This document shows, one piece after another, positions 1-41,062 of a stretch of DNA of 41,062 nucleotides. The stretch comes from a virus: positions 1 to 41,062 of IMG/VR virus record IMGVR_UViG_3300049217_000051, one strand, 5' to 3'. The translations under genes and the position numbers were made by a program. A model generated the notes under the pieces. The model had not been told where the DNA came from and did no database searches. It saw nothing but the letters and a program-made list of their open reading frames with translations. Within the stretch, counting starts at the first letter, position 1; the number at the start of each line of letters is the position of its first letter.

Positions 1-7
1 CCTCAAT

Positions 8-769
8 ATGACTGATCTGTATTCCACTCCTACACAGAGGCTTGGCGTCAATAGTTTAGGTATCGTGTTTGCTAATACGGTCAATGCGGGCGTCACCATT
101 ACCACTGCGTCACTTGCCTCTGCCGCTGCCGCTGGCACAGCCGGACAAACGCTGTTGGTCAATGCTCAAGTAGGTCAAGCCGCTACTGGCTCATCTAATG
201 CGGGTGGAAATGGTGGTGGTGCTTCATATACCGCGGCTGCTGGTGGAACTTCTGCCTTGGCGGCTGGTGGTAATGGAGGCTCACTCACCTTATCCAGCGG
301 TGCTGGCGGAGCTGCCACGGGCGGTTCTGGCAACGGTGGTAATGCGGGCGATGTTCTTATCAATGCGCATGCGGGTGGCACTTCGGCTCAAGGTGCTGCC
401 GGAACTAATGGCTCCATTCGATCTCAATTAGGGGGCATCGATTATATCGTTTTGGATGGAACCAATGGCTCTGGTGCTGGTTGGCAGCCTCTAACCACTC
501 TCACCATTGCGGCTTCTGGTACAACCACTCTAACCGCAACACAAGCAAGGTTCCCACTCATCCGTTGTGGAACAAGAACACTAACCAACAACGCCACCTT
601 GGCATTTCCTAATGCCATTGGCTTCTGGGCAGTTGATACCTCTGGCATCACGCTGTCGGGACACACATTCAACTTATCTTCTGGTTCTGGTACTTCCGCC
701 AATATCACTCCAAGCGTAAACCCAACTCTCGTTTGGACGCTCGGCTCCAATACCATACTCATACGCTGA
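8..769 (+). CDS. Gly/Ala-rich tail fibre protein, probably 5'-partial
   Basis: The 253-residue product has a low-complexity middle (about residues 35-135) of Gly, Ala, Ser and Asn with many GG and GNGG steps. A more ordinary C-terminal domain (about 160-253) follows and resembles the C-terminus of the fibre ending at 38610: both have a short beta-rich run ending in a hydrophobic strand before the stop. Gly-rich modules of this kind occur in phage adhesins and may form extended or polyglycine-type folds, but that is inference. The frame stays open to the left edge of the window, and no ribosome site can be seen before the ATG at 8. The true start may therefore lie outside the window and this may be the C-terminus of a longer fibre. 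It likely sits at the tail tip and contacts the host surface. Confidence 0.6.
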   Translation: MTDLYSTPTQRLGVNSLGIVFANTVNAGVTITTASLASAAAAGTAGQTLLVNAQVGQAATGSSNAGGNGGGASYTAAAGGTSALAAGGNGGSLTLSSGAGGAATGGSGNGGNAGDVLINAHAGGTSAQGAAGTNGSIRSQLGGIDYIVLDGTNGSGAGWQPLTTLTIAASGTTTLTATQARFPLIRCGTRTLTNNATLAFPNAIGFWAVDTSGITLSGHTFNLSSGSGTSANITPSVNPTLVWTLGSNTILIR

Positions 770-775
770 GGAATC

Positions 776-937
776 GTGAATATCGCACAATATCTGACAC
801 CATCCAATATCTTGACAGCACTAGGAGCTATGTACACAGTAAGCAGCTTATTGGCTACCTTACTGCCTGATGGCAAGGTCAAGAAGTTCTTTGCCACAGT
901 GGCGCTTGACCTAACTGCATTCAGAAAGGGAACATAA
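776..937 (+). CDS. Small membrane protein (53 aa, GTG start)
   Basis: A GTG at 776 follows the fibre stop closely and opens a 53-codon frame. Its TAA overlaps the ATG of the next gene (TAATG at 935-939), a typical phage coupling. About residues 10-30 form a hydrophobic stretch with several Leu, Ala and Ser and no charge, followed by a Lys-rich turn and a second, weaker hydrophobic run. It could be a small holin-like or other inner-membrane protein, but no family was recognised and no endolysin lies nearby. The tight junctions on both sides support that it is translated. Function unknown. Confidence 0.6.
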   Translation: MNIAQYLTPSNILTALGAMYTVSSLLATLLPDGKVKKFFATVALDLTAFRKGT

Positions 938-1692
938 TGCCTATCATCAACGGTATTACTACATTAAGACTTGACTTGCTGGGGCCAGTAGGTACTGGCA
1001 CGGCACCACCTCCGCCTCCCTTTGCTCCCACTGATATAGCTGGCATTCAATTCTGGGTGCGAGGTGATAAGGGTATTACCACCATAGGTGGTTATGTCTC
1101 GCAATGGAACGATCAGTCTGGTGTCGGTGATGCTAATAGAAATATGGTGGCAGCCTTTCCCGGAGAACAACCATCATATGTTGTCAGTGATGCGGGATAC
1201 AACAATCAATCCACTGTATCTTTCATTGCGGCTAACAATGTTTATATGAGAACAGCGGGAGTTTTATCAGCCGACATTACCGATCCATCTACTTGGTTCA
1301 TTGCGGCCAATGATGATGGTAGTGCCAGCCGTCAATTCTATTTCACCACTTCGCCCTCGGGTATTCCCAATTTAGAGGTGTTGTCGAAAGAACTTTTATG
1401 GTCTAATTTAGACGGACCTAATAGCACCGGATTACCTACTGTATATGCGGGTCTTTCTAATAATACTACTTCCAAATTATATCAGAATGCTCTAACACCA
1501 GTATCTTCTGGCTCTCAAGGGGGACCGGGTGATGTTTCATCTTTCTTTTTTGGTAGCAATGTAGGCTCCGGTTTATTTCTAAACGGCAAGATCGCTGAAA
1601 TGATTATCTATTCTGGCATTTTGTCGCCCACTGACTTTGCCAAAGTAATGAACTATTTGGGCACTCGCTATAACATCACGATTGGATCCTAA
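937..1692 (+). CDS. LamG/concanavalin-like lectin-domain tail protein
   Basis: The 251-residue protein has a short Pro-rich linker near residues 22-32. A single beta-sandwich-like domain follows, containing the pattern FWVRGDKG, then QWNDQSG, and near the end an IAEMIIYSG strand. The same landmarks (LWLKADTG, TWSDQSGNGN, IGEIIMYNR) appear in the C-terminal third of the protein at 35956-37683, so the two share a LamG-like domain. Such domains bind carbohydrate or other surface ligands in many phage and bacterial adhesins. Start and stop are tightly coupled to the neighbours: TAATG before it, and the next ATG immediately after its TAA. It is most likely an accessory adhesin of the tail fibre apparatus. 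Confidence 0.7.
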   Translation: MPIINGITTLRLDLLGPVGTGTAPPPPPFAPTDIAGIQFWVRGDKGITTIGGYVSQWNDQSGVGDANRNMVAAFPGEQPSYVVSDAGYNNQSTVSFIAANNVYMRTAGVLSADITDPSTWFIAANDDGSASRQFYFTTSPSGIPNLEVLSKELLWSNLDGPNSTGLPTVYAGLSNNTTSKLYQNALTPVSSGSQGGPGDVSSFFFGSNVGSGLFLNGKIAEMIIYSGILSPTDFAKVMNYLGTRYNITIGS

Positions 1693-2016
1693 ATGACCGA
1701 CTATATGCCTTTTATGCTGTTGGGAATTAGCTCTGCTATTGGCTTGGTAGCTTGGGCGGTCAATCGCGTCTTGAGCGATGTGGCGCAAATCAAAGCGACC
1801 TTGAATGCCCATATCATCGAAGAGACAAGAGACATAACCGAACTGAATAACCAACGACTAAAGTCGTTGGGTTCTGAGGTTTCAAAAGTCTTGCTTCAGA
1901 CATTGAATTGCCTCATAGGCGCTTCAGTAGCACCATTTCCAAACAACTCTGTCTGTTTGGAAGTGATCAAGGCAGATGACTTTGCGATATTAAATGCCGC
2001 ATTAACATCTGCATGA
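1693..2016 (+). CDS. Small membrane-anchored coiled protein, 3' end replaced by an IS end
   Basis: The N-terminus has one clear membrane segment (about residues 5-24) followed by a helical, charged segment with heptad-like spacing. This layout is common for small proteins next to phage lysis or fibre genes. From position 1843 onward the reading frame runs into the IS200/IS605 element, through its terminal hairpin and antisense to tnpB, so residues 51-107 are not original sequence. If the element (1843-3432) is removed, the frame continues for 31 more codons to a TAG at 3526-3528, giving an 81-residue protein. That second half would lie antisense to a methyltransferase remnant, so it may be fortuitous. 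Function unknown; a holin- or spanin-like role is only a guess. Confidence 0.55.
   Translation: MTDYMPFMLLGISSAIGLVAWAVNRVLSDVAQIKATLNAHIIEETRDITELNNQRLKSLGSEVSKVLLQTLNCLIGASVAPFPNNSVCLEVIKADDFAILNAALTSA
1823..1990 (-). ncRNA. Predicted TnpB omega RNA (reRNA) of element 1
   Basis: In this family the guide RNA of TnpB covers the 3' end of tnpB and the right end of the element, and its guide is the DNA just beyond the right end. Here that is the minus-strand 3' part of tnpB, the hairpin at 1851-1870 and about 20 nt of flank (1842 down to 1823). The 5' boundary is arbitrary; only the position of the hairpin and of the flank is read from the sequence. Confidence 0.4.
1851..1870 (-). repeat. Right-end hairpin of element 1
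   Basis: Perfect 9-bp inverted repeat with a 2-nt centre. Read on the minus strand it is CCAACGACTTTAGTCGTTGG, identical over all 20 nt to the right-end hairpin of element 2 at 30957-30976. It is the expected TnpA recognition hairpin and also the 3' stem of the predicted TnpB guide RNA. Confidence 0.85.
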
Positions 2017-2909
2017 TCGCTGTGTTTGCAATGACAACAGCTAAACCTCTTACCATTTCGTTTTCCAAGTTCGCCACATCTACTACAGTTTTGACTGGTG
2101 TATGCTGGACGAATATGCAATACTGGAATACCTGCAAGTAGAGCTTTGTAAGCGATCATTGCGCCTAATTGATAATAGCTCCAAGAGTTCAGAATATAAC
2201 GGAATGATTTACTATTCTTTTTACTATTGCGAATACCTGTTAGTTGCTCTAACTTAATACCACAATTATTATCTTTAGCAAACTGAACAATCTGCTTGCT
2301 AATCTTATGATTAATATATTTAACCTTTCTTGTTTCTTTACCTTTTGTTTGTTTCAGTTTCTTGAATAATTTTTTACGCTGCAAACCACTACGCAATGCC
2401 TTATATTTTTTATGGATATGAGGTGCTTGCTTGCCTAACTTTATAACTTTGCCATTAGGCGCAGAGGCTGCCGCACAATGAGATGTGGCATTCAGATCAA
2501 CTCCAATAAACTTTTCCAATTGTTGCATAGGCTGATCTTGTTGCTCGAATGCGATATAAGCATAAGTAGCATCTAATTCAATCTGCTTGACCTTTATGAT
2601 CTGATATTTACTCTCATTGTTTAGCGTTAATTTTAGAGGAACTACTCTGATTTTAGATCTTTCTACCTTGATCGACTGTGCCGGTGCTACTAACTTGATC
2701 TTATTTGGATTGATGCGCTTGCACTTCTTGTTCTTGCCATACTTGCGGAGTATTTGATTGCTAATTGCTGAAGGCAGACCAATATCAGAGACATTAGCTG
2801 TTGATAGTTTCATGCGATTTTTGATCGCATAGTTAGCTACCAACACCGCCTTCCGCAAATGTTCTGTTAGATCGGCATTATGTTTGATTTTGATAACTAA
2901 TATACTCAT
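1896..2909 (-). CDS. tnpB: TnpB RNA-guided nuclease (element 1)
   Basis: This 337-residue protein carries the split RuvC nuclease signature of TnpB: Asp138 in IGVDLN, Glu221 in KLEQLTG and Asp301 in HADVNAA. A zinc finger (Cys275, Cys278, Cys291 or 292, Cys294) lies between the last two blocks. The N-terminal 130 residues are Lys-rich and would form the wedge and recognition region. TnpB proteins cut DNA next to a target-adjacent motif using an RNA made from the element's right end, which helps the element persist at its donor site. The ATG overlaps the tnpA stop (ATGA at 2909-2906), so translation is coupled. All catalytic residues are present, so it is probably functional. Confidence 0.92.
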   Translation of the reverse strand: MSILVIKIKHNADLTEHLRKAVLVANYAIKNRMKLSTANVSDIGLPSAISNQILRKYGKNKKCKRINPNKIKLVAPAQSIKVERSKIRVVPLKLTLNNESKYQIIKVKQIELDATYAYIAFEQQDQPMQQLEKFIGVDLNATSHCAAASAPNGKVIKLGKQAPHIHKKYKALRSGLQRKKLFKKLKQTKGKETRKVKYINHKISKQIVQFAKDNNCGIKLEQLTGIRNSKKNSKSFRYILNSWSYYQLGAMIAYKALLAGIPVLHIRPAYTSQNCSRCGELGKRNGKRFSCCHCKHSDHADVNAAFNIAKSSALITSKQTELFGNGATEAPMRQFNV

Positions 2910-3304
2910 CGTGCCTTCTGTTCCAAGATATATTTTTCAACTGTGGCAGCAGAGATATGTCCCACGCTTTCGCAATAATAACTTCTTGTCCAAAGAGTTG
3001 GCAATCGAGTTTTCAATGATGGAAACTCTTCTCTCAATATATGAGAAGATTTGCCTTTAAGCTGTTGAACCACATAATGTGGAGAATGCACTGGAGAGCA
3101 TTTAATGAAGATATGCACATGGTCTGGCATAATTTCCATTGTTTCTATAACACAATCAATTGAAGAGCTAATCTCAATAAGAAGTTCTTTTAGCCTAACT
3201 TCAATCTGATCTACTAAGACTTTACGACGATACTTTGGACACCAAATGATATGGTATCCAATGTTGTAGATTGCCTTATTGCTATGTGTCCATCGTGCGC
3301 TCAT
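2906..3304 (-). CDS. tnpA: IS200-type Y1 HUH transposase TnpA (element 1)
   Basis: The 132-residue length is typical for the family. The HUH metal-binding motif is in PDHVHIF (His62, His64), and the single catalytic tyrosine is Tyr125 in VEKYILEQK near the C-terminus. The N-terminal YHIIWCPKYRR block is also characteristic. TnpA acts as a dimer on single-stranded DNA, cutting at the left and right ends and joining them as a circle for reinsertion 3' of a short target motif. It is followed directly by tnpB with a 4-nt overlap. It appears complete and could also move element 2, which lacks its own tnpA. Confidence 0.95.
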   Translation of the reverse strand: MSARWTHSNKAIYNIGYHIIWCPKYRRKVLVDQIEVRLKELLIEISSSIDCVIETMEIMPDHVHIFIKCSPVHSPHYVVQQLKGKSSHILREEFPSLKTRLPTLWTRSYYCESVGHISAATVEKYILEQKAR

Positions 3305-3393
3305 ACATTACCTTCTGACATGTATATATCAGAAGTTGTATAGATTTAATTAAAAATAATATCTATCTGACAAATAACTGCTAACGCATTCAT

Positions 3394-3413
3394 CCAACCA
3401 CTGAAGTGGTTGG
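3394..3413 (-). repeat. Left-end hairpin of element 1
   Basis: Perfect 9-bp inverted repeat with a 2-nt centre. Stem sequence starts CCAACCACT, so it differs from the right-end hairpin. AAAG lies at its 5' foot on the minus strand, 15 nt after the TTAC target motif. Confidence 0.8.
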
Positions 3414-3432
3414 CTTTCTGCTTTGGGAGATC

Positions 3433-3525
3433 GTAAATAGCATCCACCGAATTATCAGGGAGCGTTTTCAGCACCACCAGATTATCGCCGATGGACAGTT
3501 TATTGAGCGGCTTCTTTTTAGGCAT
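3433..3525 (-). pseudogene. DNA methyltransferase remnant (N-terminal stump)
   Basis: The minus-strand ATG at 3525 has AGGAAA a few bases upstream. It opens a frame whose first 31 codons contain SIGDNLVVLKTLPDNSVDAIY. This matches the start of many amino-methyltransferases, where such a block leads into the catalytic DPPY or DPPF motif. The frame meets the IS left end exactly after Ile-Tyr, so the catalytic motif and everything after it are missing; translation would continue into IS sequence to 3346. Across the element the left flank does not resume a methyltransferase, so material was lost before, during or after insertion. It is the last gene of the minus-strand operon and is almost certainly inactive. 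Confidence 0.7.
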
Positions 3526-3548
3526 TAGTTTTCCTGTTATGACATTTC

Positions 3549-3722
3549 TTACCAAAAGGCTTTCAGTTTTAGCAAGCGTGCAAACTCTTCTTTCGTATAG
3601 GTGATGCCATTGACTTGAATGAGAATAATTGTATCACAGCATTTATCACACAGATTACAGGCAGAAGCTTTATCTGTGTTTAACGTGGTATCGAAATCTA
3701 AATTACAGTCTAAACATATCAT
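3549..3722 (-). CDS. Small zinc-ribbon protein, copy B
   Basis: The 57-residue product starts MICLDCN and has a second cysteine cluster (CNLCDKCC), suggesting one zinc-binding ribbon. It ends in YTKEEFARLLKLKAFW, which is closely similar to the end of the neighbouring copy A. Copies A and B also share a nearly identical 27-nt block covering the start codon and the bases before it (3714-3740 and 3893-3919, 25 of 27 the same), whereas the protein middles differ. That favours the ATG at 3722 over the upstream TTG at 3746. It is part of the minus-strand operon. Function unknown; small ribbons like this often bind nucleic acid or host proteins. Confidence 0.65.
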   Translation of the reverse strand: MICLDCNLDFDTTLNTDKASACNLCDKCCDTIILIQVNGITYTKEEFARLLKLKAFW

Positions 3723-3919
3723 CAAACACCGCCCATCATTTACCAAAACGCTTTCAAGTTGAGTATTCGTTGGAATTGTTGCTCTGTATATTCTTTATCT
3801 TTGTATTTATAGGTGGTCGGTGTGGTCGTGTAATCAATTACCAAATGATCACAAGCTGGCAGATCATCTGATTGATAGGTATTGCAGACTGGACACATCA
3901 TCAAACACCGCCCATTATT
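3714..3919 (-). repeat. Two 27-nt copies of a translation-start block
   Basis: Copies at 3714-3740 and 3893-3919 match at 25 of 27 positions and cover the bases around the start codons of the two tandem zinc-ribbon genes. This is stronger identity than in the coding bodies, and marks a gene duplication with a preserved initiation region. Confidence 0.7.
3740..3901 (-). CDS. Small zinc-ribbon protein, copy A
   Basis: This 53-residue product starts MMCPVCN with CxxC and has a later single Cys (DLPACDH). It ends in YTEQQFQRILNLKAFW, so it is a diverged tandem copy of the next gene downstream. An alternative ATG at 3931 overlaps the stop of the preceding gene (ATGA) and would add ten residues. 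The conserved block shared with copy B spans the bases just before 3901, which makes 3901 the better start. The C-terminal half with the conserved FxxRxLxLKAFW tail is probably the functional part shared by both proteins. Role unknown. Confidence 0.6.
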   Translation of the reverse strand: MMCPVCNTYQSDDLPACDHLVIDYTTTPTTYKYKDKEYTEQQFQRILNLKAFW

Positions 3920-3927
3920 TGGCTTGA

Positions 3928-4176
3928 TCATTGGATCGCCGGAGCCTTTGGTTTGCGACCCCTTTTCTTGGGGGCCGGAGTAGGGTCTCGTGGCGCCAAA
4001 TTTATCTCTGGCACAATTTCCTCCACCTCTTCTGGGAAGCCGGCAGGAACCAAATCCAATATCGCATTGATAAGCAGGTTATAGAAAGCCCCTTGGTTGA
4101 TTTTCAGATTACCGTCTTCAGCTTGATTTAGCTGGATTTTGAGTTGCTTCAGTTTGTGAATTGCTGATGTCATCAT
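3928..4176 (-). CDS. Hypothetical protein with C-terminal AT-hook-like tail
   Basis: The 82-residue product starts at an ATG preceded by AGGAAGG at good spacing. The first 50 residues look helical. The C-terminus is Pro/Lys/Arg-rich with KKRGRKPKAP, the core of an AT-hook, which binds the minor groove of AT-rich DNA. It overlaps the upstream gene by 59 nt, an unusually long overlap, but both frames have good ribosome sites. It sits in the minus-strand operon between a small basic protein and the zinc-ribbon pair. A DNA-binding accessory role is plausible but unproven. Confidence 0.6.
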   Translation of the reverse strand: MMTSAIHKLKQLKIQLNQAEDGNLKINQGAFYNLLINAILDLVPAGFPEEVEEIVPEINLAPRDPTPAPKKRGRKPKAPAIQ

Positions 4177-4378
4177 TGCCTTCCTGTTCTTGTTTCAATA
4201 GAAGTTCCCGTATCTCTTGCAGAGACATATTATCGATGTAAATCTCTTTGGGCTTTCCCGCTTTGAGTTTGTAGCGCCTGATATTGGCTTTACCTTTATC
4301 AGTGCGTCGATACTTCTTGTTGTTAGCCAACAGTTTATCACGGTTGGCTAAATAGTATTCCCTGCTGTAAACGCTCAT
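4118..4378 (-). CDS. Small basic protein with YxxxNxxK-type repeats
   Basis: The start at 4378 overlaps the stop of the upstream gene (ATGA), giving 86 residues. The first 40 residues are strongly basic with spaced Tyr and Asn (YYLANRDKLLANNKKYRR, then DKGKANIRRYK). This pattern recurs at the N-terminus of the protein at 4375-4971 and the C-terminus of that at 8658-9452. The second half is acidic and Gln-rich. The basic segment may be a nucleic-acid-binding module that has been moved among several phage proteins. No family name can be given with confidence. Confidence 0.6.
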   Translation of the reverse strand: MSVYSREYYLANRDKLLANNKKYRRTDKGKANIRRYKLKAGKPKEIYIDNMSLQEIRELLLKQEQEGNDDISNSQTEATQNPAKSS

Positions 4379-4971
4379 TGCCACTTCAATTTGTATTCTG
4401 CCAATAGCTTCTGCACATCGATATGATCCACTATATAGGCGTGGAACTTCTTATGAATGCCTCCATAGCGGGGCGCGCCTATCTTGAAAGTCTGCCCGCC
4501 CCACCCTTTAGAATAAGAGCTTTGGTTGCAGCCCAATTTGGCACACTGTTCTTTAGTGCTCATCCCATCACGAGTCATTTCTATCATCTCTCTCTGTTTC
4601 TTTGTCAAACGGAGTTTCAAGAGATGGGCAAAGACGATATCCCTCTGTATAGGAGCAAGAACGATATTCAACTTCCTGATGAAGTCTCGATAGAAAGAAT
4701 ATGGCTTGACACGAGGTGGCAAACCGTGCTTCTCTCGGAAATAATTACGAGACCATTCATTGATTTGCTCTAAATGAGTCAGGCGATATACCTTCATTCT
4801 GTCGATATGTTCGGCCTTATATTTCTGATAGCGTTTCCTGTAATATTCCTTGTAGTGCCCCTTGTTCTTCAAGTAATATTTCTTGGCGTATCCACGTAAC
4901 TTACCCTTGTTTTTCAGGTAGTAAGTGTGCCGATATACACGCTTCTTGTCTTTATCTTTGGCGCTTGTCAT
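4375..4971 (-). CDS. HTH DNA-binding protein, family member 1
   Basis: The ATG at 4971 is preferred because it follows the stop of the previous gene at 5001; upstream in-frame starts would overlap that gene heavily. The 198-residue product begins with basic Tyr/Lys/Asn repeats (YYLKNKGK twice, residues about 15-60). It then has a helix-turn-helix resembling sigma region 4 or LuxR at about 122-155 (TKKQREMIEMTRDGMSTKEQ, then a GCNQSSYSK recognition helix). A conserved RYGGIHKKF block follows. The HTH plus GG block recurs in the two rightward genes at 8658 and 9454. It is probably a transcription or replication regulator of the phage. Confidence 0.65.
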   Translation of the reverse strand: MTSAKDKDKKRVYRHTYYLKNKGKLRGYAKKYYLKNKGHYKEYYRKRYQKYKAEHIDRMKVYRLTHLEQINEWSRNYFREKHGLPPRVKPYSFYRDFIRKLNIVLAPIQRDIVFAHLLKLRLTKKQREMIEMTRDGMSTKEQCAKLGCNQSSYSKGWGGQTFKIGAPRYGGIHKKFHAYIVDHIDVQKLLAEYKLKWQ

Positions 4972-5000
4972 ACCTAACCTATATCTCTCAAGCCATAGAT

Positions 5001-5516
5001 TTACAAGAATAATTTCATATCCACTACTCGCCTGATAAAAGCCATCGTTTGTGGCACTTGGCTTTCTCGCAGCCAGTTGAGTTCCTGCGGAAACTTTTTC
5101 TGCAAAGCGAGGAAGAGAGACATATTGCGCTTGAGGAAAGGCACCAGGGCGCAGGTCAGATAAGGGCAATAACGGTAGGCGCAACCTGGACACAAATCCA
5201 ATTTATCGTATGTTCGATAAATAAAGAAACGAGATAGCTTGGTGCTTTGACGAATTCCCGAACCACAATAATCGCATACCCTCTTATCATCAAATAGAGC
5301 GGGATATGCTAACTCCAAAAAGACATCGGAAGGATGAGGCCTACCCTCCGCTTGCAGCTTTTTGATCTGCCGGTCTAATATGGCCAAATCTTTATTGTGG
5401 CGAGCCGTATTTTCCTCCAAAGATTTTTGCTCCAAGATCATTTGGGTCTTATGTTCTTCTACTATTTTTTCCAAGTGGCTAATAAAGCCAATGCAGCGAA
5501 TATTACCCTTCATCAT
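5001..5516 (-). CDS. Coiled-coil zinc-ribbon protein
   Basis: Start at 5516 (ATGATG) follows GAGGAG at suitable spacing, within a 14-nt overlap with the upstream gene. The 171-residue product has a coiled-coil-like N-terminal half (about residues 15-60, rich in Glu, Lys, Gln). A zinc ribbon follows with CDYCGSG at about 80 and CPGCAYRYCPYLTC at about 107-121. The C-terminal 50 residues are helical. The neighbour upstream also has a zinc ribbon. Such proteins may act on nucleic acid or on host complexes, but no specific role can be given. Confidence 0.65.
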   Translation of the reverse strand: MMKGNIRCIGFISHLEKIVEEHKTQMILEQKSLEENTARHNKDLAILDRQIKKLQAEGRPHPSDVFLELAYPALFDDKRVCDYCGSGIRQSTKLSRFFIYRTYDKLDLCPGCAYRYCPYLTCALVPFLKRNMSLFLALQKKFPQELNWLRESQVPQTMAFIRRVVDMKLFL

Positions 5517-5715
5517 AGAACTCCTCTATCTTATTAGTAAAACATTGAGGACAATACTGCCTATCCTCTTGGCAGTTGGGATCATATAAGTCTTGCAATT
5601 CATCTTCATAACATTCGCATCCACAACGATCGCATATGCCGGTAAGTCTCATATGGTCAGATTTGCTATACACAACTACATCTTCTATATTGATATCGAG
5701 ATCATTCGGGCTCAT
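5503..5715 (-). CDS. Small acidic zinc-ribbon protein
   Basis: The ATG at 5715 overlaps the stop of the upstream gene (ATGA) and has GGAGGG just before it, so it is chosen over the ATG at 5727. The 70-residue product is acidic and has two Cys clusters (CDRCGCEC and YCPQC) that would hold a zinc. Its order in the operon, between an unknown 144-residue protein and a coiled-coil zinc-ribbon protein, gives no further clue. Function unknown. Confidence 0.65.
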   Translation of the reverse strand: MSPNDLDINIEDVVVYSKSDHMRLTGICDRCGCECYEDELQDLYDPNCQEDRQYCPQCFTNKIEEFYDEG

Positions 5716-6146
5716 TTCACCCTCCATTCCGTAATTTCTTCCTGTGATAAATGTTCCTCGTCCCAGGCAACATTATCCACAATGCCTTCTTGCATCTTTT
5801 TTATTTTAGAATAAGCTACCTTACACGATTGATCAGTATTGTTATACCAATTTAGATAATTCCAATGCATCATTGCAAAATCTTCCCACAACTCTTCAAC
5901 CCTATCTTGTTTGATAAGTGCCGTGGAATCTTGTTCAGGACCCCTATTAGTGTCTCTTCTCAACTTGGCATTGACAGCTTCGGCTGCTTCTCCGATTTTT
6001 ACTCCATATTTTTTAGAGTATTCATTGAGACAGTAAAGCCATCTTGATTTTTCTTGGAAGATAGAACTAAACTTTCTATCCGCCAATTCAATCAAAACCT
6101 CACCCGCCAATTCTAGCAGGACTATATTTTTGGGTACGGAAATCAT
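5712..6146 (-). CDS. Hypothetical 144-residue helical protein
   Basis: The start overlaps the stop of the VirE-like gene (ATGA at 6146-6143), and its own stop overlaps the next start in the same way. It is therefore a genuine operon member. The product is mostly helical by composition, with many Trp, Tyr and Asn in the second half (including WNYLNWYNN). There are no Cys clusters, signal peptide or membrane segment. I do not recognise a family. Its coupling to the P-loop ATPase gene suggests a helper role in phage DNA metabolism, as inference only. Confidence 0.55.
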   Translation of the reverse strand: MISVPKNIVLLELAGEVLIELADRKFSSIFQEKSRWLYCLNEYSKKYGVKIGEAAEAVNAKLRRDTNRGPEQDSTALIKQDRVEELWEDFAMMHWNYLNWYNNTDQSCKVAYSKIKKMQEGIVDNVAWDEEHLSQEEITEWRVK

Positions 6147-7804
6147 ACTGCCTCCATAATCTTCTTATACTCATCAGTTTGCTGAAATGCCTCAAATGCT
6201 TTGGCAAGTTTTGTTTGCTGAACAGTATCTTCTTGAAAATCATTGGCTACTGACCACCCATTATCTTCTACTTTCATATCTTTCGACAAAGTAGCGTGCG
6301 AGGCATCAGAGAGTGCAAATTGAGGTGTTAGATAGACCCACCTACCAGTTATGATACTCTCCTGTCCGCCAATCACAATCTTGATATTCTTCTTTGATTT
6401 GATGAACTTTAGATCATCACACATAATATGTCTAATTTGTTGGGCAGTAGCATATTTGTTCCACTTCTTACACATATCTGTAATTTCATCGACAGTATAG
6501 TAAGGGTCGATAATTTTGAGACCAGTAAAATAATTAATGAGCTGTTCTCGTAGGATGGAAGCATGAACGAATTGATGACTATATTCTCTCAACTCTTCCA
6601 CATCCTCATCTTTCAGAACATAAGGTTCTTTATCTCCCACTTGCATTTGTGCATCTAATTTTTTCATCTCCTGAAAAGCCTCATACCATAATTGTTTTTT
6701 GATTTTCAGAAAAGTTTTGTAGTCAAACTTTTTAACTTTTACCACCTGAAGCCTTCTAATGACAGATAGTTCGGTGGAGTTGAGTGGCGTCCCATTGTTG
6801 GTAGTCATCAAGAAAACATATGGTCTCTTAACGATCTTATTGAAGTTCTGAAACTTTTCTACATACTTATCGAAAGAGGTGGTGATGAACCTCTTATTGG
6901 TTTCCTGACTATGCTTGTCTTGATTTTCTCCTTCCGAGAAATCTACGAACCAACTACCAATCAATTCTTGAGCTGATGAACGCGTATTATCCATGTCAGG
7001 ACAACCTTCGTATGAGTATGATGGATCAGGACCTAATGACATAATACATTGAGTTTTACCCTCTGCCCCATCCTCTGCCATAAGACATAGCACACATTCA
7101 TTGTATCTACCAGGCGAAGTGCCACGACCTACTGCTTGCAGTATCCACCTTCTGCCTATCTTTTTGATAACGGGCAAATCATCGGCCCCAAAACATAACT
7201 GCATCCAATTATTCATCACATCTAAATTCTCTAACGCAGGATCATTAGTTAGGCTATCTAACCATTCAGTAATCGGATTGAACTCATTTATATTTGAGTT
7301 ATTAGCAATAGCTTCATTGATCTCTTGCATAGAAATTTTGGCATGGAAAAGTTTCTCTACCCCAGAGCGTATCTCAATAGCTTGACGGGGCTCTATTCGA
7401 GTAGTATGATCTTTTAGGAATGGGGCCTGATGGACTATACTTTGGCTAATGCCTGGGCTGACAATATCTACACCAATAGCAATATCGGTATTGGTTCCCC
7501 TGATATTTATCGTCCATTCCATTTTGTCGGAGATGGGGTTCTTGACGAACTTAGGAACATAATCTAAGTCCGCATTATAGAATCCATACTTTTTATTGGC
7601 CAGGTCTTTCTTCTGTTCTTCAGTAATAGCTTCCACAACTTTACTCCTTATTTTCTTTTTTTCAGCTTTGACTTTCTTCTCATAATGAGCAAAATCATTA
7701 GGCTCCAACTCGCCTAATTTGATGAGGTCTTTCAAGATGGCGACACAATCTTCTGCCGATAGGTTATCGTCGGTTAGCGAGTCTGTAAATTGTTTCAGCG
7801 GCAT
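6143..7804 (-). CDS. VirE-family P-loop ATPase, putative replication primase/helicase
   Basis: First gene of the minus-strand operon, with GGAG upstream of the ATG. The 553-residue protein has a P-loop-like motif EDGAEGKTQ at about 244-252 and, downstream, SAQELIGSWFVDFSEGE with the acidic Walker B region. The block RPYVFLMTTNNGTPLNSTE then RRLQVVKV matches the sensor and Arg-finger part of VirE/PF05272-type ATPases. These proteins replace a DnaB- or SF3-like helicase in many phages and plasmids, often next to a primase. Here the first Gly of the Walker A is Glu-Asp-Gly rather than a canonical GxxGxGK, so activity is likely but not assured. The N-terminal 150 residues are Lys-rich and unassigned. 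Confidence 0.75.
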   Translation of the reverse strand: MPLKQFTDSLTDDNLSAEDCVAILKDLIKLGELEPNDFAHYEKKVKAEKKKIRSKVVEAITEEQKKDLANKKYGFYNADLDYVPKFVKNPISDKMEWTINIRGTNTDIAIGVDIVSPGISQSIVHQAPFLKDHTTRIEPRQAIEIRSGVEKLFHAKISMQEINEAIANNSNINEFNPITEWLDSLTNDPALENLDVMNNWMQLCFGADDLPVIKKIGRRWILQAVGRGTSPGRYNECVLCLMAEDGAEGKTQCIMSLGPDPSYSYEGCPDMDNTRSSAQELIGSWFVDFSEGENQDKHSQETNKRFITTSFDKYVEKFQNFNKIVKRPYVFLMTTNNGTPLNSTELSVIRRLQVVKVKKFDYKTFLKIKKQLWYEAFQEMKKLDAQMQVGDKEPYVLKDEDVEELREYSHQFVHASILREQLINYFTGLKIIDPYYTVDEITDMCKKWNKYATAQQIRHIMCDDLKFIKSKKNIKIVIGGQESIITGRWVYLTPQFALSDASHATLSKDMKVEDNGWSVANDFQEDTVQQTKLAKAFEAFQQTDEYKKIMEAV

Positions 7805-7877
7805 TTTATCTCCAAGTTATGTGTCCAAAACGGATATGCGTTGGACTGCTCAAAAATATGCCCTTCAAGTGATAGAA

Positions 7878-7892
7878 ATGTTGGATGTTGGA
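7878..7892 (+). repeat. Two ATGTTGGA direct repeats
   Basis: ATGTTGGA occurs at 7878-7885 and 7885-7892. The same core is part of the spaced inverted pair at 8021-8132, so it may be an operator half-site. Confidence 0.45.
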
Positions 7893-7951
7893 AATGAAAA
7901 TAATTAGCTGTAATTTTATAGTTTGATTTTGCCCAAATCCATAATCTTCCA

Positions 7952-7984
7952 GCACACTTACAAGACCACCCCACGTAAGTGTGC
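7952..7984. repeat. Perfect 10-bp inverted repeat
   Basis: GCACACTTAC (7952-7961) and GTAAGTGTGC (7975-7984) flank a 13-nt spacer. No T-run follows, so a terminator is unlikely; an operator or origin hairpin fits better. Confidence 0.65.
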
Positions 7985-8020
7985 GAAACTATTAGGGCCG
8001 CTAATTAGAGATTCCAAGAT

Positions 8021-8132
8021 TTCCAACATTCCAACCAAAAAGAAGTTTAGAAGTTTATTATATATGTGTTTTTTTTTTGCGTGTGGCGTGTCCTATAAGC
8101 TTGCCAACCCGATTTTTGCTGGAATGTTGGAA
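8021..8132. repeat. Spaced 12-bp inverted repeat
   Basis: TTCCAACATTCC at 8021-8032 and its exact complement GGAATGTTGGAA at 8121-8132 flank 88 nt that include a T10 run. The arms could pair, or serve as two binding sites bridged by a looping regulator. Confidence 0.55.
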
Positions 8133-8239
8133 ACGCTGCCGATAACGAAATGAATATGTCAGCTAATCTTCTTCCGCACCACCCAAAAATCGGCCTCTAA
8201 TTATTCATCAAATACAGACCGAGTAGATGGGGTGGGTCA

Positions 8240-8257
8240 TTCGCGTAAGTCCGCGAA
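8240..8257. repeat. 6-bp hairpin TTCGCG/CGCGAA
   Basis: TTCGCG (8240-8245) and CGCGAA (8252-8257) flank a 6-nt loop. It lies within the divergent control region, just left of another inverted repeat at 8262-8284. Confidence 0.5.
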
Positions 8258-8261
8258 ACCT

Positions 8262-8284
8262 GGTCGAGCCACCCGGTCTCGACC
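8262..8284. repeat. 7-bp inverted repeat GGTCGAG/CTCGACC
   Basis: GGTCGAG (8262-8268) and CTCGACC (8278-8284) flank a 9-nt spacer. GC-rich and close to the rightward genes, it could be an operator or a weak hairpin. Confidence 0.5.
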
Positions 8285-8299
8285 CGCTTTCCTTCCTCT

Positions 8300-8329
8300 T
8301 TAAGAAAGAAGAAGAAGAAAATATATAAT
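8300..8329 (+). promoter_or_regulatory. Possible rightward sigma70-type promoter
   Basis: A perfect TATAAT at 8324-8329 is preceded at 18 nt by TTAAGA (8300-8305), a poor match to a -35 box. The A/G-rich spacer raises chance matches, so this is tentative; it would serve the rightward genes. Confidence 0.25.
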
Positions 8330-8633
8330 GTACAAGGGGCCCAGACACCCCCCCCTCGATAACCAATCGAATATCAAATTGCAAACAATTGGCAAGCTGC
8401 GACACACCCGCAAAATAAGGGCAGCCACCCGAATCAAATTGGGGCTACAAGATAAGGTCTATTTAGGAAATTTGGATGCCCGGCGAGACTGGTCGCACGC
8501 CAAGGATGTGGCCGAAGCAATGTATAAGATTATCACAGCGCCACAGCCGAGCGATTATGTGGTCTCCAGCGGAGAGATTCACTCCGTCAAAGAGTTTGCC
8601 CAGATGGTTTTTAGCAAACTGGGGCTAGATTAG
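8328..8633 (+). pseudogene. GDP-mannose 4,6-dehydratase fragment
   Basis: The first 25 residues look random. From about residue 27 the frame reads TRKI, then RIKLGLQDKVYLGNLDARRDW, and later AKDVAEAMYKI and GEIHSVKEFAQMVFSKLGL. This closely follows the central to C-terminal part of GDP-mannose 4,6-dehydratase (GMD, an NAD(P)-dependent sugar dehydratase of about 340-370 residues). The Rossmann NADP site and the catalytic Ser/Thr-Tyr-Lys region are absent, and the frame stops before the usual C-terminus, so only about 75 family-like residues remain. It cannot catalyse the reaction. It is either a decayed acquired gene or a short piece kept for another reason. Confidence 0.7.
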
Positions 8634-8657
8634 AACAGGTTATAGGAGTAGGTACCT

Positions 8658-9452
8658 ATGCGAGAAGAGAGAAAGAGCAGATCACAATCCTACCAATGGA
8701 AAATATTGGAAATAAGTGCCGACCACGACACCTTGGCCCGTAATCCCGCCGACACCGCCGTTGATGAAGCCAGCAAGGAATTGCAAGACCGGGCCAACGC
8801 GCGCGTCCTGACCCTCCTGGAGAGGGTAGGAACGCCCAAGCAGAAGCTGGCCGCCCAGCTAATCTTTAGCGGGCTGACCCAATCAGAGACCAGTTTGGCA
8901 ATGGGTGGGCAGAAGGGGAACAGTACCATATCCAAAACGCTGAAAGGAAATACGACTTACAAAGATGGTAAAGCGGGACCTAAACAAGGTGGTATCGCCA
9001 AGAAGCTATTGGCGGCGATGTTAAAGGATGGCAGACTCAAGCTGATTTTGCAAGAATTGCATATCCGCGAAAACCGTGGGAAGGTATATCATATATGTTG
9101 GTCCCAGTTCCCATCCGAGAAAGAGTTCATTGAATGGATGGAAGATGTGCCATTCAATATGTTGCCGGAGAATAGGGAAATAATCAAAGCCTCCAAGCTC
9201 AAATACAGAAAGTCGGCCAAAGGAAAAGCGGCCCGAGCCAGATACCATTACAGTGCCAAGGGAAGGGCAATGCGCCTCCGAAAGCAACTGAGACGACAGA
9301 AGACTCCCAAATATAAAGAGAAGAGAAAGAAGTGGGATAAGGCTTATCAGATCAGGAACAGGGAAAAGCTACTGGCTTTGAAGAGAGCATACAACGAAAA
9401 GAAACGACAAGAACGATTAGCCGAAAAATCTCTGGCTAATGGAACATCATAA
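8658..9452 (+). CDS. HTH DNA-binding protein, family member 2
   Basis: The 264-residue product begins with a SRSQSYQWKILEI block shared with the next gene. An HTH segment at about 59-97 (TPKQKLAAQLIFSGLTQSET, then NSTISKTLKGN) and a QGGIAKKL block follow, aligning with family members 1 and 3. The C-terminal 85 residues are highly basic with repeated Tyr and Lys-Gly-Lys (YRKSAKGKA, YHYSAKGRA), like the N-terminus of member 1. The HTH core plus a movable basic tail suggests a DNA-binding regulator or nucleoid-type protein. GGAG lies upstream of the ATG. Confidence 0.65.
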   Translation: MREERKSRSQSYQWKILEISADHDTLARNPADTAVDEASKELQDRANARVLTLLERVGTPKQKLAAQLIFSGLTQSETSLAMGGQKGNSTISKTLKGNTTYKDGKAGPKQGGIAKKLLAAMLKDGRLKLILQELHIRENRGKVYHICWSQFPSEKEFIEWMEDVPFNMLPENREIIKASKLKYRKSAKGKAARARYHYSAKGRAMRLRKQLRRQKTPKYKEKRKKWDKAYQIRNREKLLALKRAYNEKKRQERLAEKSLANGTS

Positions 9453-9453
9453 T

Positions 9454-9978
9454 ATGGAACGCGAGAGTCGCAGTGATAAATATCAGTGGCAAATTCTGGA
9501 GCTCACTTATCCAAGTGAGACGTGGCAGAGCCTTGATCAAATGCAGTCTCTGCGCGCCTACCAAGAAAGAATAGATACACTCCGCTACCAAATGGAAGCA
9601 CTCATCAACTTGGATGGATACCTTTGGAAAGAGATGTGGGTAATGATCGATACGCAATGCACCCCGCATCAATCCAAAATAGCTCATTTGACTTACGAGG
9701 GCAAAACTCAAATGGAGATAGCCGCCATATTAGATGTGTGTCAATCTTCTGTCCATAAGAGTTTGCACGGAAACTTGGACTATCGTGTTTCGGGTCAAGC
9801 CAAAAGATATGGTGGGTTAGCACACAAACTGGGAAAGCTAATTCCTTTCAGCGGAGAGGTACATCGTGTAATGAAACAGATGTTTGGGATGGACGAACAA
9901 GGATGCACGCCAGTATATATTTGTTTTAGACAAACCTTCCGCAGTTGGTTGGATTTTGAGAAATGGATCAACCAATGA
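9454..9978 (+). CDS. HTH DNA-binding protein, family member 3
   Basis: The start at 9454 aligns MERESRSDKYQWQILEL with the start of member 2; an in-frame ATG at 9439 would overlap that gene. The 174-residue product has a helical segment and then an HTH at about 69-105 (TPHQSKIAHLTYEGKTQMEI, with a CQSSVHKSLHGN recognition helix). RYGGLAHKLGKL follows, as in members 1 and 2. It lacks the basic tail. Members 2 and 3 are adjacent and probably arose by duplication. Likely a phage regulator; the target is unknown. Confidence 0.65.
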   Translation: MERESRSDKYQWQILELTYPSETWQSLDQMQSLRAYQERIDTLRYQMEALINLDGYLWKEMWVMIDTQCTPHQSKIAHLTYEGKTQMEIAAILDVCQSSVHKSLHGNLDYRVSGQAKRYGGLAHKLGKLIPFSGEVHRVMKQMFGMDEQGCTPVYICFRQTFRSWLDFEKWINQ

Positions 9979-10178
9979 CCGTGTATTACGTCTACCTGAC
10001 AGACCGGTCAACGGTCGAGGCTTCTTTGATAAAAGATAGAGAGGGCGTTTTGATTGGCAGCTTCGAGGGGAGCACCCAAGACCTAACCACAATCTTAGAA
10101 TTTGCCCAGGGAGCCGCAGATGCCACCATTGCCCAACTGCTCGGCAAGATAAAAGTAGATACGTGGGGGTCGAATTGA
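9975..10178 (+). CDS. Hypothetical 67-residue protein
   Basis: The ATG at 9975 overlaps the stop of the preceding gene (ATGA), and its own stop overlaps the next start (TGATG at 10176-10180). The product begins MTVYYVYLTDRSTVEASLI and seems to form a short beta-alpha unit. No signal, Cys cluster or known motif is seen. Its place in a chain of overlapping genes supports that it is real. Function unknown. Confidence 0.5.
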   Translation: MTVYYVYLTDRSTVEASLIKDREGVLIGSFEGSTQDLTTILEFAQGAADATIAQLLGKIKVDTWGSN

Positions 10179-10630
10179 TGGGCTCTCTATCAGCGGAAAT
10201 GGACTTTTTTTTCAATATTTTCTCCTGCATCCAGGGCATCAATTATCAGGGATACAGAAAAGAGGGTGATGTTGATCTGCGTCCGTTTATGGGAAGTGTT
10301 ACGTTCAATGATAGCTACACTGATAAGCAATTCAAGGACATCAAGAAGTATAATCGCATTGCCAAGAAATATCATAACCTAACACGACAACAGCAGCGAC
10401 AATGTGCAGCCCTATTCGACAGTCAATATCAAGGCAAGTTCCCGCCCGAGCTATATTTAGCTTTTCATAAGAAAGTGGCGCCGCTGGCACTCTTCTCTAC
10501 CCAGATATCCACTGTTAAAGATTTGATCCGCGTGCATACTAATAAGAACAAAGTTTTGCGGAGCGATATACAGGTGGAAATAACCAAGATGTTCAAGCAA
10601 CTGGAAGAAGCTTGGAAAGGAACAAAATGA
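10178..10630 (+). CDS. Hypothetical 150-residue basic protein
   Basis: The start at 10178 shares bases with the previous stop (TGATG); an earlier GTG is less likely. The product is Lys- and Gln-rich with a long helical middle (about residues 50-90) and no recognisable family motif. Its stop overlaps the start of the GroES-like gene (ATGA at 10627-10630), so the two are translated together. It may be a morphogenesis or early protein; nothing more can be said. Confidence 0.5.
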   Translation: MGSLSAEMDFFFNIFSCIQGINYQGYRKEGDVDLRPFMGSVTFNDSYTDKQFKDIKKYNRIAKKYHNLTRQQQRQCAALFDSQYQGKFPPELYLAFHKKVAPLALFSTQISTVKDLIRVHTNKNKVLRSDIQVEITKMFKQLEEAWKGTK

Positions 10631-10914
10631 ACGATTTGAAAGTTTTGAGAGATTTTATTGCGGTAGAGATTATTGAAAGTCCATTGCAGTCATCTGTGAT
10701 CGAAATTGTTCGTTTCGATGAAAGACTAAAATATGGAATAGTCAAAGAAGTGGGCACCGGTGTTTTGGCTCCCAATGGAGAATGTCATCCTATTGAAGTC
10801 AAAGTAGGAGATACTATCGTTTTTGATAAGATGAATTCGAGGCAGATAGTGACCAAGAAGGGTAAGAAGTTTACTATTGTCAATGAACTTTCGGTGCTGG
10901 CAGTTCTTCTATGA
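10627..10914 (+). CDS. GroES-like co-chaperonin
   Basis: The 95-residue length matches GroES (97). The product reads LKVLRDFIAVEIIE at the N-terminus and GIVKEVGTGVLAPNGE in the middle. IEVKVGDTIVFDK and a C-terminal ELSVLAVLL follow, which parallel the GroES landmarks RPLHDRVIVK, GEVLAVGNG, DVKVGDIVIF and SDILAIVEA. The region between about residues 15 and 35 would be the mobile loop that binds GroEL, but its sequence is not the usual one. Phage co-chaperonins such as T4 gp31 help the host GroEL fold the capsid protein. Placement just before the packaging and head genes fits that role. Start chosen from the ATGA overlap. Confidence 0.8.
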   Translation: MNDLKVLRDFIAVEIIESPLQSSVIEIVRFDERLKYGIVKEVGTGVLAPNGECHPIEVKVGDTIVFDKMNSRQIVTKKGKKFTIVNELSVLAVLL

Positions 10915-11294
10915 GCTTCCAACTGGGCAAGTATCTGATAATGGTGGATAACCTCAACAATACCACCGTTCACGTGGTGGGCACAACATATAAATACACG
11001 GTGCCGGTGGAGATGCTGATTGAGGACTACATCTACAGTAAATTCAGAGAGATCAACAACATCATATGGAGATTTGACCACCTCAATATGGACGAGATGT
11101 TAGAGGATCGCGAACTAATGATGTTGGTCAATCATATGCCGGAAGATAATTTGGTGCCCGATTTATCTTTGACCGATGAACAGAGGAAGGCCTTTCACCA
11201 CCAACATATTTTAGATGCCTTCAACAGTATCAATGCCACCCACATCAGTATGGAGGAATTGAATGCGTACTTCTCGCAGTCTCAGGGATATTGA
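10911..11294 (+). CDS. Hypothetical 127-residue protein
   Basis: The start overlaps the stop of the co-chaperonin gene (ATGA at 10911-10914). The product has a beta-rich first third (GKYLIMVDNL, TVHVVGTTYKYTV) followed by helices with many Met, Asp and His. I recognise no family. The next gene begins inside its 3' end, so three unknown genes here overlap in turn. It may be a small head-assembly or regulatory protein, but this is not supported beyond position. Confidence 0.5.
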   Translation: MSFQLGKYLIMVDNLNNTTVHVVGTTYKYTVPVEMLIEDYIYSKFREINNIIWRFDHLNMDEMLEDRELMMLVNHMPEDNLVPDLSLTDEQRKAFHHQHILDAFNSINATHISMEELNAYFSQSQGY

Positions 11295-11505
11295 GTCCCT
11301 ACAAAAAGCCGTCGCAGCGTTGAAAGAAAACATCGATTTGGTAGCCGACACGGCCGAGGCTTCCGATGAGGGCCTGGTCAAGATCATCAATGCCCAAGCC
11401 GAACATATCAAGACTTTGACCCTAATGGTGGTGGCAATGCACAAGAAACTATTCCCAGAGGCTCATAATGCAACTGACAGTCAAACAGTTATCACGGCTC
11501 ATTGA
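11263..11505 (+). CDS. Small coiled-coil protein
   Basis: The 80-residue product has a strong heptad-like stretch (about residues 8-65, with Leu, Ile and Val spaced by charged residues), so it probably forms a coiled coil. It overlaps the genes on both sides (32 nt upstream, 38 nt downstream). No conserved motif allows a name. Long overlaps with different frames make the exact start uncertain. Confidence 0.5.
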   Translation: MRTSRSLRDIESLQKAVAALKENIDLVADTAEASDEGLVKIINAQAEHIKTLTLMVVAMHKKLFPEAHNATDSQTVITAH

Positions 11506-11806
11506 TTACAGCCCCCAAGGAACCAGAAAATTGCTCAAGCGATTAGGGATAGTTCTAAATAAAGAGAATAAGTATGATACAAAGTCGGAACATTCTTTCT
11601 CACTCTCTTTACGCCTGCAACATCAACATCCAGAATGGCGAGTGCTGTATTCCATCCGCGACCTGGGCGAATTGCATCACAAGGATAAGAAGACCATCTT
11701 GAGCCTATTGAGAGAGGCCGACATCCCTATGTATGGGAAATGTAAGAAGTTTGTCTACCTTTATGATCTTCGCACTTTTAGAATGAGGCTGAATGGAAAC
11801 AAATAG
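11468..11806 (+). CDS. Helix-turn-helix protein of 112 residues
   Basis: The N-terminus LTVKQLSRLIDYSPQGTRKL has the spacing of a winged-helix or excisionase-type HTH: a first helix, a turn at Asp-Tyr-Ser, then a recognition helix with basic residues. The rest is Lys/Arg-rich and may form the wing. It ends just before the packaging genes and could be a late regulator. It differs from the three-member HTH family described above. The name stays general because only the HTH is visible. Confidence 0.5.
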   Translation: MQLTVKQLSRLIDYSPQGTRKLLKRLGIVLNKENKYDTKSEHSFSLSLRLQHQHPEWRVLYSIRDLGELHHKDKKTILSLLREADIPMYGKCKKFVYLYDLRTFRMRLNGNK

Positions 11807-11828
11807 GCATCTAACGGAAACAAATAGG
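11795..11828 (+). repeat. 13-nt direct repeat before the terminase genes
   Basis: GGAAACAAATAGG occurs at 11795-11807 and 11816-11828, the first copy covering the end of the upstream gene. It may be a local duplication or a protein site upstream of the packaging operon. Confidence 0.5.
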
Positions 11829-11848
11829 GAATACCAGAGGATTGTATA

Positions 11849-12301
11849 ATGTCGAGACCGTCTGTCATACCTGAAAGTTTAGTTATCCCCTTACTCAAAG
11901 AATGGGAAAGCGGCAAGAACGCTGAAGAATGTGTGGTGTGGCTCAAAGCTAATCATAACATAGACAGCAATGTTCGCGCTGTCAATAGGCGCATCAAAAA
12001 CATCAAGGATATCGAGATACAAGCCCGTCGTGATGCTATCTCAAAAGGGGCGGCCGAACGTGCTCTGGATTATATCTCCATAATGAATGACGACATTATG
12101 AAATTGGACAAGATCACCAAAAAGCTATTAGACACAGATGACGAAAATAAGTTGATGTTGGCCAAGCAACTATTGGAAATAAAACTGAAAAACATCGATA
12201 AGCAGATGAACTTGACGGGGATGGATAAGCCTGATAAAGCGACGGAAGAGGAAGACGCTTTGTTAGAATCATTGTTGAGTAAGTTGCCGAAAGCTAACTA
12301 A
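11849..12301 (+). CDS. Putative terminase small subunit
   Basis: The 150-residue product lies directly upstream of the large terminase gene, where the small subunit normally sits. Its N-terminal part (PSVIPESLVIPLLKEWESGK, then an HTH-like NVRAVNRRIKN at about 50-60) could bind DNA at the packaging site. The C-terminal part is helical with Lys- and Glu-rich heptads, suiting oligomerisation. TerS proteins vary greatly in sequence, so the call rests mostly on position, size and the HTH-like start. It would select phage DNA and hand it to TerL. Confidence 0.6.
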   Translation: MSRPSVIPESLVIPLLKEWESGKNAEECVVWLKANHNIDSNVRAVNRRIKNIKDIEIQARRDAISKGAAERALDYISIMNDDIMKLDKITKKLLDTDDENKLMLAKQLLEIKLKNIDKQMNLTGMDKPDKATEEEDALLESLLSKLPKAN

Positions 12302-12310
12302 CGACCGTTT

Positions 12311-14791
12311 ATGACTAATTCACAGAAAATAGATACATTTAGCGAATTGTTTCGCCAATTATCTACTGAACAGAAAACTGATTATCTCAAATCACTCTCC
12401 GAAGCAGAGAAGATACAACTATATAAAAATCCTGACAACTTTCTCTTTGACAAACAGATTATTGGTGACGGTAAGTGGGTCTATTATCTTTTACGATGTG
12501 GCAGAGGCTTCGGTAAAGATATCGATATTACTACGCCAGTTCCAACACCAAATGGATGGAAGACAATGGCCGATCTACAAGTTGGAGATCAAGTATTTGG
12601 TGAAGATGGCAAGCCAACCACCATTACATGGGTATCGCCAATTTTTCATAATCCATGCTACCAACTAACATTTAGTACAGGCGAAACGGTTATTGCTGGG
12701 CAAGACCACCAATGGCTAACGCATACACACGCCAATAGAAAATCTGCTGGCAGATCAATAAATCCATCGCAGCCAACTGTCAAAACTACCAAAGAGTTAT
12801 TTGAGACACAGAGATATTTGGAACACGAAAGCAATCATAGTATTATCGTCTCCAAATCACTACAATATTCTACAAAACAACTTCCAATAGACCCGTATGT
12901 ATTAGGTTGTTGGTTGGGAGATGGACAATCTAATACTGGGGCAATCGAGTGTGCAGATCAACAGATACTTGATGAGATAGGTAAAGTTTATTCAGTAAAT
13001 CTTACAATTAGTTCAGTTGGCAAATCTAAATCAAGTAGATATAGAATAGGTAATTTATTAGATCAAATGCTAAATGGGACGCCACATAAAATTGGAGAAC
13101 TAACAAAATTATTACAAGAAAACAATCTGATAAACAATAAGCATATTCCAGCCATTTATCTACATTCTAATATAGAACAAAGAATGTCATTATTGCAAGG
13201 TCTAATGGACACTGACGGAAGTTGTGATAAGAGAGGCGTTTTAGAGTTCCGTAATACCAACAAGTTATTGACAGAACAAACATATGAGCTGATTTTATCG
13301 CTTGGTATCAAAGCAACTATGCATCAGAATGAAAGCTGGTTATACGATAAGCGATGTGCTGATAGATACCGCATTTATTCACAAACGGATAAGCCAGTAT
13401 TCCGATTGGATAGAAAGCGTTCTAATCAAAGAACACCGCAAAATGATTGTTGCAGATACATCACCAAAATAGAGCGGGTGCCAACAGTTCCAACCAAGTG
13501 TATTAGTGTTGATAATGCCAGTCATTTATATCTAATCACCAAAAGCTGCATTCCAACACACAATTCTCACGCTGGAGCTGCTTGGGTAGCCAAGAAGATT
13601 CGTCAGGGTGCTAAGAAGATTGGATTGTGCGGGCCGACCTATTCTGACGTCTCTGATACGATGGTGCCAATGATTCTTTCTTGGTTTTTGCCAGAAGAAT
13701 TTGCCGATCCATCTCATCCATATACTGACTACAAAATCAAGTTCAAGAATGGTGCTCAAATTCATTGCTACTCTTCCGAGGTAGAAAAGAAAGGCCCTAA
13801 CTTGGAGTATCTGTGGTGCGATGAGATTGCTACTTGGTGTCAAGGTCAGCCAGATAAAATCAAAGAGCGCTTTGATGACATTACCAGGGCTGTACGTAAG
13901 GGCAAGCATCCGCAAACCATTATTACCTCTACTCCCAAGAACCATCCCTTCTTCACTTGGTTTCAGAAGAACATCGATGGCTACAATCAGAACTTCAAAT
14001 TAGTGCAAGGTAGTATGTTGGAGAATCCAACTCTCTCGCAAGCTTACAAGGACAACCAGATTGCTTTGTATGCTCACAACTCCAAGGGCCGTCAAGAGCT
14101 GTTTGGTGATTTGATTACTGATACAGAAGGCGCTTTCTGGAACCACAAAGAGATTGATGATTTGCGAGCGCCATTACCCAGCCCGCTTATAATCACCGCT
14201 CGTAAATCGGCGGTGCCGACCAATGCTCAACTGATGGGCTTGGAACCAATGCCAACTCCCATTGATAAAAGCATCCCGCATTTAACACGAATGGGAATTG
14301 GATTTGATCCCTCTGGCTCGGTAGATGGTGATGAGTGTGGTATCTTGGCAGTAGCTCTCTATTCTAATCAACACGCCTATGTAATTGAAGATGCTTCTGG
14401 CTCTTACAACCCGAATGACTACGCAATCAAATTGGATCAATTATATCGCAAATATCCTTGTTCATTTGTAATGGTAGAATCCAACTTTGGTGGCAAAGAA
14501 TCTTTCTTGTATATCCTTCGCAGCGTCAATGCTACAATGAATGTTAAAACTATCCACTCTAAAACGGGGAAAGCTACCCGAGCTGAACACATCTCTGGTC
14601 TATATGCACAAGGCCGTGTGCATCACGTAGGTAGTTTCAAGTATCTGGAAGACCAAATGACTACTTTCAATGTGCATTACTCTAAATCACCAGATCGATT
14701 GGATGCATTGGGATTTGTTTTGACTGAACTTTTCTGGCCGCAAAATGCGGCCCCACTTATCACAGCTCGTAATCTACCAGCACAATATTAA
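12311..14791 (+). CDS. Terminase large subunit with in-frame intein
   Basis: The packaging ATPase-nuclease is split by a 349-residue intein within the Walker A motif: GRGFGK (residues 64-69) is followed after splicing by SHAGAAW (from Ser419). Walker B with catalytic Glu is LEYLWCDEIA (Asp504, Glu505). The C-terminal nuclease has acidic residues at Asp666 in GIGFDPSGS, Glu723 in MVESNFGG and Asp795/Asp798 in SPDRLDALG. Without the intein the protein is about 477 residues, a usual TerL size. It pumps DNA into the prohead through the portal and cuts it. It can only work if the intein splices, because the P-loop is broken otherwise. Confidence 0.9.
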   Translation: MTNSQKIDTFSELFRQLSTEQKTDYLKSLSEAEKIQLYKNPDNFLFDKQIIGDGKWVYYLLRCGRGFGKDIDITTPVPTPNGWKTMADLQVGDQVFGEDGKPTTITWVSPIFHNPCYQLTFSTGETVIAGQDHQWLTHTHANRKSAGRSINPSQPTVKTTKELFETQRYLEHESNHSIIVSKSLQYSTKQLPIDPYVLGCWLGDGQSNTGAIECADQQILDEIGKVYSVNLTISSVGKSKSSRYRIGNLLDQMLNGTPHKIGELTKLLQENNLINNKHIPAIYLHSNIEQRMSLLQGLMDTDGSCDKRGVLEFRNTNKLLTEQTYELILSLGIKATMHQNESWLYDKRCADRYRIYSQTDKPVFRLDRKRSNQRTPQNDCCRYITKIERVPTVPTKCISVDNASHLYLITKSCIPTHNSHAGAAWVAKKIRQGAKKIGLCGPTYSDVSDTMVPMILSWFLPEEFADPSHPYTDYKIKFKNGAQIHCYSSEVEKKGPNLEYLWCDEIATWCQGQPDKIKERFDDITRAVRKGKHPQTIITSTPKNHPFFTWFQKNIDGYNQNFKLVQGSMLENPTLSQAYKDNQIALYAHNSKGRQELFGDLITDTEGAFWNHKEIDDLRAPLPSPLIITARKSAVPTNAQLMGLEPMPTPIDKSIPHLTRMGIGFDPSGSVDGDECGILAVALYSNQHAYVIEDASGSYNPNDYAIKLDQLYRKYPCSFVMVESNFGGKESFLYILRSVNATMNVKTIHSKTGKATRAEHISGLYAQGRVHHVGSFKYLEDQMTTFNVHYSKSPDRLDALGFVLTELFWPQNAAPLITARNLPAQY
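12518..13564 (+). other. Intein with LAGLIDADG endonuclease, class 3 features
   Basis: The element spans Asp70 to Asn418 of the fused protein. Block A is ITTPVPTPNGWKTMADLQVGD, which lacks the usual Cys1/Ser1; the first residue appears to be Asp. Block B has His133 and Trp135 (GQDHQWL). Block F carries Cys397 in place of the usual Asp (KCISVDN). Block G ends in Thr416-His417-Asn418 before Ser419. Trp in block B, Cys in block F and Thr in block G form the W-C-T set reported for class 3 inteins. Two LAGLIDADG helices (LGCWLGDG at about 198-205 and LQGLMDTDG at about 295-303) mark a homing endonuclease. The DNA is more AT-rich than the exteins, suggesting later arrival. Confidence 0.85.
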
Positions 14792-14799
14792 GGAACTCA

Positions 14800-16941
14800 A
14801 TGCCAGCCAAATTGCATAAGGATTTGTATTCTTGCCACGAAGAGTATTGCCCCACTCTCAATGAGAAGCTTTGCCTCTTATACCAAGGAGGCTTTGCTAT
14901 TCAACAGAATGCTCAACTCTTCTTGGACAGATTAGAAGGCTTGGAGAGCCCCAAGGCATATCAGAGACGTCTCAAGTGTACGGCTTACATTCCGTATCTA
15001 TCAGAGTTCATTACCCAGTTTGGCGCCTCTTTGTTTTCGGAAGAGCTGGAAGTCAAGCCGCCAGGTGATGCGGAAGATGGCTCTACCCAGGGAGATGAGA
15101 TGCAGGATGATTTCTATAAGATGTTCATCCAAGATTGCGATTTGAATGGCAAATCATTGCACCAGTTTATGCAAGATGTCTTTGAGTGTGCTCTACATCA
15201 AATGAAAGTCTATGTAGGAATGGATTTCCCAAAGGCTAATAAGCAGCCAATCAATCGTTTAGAAGAGAAGATGATGGGGTTATCCAAGGGATACCTCTAT
15301 ACCATTCCGTATGACAATGTCATCGATTGGAAGAAAGACGAACGCACCCATAAGTATATTTGGTTGAAGATATTCGAGGAATGTTTTCCCGATGATGATC
15401 CAATGGTAGAAGCCAAACATTACTTTCAGTTCAAGATTTGGACGGTCAAGGACGGTAAAGGCTTTTGGCAGCTGTGGGAGAGCGAGCTAATGCCTCTGAC
15501 CAAGACCTATAATGCCAACACCAAATATACAATGAAAGATGAGGGCGCTGTTTCTTTCCCAGAAGTTCCCGTTTTCGACTTCCATATCCCTAAGGGCTAT
15601 CACGTCGGATTGCAAATAGGTTCTCTGTGCCAAGAGCATTATCAGAGACGATCCTTTATGGTCAGCAACGCCAATAAGACCTGCGTGTCTTTGGGCGTTA
15701 TCACCTTGGGGCCAGATGTCGGATCACCAGGCGATAGCACCCCGCCCGATATTGAAACGATGGAGACCCCGACCGCCCTCCGAACCAAGCTGGAAACGGA
15801 CGGCTGGGTGGTTCTTAGACAAACTGATAAGTGGGCGGACAAGGCAGAGATCATCGAAGCCAAGGGCGAAAGTCATAAATTCATTGCGGAGGAGTTGCGT
15901 CATTTGGTAGAAAGTATGATGCAGACTTTGCGTCAGATGAATATGACAGCTACGGCCAACCAAAAGGCAGTGGGTCGTTCTGCCGCTTCCAAGAGCATTG
16001 ACCAGCACGGCACCAGTATGTTGCTCTCTGTCTATGATAGGCGCGTCAAAGACTTCGTCAAGAAACTTTTCACTTGTTTGTCAGCCGGTCGCAAAGAGGA
16101 TATTGCTTGGGTAGTGGATGGACTGTCTATTGCAGAACCAGTAATGGAACGCAAGGACTTGATCGAAGAAGTCACCAAGATGGGCATTGAGTTCCAAAGC
16201 TTCCCCAAGATGTTCAAGAACAAATACATCTATCGTTTGGCTAATGAGCTTTTGGATAACAACCTATCTGATAAAGAAAAGATGGAGTTGCAAGAGAAAG
16301 TGGAAGAGTCGGTGGAAAAGGGAGACTTTGATAGCTTTGATGCAGAGGAAGCTAAAGCCGCCGGCAACCGAATGGCACCCGTCACAGCCAGCCACGAGGG
16401 CGGTGATCAATCATCTGCGCCACCATCACAACATCCCAAAGATATGCCAGTGGGTCAGAACGGTATGCCAGATGCGCCAGAGGGAAGACATTTAGCTACA
16501 GGTGCTCACGTTGATAGTGAAAAGGTCTATGACCAACTCAAAGGTGATTACGACGATAAATACATCAGTTGGATCAAAGATCATTTATGGGAAGATCAGA
16601 AAAACGTTCCATTGTCTTCAATCGACTACTCAAATATGAGTAATTGGGAAGCAACTCAAAGACCGGAGAAGGTTAAAGAGTTTATGGATAAAATCAAGAA
16701 TGATAACTTTGATAAGCCGATCATTTTGGCTAACGTTCCGCTGGATAACAGCAAAATGCACATATTAGACGGTCATACGAGAGCGATTGCCTATCTGAAA
16801 TTGGGGCTGCCAATTCCAGCTTATGTCACCCAAGTTCCTAAGCTGGCCAAAGAGATGCAAGAAATGCACTCAATGCAGAGAATGGGAGAGGCGGGTGGCA
16901 ATAGGATAGTTTCGCAACAGGTATCATCTAATCAGAACTGA
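14800..16941 (+). CDS. Portal protein with C-terminal ParB-like domain
   Basis: Directly after TerL and of 713 residues, this fits a portal. It shows portal-like alternating helices and strands through about residue 500. A Gly-, Pro- and Ser-rich linker (about 535-570) leads into a separate C-terminal unit. That unit contains ATQRPEKVKEFMDKIK, then KPIILANVPL, then HILDGHTRAIAYLKLGLP with the ParB-type DGHxR motif at about 657-661. ParB/sulfiredoxin-fold domains of this type bind nucleotide and some cut or clamp DNA. The portal is the DNA gate of the prohead, so a nucleotide-binding tail there is unusual. The portal call rests on position and size more than on motifs. Confidence 0.7.
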   Translation: MPAKLHKDLYSCHEEYCPTLNEKLCLLYQGGFAIQQNAQLFLDRLEGLESPKAYQRRLKCTAYIPYLSEFITQFGASLFSEELEVKPPGDAEDGSTQGDEMQDDFYKMFIQDCDLNGKSLHQFMQDVFECALHQMKVYVGMDFPKANKQPINRLEEKMMGLSKGYLYTIPYDNVIDWKKDERTHKYIWLKIFEECFPDDDPMVEAKHYFQFKIWTVKDGKGFWQLWESELMPLTKTYNANTKYTMKDEGAVSFPEVPVFDFHIPKGYHVGLQIGSLCQEHYQRRSFMVSNANKTCVSLGVITLGPDVGSPGDSTPPDIETMETPTALRTKLETDGWVVLRQTDKWADKAEIIEAKGESHKFIAEELRHLVESMMQTLRQMNMTATANQKAVGRSAASKSIDQHGTSMLLSVYDRRVKDFVKKLFTCLSAGRKEDIAWVVDGLSIAEPVMERKDLIEEVTKMGIEFQSFPKMFKNKYIYRLANELLDNNLSDKEKMELQEKVEESVEKGDFDSFDAEEAKAAGNRMAPVTASHEGGDQSSAPPSQHPKDMPVGQNGMPDAPEGRHLATGAHVDSEKVYDQLKGDYDDKYISWIKDHLWEDQKNVPLSSIDYSNMSNWEATQRPEKVKEFMDKIKNDNFDKPIILANVPLDNSKMHILDGHTRAIAYLKLGLPIPAYVTQVPKLAKEMQEMHSMQRMGEAGGNRIVSQQVSSNQN

Positions 16942-17093
16942 AAAAGACTGAATGCAATTCTTTTGCTGTTCTTGCGAAGAAACAAATGAGGAATATCCTC
17001 ATAGATCATAAGGTCAAGAACTATCGCCTTACAAATCCTGATAGTTCATAGCAGGCAATCAAACCAAAGCCTGTCAAAATATTTGAGGTTAAA
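16942..17093 (+). other. Structured leader with several hairpins
   Basis: This 152-nt gap between portal and scaffold genes contains a perfect 7-bp hairpin (ATGAGGA at 16986-16992 with TCCTCAT at 16996-17002). It also has an 8-bp stem (GAACTATC at 17018-17025 with GATAGTTC at 17040-17047) and a 5-bp stem (CAGGC at 17052 with GCCTG at 17069). The scaffold ribosome site GAGG follows. No coding frame is evident. It may be a regulatory RNA leader or an RNA-processing site. Confidence 0.45.
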
Positions 17094-17786
17094 ATGGCAG
17101 ATAACGACGGTAAGTCATCGGAATTCGTATCCAAATCGGATTTACAAGTAATGATGGCAACATTTGAACAGAAGATGACCGAGAGGGAAACTTCTTTCAA
17201 GAAAGAACTCGAAACACAATCCAACCAAATCCATTCTTCTTACGCAAAGAAGCTAAAGAAGCTGGGTATGGACACTTCTTCCACCGCAACATCCGAGGAA
17301 GACCCAGAAGATGTTAGTCCCACTAGCGGCAGAAAACCATCTAAACGAGAATTGGAACTCCAGACCAATATCGAGAAGCTGGTTAAGGAAATGGAAGACA
17401 CCAAAACTCGTGCGAAGCAAGCAGAAAGACGCCAAACCGTCACTGATCAGCTTCTCAAGAGCGGAGTTAATCCCAAGGCAGTCGATACGGTTTATACTCT
17501 TTTCAATGCACGAGATGCGTTGGTAGAGGCAGAAGACGGATCGCTCAAATTGAAGGTTAATGTTGGTGAGAGTGCTTCTAATGTAGCTTTACCTTTGACA
17601 GATGCTCTAAAACACTTTATGCAATCAGACGAAGGACAGATTTTCCAAACCCCATTGGGCACTAACGGTAGCGGTGGTAAAACACCAGCAGCCGCCAAGA
17701 CCTCAACAGATAAGGATATTCCAGCATATCGTAAGATCGATGTTGACTGGGCCGCTGTCTCTGATGATATGAAGTGGTCACCTTGA
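17094..17786 (+). CDS. Putative scaffolding protein
   Basis: The 230-residue product is highly charged, with a long coiled-coil-like N-terminal half (Lys/Glu/Gln heptads at about 15-60 and 85-125). A Ser/Pro linker lies near 65-80, and the C-terminal region is small and ordered. This composition and its position just before the capsid gene match phage scaffolding proteins. Such proteins guide assembly of the prohead shell and then leave or are degraded. No protease domain is visible in it. The call rests on composition and position only. Confidence 0.65.
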   Translation: MADNDGKSSEFVSKSDLQVMMATFEQKMTERETSFKKELETQSNQIHSSYAKKLKKLGMDTSSTATSEEDPEDVSPTSGRKPSKRELELQTNIEKLVKEMEDTKTRAKQAERRQTVTDQLLKSGVNPKAVDTVYTLFNARDALVEAEDGSLKLKVNVGESASNVALPLTDALKHFMQSDEGQIFQTPLGTNGSGGKTPAAAKTSTDKDIPAYRKIDVDWAAVSDDMKWSP

Positions 17787-17824
17787 ATAGGCTTTCAATT
17801 CCCAACTAACAAAGGAAACACAAT

Positions 17825-18940
17825 ATGGCAGGCGTAGGCACCATTACAGACGTAATCGCAAATTTACCAGCAATCTTCTATCAAGAAGGTCAATTCCTCT
17901 GGAACTACCAGGCACAGCAAGTTGCTATGAGCAAGAAAAAGAGGGGCCGTGGACCAGCATTCAACTGGACTGTGTCTAACGGCGGAGTCGTGGTCCTCAA
18001 CAGGGGCCCAGGATATACCGTTAACCCAGCTACTGATGTAGTGGATACCGATAGAGTTAAGATTACTCTTAACCGTGGTATCTATTCTACCTCTTTCGGC
18101 TTCACCGATGATGAGTTGGCAACTGTAGAGTCCTATTTGGGAACTGACGCTGTCGCTGACATCGTGAAAGACCTTTGGGGCGAAGCATATACCGAGCATC
18201 TTGCCGGTTTGATGCGTCAATTAGAATTGGATGCTTTGGTAGGAACCGGTGTTGCTTCCGGCGTACCTAACTTGGTTGGTCTTTTGAATGTTTTGCAACC
18301 ATCTGGAACTTACGGTGGTGCGTCCTTCGGAGGTTCTACTAACCCAGGTCTTATCTCTACTACTCAGTCTTCCGTTGGTAACGTCACCAGAGCTGACATC
18401 CGTTTGATGTTTGCTTCTATCAAGCAGAAGAGCGGTTGGAACCCAGATTACATCGAGTGTTCCCCAATTACTGCCACCTACCTCAATGGTATTGGTGATA
18501 ACCAGATCAGATACTTCAACGTAGCTGATCGTGAAATCTTCAACACCAGCGCCCAGGTTCCTATGAAGGGATTGGACAGCGTTACTTCTATTCTTGGTGT
18601 TCCACTTGTGGAAAACACTGCTTGGGGTATTACTTCAACTTCCAGCCCAGGCGCCAATGCAGATGGCTATGTCATCTTCGGAGCCAGAGACAAGACCCTC
18701 TTTGATGTCTTGACTTACTCCAAGGCACAAGATGCCTTCTTGAGCGATATCCGTGAGGGTATTTCCAAGGCAGATAACCAAGCTGCACAACCAGTCGGAC
18801 TTCCAGTTCGTTGCTGGGCACAAGCCAAGACCGCAGCCAGCAAGATTGTCAATATGGACATTGCAGTTGGCTTCGGAGTACTCGCTCCTAACCGCTTCGG
18901 TGTTATGAGTGGTGTAACTGGATTTACGCAAGACACCTAA
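17825..18940 (+). CDS. Major capsid protein
   Basis: The 371-residue product follows the scaffold and precedes small head-completion genes, the place of the major capsid protein. Its codons look highly optimised and it starts with a good AAAGGA site. It has an N-terminal arm (TITDVIANLPAIFYQEGQFL) and a central region with LMRQLELDALVGTG, typical of the spine helix and following loop in HK97-like capsid proteins. An E-loop-like Lys/Arg-rich stretch lies near 35-45 (KKKRGRGPAFNW). No specific family can be named from memory, but the role is fairly secure by context. Confidence 0.75.
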   Translation: MAGVGTITDVIANLPAIFYQEGQFLWNYQAQQVAMSKKKRGRGPAFNWTVSNGGVVVLNRGPGYTVNPATDVVDTDRVKITLNRGIYSTSFGFTDDELATVESYLGTDAVADIVKDLWGEAYTEHLAGLMRQLELDALVGTGVASGVPNLVGLLNVLQPSGTYGGASFGGSTNPGLISTTQSSVGNVTRADIRLMFASIKQKSGWNPDYIECSPITATYLNGIGDNQIRYFNVADREIFNTSAQVPMKGLDSVTSILGVPLVENTAWGITSTSSPGANADGYVIFGARDKTLFDVLTYSKAQDAFLSDIREGISKADNQAAQPVGLPVRCWAQAKTAASKIVNMDIAVGFGVLAPNRFGVMSGVTGFTQDT

Positions 18941-18951
18941 AGGCTAAATTA

Positions 18952-19308
18952 ATGACCTTCGGCCCCAGAACAAACATCTATACTAGCAGTGCGCCTGAAA
19001 CACTCGCAGAAGTAACTGGACTGGTTCCATTTACCAAAGGCGGCGCTCTTTTAGGTCTTATTGCAGATAGCTCTGATGGTTATGCGGCTTGGGTGCAAGT
19101 GTTTGATGGATATGCTGCGGCAGTAAACGGAGCAGTTCCATTAGTCTCTCTCAGGGTAGCAGCTAATGCACAAATATCTTTAGACGGTAAGGCCTTTGCG
19201 GGCGTGCCAGTTAGTAATGGTATCTGTATTGGCTTATCCAGCACCGGTCCTACCTATACGGCGGTCAGTAATAGTTTGTTTGTTACTGCCTTCTGGTTAG
19301 GACGATAA
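18952..19308 (+). CDS. Putative head decoration or virion structural protein
   Basis: The 118-residue protein is small, beta-rich and neutral, with no Cys cluster or signal peptide. It follows the capsid gene closely, where decoration (cement) proteins such as Mu- or lambda-type gpD usually lie. It contains two Asp-Gly-Tyr tripeptides (SSDGYAAW and VFDGYAAAV), a feature shared with many virion proteins in this window. The family is not recognised. It would stabilise the capsid if it is a decoration protein. Confidence 0.5.
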   Translation: MTFGPRTNIYTSSAPETLAEVTGLVPFTKGGALLGLIADSSDGYAAWVQVFDGYAAAVNGAVPLVSLRVAANAQISLDGKAFAGVPVSNGICIGLSSTGPTYTAVSNSLFVTAFWLGR

Positions 19309-19722
19309 ATGGTTGATTATACTCCCCTCCAAAGGGCGCAGCTCCGACAGTTTATGGGTTATTCAAAGCTGTTTAGTGGTTCTAACTCCATCTTCGAAAA
19401 CATCTTGGACGAAATCCAAGACCCTGCTTTCGATGGTGGCGTCACCCAAGCTGAAACTTTGGATTTGGTGCAAATGCTATTAGATATTGATACTGCCAGG
19501 CTCAACAATTCCAATTTAGGTCTTGGAACGATGGTGGTAGGTCAAGTTCAGTTTGATGCTGTTCGTAATGACGCCTTCTTGAAATCGGTAGGTAGAAGCT
19601 ACATTAAGAGATTATCCATTATCTTCTCAATGAAGCCAGCTCAAGACTATTACCGTGCCGCAGCTCCAAGCACTTCGGGCAACATTTACCCGCAAGCATA
19701 TGATTACGAGTCGGACGGCTAA
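19309..19722 (+). CDS. Putative head-tail connector protein
   Basis: The 137-residue product begins right after the previous stop and is mainly helical (about residues 5-110), with a Tyr- and Pro-rich tail. Helical proteins of this size placed between the capsid and tail genes are often adaptors that dock onto the portal. There is no sequence motif to prove it. Neighbours on both sides are virion genes, so a structural role is likely. Confidence 0.5.
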   Translation: MVDYTPLQRAQLRQFMGYSKLFSGSNSIFENILDEIQDPAFDGGVTQAETLDLVQMLLDIDTARLNNSNLGLGTMVVGQVQFDAVRNDAFLKSVGRSYIKRLSIIFSMKPAQDYYRAAAPSTSGNIYPQAYDYESDG

Positions 19723-19737
19723 TAAGGAGGCCATTCT

Positions 19738-20265
19738 ATGACCTTCGATAGTTCTTCTCCCCTCAGATACAGTATGGATTTTACCTTGGCCATACCCGCC
19801 ATTATTGGGGTAGCGCCTTACTCCATATTTGTCGTCACCATTGCTAACGATCAGGTTGATATCAATGATGTCGCTACCAATCGACAAGTGACAGAGACGC
19901 GCATTCTGTTGGCAGACGGTTATCGTGATTACGCAGGAGGCGATGGTTATCTTAATCCCTTCATTGTGCAATCAGAAGGCAACCAGTTAGTTCTTTCACA
20001 CGGACAATTAACTGCCAATACACTGAAGATGGGTCCGTTAGTTCCGCCCTATTTTTGGAATGACTTTGCAGGTGGCACCGACTCAGCAGTTTTTCAACCG
20101 TCTATTGGTAGCAACAATAACTTACAAGTCTTTGTACAGATACGCGGTCACGAACTGACACTTAACGGCAACTTTTTTGAGGTAAAGGAAATAGTTATCG
20201 ATACACTGATGGGGCTTTCTTATCACGTAATGTTAGAAGCCACTGCCAGCAACCCATTGTTATAA
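19738..20265 (+). CDS. Virion structural protein, unknown
   Basis: GGAGG lies just before the ATG. The 175-residue protein is beta-rich with hydrophobic strands, and contains two Asp-Gly-Tyr tripeptides (LLADGYRDYAGGDGYLNP). It sits between a likely connector and the tail genes, so it may be a head-closure or tail-completion protein. I recognise no family. It is followed by a tiny GIY-YIG gene that is clearly foreign to the structural cluster. Confidence 0.5.
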   Translation: MTFDSSSPLRYSMDFTLAIPAIIGVAPYSIFVVTIANDQVDINDVATNRQVTETRILLADGYRDYAGGDGYLNPFIVQSEGNQLVLSHGQLTANTLKMGPLVPPYFWNDFAGGTDSAVFQPSIGSNNNLQVFVQIRGHELTLNGNFFEVKEIVIDTLMGLSYHVMLEATASNPLL

Positions 20266-20272
20266 GTGTTGT

Positions 20273-20437
20273 ATGACTGACATCTGCTCAATCTATGTGA
20301 TTACCAATAATGATAAAGTTTATGTCGGGCAGACTTGGCAAACGTTGCATAACAGGTTTCGACAACATAAGAAACACTCCGAAGCAACCAAACAGAAGAT
20401 GCGAGAGACCTGGGCTAAAAAAAGAGAGGCTCTCTAA
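20273..20437 (+). CDS. Tiny GIY-YIG/NUMOD3 homing-endonuclease-like gene
   Basis: A 54-codon frame fills the gap before the next gene. It begins MTDICSIYVITNNDKVYVGQ, the GIY-YIG pattern (IYVI...VYVGQT) with a following RFRQHKK containing the catalytic-type Arg. It then reads HSEATKQKMRETWAKK, a NUMOD3-like DNA-binding helix. A full GIY-YIG domain is about 90 residues and has a later catalytic Glu that is absent, so nuclease activity is doubtful. Its TAA overlaps the next ATG (TAATG at 20435-20439), so it is translated with its neighbours. It is either a shrunken homing endonuclease or a domesticated DNA-binding peptide. Confidence 0.75.
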   Translation: MTDICSIYVITNNDKVYVGQTWQTLHNRFRQHKKHSEATKQKMRETWAKKREAL

Positions 20438-21474
20438 TGGATGGTTATTTTCAGTTCAACAGCCAAATCAATCCGGTACCCAGCAATTTAGTTGATCCAT
20501 CTCCAATTAGCGGATTAGCCGATCCAGTTATCTTAGCTTTGGCTAACTTCATTCGACAGGTCTTCAACACCAACTTACAACCAAGATTTAGTCAAGAAGC
20601 AGCAGCCTGCGGATTGAGCCACTCGGTTTTAGAGAGTTGGGTAGATGGATACGCAGTAGCACAAGTTATCGCTTTCCCACTCAATGACCAACTTCTCAAA
20701 CTAACTGACTTCAAGTTTCCATTGTTGGCGGTGCAACCAGTTTCCGAAGAGCCAATGAATTTGACTCTAACCAATTTAGCGACCAACCGAACTTTTCGAG
20801 TAGCTTGGATATTGCCACCTCTCTCTGTTCAGCAATACAATCGAATGTATTACTTTCTCCACTTGGCGTGGGAGGCTTGGTTAGGATACGGCAGTCAGGG
20901 ATATGACCCCAAGGTCAATCTGATTTCAGTATGGGAACAATCAGGCGTTAGTTTCGGAGCAATGCACGGAGCCAATTACCTTCCATATGAAGGAATGTCG
21001 GGCGGCAAAGATAGCAAAGACATCAAGTTCCCCACTTTGGAATTTGAGATGAGTTTGGTAGAGCGTTGCCTACAACCAGTTACCCAAAACTTCCCCCACG
21101 GTTTCAACGAAGCTTATATCGAATTGGATTATGTAGATGGCTCTAATCCAGCCAATGCAATTCCAAATTTAATCGATGGATATGTTCAACCTAATATCAC
21201 TCTTACCAGTTGCTCACCCAGCAGTGGCCCGATAGCAGGCAATGCACTTCTACTGATACAAGGAACCGGTTTCTCCATTGAGAAGATAGTCTCCGCTTCC
21301 CAGCTGACGATTGCGGGCTCTCCCGCCAAGTCGCTGACAGTCAAATCGCCTACAGCAATCTTAGCCATCACCAACGCAGGTGTTAACGGCTCCCAGGGAA
21401 TGTTAGGGGATATTATTTTAACAGACGTACAAGGCAATCAATACACATTGCTTGACTCATTCACCTACACTTAA
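20437..21474 (+). CDS. Virion protein with C-terminal IPT/TIG-like domain
   Basis: The ATG shares bases with the preceding stop. The 345-residue product has an N-terminal structural part. From about residue 250 there is an Ig-like IPT/TIG unit: SCSPSSGPIAGNALLLIQGTGF, later SLTVKSPTAILAI and a final strand DSFTYT. IPT domains are common in phage surface proteins and may bind carbohydrate or extend the particle. The first part contains three Asp-Gly-Tyr tripeptides. It sits just before a small gene and the tail sheath, so it could be a tail-terminator or neck protein with an added Ig domain. Confidence 0.6.
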   Translation: MDGYFQFNSQINPVPSNLVDPSPISGLADPVILALANFIRQVFNTNLQPRFSQEAAACGLSHSVLESWVDGYAVAQVIAFPLNDQLLKLTDFKFPLLAVQPVSEEPMNLTLTNLATNRTFRVAWILPPLSVQQYNRMYYFLHLAWEAWLGYGSQGYDPKVNLISVWEQSGVSFGAMHGANYLPYEGMSGGKDSKDIKFPTLEFEMSLVERCLQPVTQNFPHGFNEAYIELDYVDGSNPANAIPNLIDGYVQPNITLTSCSPSSGPIAGNALLLIQGTGFSIEKIVSASQLTIAGSPAKSLTVKSPTAILAITNAGVNGSQGMLGDIILTDVQGNQYTLLDSFTYT

Positions 21475-21485
21475 ACCAGGAAAAT

Positions 21486-21749
21486 ATGGCACCCAAACAC
21501 AAAATGATTAGTCTCTGGGTTAAAGCATTAGCCGAAGCCAATGTCAGAGAAATTGACCAACAAGGCAAACCCTTAATGGCTTTGCGAGTTGTTGGAAAAC
21601 AAAACGGACAAGTACTGCCAGAAGGTGTGCAAGTTCCATATCACCCACACTACATCGCAGAAATCAAAAGGCAGTCTCTAATGCCAATGGATTTGCAAAC
21701 GGCAAAACTTGCCGGAGTGCATTTTACAGAAACCTCAAAGGAACTCTAA
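21486..21749 (+). CDS. Hypothetical 87-residue protein
   Basis: The gene lies between the IPT-domain protein and the sheath, with an AGGA site upstream. Its product is basic with a Pro/His-rich centre (VPYHPHYIAEIKRQ) and no known motif. The stop is immediately followed by the sheath ATG, so the two genes are coupled. Small genes at this point in Mu-like tails often have unknown assembly roles. No function is claimed. Confidence 0.5.
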   Translation: MAPKHKMISLWVKALAEANVREIDQQGKPLMALRVVGKQNGQVLPEGVQVPYHPHYIAEIKRQSLMPMDLQTAKLAGVHFTETSKEL

Positions 21750-23336
21750 ATGGCCGACATAACTTTACCAGGCATTACTGCTAACAGCCCACCAGGCGTC
21801 TATACTTTCTTGCAATTTATCGCAGGACAAGCTGGTCCTCCAACGGCTCAATACACGGCTGTTATTGTGGCCAATCCAGCCTCCGATGGCTATTTGTCTT
21901 CAGGAGCTGATGGATATATATTCGGACCAGATACTCTCATTCCAGTTCAATCTGTTAGTGATGCAGTCAACGGTTTCGGAGCAGGTTCTCCAGCCGCTCT
22001 AATGTTTGCGGCCTTCAAATCCAAGAACCCAACCACTCCACTATATGTAGCTTTGGTAGAACCGGCAGTAGGAACTCAAGCTTCTCTATCTGTAGTTGTT
22101 ACCGCGGTAGGTTCCCCATCTCAAACCACTGGTGTGGTTCAGTTTAGTGTTGATGCAAAACCGCCAGCACAAGCTGTCTTTGGCGCTTCAGATAGCGCTA
22201 CTACCATTGCTGCCAGTTTGGCCAGCGCTATTAACTCCAATGTCAATCTACCAGTCACCGCTATGGCTTCCAGTGGCACAGTCACCATTACCGCCAAGGT
22301 TCCGGGTGCCAGAGGCAATAACCTTTTGGGATTTGCCCAAGTAGCTGCCGGTGTTGGTGTGACAGTTTCTACCACCGTTCCTACCAGATTTACTGGGGGA
22401 GCAGGTTCCGACCTTGTCAATGTAGAGAATACCCTTAATCTATTAGCCGCTAACGGACAGAGATATTACTACTACGTAATGGAAGCTGGATGTGATTTGA
22501 TTGACGGTACCAATAACGGCATTCCAGCTGTGGTTGATGCCAGCATCAGTCTATTAGCTCAACCTGCTATTGGTTTGCGTCAGAGAGCTATTTTTGGTTC
22601 CAATGATACCGTAGCTCATACTGCGGCTGTCACGGCAGGACTTAACTTCTTCCGAAGCGAAGTCATTCAATGCAACAGATTAGATTTGTCTGCTGGTGAA
22701 TTAGCTGCCTCTTGGGCAGGTGCCGTAATGCAAACGGAAGCAGTTCCATTGGCCGCACAAGATGTCAACTTCGATAACTTCGGAGGTGATCCAGCTTCTT
22801 CGGCTCTATGGTCAGTTTCTGCCCCATTGGACGGTAGCGCTCCATCAGCTTCTGATGTGCAGACCGCCATTCTCTCTGGTATTACTCCACTCAAAGTTGC
22901 CCCAGGACGCAAGACAGTAGTTGTTAAGCGTTGCACCACTGCCTTCTTCTCTTTGGTGGGAAATTCCGAAGTATTGGACTTGACCATTACGGATGCAGGT
23001 AAAGTAACTGTGGCCGATAGGTTCTTCGATGATCTATCTAACCTAATTGCACTTCGTTTCCCAAGAATGTTGATTGGACCAGATACTGTATCTGGCGCAC
23101 CTCCGGCTGGACCAGGGGTATGTACTCCAAGCAAGATGCAGAACACGGTGTTGGAAGTTATCGGTATCTACAATGCCCAGGGACTTATTGACGGAGCTGC
23201 CACCGCATCCGGTTTAGTAGTCCAACTCAACCAGACCAATAGTTCTTCCATTGGTATTTTGGTCCCACTCTACGTCTCCAACCTATTGCACCAAGTGCTC
23301 ATCAGTGGATTAGCTCAATCCGCAGTGGTTGTATAA
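21750..23336 (+). CDS. Tail sheath protein
   Basis: The 528-residue product starts ITLPGITANSPPGVYTFLQF, the typical sheath N-terminus that gives PGVY near the start. It then has an Asp-Gly-Tyr-rich surface loop and an inserted beta domain at about 120-210. A C-terminal core follows (about 220-500) with the IYNAQGLIDGAA region near the end. The sheath polymerises around the tube and contracts to drive it through the host envelope. The following gene is a tube-like protein, as in Mu (gpL then gpM). The sheath shows that the phage has a contractile tail. Confidence 0.85.
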   Translation: MADITLPGITANSPPGVYTFLQFIAGQAGPPTAQYTAVIVANPASDGYLSSGADGYIFGPDTLIPVQSVSDAVNGFGAGSPAALMFAAFKSKNPTTPLYVALVEPAVGTQASLSVVVTAVGSPSQTTGVVQFSVDAKPPAQAVFGASDSATTIAASLASAINSNVNLPVTAMASSGTVTITAKVPGARGNNLLGFAQVAAGVGVTVSTTVPTRFTGGAGSDLVNVENTLNLLAANGQRYYYYVMEAGCDLIDGTNNGIPAVVDASISLLAQPAIGLRQRAIFGSNDTVAHTAAVTAGLNFFRSEVIQCNRLDLSAGELAASWAGAVMQTEAVPLAAQDVNFDNFGGDPASSALWSVSAPLDGSAPSASDVQTAILSGITPLKVAPGRKTVVVKRCTTAFFSLVGNSEVLDLTITDAGKVTVADRFFDDLSNLIALRFPRMLIGPDTVSGAPPAGPGVCTPSKMQNTVLEVIGIYNAQGLIDGAATASGLVVQLNQTNSSSIGILVPLYVSNLLHQVLISGLAQSAVVV

Positions 23337-23348
23337 AGGAAATAATCA

Positions 23349-23843
23349 ATGCCTAATTTACCAGATAGCAGCTCATTTATTGGACAAGAGTTTCAGGTTC
23401 TATACTTGTCTCTTGGTCAAAATCTGATGACCGAAGTTCAATCCATCAACATTATGCGAACCGATGGCGGTGCTGATGTAGAAACCCTAGCCCGCGATTG
23501 GGCAGGACGTGTCAAGGGAGCCGCTAAGGCAACCGTAAGCGTCAAGGGCGTCATTCCTTATTCTCCCCCAGATACAGGCGGAGTGGGATTTGGCTCAGGT
23601 GGTATGGTGGTAGGAGCGGCTCCTGGAGCTGGCGCTACCCAGTTGGATTTGACGATGTTGACCAGCCTCAATGGCTATGCCAACCAGCCAGTTCAATTTA
23701 CCATTGTCATTGGTAATCCAGCCGTGCAGCAACTTGTCTTCAAAGGTTTCATTTCACAGATTACGGTTGACTCTGCCGTGGGTAAGCAAGCTGATTTTAG
23801 CTTCCAAGCCAGCGGACAGTTCTCTACTTTCGTTTCCGTATAA
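23349..23843 (+). CDS. Tail tube protein
   Basis: The 164-residue size and the place directly after the sheath fit the Mu-like tube protein. The sequence is beta-rich with a Gly-rich centre and ends in ADFSFQASGQFSTFVSV, like other tube proteins whose last strand closes the barrel. It forms the inner tube through which DNA passes. A strong terminator and structured RNA follow the gene, which would reduce expression of the tail chaperone relative to the tube. Confidence 0.75.
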   Translation: MPNLPDSSSFIGQEFQVLYLSLGQNLMTEVQSINIMRTDGGADVETLARDWAGRVKGAAKATVSVKGVIPYSPPDTGGVGFGSGGMVVGAAPGAGATQLDLTMLTSLNGYANQPVQFTIVIGNPAVQQLVFKGFISQITVDSAVGKQADFSFQASGQFSTFVSV

Positions 23844-23855
23844 ATAGCTTAATTG

Positions 23856-23991
23856 TTATCTCACCAGGAAGAGATAACCGCATATCAAGAAACAATTCGT
23901 ATTTCTTGATGGGTTCGATTGCCCGCATAGCCGAATATTGTTTTACCCTGTTCCTTCCTGGTTGGGTTCTGTAATATTTGGCTGTGCGGGC
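23856..23991 (+). ncRNA. Three-hairpin RNA with a loop-loop kissing pair
   Basis: Hairpin 1 (23856-23879) has 8 bp closing the loop ACCAGGAA. Hairpin 2 (23884-23910) has 9 bp closing a 9-nt loop. Hairpin 3 (23921-23991) is a 19-bp terminator stem whose 33-nt loop contains TTCCTGGT at 23955-23962, the exact complement of loop 1. An 8-bp loop-loop interaction would tie the element into one compact fold. Whether it is an independent RNA or a leader of the next gene is not known. Confidence 0.6.
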
Positions 23992-23996
23992 TTTTT
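23921..23996 (+). terminator. Strong rho-independent terminator after the tube gene
   Basis: A 19-bp stem (23921-23939 with 23973-23991, including two G-U pairs) is followed directly by TTTTT at 23992-23996. The loop is long (33 nt). Placed inside the late operon, it should lower transcription of the genes downstream, or respond to an antiterminator. Confidence 0.8.
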
Positions 23997-24017
23997 ACTT
24001 AGACACAGGAAGAACAT

Positions 24018-24623
24018 ATGACCTCTAATAACACTGAAGCGCCCAAAGTTAATATCATCCCGCTGGCCATCCGACAACGCTTTCATATGATTGTCCCGCT
24101 CATTCTAACAGATGAACAAGGCAATGAACTCAATTTACCAATGGTGGTAATGACCTCGGGAGAGGAAGCCCAATGCGAGACTAACGCCTACCTAGACACC
24201 CTAAAAATGTTCAATAACAAAGTTCCCAAGAAAGATGAACCTTCTAAATGGGATCAAGTGTTAGATGCACATAGAGCTGCTTGGATTACTTTTACTACCA
24301 TTAGACATCCAAATGATCTAACCAAAAAGTTCTTTTTAGAAAAGCAACAGGTATTTGACAGTTATTCTTATGATGAGTTGGATACTATTATGTTGCATTA
24401 CACGACTGTCAGAATGAACCAGCCCATCCTCAAACAAATAGACCCTACTGATCCAAATGGATATCAGAAACTCCTCGATATCATAAAAAGAGATGGCGAA
24501 CAAGCAGATTTTTTTTTGAGTGGTCTTACTACTCACACTGCCAATCAGTTGATCAAGTCTTTGGCGAAGGAACGCGAGCAACTGATCTTACAACTGAACA
24601 ATGGGTCATCTGGCAAGCAATGA
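24018..24623 (+). CDS. Tail assembly chaperone, zero-frame product (gpG-like)
   Basis: The gene lies between the tube and tape measure genes, the standard place for the tail chaperone that coats the tape measure during assembly. The 201-residue product is acidic and helical in its second half, with no known catalytic motif. A T9G run at 24509-24518 lies within its 3' part, and the -1 frame is open from there to 24787. A -1 shift would make the longer form expected for such chaperones. The zero-frame stop overlaps the ATG of the downstream ORF (ATGA at 24620-24623). Confidence 0.75.
   Translation: MTSNNTEAPKVNIIPLAIRQRFHMIVPLILTDEQGNELNLPMVVMTSGEEAQCETNAYLDTLKMFNNKVPKKDEPSKWDQVLDAHRAAWITFTTIRHPNDLTKKFFLEKQQVFDSYSYDELDTIMLHYTTVRMNQPILKQIDPTDPNGYQKLLDIIKRDGEQADFFLSGLTTHTANQLIKSLAKEREQLILQLNNGSSGKQ
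24509..24518 (+). promoter_or_regulatory. Probable programmed -1 frameshift site (T9G)
   Basis: The run TTTTTTTTTG ends in TTTTTTG, the slippery sequence used in P2-type tail chaperone genes. The codons in the 0 frame allow tandem slippage (TTT TTT). The -1 frame is then open for about 90 codons and gives a plausible Gln-, Trp- and Lys-rich C-terminal domain. Confidence 0.75.
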
Positions 24624-24787
24624 AGCAATGGCAGTCCGACAGAGAAAACCCAGACAACATTAAAACCAGACAACAAGTTATGAAGAAGAACGCTAATGTC
24701 AAGCGGACTTTCAATAAGAAGATGAGCGTGGCAGCTTTGGCTAAATGGCACGAAATACCACTCAACATCATTACCAAGAAGAGATAA
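24620..24787 (+). CDS. -1 frame C-terminal part of the tail chaperone (gpGT-like)
   Basis: This ORF of 55 codons lies in the -1 frame relative to the tail chaperone and is open upstream to the T9G site. It may also start at its own ATG, which overlaps the chaperone stop. The fused product would continue as GEGTRATDLTTEQWVIWQAM and end IPLNIITKKR, 1 nt before the tape measure ATG. The T domain of such fusions contacts the tape measure. Its coherent composition across the overlap supports translation by frameshift. It could alternatively be a separate small protein. Confidence 0.65.
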   Translation: MKQWQSDRENPDNIKTRQQVMKKNANVKRTFNKKMSVAALAKWHEIPLNIITKKR

Positions 24788-26656
24788 ATGGCCTATAACC
24801 GATCACAACTCAGGGCAGCAGGACACGTAGCGGGAGCCTCAGGGGCTTACCGTGTAGGCCACCTTTTGCGCGCTGGAGGGGCTATTAGCGATACGTTAGG
24901 CATTGAGTCCCTTGCGTCCTCTATTGCCCTTGCCTCTACCGCCGTGGAAGGCATTAGAGCCGCCGCAGTAGTTTTGAAGGTTAGCTTCGATGCTTTATCT
25001 ACCACCGCAACAGCTTTGGTTGGAGCTATTAGTCAATTAGGTGGGGCCAAAGGTTTGCAGCAAATGATGGTGGAGGCCGTTACCAACCAGCAACTGATTA
25101 ACCAAACACGCTTCACCGTAACGGGTGCGGAGCGAATGACATCGGCAGACCTCAATAGCCTCGGCAATAGGTTGTCAGAGGACATATTAGCCGGTGCCTT
25201 CTCTAAGAACGAGTATCTAGCGGGTATCAAACAGATTGGAACTGAAACAGGATCGCAAAAGAGCCTATCAGAAGATACGCTTGCTTTCATAGGGCGTTTC
25301 GCTAAGGTAGGCGCAATGGGCTTCGAGGAGGGTGCGTCCATATTCAGCAGGCTGAAGAAGCAAAATATGTCTTTGTCTGACAGCCAGATAGAGCAAATGA
25401 TGTTATCCGCACACGCCATTGGTCAGGCAGGCAGCTTCAATATTCAGGAGTTGCCAGAGGCTTCCAAGCTGTTGCAAAACCAAGGGTTGCTGGGTTCCAA
25501 GGGGGCGCAAGCTATACAGGACCTATTCATATCCGGCACTTTGCTGAAGGCGGGCGGTGCAGCAGACCTTGAAGAAGCCGGAACGCAGCAACGCGCATTC
25601 TTAAGACAGGTGGAGTTGAGGGGGGCCAGCGGACCATTCCACTTAGACGTTAACAAGCACTTGACAAATATGTCTGAGGCTTATTCGTACATCGCTAACA
25701 CTCCGGCTAGTCAGATGGACAAAACACTAATGACAGGTCGTAGCGGTTTGTTTGTATCCAATATTGCATCAGCCATCAACCAAAGAGCTGGCACAGATGC
25801 CACTGATTTTAGTCCCGAAGCAAAGGGCAAGCGTCAAGCAGTTATTGACGATATGGAAAAGATGCATATGTCAATGGCCGATCTCAACAAAGAGTTTGAG
25901 GAAAGCTTGACGCCGGCAGATCACTTCAAGGTGGTGTTCAATAAGATTTCGGATAGCTTGGAAGCGCAATTCTTGCCAGTTCTGAAAAGAATGCAATCCG
26001 TAATGGATTACTTGGCTACTATTGTAAAAGACAAATCCAAAGATATGGGCGACTACTTCAATAAAATGGTTGGCTGGATCATGGTGTTGGTGACGCATTT
26101 GCCGGAACTGGCTACCGTGGTTAAGCAGTTAGCTAGCGCGATAGGCGGCCTCATAGTCTGGGCGCTGGAGGCGGCCGGCGGTAACAAAGAAGAGGCAATG
26201 CGGGAAAGAGACAGGCTACAAAAAGCTGTCGACAACTGGGACACAACGCCACATAGAAAAGAAGACTCCCTAGAGACTGCCAAAAAAAACTTGGCGAAAG
26301 CCAAATCTATAGTTGGTATGTATGAGGCAGATGAAGCACTCGGGCGTGCAGACCCAGAAAAAGAGGCGGCGGGCAACATTTCTAACCTCAACCAATGGGA
26401 TCAGTTAAGGCTTATAGATAGTAACAATAGGGCCGCCGAGCAGAAGTTGATTGATGATCAAAAGGCCAATATGATGTCTGGCGTCACTCACGCCGTACCA
26501 GGCACCCCCGGCGGAATAGATACCCACGCCATCCTCAACGAGCTACAGAGGCACTACGCCCAACGTGGGGCCGGCAATGCCCATCTAGAAGGCATCCACG
26601 GCAACACCCTCCCAGGAGCACCTTCCGCCCCTTCGACCAATTCCACAGGACACTAA
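24788..26656 (+). CDS. Tape measure protein
   Basis: The 622-residue product is long, helical and Ala/Gly/Met-rich, with hydrophobic stretches near 45-80 and 425-460. It follows the chaperone directly. Tape measure proteins set tail length; at the usual rate of about 0.15 nm per residue, 622 residues would give a tail near 90 nm. The C-terminal part (about 470-540) is charged and helical, and the last 60 residues are Gly/Pro/Ser-rich. It lacks a recognisable lysozyme or peptidase insert. It leaves the tail during DNA entry and may help the DNA through the membrane. Confidence 0.8.
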   Translation: MAYNRSQLRAAGHVAGASGAYRVGHLLRAGGAISDTLGIESLASSIALASTAVEGIRAAAVVLKVSFDALSTTATALVGAISQLGGAKGLQQMMVEAVTNQQLINQTRFTVTGAERMTSADLNSLGNRLSEDILAGAFSKNEYLAGIKQIGTETGSQKSLSEDTLAFIGRFAKVGAMGFEEGASIFSRLKKQNMSLSDSQIEQMMLSAHAIGQAGSFNIQELPEASKLLQNQGLLGSKGAQAIQDLFISGTLLKAGGAADLEEAGTQQRAFLRQVELRGASGPFHLDVNKHLTNMSEAYSYIANTPASQMDKTLMTGRSGLFVSNIASAINQRAGTDATDFSPEAKGKRQAVIDDMEKMHMSMADLNKEFEESLTPADHFKVVFNKISDSLEAQFLPVLKRMQSVMDYLATIVKDKSKDMGDYFNKMVGWIMVLVTHLPELATVVKQLASAIGGLIVWALEAAGGNKEEAMRERDRLQKAVDNWDTTPHRKEDSLETAKKNLAKAKSIVGMYEADEALGRADPEKEAAGNISNLNQWDQLRLIDSNNRAAEQKLIDDQKANMMSGVTHAVPGTPGGIDTHAILNELQRHYAQRGAGNAHLEGIHGNTLPGAPSAPSTNSTGH

Positions 26657-26659
26657 TAA

Positions 26660-28012
26660 ATGGCAATTTCTCTTTCCAATAACAACGGAGCAGCCGGCGT
26701 CCCACCAGGAATAGCAGGTACCCCATTACAATCTTCCACCACACCAGGTGGTAGTTCCACTGCCTTGAACGCGGATAGTGGCGATTGGGAAAACTATTTA
26801 CAACCTACCTCTTTGCAAATTGTTGGCAATGGGGCGGCCGTTTCTTTCCCTTGTCTTTTGATGTCGGAAAGACAATCCAATGCCATAGCCACTCATACCT
26901 ATCCAAACTTGGATAGTGGTTATCAAGAGAATATGGGACGCAATCCCGCTATCTTCCAGGTAAAGATTGCTTTGACCAACAATATCTATCCTAACTCCAC
27001 AGAGAGTTGGACGCCAGGTATTCTCTTTCCAAACACCTTCGAAGACTTGCTTAACTTACTTCTCAACACCACGACAGATAAGACTTTCGTGCATCCGGTT
27101 TATGGACCTATTACCGTCCAGGTGCATACTTGGGAATACGATCTAAATGCCAAGGGGCCGAGAGATGGTGTTTTTCTAAATTGCACCTTGTTAGAAACCA
27201 TCGGTAGCGTCAACCCGCTCTTCCAGCAAATAACTACTCCTCCAGGTTCCAAACTGGCTTTATCTGCCAGCGCCTTGGACAATGCGGTAGTTAATCCACC
27301 AGGGCTATCTCTATCAGGCTTCTTTACCCAAGTGCAACAGGCGATAGGGTCTATCGTTAGCATTCCCAACAACATTGTGGGCAGCCTCAATTCTCAAATC
27401 ATTTCGCCAGTTCTCAACGGAGGAACCGCTGTAGTAGCCGCCATTTATACCGCCCCAGCCACCGTCTATAAGAACCTACAGTTCCAATATCAAACTACCA
27501 AGAGCGCAGTGGATGGAGCTACCGTTAGTTTGGCGCTCAATGCCAATCTGTCATACGGACAGAACTTCAACACTAGTGTTCCAGCTTCTATTGGTTTAGC
27601 ACAGTTCCCACAAGATTCTTCGGTGCAGCAAGTATATAAGTCCTTCGTGGCTCTCAATAGCCAGCCCTCTCAATCAGGGTTCCAGTTCATCAATAAGGCT
27701 TTGGTAGCCTGCAATAGTTTGGAGACCTACTACATAAACCAAAACTTGGCCAGTCTATCAGCCGCATTAGAAGCTTTGCGAGCCTATATTTTGCAACTAC
27801 AACAGACGCAATCGTCTCTCTCTTTCAACGCCAATAACCAAGCCGTCCAGGTGCAAACCTATGTGACCACCAACATCATTACTTGGCAGGTGCTGGCACG
27901 CCTTCTCAATAACAGCGTGGATCAACTGATGGGGCTCAATCAGTCTCTCATCAATAACTTCAGCATTCCATCTCAAACCGGCGTAATGTATTACCAGAGC
28001 AATAACCTATGA
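26660..28012 (+). CDS. Mu gpN-like DNA circularisation/tail protein
   Basis: After a Ser/Gly/Pro-rich start, residues about 40-180 match the N-terminal domain of Mu gpN-type proteins. The landmarks are a SFPCLLMSERQSNAIATHTY segment with the tail of a beta strand, then LGR-like NMGRNPAIFQVKIAL and later TFVHPVYGPITVQVHTWEYD. In Mu, gpN lies between the tape measure and gpP, as here. It joins the tail tip to the baseplate; the name DNA circularisation comes from early work. The C-terminal half is helical with Gln-rich stretches. Confidence 0.65.
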   Translation: MAISLSNNNGAAGVPPGIAGTPLQSSTTPGGSSTALNADSGDWENYLQPTSLQIVGNGAAVSFPCLLMSERQSNAIATHTYPNLDSGYQENMGRNPAIFQVKIALTNNIYPNSTESWTPGILFPNTFEDLLNLLLNTTTDKTFVHPVYGPITVQVHTWEYDLNAKGPRDGVFLNCTLLETIGSVNPLFQQITTPPGSKLALSASALDNAVVNPPGLSLSGFFTQVQQAIGSIVSIPNNIVGSLNSQIISPVLNGGTAVVAAIYTAPATVYKNLQFQYQTTKSAVDGATVSLALNANLSYGQNFNTSVPASIGLAQFPQDSSVQQVYKSFVALNSQPSQSGFQFINKALVACNSLETYYINQNLASLSAALEALRAYILQLQQTQSSLSFNANNQAVQVQTYVTTNIITWQVLARLLNNSVDQLMGLNQSLINNFSIPSQTGVMYYQSNNL

Positions 28013-29511
28013 CCTTACCCTCCGGTGCTACCGACATCTTGACTTTGAATTTCTACAATCCCCTGACAGGCGGGAATGTGGGCGGTTTCTCAGTCGGAGC
28101 CAGTGGGCAACCTAACCAGCAGGGATTTGCTCTAACAGAATTTTGTTTAGAGAAGGACTTCTTTACACCTTCCAATAGTTTTACTATGACCGTTTCGCAA
28201 ATTGGCAGCCAACTAACGGGCGCCAATTCCATTACTTCTTGGATGCAGAATGGTTTGGGGGTCATCGTTCTCATCAATGGCGCCACTCAAATGAACGGCT
28301 ATGTTTTTCAATATCAACTTCATATCAGTCGTCAGGGCGGAACCTCTTTGGTTATCCACGTGAAGGACCTATTGGAGCTGATGGCACAGGGAAGTTGTTT
28401 TCCCAATATGGGAACCAGCAGAACCACCAACGTGCATTTTCCACCCACTACTACTTTAGGGGTGGCACTATCTACCATCGCTCAAAGCTTCTTGAGCGTC
28501 AATAATCTTCCCTTTGATATTGACATTCAGGCAGACGACACCGAAAGCAAATCTAATGCTTTAGCTGGTAAGTTAGGTCTCAAGGTGCAAGGTAAAACCC
28601 CCACCAGCAGACAGAAATCTCTCAATACAGCACTGAACCGATTTAGCACCCCAGAAAAGGGCGAAAGCTATCTGCGCTATATGTTGCGTTTGGCTAAACA
28701 CGCCGGGGCTAATCTGCGTATGTCAGATGACCAACCCAATACCATTACTTGTAAACCACCCACTTATGATCGTGATACTGTCACCCCATTTCAGATAACA
28801 CATCTTCTATCAGCGCCCTTCGGGAGCACCAATGTAGAAAGAGCCTCTTACTATTTCGATCTCAATGAGCAATATAGTTGCGCCATTATCGAAGCCAATA
28901 CTACCGCCCCCAGCGGGAATTTCTATCAGCAAACCTTCAAGGCAGTCGCCCTCAATGAGCTAACAGCCTATCCGCCAGGAGCAGGTAATCCCAGCAATGC
29001 CGTGGCCCAGATACAGGCATTGAATGGATCGGGCAATAGCCAGGGAATAGGTAATGCCCTTCAGACATTAACTAATCAACAGCTAACTGGCACTGCCACC
29101 AGCGGATACAGCATCGCACCTTTCAACCAACAGCTTTATCAAGTAGGACAAAGCCTACCAGTTAAGAACATCGGTTTGAGTTTACCATATTACAGCGTGG
29201 ATAAGAATGCCCACACAGCCGGATCAGGTGGCGAAGTAGATTTTGCAGCCAGCAAAGTTTTGAGTGAGAAGCAAGACAAATACTGTCTATTCACTTACGA
29301 ATTGACCGGCTGGACTATGACAGGGACGCAATTCATTTGGCAACCAGATGTTTTGGTCAGCATTACAGAAGAAGCCTTCAACCCAGGAAATCCACAACAG
29401 ATTACTATGTGGATCAGAAAAGTCAAATTCACCAAATCCAGGGGTGGCGGCACCAGAACAGAATTAGTTTGTTCTTTGCCATATACACACAACTTTGATA
29501 TGTCCGACTAA
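28009..29511 (+). CDS. Mu gpP/gp44-like baseplate hub protein
   Basis: The start overlaps the gpN-like stop (ATGA). At 500 residues it fits the hub protein that follows gpN in Mu-like tails. Its N-terminal half has the usual order of a double beta domain (FCLEKDFFTPSNSFTMTVS, then VIVLINGATQMNGYVFQYQL). A VKDLLELM stretch follows, then a helical part and a C-terminal domain with TFKAVALNEL. The hub holds the central spike. Its stop converges with the stop of a minus-strand secreted-protein gene (29508). Confidence 0.7.
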   Translation: MTLPSGATDILTLNFYNPLTGGNVGGFSVGASGQPNQQGFALTEFCLEKDFFTPSNSFTMTVSQIGSQLTGANSITSWMQNGLGVIVLINGATQMNGYVFQYQLHISRQGGTSLVIHVKDLLELMAQGSCFPNMGTSRTTNVHFPPTTTLGVALSTIAQSFLSVNNLPFDIDIQADDTESKSNALAGKLGLKVQGKTPTSRQKSLNTALNRFSTPEKGESYLRYMLRLAKHAGANLRMSDDQPNTITCKPPTYDRDTVTPFQITHLLSAPFGSTNVERASYYFDLNEQYSCAIIEANTTAPSGNFYQQTFKAVALNELTAYPPGAGNPSNAVAQIQALNGSGNSQGIGNALQTLTNQQLTGTATSGYSIAPFNQQLYQVGQSLPVKNIGLSLPYYSVDKNAHTAGSGGEVDFAASKVLSEKQDKYCLFTYELTGWTMTGTQFIWQPDVLVSITEEAFNPGNPQQITMWIRKVKFTKSRGGGTRTELVCSLPYTHNFDMSD

Positions 29512-29782
29512 TTAGGCTTGATGCAGGACTGATAGGAGGAAAGCACTTCTTGTCGGCAATCACTATCATTACCGCAAGTAGCAACATCCCACTTCTTAGA
29601 ACACGCTTGCAGCTTGGTTTCTTTTTCTGCTTGTTTCCTGGGATCGCATTCTTGCTTATCTGAATGATACTGATTATGTAGCAAACACAGGATAATTCTA
29701 CCGGTATCATACTTCTTGGGAACCACAGTTCCATTACACTTCCAACCATACTCGGCGTAATCACGATCTTAATAGCAGGAAG

Positions 29783-29802
29783 CCAACGGCTTTAGCCGTT
29801 GG
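29783..29802 (+). repeat. Left-end hairpin of element 2
   Basis: A 9-bp inverted repeat (CCAACGGCT with AGCCGTTGG) and a 2-nt centre, 14 nt plus the GAAG foot downstream of TCAC. It differs in sequence from the left-end hairpin of element 1 but occupies the same position. Confidence 0.8.
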
Positions 29803-29873
29803 AGGAATGCGTCATAAGAAATCTTTTTAATTCTTATTGACAAAACCAGTCAATAAGCCGATACATATTAAGT

Positions 29874-30944
29874 ATGCTTCTAACAACCTCCATAAAACTG
29901 CTTGCCACTACGGATCAGAAGAAAAGTCTTCTGAAGTCTATGTATCAGTTCAACTCTGCTTGCAACTGGATTAGTGAGTATGCTTTTGCTAACTCTATGT
30001 TTAGCAAAGTTAAGCTGCAAAAAGCTATCTATTATGAGCTAAGAGAAAAGTTTAATCTGCCAGCTCAGTTTGCTATAAGGGCTTTATCTCGTGTAGCAGA
30101 TTCTTATAAACTCAATAAACAAGTTGAGCATAAGTTTAACAAGACTTCTTCGGTAGAATATGATCAAAGAATACTCAACTGGAAGAAACTTGATACCATC
30201 AGTATTCTTTCTTTAGATGGTAGGCTTCTTATTCCGATTATCTTCGGTCAGTATGCAAAATTAACTGAAAGAGTTATTAGAAACTCTGCTAAATTAATCT
30301 ATAAGAACAAAGAGTTTTATCTGCAAGCAGTAGTAGAGGTGCCAGAGGCACAATTAGTTTCTGCTCAAGATTTTCTTGGAGTTGATCTCGGTATTGTCAA
30401 TCTAGCAACTACATCAGAAGGTCAAGTTTTTTCTGGTCAGCAAGTAGATGCCATTAGAGAAAGATATACAGGATTAAAAGCAAGATTGCAATCATGTGGT
30501 AGTGTCTCAGCTAAAAGACACCTTAAGAAAATATCAGGTCAAGAAGGAAGGTTCAAGAGAAATACTAATCATATGATTAGCAAGAAAATCGTTCAATCAG
30601 CTCAAAGGCACCAGAAAGCAATAGCTCTCGAAGAGTTATCAGGCTTCAGGAAAACTGTTAGAAAAAGTCAGAAAGAACGATTTGGCAAATGGGCATTTGG
30701 TCAATTAGCTTCTTATATTGAATATAAGGCAAAGATTACGGGCATTGAAGTAGTTAAGGTTAATCCGAGAAACACTTCAAGAACCTGTTCTGAATGTGGT
30801 CATTGCGAAAAGTTAAACCGAAAAAGTCAATCGGTTTTCAAATGCAGATCGTGCGGACATTCTATGAATGCCGATCTCAATGCGGCAATTAACATTGCCG
30901 CAAGAGCCTTAGTCAATAGGCTTATTGCAGCCAATCAGAAATGA
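29874..30944 (+). CDS. tnpB: TnpB RNA-guided nuclease (element 2)
   Basis: The 356-residue protein has the RuvC triad of TnpB: Asp171 in LGVDLGIVNLAT, a Glu at 253-254 in IALEELSGFR and Asp334 in MNADLNAAINIA. A zinc finger with Cys305, Cys308, Cys324 and Cys327 is present. The N-terminal part (about 1-160) has the Tyr/Lys-rich helices of the recognition domain. It is clearly different in sequence from TnpB of element 1 despite sharing the right-end hairpin. It should cut DNA at a TCAC-like motif using a guide made from the right flank. All catalytic residues are present, so it is probably active. Confidence 0.9.
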   Translation: MLLTTSIKLLATTDQKKSLLKSMYQFNSACNWISEYAFANSMFSKVKLQKAIYYELREKFNLPAQFAIRALSRVADSYKLNKQVEHKFNKTSSVEYDQRILNWKKLDTISILSLDGRLLIPIIFGQYAKLTERVIRNSAKLIYKNKEFYLQAVVEVPEAQLVSAQDFLGVDLGIVNLATTSEGQVFSGQQVDAIRERYTGLKARLQSCGSVSAKRHLKKISGQEGRFKRNTNHMISKKIVQSAQRHQKAIALEELSGFRKTVRKSQKERFGKWAFGQLASYIEYKAKITGIEVVKVNPRNTSRTCSECGHCEKLNRKSQSVFKCRSCGHSMNADLNAAINIAARALVNRLIAANQK

Positions 30945-31004
30945 TTGAGCAGCAAGCCAACGACTTTAGTCGTTGGTAATTGACAAACCTTTTGCACAGC
31001 ATTA
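30840..31004 (+). ncRNA. Predicted TnpB omega RNA (reRNA) of element 2
   Basis: By analogy with the family, the guide RNA spans the 3' end of tnpB, the hairpin at 30957-30976 and about 20 nt of flank beyond the right end (30985-31004). The guide would match the split secreted-protein gene. The 5' boundary is arbitrary. Confidence 0.4.
30957..30976 (+). repeat. Right-end hairpin of element 2
   Basis: CCAACGACTTTAGTCGTTGG, identical over 20 nt to the right-end hairpin of element 1 (minus strand, 1870-1851). It is the likely TnpA binding hairpin. Confidence 0.85.
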
Positions 31005-31258
31005 CAAGTGGTCTCAACTACACCACCATATTGAACAGCGCTGGCGTCTGTGGTGCAACGAGTCTCATACCAACAGACATTCTTTGGACCAATTCCAACC
31101 TGTTCGCATTCGGCCCAAGCTGAATTGGCCATAAATAAACTAACCAAACTTACGACAATAATACTAATATAGGTTTTCATTTTAACGGGCCTCCCAGCCC
31201 TCACAACCCACAACCTGCGCACCGTGAATGGGAAAGTCAAGGTGGCACAAGGCTTGCA

Positions 31259-32143
31259 ATGCCCTTCAACCCCTCATCATATTGGACAGGCGATCCATCT
31301 GTACAGCCAACCGAATATCTAACTTTAGCAGATATTCTAACTATTGGCACCAGCTCCACTCCAGATAACGGCCAAAGTTCCACTTCATATACATTGGGTA
31401 ATACTACTTCTGGTGAAGTTTATACTAACGCGGCAATGCAATTCAATGCGCCAGGATTTATCTCTTTACCTATCCCACCAGGAGCTTATAGCGATGCCAG
31501 TTTTGGTGGAGGCACTTCGGGTGGAGGCGGTTCCAGTAGCACGTTCGATATAAGCGGAAACTTTTTGCCCACACAAACTTCTTTAGAGGGCGGACAAGCT
31601 GTCTGCTATGTAAGAAACGATCAATATATAGTCTTGGCTACCCGAGATACCCGTAATCAACATTTGGTTGGCAATTTACAAATGGGTGAAGGTGGTATGT
31701 TCGGTCAATTAGGTAAAGGAACCATTCTCTGTAAGAACGATGGCTCTGTTACGATTGGTGTTAGAGCTATTGGAAGCACAGTTCCTGCAGGTTCAGCCGG
31801 ACAGAACATTCAATTCAGTATCACACCAGTAGGTTTGTATTTCACTGCGCCTTGGGGCACGATGGCTTTTGATGCCGCAGGATTTAGAGTTACTACTTCA
31901 GGCGGCGGCACCATCGGTCTCAATAACTCTTCAACAAGCGGAAGTGGATGCACTATCAGTTCAGGAACCTGTAATATAAATAGCAGTATGATCAATCTGG
32001 GAACCGGTTCTAACTTGCTTCCATTTGGAGTGGCTTATAGCACAATACCGTCAGTTGCCCCAGGCATACCAATTCTGGGCACTGGAGTAGGGGCTGTTGT
32101 CAATAACGCTTCTAGTAGCACTACTGTTTTCGTTTCTGCATAA
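31259..32143 (+). CDS. Mu gp45-like baseplate spike protein
   Basis: The 294-residue protein follows the hub gene once the cargo is ignored, which is where Mu gp45 (gpV) lies. A central beta-rich part (about residues 110-230) has strands such as GGQAVCYVRNDQYIVLATRD and MFGQLGKGTILCKNDGSVTI, like spike proteins with a repeated beta roll. The C-terminal part is Gly/Ser-rich with single Cys residues. It would form the trimeric point that pierces the outer membrane. The stop is followed closely by a small hydrophobic gene. Confidence 0.65.
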   Translation: MPFNPSSYWTGDPSVQPTEYLTLADILTIGTSSTPDNGQSSTSYTLGNTTSGEVYTNAAMQFNAPGFISLPIPPGAYSDASFGGGTSGGGGSSSTFDISGNFLPTQTSLEGGQAVCYVRNDQYIVLATRDTRNQHLVGNLQMGEGGMFGQLGKGTILCKNDGSVTIGVRAIGSTVPAGSAGQNIQFSITPVGLYFTAPWGTMAFDAAGFRVTTSGGGTIGLNNSSTSGSGCTISSGTCNINSSMINLGTGSNLLPFGVAYSTIPSVAPGIPILGTGVGAVVNNASSSTTVFVSA

Positions 32144-32152
32144 GGAAATCAA

Positions 32153-32440
32153 ATGGGATGTATCAATTTAGGACCGATTGGTCCGCCACAAATACCAAGC
32201 GTTCTTTTACCAACACTCGGCCCTTTCTCTATTAGTTTGGGTAGTGTAGGTGTAACTTGTTGCGCTATCAATTTACCTATTTTCCAAATACCACCCATTT
32301 TTGGTTTCGGTTCCATTGTAGCAGACGCTATTGCCCAAATCAATATAGCTATTATCGCGGCTTGGCCACTCTTAAGCTTGCAACTACCTAATTGCAGTTT
32401 CAATGGAACCGCACCTTTCGGATCGGATTACCCACTATGA
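32153..32440 (+). CDS. Small Ile/Pro-rich hydrophobic protein
   Basis: The 95-residue product is very hydrophobic with many Pro, Ile and Leu (LGPIGPPQIPSVLLP, then FQIPPIFGFGS) and a few Cys. It may be a spike tip or chaperone, or a membrane-active peptide; no family is recognised. Its stop overlaps the next start (ATGA at 32437-32440). Proteins of this kind with PPQIP runs are seen near spike genes, but the link is only positional here. Confidence 0.5.
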   Translation: MGCINLGPIGPPQIPSVLLPTLGPFSISLGSVGVTCCAINLPIFQIPPIFGFGSIVADAIAQINIAIIAAWPLLSLQLPNCSFNGTAPFGSDYPL

Positions 32441-32781
32441 ACCCTTTTGATTTGTTTTCTACAAGAATGGAAGAGGCAAGGCAACCTAAAAAGACTGTTT
32501 TAGATAACGGTATGATCATCTATACTCTAAATGGTAAAGTCCATAGAACAGATGGTCCTGCCATTATTACCAGTTGGTCGCAAGAGTGGTTCCAAAATGG
32601 AATTGTCCATCGAGATGATGGGCCAGCAATGATGTATAAACAACATCCATATCCCAGAGGCGATGATGCTATCAAAGCAGGTGGCAAGAATATTGCGCAA
32701 TGGCATATACAGGGTGAGTATATCGAATGTGGCATTTTGACAGATGAAGTCTTCGATAAGTATTGGCACAAGGGAGAATAA
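32437..32781 (+). CDS. MORN-like repeat protein
   Basis: Start chosen from the ATGA overlap with the previous gene. The 114-residue product has two repeats of a known phage and bacterial pattern, NGKVHRTDGPA and NGIVHRDDGPA, with Trp between (EWFQNG, AQWHIQG). These YwqK/MORN-like repeats form small beta hairpins in tandem. Such proteins are widespread in large phages, often in many copies, and their role is unclear. Here it lies among baseplate genes, so a structural or surface role is possible. Confidence 0.65.
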   Translation: MNPFDLFSTRMEEARQPKKTVLDNGMIIYTLNGKVHRTDGPAIITSWSQEWFQNGIVHRDDGPAMMYKQHPYPRGDDAIKAGGKNIAQWHIQGEYIECGILTDEVFDKYWHKGE

Positions 32782-33114
32782 ATGTTAGACCTATCGGGCA
32801 AGACATTAGGAGATATGTTAGCAGCAGCTATGGCCCCTAGTCCGCCTACCCCTGTTCCGCCAGCTCCCAGCCCTTTCCCACTGCCACCTAATCCTACTCC
32901 ACAGCAACAGATGGCTTTGGATGGATACACCAAATATCAAACATACCTTGGACAATTAGCCGCTTATAATATGACAGTCAAAATGCAATCAGATACTTAC
33001 ACTACAATGTCATCCATCATCTTAACCTATTTGGTAGACCATACAGTAGTTTTACCCACCGCCCTATTAGATGGATACAGTAAGCCAGTGACGGGAACGG
33101 GCTCGATCACCTAA
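32782..33114 (+). CDS. Pro-rich small virion protein
   Basis: The 110-residue product has a long Pro-rich linker near residues 19-40 (SPPTPVPPAPSPFPLPPNPT). A C-terminal helical part follows with two Asp-Gly-Tyr tripeptides (ALDGYTKY and LLDGYSKP). It starts immediately after the previous stop. The linker suggests that it joins two parts of the baseplate or anchors a peripheral protein. No family is recognised. Confidence 0.5.
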   Translation: MLDLSGKTLGDMLAAAMAPSPPTPVPPAPSPFPLPPNPTPQQQMALDGYTKYQTYLGQLAAYNMTVKMQSDTYTTMSSIILTYLVDHTVVLPTALLDGYSKPVTGTGSIT

Positions 33115-33134
33115 AAAGGAATATTTCAGTCCCA

Positions 33135-33629
33135 ATGCCAAATCAGAATGCTTTTCCATATAGCTTGCAAGCAGGTTTAGCCTCACCGCAACCTAATACG
33201 CCCTTCGACAGAAGGGACTTATTGTCTTTTCAAGGAAGCAATATCGTCCAGTCCAGTCGCTATATAGACCCGCTGACCAAAGACTTCGTGGTATCGCCCA
33301 ATAACCATTTGTTAGGTATGAATGCCATCGACCAAAGTGTATTCTTGGCTCTCAACATTACTTTCAACACCAGCGCCCAGCCAGGTTTAGGACAAAACTT
33401 TCTGTCCCCCAAAGTCATTCCGCCAGTCAGTCATAGCTTGGCCACTTTGAAACAGCAAATGAGTTCTCTTCTGAACCAGTGTTTATCTTTCCAAGTCAGC
33501 AATCAGCAAATCACCATTACACAAGTAGAAGTGGCTTATGGCGGACAGGGACAAGTTCAACTCTTCTTCGCTTACATCAACAATAGCAATGGTCAAAAAG
33601 TAGACCAGCAATTCACTCTCCAAGGCTAA
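33135..33629 (+). CDS. Mu gp46/gpW-like baseplate wedge protein
   Basis: The 164-residue protein precedes the baseplate J protein, the position of gp46/gpW (gp25-like) in Mu- and P2-type tails. It has a Pro/Asn-rich start and a middle with DFVVSPNNHLLGMNAIDQSV, where gp25-like proteins begin their ordered domain. The C-terminal strands QITITQVEV and QVQLFFAYINN support a similar fold. It would form the base of the wedge. The match is mostly by position and size. Confidence 0.6.
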   Translation: MPNQNAFPYSLQAGLASPQPNTPFDRRDLLSFQGSNIVQSSRYIDPLTKDFVVSPNNHLLGMNAIDQSVFLALNITFNTSAQPGLGQNFLSPKVIPPVSHSLATLKQQMSSLLNQCLSFQVSNQQITITQVEVAYGGQGQVQLFFAYINNSNGQKVDQQFTLQG

Positions 33630-33631
33630 CA

Positions 33632-35425
33632 ATGGCACTCACTAACTTCAACATCCCCAGCTATAGTCAGATACTCCAAAGTATGCTCAACGACTACCGC
33701 CAGCTATCTACCAGCTTTGGCTATAATTTGAGCATTGACCCTGGCTCTGAAATCTATATTCGTTATAGCGGTATTGCAGGACAGCTTTCAGTTCTGTATA
33801 ATGCCGCCAGCATCTTGGTCAATAGCAGATTGATCGACACAGCTACCGGCACCAATTTGGATCGAGTAGCTAATGCCTTCGGACTTTATCGAAGAGGGGC
33901 TACCGCTTCCACCGGAGCAGTAGCTTTGGTTAGTGCAACTTCCCAAACATTAATTGCTGGACAAGCTCTAACAGGCCCGCAGTCTTTACAATATCAAGTA
34001 GTCTCTACCGGAGTATATGCGGCAGGCTCTAATGTCCAAATCAAAAGTGTGGATTTGGGAGCCAATACTAATTTAGCGGTTGGTTCTTTTCTAACTTGGA
34101 CGGCTGCCCCGGCTGGTTTGCAGACCACTACCTTTGTTAGCGTAGTAGTGACGGGTGGAGTCAATTCAGAAGATGATGACACTTTACGCAATCGTCTATA
34201 TCTTCAACTACAAAGTCCAGGACAGACTTATAACGGACAGGGACTGGCTACCTTGGCTGGCAGTGTAGATAACCTCATCCAGCAAGCTTTCATCTATGGC
34301 AACTTCAATGGAGCTGGCACTCAACTGATTGCTCTAACTGGATACCAAACCAGTTCTTACATTGGAAGAGACATTCCTCACCTTCCAACAGACGGATATG
34401 TTTCTCCTTATGGAGTTTTAGGCTTGGCACCAGGGCTATTAGCTCAACCTATTACCAATGGACCATACAACGAATTCACTTTGGGTTTTGACAACGAAGG
34501 GGGAGCCGCAGGCACCTCTAATACTGGTAATCCGGGACCTAATCTATCCAATGATAATGCGGCCGTTTTGGGACAGCTTCCAGTTGTAGTAGCCAATCCG
34601 TATGCTACCATTATCACCACTGTCAATAATACTCCAAGTGATGTCTCTTTAGATTTACTTCTACCTTATCCAGTAGGGGCTCCGACCAATGGTTTCGGTG
34701 GAGGTTGGCAAGACTATATTCCTTGGCCAGTTCCCGATGGCTACTATGTTACGATTAACTACTGCCCCATTACTTCTGTGCAGGGTAATGGAACTGTGGT
34801 CAATGGCGTAACAGGATTTGGAATTACCGTCAATGCCCCCTCTTCTGGCACTTTCAATAATACCAACCCCAATGTGCCGGCCCAAACATATAACTCTCAC
34901 GTACCTGTTCCAGGAGCCACTCATATCCAATGGGTCAATCGTTCCGATAATGCTGGTTCAGGATGGACAGTAGTGACGGCCACAGTCACCGGGGCTTTAG
35001 ATAATGGTAATCAAACTTGGAGCATTGTGTTAGATACGCCATTAGTTTTTGCCGATGGATATGATTTCTATAATGAACCGGGAGTAGTGTCAGGACAATA
35101 TATTTCACCAGCCGCTATCAATGCACAGAACTATCTCAATACGATTATGTTGCAGTACGCTTTATTGGGGCCAGGACAAACAACCTCTTCGCAAGGGCTT
35201 CTACTTTTGGGAGCTTCTCGTTTCCCAGGAAGCAGCGGACAGTTTCCAACTCAATTAGGGGCACATTTGATTAAGCTATTGGAAACAAGTTTCCCAGAAG
35301 TCTATCAAGCTAACTATGGTTGTAATACTGCGGCTAACCCACCGCCCGTCAATAGCCCACCTAATATCTGGGTGCCACAAAATATTGGATGGATGCCGAG
35401 CGATCAAATTCTATTCGGACTATAA
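33632..35425 (+). CDS. Baseplate J-like protein
   Basis: At 597 residues it is longer than Mu gp47 but keeps its order: an N-terminal helical part with IDPGSEIYIRYSGIAGQLSV and RLIDTATGTNLDRVANAFGL. A beta part follows with the TGAVALVSATSQTLIAGQAL region, and then GVNSEDDDTLRNRLYL, a hallmark of baseplate J. The C-terminal 300 residues contain a large insertion with Gly- and Asp-Gly-Tyr-rich loops. It forms wedges that hold the baseplate together and attach the fibres. The start is 2 nt after the previous stop. Confidence 0.75.
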   Translation: MALTNFNIPSYSQILQSMLNDYRQLSTSFGYNLSIDPGSEIYIRYSGIAGQLSVLYNAASILVNSRLIDTATGTNLDRVANAFGLYRRGATASTGAVALVSATSQTLIAGQALTGPQSLQYQVVSTGVYAAGSNVQIKSVDLGANTNLAVGSFLTWTAAPAGLQTTTFVSVVVTGGVNSEDDDTLRNRLYLQLQSPGQTYNGQGLATLAGSVDNLIQQAFIYGNFNGAGTQLIALTGYQTSSYIGRDIPHLPTDGYVSPYGVLGLAPGLLAQPITNGPYNEFTLGFDNEGGAAGTSNTGNPGPNLSNDNAAVLGQLPVVVANPYATIITTVNNTPSDVSLDLLLPYPVGAPTNGFGGGWQDYIPWPVPDGYYVTINYCPITSVQGNGTVVNGVTGFGITVNAPSSGTFNNTNPNVPAQTYNSHVPVPGATHIQWVNRSDNAGSGWTVVTATVTGALDNGNQTWSIVLDTPLVFADGYDFYNEPGVVSGQYISPAAINAQNYLNTIMLQYALLGPGQTTSSQGLLLLGASRFPGSSGQFPTQLGAHLIKLLETSFPEVYQANYGCNTAANPPPVNSPPNIWVPQNIGWMPSDQILFGL

Positions 35426-35436
35426 AGGAAATCTAA

Positions 35437-35955
35437 ATGCCATTACCCGCTTCTTCGACAATCTCTACTTATGATGGTGCCGGCAAGGTCAATGACCAAA
35501 GTTTGCCACCCGCTAATGATCAGCTTGATTGGAGCAATCCACAATTAGCTACTGGCATTGGCGATGTGGCCGGACTAACTCAAACTACTCCCCGTATTTG
35601 GGTTCGTCTAACTTTGGCCGCTTCTACTGGAGCTTTGGTCTTGAATAACTGGCGAGCTGTTTGGCAGAATGTTTCGCCTACTCCTGTCCCTATTTTAGCT
35701 CGAACTGGAACAGGTGTTTTTACTATTACATTACCTACATTCGTTTCAGATGAATATGACCAATCGATTGGAGTGGATAACAATATCCAAGTCAATCTGA
35801 TTGCAGCAGTTGGTAGCATAGAAGGAAGCACGCCAGGTTTCATTAACTGTCAGGCTTCTGGTAATGTTATTACGCTTCACGCTTTTAGTTCGGCCGGCAG
35901 TGCCAATGATTTAGTTGGCTTGACCGTGACCGTTATGGGCTTTCAGGTAAATTAA
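35437..35955 (+). CDS. Virion protein of 172 residues
   Basis: The gene lies between the J-like and gp48-like genes with AAGGAA upstream. The product is beta-rich and Asn/Ser/Thr-rich with no Cys, signal peptide or coiled coil. Its C-terminal third (GNVITLHAFSSAGSAND, then LTVTVMGFQV) suggests a small beta-sandwich. It may be a fibre-attachment or baseplate adaptor protein. No family is recognised. Confidence 0.5.
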   Translation: MPLPASSTISTYDGAGKVNDQSLPPANDQLDWSNPQLATGIGDVAGLTQTTPRIWVRLTLAASTGALVLNNWRAVWQNVSPTPVPILARTGTGVFTITLPTFVSDEYDQSIGVDNNIQVNLIAAVGSIEGSTPGFINCQASGNVITLHAFSSAGSANDLVGLTVTVMGFQVN

Positions 35956-37683
35956 ATGGGAATTCCGTCTTTTGGCTCGCAAATACAATTTGGTCAATTA
36001 CAACTGTTGCTGCAAGACCAACTGGCAGCAATGGGCGATTACCTCACCACCGATGTCGGTTCCTTAAACTGGATCGAGGCGATGACCAATGCCCGTGCGC
36101 TAACCACTGCGTACCAACTTATATCATTGTTAAGCAGTCAACTGACCCCACAGACCTCCTCCGTGTTTCTAAATCGCTGGGCGGCAATTTACAACATTGC
36201 CGGGCTCAATAACCCCCAAGCCATCGAACAGTTCATCGAACTCAAACAAGCACAATTCGGCACCCCACCCTTGACATCCAATGTCAATACTTATTTGACC
36301 AACACCTTGGGAAATCTCTTCATTGATGTGGAGGTAGCTCCCGAATTACAACCTTTTGCTTCTACTGGCCCAGTCACGGCCATAGACAATGCTGACGGCT
36401 ATTATTACACCACCCCACTCAGCAGAATATTCGTTTACCTGTGGCAATTAAGGGATAACAAAGACAACTTACTCATTCCCACCAACGCTTTCAACTTGAT
36501 TGCTAATAGCTGGTTGCAATATATGGAAGAATGGTGCCCAGCCGGTTATGAGTTTATTCCGCTAAACCTCACCAATAGAGGCTTTCAGGATGGATACGCT
36601 GATGGCTATAACGGCACAAACTTCAACAACTACTTGGATGGCTACAATATAGTTAGCGGAACATCTGGGGACAACCACCTTGTAGGTATAGGAACAGCTT
36701 TCTTGACTTACCCAGATGGTAGCGATGGAGATTTCGTTAGAGCCGTAAGCGAAGGGTTCTTCCCGCCGATCCAAATTGTAGACGATAACAACCAACTGCA
36801 AACTTATTTCGTTTTATCGGTGCAAAATAATACTCACTTAACGCTCACCACCAATCTCATCAACAACATTACCCATCGCACATATAGGACTTTAGGTTGC
36901 GTGTTAGATACGCCAGGAATGTTAGATGCTGGTATGTTATTGAATAACGGTTGGGGCACTAATATTGTTCAGCCACCTATTCCGCCTTCTGGTTTGGCTT
37001 TATGGCTGAAAGCAGATACCGGATTTCTTTCCTCGCCAAATACTTGGTCTGACCAAAGTGGCAATGGCAATGACTTCATCGGATATGGGGGCGGCAATAC
37101 ACCTACCGCAGGCACCAGTATCAATGGCCACGCTACGGTAGAATTCAATGGTTCATCCCAAGGAATGCAAACGGATGTTTCTCATACATTATCCAATCTA
37201 ACTAGTGGGACCGCCTTTTCTTTCTTCTGTGTGGTTACCTATACTGGAGCGGGCACAAAACTAGGCAACCTCTTTACCCCACCTATCTTTATAGATCAGT
37301 CGGGTGATTTTGGTGTCTTCGGTATTACTTCTGCCGGACACTTTGAAGTTTGGGCGGCCACTGATGCCCATAACAATACAGGGTTGGTCACTTCTACCAG
37401 CCACGCATCCGGCTCACCACAATACCTCTCTTTCATCCAAGCTAATACCACAGGTGGCGGCAATGGACAGAATCTAACACTAGATGGGGACTCACCTATT
37501 GCACAAGATGGAATTGGTTTTACAGGCATCTTAGCTTCTCGCGTCAATATTGGACATTGGACGGGAGTGGGGGCAGCATATCACCAAGGCGCTATTGGCG
37601 AAATCATTATGTATAACCGCGCTGTTTCAGGTAGTGAAGAAGCGGCTATCAACGCATATCTAAAATCAAAGTTCGGACTATAA
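35956..37683 (+). CDS. gp48/gpI-like baseplate protein fused to LamG-like domain
   Basis: The N-terminal 200 residues (with TTDVGSLNWIEAMTNARALT and LSSQLTPQTSSVFLNRW) fit the gp48/gpI-type protein that links baseplate J to the fibre. The segment at about 210-235 has repeated Asp-Gly-Tyr (FQDGYADGYNG and YLDGYN). After a linker, residues about 345-575 form a LamG-like domain (SGLALWLKADTG to NAYLKSKFGL) like that at 937-1692. The fusion puts a ligand-binding module on a baseplate protein. This is uncommon compared with Mu gp48, which has no LamG part. Confidence 0.7.
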   Translation: MGIPSFGSQIQFGQLQLLLQDQLAAMGDYLTTDVGSLNWIEAMTNARALTTAYQLISLLSSQLTPQTSSVFLNRWAAIYNIAGLNNPQAIEQFIELKQAQFGTPPLTSNVNTYLTNTLGNLFIDVEVAPELQPFASTGPVTAIDNADGYYYTTPLSRIFVYLWQLRDNKDNLLIPTNAFNLIANSWLQYMEEWCPAGYEFIPLNLTNRGFQDGYADGYNGTNFNNYLDGYNIVSGTSGDNHLVGIGTAFLTYPDGSDGDFVRAVSEGFFPPIQIVDDNNQLQTYFVLSVQNNTHLTLTTNLINNITHRTYRTLGCVLDTPGMLDAGMLLNNGWGTNIVQPPIPPSGLALWLKADTGFLSSPNTWSDQSGNGNDFIGYGGGNTPTAGTSINGHATVEFNGSSQGMQTDVSHTLSNLTSGTAFSFFCVVTYTGAGTKLGNLFTPPIFIDQSGDFGVFGITSAGHFEVWAATDAHNNTGLVTSTSHASGSPQYLSFIQANTTGGGNGQNLTLDGDSPIAQDGIGFTGILASRVNIGHWTGVGAAYHQGAIGEIIMYNRAVSGSEEAAINAYLKSKFGL

Positions 37684-37695
37684 AAAGGAACATAT

Positions 37696-38610
37696 ATGAC
37701 ACTCGTAAAACCCTCAACTATTACCAGTCAATCAGGCGCTTACCAATACAAAGGGCAACTAACTTCGCCCTCTTTGAATTATATTGATAACCAGTTCCCT
37801 AACCTGATTGATAACACGGGTGGAACTATGCAAGGCATTCTAACGATTGCCAATGGCGCCGCTATCAACGTTTTATCAGGTGGTACCGTTACAGTACAGA
37901 GTGGTGGCGACATCAATATGCTGACGGGCTCTCTTCTATTAGCCGATACGGTTATTATCACTACTTCTTTGGATGTAGATGGAACTTTCAATACTGATGG
38001 AGTAGCTACCTTTGGAGATAAAATCTCTTTTCATAATAATGTTTCTAATCCAACTATTACTCAAAATGCTCTAACAGCTTCGGCAGGCGGACAGGCAATG
38101 TCTATCACAGCCCAAAGCGCCCATACTTCGGGACAAGGTGGATCAATAGTCCTTGCAGGTGGTTCAGGAGCTGGCTCTAATATGAATGGTGGTAGCATCC
38201 AACTGATTGGAGGAGCGGGTACCGGCGGATCAGGTGTAGATGGCGTTATCATTTTGGGTCAAGCCAGCCAAACATTACTCACTTTGGGTAATGTCGGAAT
38301 GCAAGTGGGACAAAACAGCGTTACCATCAGTGCGGGTGCTAACCACTTAACCATCGCCCAAGAGTCAGTTCCAATGATCAAACTAACCAGCGGCTCATTG
38401 AGCGGCGATGCCACCGTTACATTCCAAACAGGATTTGGACCCGCCATTTTTATGTTGGCTACTGCTGGTATCGCCTTCAATGGACACGTAGTTCATATCA
38501 AATGCGGTAGCTTTGAAGCTTTTCAGGGAAGCCCTATTTCCAATACCAGCAACGTCAATTTCTGGGTTGTAATCAACGACGATGATACCTGTACGCTAAT
38601 CGGAGCCTAA
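37696..38610 (+). CDS. Tail fibre protein with Gly-rich beta repeats
   Basis: The 304-residue product has a fibre-type start followed by repeated beta turns (INVLSGGTVTVQSGGDIN). A Gly/Ser module follows (GGSIVLAGGSGAGSNMNGGS), and the C-terminal domain with ATVTFQTGFGPAIFMLATAG is similar to the end of the fibre at 8-769. It overlaps the next gene by 1 nt (TAATG at 38608-38612). It is probably a trimeric fibre segment with a receptor-binding end. The modules are shared with neighbouring fibre genes, so recombination is likely. Confidence 0.65.
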   Translation: MTLVKPSTITSQSGAYQYKGQLTSPSLNYIDNQFPNLIDNTGGTMQGILTIANGAAINVLSGGTVTVQSGGDINMLTGSLLLADTVIITTSLDVDGTFNTDGVATFGDKISFHNNVSNPTITQNALTASAGGQAMSITAQSAHTSGQGGSIVLAGGSGAGSNMNGGSIQLIGGAGTGGSGVDGVIILGQASQTLLTLGNVGMQVGQNSVTISAGANHLTIAQESVPMIKLTSGSLSGDATVTFQTGFGPAIFMLATAGIAFNGHVVHIKCGSFEAFQGSPISNTSNVNFWVVINDDDTCTLIGA

Positions 38611-41062
38611 TGCCATCACCTTCCGCCGTTTGTAAAGTCAATAGCACCATACTCCCTATTACAGGGACGACTGGTATCAATGTTGCTGCGGGCAGCACTA
38701 TTAGTGTGTCTCTTCAGAACACATCAGGAGTGCAGTCTTGGCAAGTTGATTGTACTGAGTCAGACGGCTTCAATATCAACTCCGCTTTTGCTACCATCGA
38801 AGCAACCAAGTTCCAAGCCCTTCCGCCATTAGGCCCCATTACTTTCGTAATGCCAGCCTTTATGGTTTTGGAAAGTGTTAATGTAGGCGCTTCTATGCAA
38901 TTTACCTCCGTGGTAAATGCTGGAATGGCAAATGAAGATCGAATTACCTTTGGTGTCTTCGTCATTGGTGATACCGGACATCGTTTAGTCTTCGGTGGAG
39001 AAAATAGGGAAAGCAATATCACCTTTGGTGTTGCCTCAGACATTAATCCGGCTTTGGCCCAAGGAACAGGCGCAGCCTTCGTTACTCTTGTAGGAGATGT
39101 GACAGGTCCCAGCTCGGCTAATACCATTGTCAAGATAGCTGCACAAGGCGGCAATGGTGATGGCTATGTGCATATCGATAATGCCGGAGTGTTAACTTGG
39201 GCCCAGTTCCCAACTTCTTTACCGCCATCCGGTAGTGCTGGTGGAGATTTATCTGGTACCTATCCGAACCCAACAGTCGCCAAGATCAATGGAACCGCTG
39301 TCAATGCTTCTCCCTCTAACCAATCTGTTCTGATTGCCGCCTCTCCCACTACTTCTAATTGGACTACCATTACTAACTCCAATGTCAATGCGGCGGCTGG
39401 CATTGTTTATACCAAACTCAATCTCTCCAATAGCATTGTCAATGCGGACATCAACTCTTCCGCAGCCATAGCTTATAGCAAGCTCAATCTAACAGGAGAC
39501 ATTGTCAATGCAGATATTGCTTCGGCTGCCGCCATTGCTTATAGCAAGTTAGCTCTGACTAACTCCATTGTCAATGCCGACATCAACTCCTCTGCCGCTA
39601 TCGCTTACAGCAAACTGAACTTGACGGGTGATATCGTCAATGCAGATATTGCTTCAGGTGCCGCGATTGCTTACAGCAAGCTCAATCTAACAGGAGACAT
39701 TGTCGATGCTGACATTGCAACGGGCGCCAACATCGTGGTCTCTAAATTGCTTCCTGGCACTAATGGTCAGGTTCTCTTTTCCAATGGTGCAGCTACTTGG
39801 ACCACCATTAGCGGAGACGTTACCACCAGCCCAACAGGTGTCACTGCCTTGGGCAAGATTGCTTCTCTGGCAGGCAATGGAGATGGTTATGTAGCAGTTA
39901 GCAATACTGGTGTGGTGTCCTTTTCCACTGGACCTACTACCTTACCACCAGGTGGACCCGCAGGCGGAGACCTTTCAGGAACTTATCCTAACCCAACAGT
40001 AGCCAAAGTCAATGGAGTTTCGGTCAGCTCAGGACCAGCCAATCAGACTGTTTTGATTGCTACTTCACCGACCACTTCCAGTTGGAACAGCATCACCGAT
40101 GCTAATATCTCATCTTCTGCCGCTATTAACGTAGCCAAATTAGCTTCAGGCACTGCGGGACAAGTCTTACTCAATAACGCTACCCCAACTCCTACTTGGA
40201 CTACGCTATCACAAGACGTCACTGTTGATAAATCTGGCGTCACCACTGTCAATAGTATCTCTGGCGCCTCTCCAATAGTGATTAATCCCTCTACTTTACA
40301 ATTTGCTTCTTCTACTGCCGCACCAACATTCAAGCAGATTATTCAAGGTTCTGATGCTGCCACTCACCCACTAACAATCCAAGCCCAGAACGCCTTTGCC
40401 ACAGCTTCTACCAATATCACTGGTGGTGATTTGGACCTGAAAGCTGGCACTGGTGCCAACACCACCGGCATTGGTGGAAATGTATTCATTTCTGGTGGTA
40501 TTGGGGCCGCCACTGATGGGTATGTTGCTATACAATCTGGTGGTATTACCATCGTAGAAGTCAAGGACACTGGACTGATCGTTCCTGCCTTTGTTACAGG
40601 TGGAGTTGTCCATAATGCCAATGGTGGTCTGTTCAGCTCTTCGCTGATTGTCAATGGCGACATTACCAACGCAACGATTATTACTGATAAAATCTCACCA
40701 GGAACAGCGGGTCAAATACTACAATCCAACGCAACACCAAATGCGGTATGGGTAAGCGTCACTGGAGATGTTCTCATCTCATCTGCTGGCGCAACATCAG
40801 TTGTTGCTGTCTCTGGTGCTTCCCCAATACCTATTACACCAGCGGTTTTGGCGTGGGCAGCTTCCACTTCGGCTCCAACACTCAAACAGTCAGACAACAT
40901 AATCAATGCTTCCAATGGACAGCCTCTTACCATCCAGGCGGCTAACTCTACTGGCGGCGCTTTGCTGGGCGGAAACTTGGTGCTTACCTCTGGAACTGGT
41001 ACGACCAACGATGGCTATGTCATCTTGCAACATGGAGGAACAGCTACCTTATGGGTAGGGGA
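38610..41062 (+). CDS. Long repeat-rich tail fibre, 3'-partial at window edge
   Basis: An ATG at 38610 opens a frame with no stop to the right edge (at least 817 codons). It contains two copies of GGDLSGTYPNPTVAK (about 39240 and 39965), a motif common in fibre proteins. A 22-residue tandem repeat lies near 39438-39767 (NADINSSAAIAYSKLNLTGD), and Gly-rich modules follow, each ending in DGYV. The end resembles the module at the left edge of the window, so the two edges may belong to one gene in a circular or permuted genome, which cannot be shown here. It likely binds the host surface. Confidence 0.75.
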   Translation, partial: MPSPSAVCKVNSTILPITGTTGINVAAGSTISVSLQNTSGVQSWQVDCTESDGFNINSAFATIEATKFQALPPLGPITFVMPAFMVLESVNVGASMQFTSVVNAGMANEDRITFGVFVIGDTGHRLVFGGENRESNITFGVASDINPALAQGTGAAFVTLVGDVTGPSSANTIVKIAAQGGNGDGYVHIDNAGVLTWAQFPTSLPPSGSAGGDLSGTYPNPTVAKINGTAVNASPSNQSVLIAASPTTSNWTTITNSNVNAAAGIVYTKLNLSNSIVNADINSSAAIAYSKLNLTGDIVNADIASAAAIAYSKLALTNSIVNADINSSAAIAYSKLNLTGDIVNADIASGAAIAYSKLNLTGDIVDADIATGANIVVSKLLPGTNGQVLFSNGAATWTTISGDVTTSPTGVTALGKIASLAGNGDGYVAVSNTGVVSFSTGPTTLPPGGPAGGDLSGTYPNPTVAKVNGVSVSSGPANQTVLIATSPTTSSWNSITDANISSSAAINVAKLASGTAGQVLLNNATPTPTWTTLSQDVTVDKSGVTTVNSISGASPIVINPSTLQFASSTAAPTFKQIIQGSDAATHPLTIQAQNAFATASTNITGGDLDLKAGTGANTTGIGGNVFISGGIGAATDGYVAIQSGGITIVEVKDTGLIVPAFVTGGVVHNANGGLFSSSLIVNGDITNATIITDKISPGTAGQILQSNATPNAVWVSVTGDVLISSAGATSVVAVSGASPIPITPAVLAWAASTSAPTLKQSDNIINASNGQPLTIQAANSTGGALLGGNLVLTSGTGTTNDGYVILQHGGTATLWVG
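39438..39767 (+). repeat. Five 66-nt tandem units in the fibre gene
   Basis: Units start near 39438, 39504, 39570, 39636 and 39702 and encode 22 residues each. A shorter, diverged unit lies upstream at 39384. Odd units (INSSAAIAYSKL) and even units (IASAAAIAYSKL) alternate, so the array probably grew by copying a 132-nt pair. Confidence 0.8.

Follow-up and report, generated by a model that had tools for sequence, protein, structure and literature searches.

The window analysed here, the 41,062-base IMG/VR virus record IMGVR_UViG_3300049217_000051, encodes a phage terminase large subunit (TerL) whose Walker A motif is split by an intein. Sequence and a predicted structure together leave us nearly certain that this insert is a mobile class 3 intein that includes a homing endonuclease, lodged between the Lys and the Ser of the terminase P-loop and predicted to splice by means of Cys328. 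Its first residue is Asp, which is rare at this place and already has a splicing precedent; less ordinary is the recurring link of residue 1 with the residues at block positions B:7 and F:2.

The terminase reading frame and the boundaries of the insert

The window carries genes for a portal protein, a tail sheath and a baseplate, and was therefore assigned to a contractile-tailed phage. The terminase is encoded by the ORF at 12311-14791 (+), which specifies 826 aa and reads without an internal stop. Pfam analysis revealed Terminase_6N and Terminase_6C in the flanks of the insert and LAGLIDADG_3/Hom_end within it. In ORF numbering, GRGFGK occupies residues 64-69 and is followed by the 349-aa intein (residues 70-418) and then by SHAGAAW, so that W135, C397 and T416 of the ORF are W66, C328 and T347 of the intein (Table 1).

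The boundaries were set by comparison with empty sites. In all 66 intein-free terminases from bacterial and archaeal genomes whose C-extein match begins at the first residue of the C-extein, a GRGxGK-type Walker A is joined straight to Thr or Ser, and the motif was likewise uninterrupted in four phage terminases, GRGxGK running directly into Thr or Ser. Therefore, the insert lies between the Lys and the Ser of the P-loop, with Asp as residue 1 and Ser as residue +1. A boundary moved so as to make Ser or Thr residue 1 was rejected, since the empty sites without exception place the junction after GK. The closest intein-free TerLs are only 32-36% identical in the extein, and a search with the C-extein among viral contigs for a close intein-free allele found none. 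The earlier note had read the Walker A motif as broken into GRGFGK, an intein at 12518-13564 and SHAGAAW, with Asp instead of Cys or Ser at position 1; the open frame and the empty sites bear this out. The terminal His-Asn, the Ser+1 and the two LAGLIDADG motifs that it had listed are likewise present in the sequence, the motifs being matched by Pfam and retaining Asp135 and Asp233.

Table 1. Features of the intein-bearing terminase gene, in positions of the window
Feature	Positions	Strand	Basis
N-extein of TerL, up to and including the first half of Walker A (GRGFGK, 12500-12517)	12311-12517	+	Alignment to intein-free TerLs as far as GRGxGK
Class 3-type intein, 349 aa, with LAGLIDADG homing endonuclease	12518-13564	+	Sequence, Pfam, phmmer, alignments, AlphaFold2 superposition
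Intein residue 1, Asp (GAT), no Cys/Ser/Thr nucleophile	12518-12520	+	Boundary set by 66/66 empty sites
Gly61, block B:7; Gly accompanies Asp1 in 6/7 cases	12698-12700	+	Covariation
His64, block B:10	12707-12709	+	Invariant, 78/78
Trp66, block B:12, W of W-C-T (ORF Trp135)	12713-12715	+	Invariant, 78/78
First LAGLIDADG motif, YVLGCWLGDG, catalytic Asp135	12896-12925	+	Asp in 76/78; Pfam Hom_end/LAGLIDADG_3
Lys208 (NKHIP), conserved endonuclease lysine	13139-13141	+	Invariant, 78/78
Second LAGLIDADG motif, LLQGLMDTDG, catalytic Asp233	13190-13219	+	Asp invariant, 78/78
Thr326, block F:2; Thr in 7/7 Asp1 inteins	13493-13495	+	Covariation
Cys328 (ORF Cys397), block F:4, predicted to start splicing as nucleophile and to be the first branch point	13499-13501	+	Invariant, 78/78; 284/284 in the wider set
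Thr347-His348-Asn349, blocks G:5 to G:7	13556-13564	+	Invariant, 78/78
C-extein: Ser+1, remaining Walker A, ATPase and RNase H-like nuclease of TerL	13565-14788	+	Pfam Terminase_6N/6C; 32-36% identity to intein-free TerLs

Assignment to class 3

Two things define class 3 inteins: the set of Trp B:12, Cys F:4 and Thr G:5 (W-C-T), and a splicing route beginning at Cys F:4, for which a nucleophile at position 1 is unneeded (PMC5222942, PMC4031507). The other marks of the class are also present, namely the lack of Cys, Ser or Thr at position 1, the His at B:10, the His-Asn end, the Ser+1 and, in the predicted structure, the fold of the solved class 3 inteins. With phmmer, the two solved class 3 DnaB inteins (6rix, 6bs8) matched the insert in separate N and C segments (E 2e-24), in which W, C and THN are in register. 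Moreover, His B:10, W, C, T and HN were invariant in all 78 distinct inteins of a set comprising the window's intein and 77 from viral contigs, which was retrieved by endonuclease and block A motifs and not by W-C-T, and which, being made of best-scoring homologues, is a sample of close kin. In a wider set, Cys was found at F:4 in 284 of 284 inteins. The earlier note had placed Trp135, Cys397 and Thr416 in blocks B, F and G and had proposed an alignment with class 3 inteins as a check; the three residues stand in the class 3 columns in the 10-intein and the 78-intein alignment alike, and Cys397 falls at F:4, not outside block F, both against the solved class 3 inteins and in every one of the 78 relatives.

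The AlphaFold2 model of the intein (pLDDT 94.2, pTM 0.92) was superposed on 6bs8 (chain C) with a Z of 20.8 and 1.2 Å over 124 of 125 residues at 41% identity, the first residues of the two coinciding and the final Asn matching the final residue of 6bs8. Taken together, the splicing domains of 6bs8, 6riy and 6rix gave Z values of 20.4-20.8, deviations of 1.2-1.7 Å and identities of 39-41%. Compared as a whole with PI-SceI, the model reached a Z of 27.7, which, together with the Pfam matches and the conservation of two motifs with their catalytic Asp, indicates a LAGLIDADG endonuclease of the DOD fold. The class 3 interpretation is thus supported by sequence and by predicted structure, through W-C-T in register, the missing position-1 nucleophile and the fit of the model to solved members of the class.

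Proposed splicing and homing

We infer that the intein splices and that its endonuclease is active. Cys328, aided by His64, Trp66 and Thr347, would attack the Lys(-1)-Asp1 peptide bond and form a thioester branch, from which the N-extein would be handed to Ser+1; cyclisation of Asn349 would then release the intein, and an O-to-N shift would ligate GRGFGK to SHAGAAW. This would yield a complete Walker A, the predicted junction peptide of the ligated exteins being ...GRGFGKSHAGAAW..., and the ATPase motor would presumably be inactive before splicing. The endonuclease, in turn, is expected to cleave intein-free TerL genes at the junction of the Lys and Ser codons, into which the intein would be copied. 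The Asp1 side chain probably packs against Gly61 (B:7), close to Thr326 (F:2).

Relatives and known systems

A close known counterpart is the TerL1-b intein in gp6 of Mycobacterium phage Baka (BAKA), of which NihilNomen carries an identical copy. Like the window's intein, it interrupts a terminase P-loop, has Asp1, W-C-T, THN, Ser+1 and a LAGLIDADG endonuclease and measures 349 aa; unlike it, it is inserted one residue later (between GKG and S), in a different terminase family, and falls outside the clade of the window's intein. The window's intein and the NihilNomen copy share 118 of 367 aligned positions (32% identity by BLASTP). The BAKA intein starts with DLGHNT after RQNGKG and ends in THN before SILEA, and LittleE, which has no intein at this site, reads RQNGKGSILEA; therefore, Asp is residue 1 of the BAKA intein too. 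Kelley et al. (PMC5050341) reported ready splicing of this intein and its cleavage of the Courthouse gene, which is intein-free; the Asp1 and W-C-T of the intein were read here from the sequence. Asp1 is therefore no bar to class 3 splicing.

The class 3 DnaB inteins Msm DnaBi1 (6bs8), a P-loop insertion (PMC6195587), and Mch DnaB1 (6rix, 6riy) share W-C-T and the splicing-domain fold over about 125 residues, but differ from the window's intein in being mini-inteins without an endonuclease, housed in a bacterial helicase. Insertion in a terminase P-loop is shared with the mycobacteriophage TerL1-a inteins and with the TerL inteins of Vibrio phage 489E54-1, Klebsiella phages fENko-Kae01 and RaK2, and Krischvirus. 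The Vibrio 489E54-1, fENko-Kae01 and Mosby copies lie, like the window's, between Lys and Thr/Ser and have C(F:4), T(G:5) and an endonuclease, whereas they begin with Ala and are 36-40% identical to it.

The nearest sequences, up to 50% identical, are inteins of IMG/VR contigs (L021-L026, L036, L043 and L058). Eight viral-contig inteins form a well-supported group with the window's (98/96), L024 standing outside; residue 1 of these eight is Gln or Met, where the window's intein has Asp. The hosts in this clade include a MoxR-like ATPase (L022), a helicase-loader-like P-loop ATPase (L021) and GpA terminases interrupted before Walker B (L023, L058), each at a G[KR]-T junction; the first two names are readings of extein sequences that have no Pfam match. 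The occurrence of clade members in different ATPase genes points to transfer of the intein between such genes, a pattern compatible with the proposal that class 3 arose in phages (PMC3196547).

Some relatives have features of their own. Three GpA-type terminases (L025, L036, L043) seemingly carry two nearby inteins, one of class 3 ahead of Walker B and another intein-like insert, beginning with Cys, immediately behind the Walker B DE. Five inteins (L380, L386, L401, L413, L418), about 300 bases from the locus start, have the full W-C-T together with Cys at position 1 and at B:7, that is, mixed class 1/class 3 motifs. In addition, intein-bearing large-terminase homologues of Escherichia phages (H26, H27, H31) are annotated 'replicative DNA helicase', and an intein-bearing ORF of Klebsiella phage N1M2 (L018) is annotated 'DarB-like antirestriction'; similarity to the intein may have caused these annotations.

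Residue 1 and its partners at B:7 and F:2

In the 78-intein set, position 1 is held by Ala in 52 inteins, Gln in 7, Leu in 7, Met in 4, Arg in 3, Asp in 2, Gly in 2 and Pro in 1; it does not vary independently of B:7, Ala1 being paired with Asp at B:7 in 43 of 52 cases, and Gln1 with Cys at B:7. The set was then enlarged to 277 W-C-T inteins through three further scans, of which those of the second round were seeded with acidic-1 inteins. Position 1 again proved varied (A, L, Q, M, P, E, S, D and others), with Asp1 in seven inteins; given these and BAKA TerL1-b, the idea that Asp1 is unique to the window's intein was rejected. Because position 1 varies among relatives, it is very unlikely that Asp1 acts as a nucleophile.

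The seven Asp1 inteins share a particular setting. Gly stands at B:7 in six of them (24/277 overall) and Thr at F:2 in all seven (47/277 overall); Asp1 and Gly B:7 are both minority states. Asp at B:7, present in 113 of the 277, is missing wherever position 1 is Asp or Glu (16 inteins). The four Asp1 inteins that were added after the hypothesis had been formed (L188, L202, L241, L365) all have Gly B:7 and Thr F:2. None of 1000 tree-based simulations reproduced 6/7 for Gly B:7 or 7/7 for Thr F:2, the F:2 link having been discovered and tested on one and the same intein set, and the absence of B:7 Asp from the acidic-1 inteins had a P of 0.003 in such simulations. Furthermore, mutual information over 269 columns ranked F:2, column 43 and B:7 as the three top partners of position 1. 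Descent of the Asp1 inteins as one inherited clade was rejected (p-AU 5e-14), the best tree requiring seven changes. When the pairing of Asp1 with Gly B:7 was put to an independent-pairs sign test, about 4 of only 5 supported pairs went in the same direction, a number of pairs with which 0.05 is unreachable (median p 0.125).

In a class 2 intein, B:7 is a near neighbour of the residue 1 backbone N (PMC4031507), and working class 3 inteins are known that have Gly or Asp in this place (PMC7891396); a contact between residue 1 and B:7 is therefore plausible. A search of accessible papers found no earlier description of the residue 1/B:7/F:2 link. Asp1 itself is most probably passive, a residue that fits Gly61 and Thr326; a bolder reading, which we hold to be somewhat less likely than not, is that residue 1 of class 3 inteins belongs to the active site and is no free position. 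The expectation that Asp1 would be of interest for chemistry was only weakly borne out: splicing with Asp1 has its precedent in BAKA TerL1-b and position 1 varies among the 277, but particular residues at B:7 and F:2 do go together with Asp1.

Alternative explanations

A class 2-like route, in which Ser+1 directly attacks the N-terminal splice bond and Cys328 is merely structural, would suit the lack of a nucleophile at position 1. The class 2 inteins known to a review of the field are, however, all KlbA orthologues with Ala1, Cys+1, Asp F:4 and Ser G:6 (PMC4031507), whereas the window's intein has Cys F:4, Trp B:12, Thr G:5, His G:6, Ser+1 and a TerL host, and fits class 3 structures; on F:4, G:6 and the host protein this mechanism was rejected, and we consider it extremely improbable. 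Hardly more credible is a decayed, non-splicing intein in a terminase that is non-functional or provided elsewhere. The rarity of Asp1 and of Gly B:7 would agree with decay, and class 3 pseudo-inteins are known (Arsp-FB24 Arth_1007, PMC3196547), but that published pseudogene is without the Cys F:4 and His B:10 that the window's intein keeps; moreover, the frame is open, all catalytic positions are intact, both endonuclease Asp and the Lys are retained, and the Asp1-bearing BAKA intein splices.

The remaining proposal refines the class 3 reading instead of replacing it. Asp1 could be catalytic, for example by substituting for the common B:7 Asp as a charge near the N-terminal splice bond, and the exclusion of B:7 Asp from acidic-1 inteins, together with the Gly B:7 and Thr F:2 that accompany Asp1, would accord with such a role. 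Packing or charge repulsion accounts equally for this pattern, however, the conservative independent-pairs test is without significance, and many inteins are free of acid at both places (Leu1/His, Gln1/His, Ala1/Cys or Ser); because of these relatives, a catalytic Asp1 is possible yet unneeded, and we regard it as unlikely.

Other genes in the window

An IS200/IS605-type pair is found at the phage edge, at 1896-2909 (-) and 2906-3304 (-), consisting of TnpA, a Y1 transposase, and a TnpB-like protein whose TNB domain is Cas12f1-like. Another TnpB-like gene, with OrfB_IS605 and a Cas12f1-like TNB domain, lies amid the tail genes at 29874-30944 (+), with no Y1 transposase beside it among the ORFs tested. 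A VapE-like helicase/primase is encoded at 6143-7804 (-), on the strand opposite to the structural genes.

Significance

The window's intein adds to a well-described kind, the class 3 P-loop inteins of phages, which are common in terminases. From the link of residue 1 with B:7 and F:2 it seems that the first residue of class 3 inteins, though 'unused', is tuned to those around it, an idea for which BAKA TerL1-b and the window's intein offer natural test cases. A tuned residue 1 would bear on the engineering of class 3 inteins and on their departure from the class 1 mechanism.
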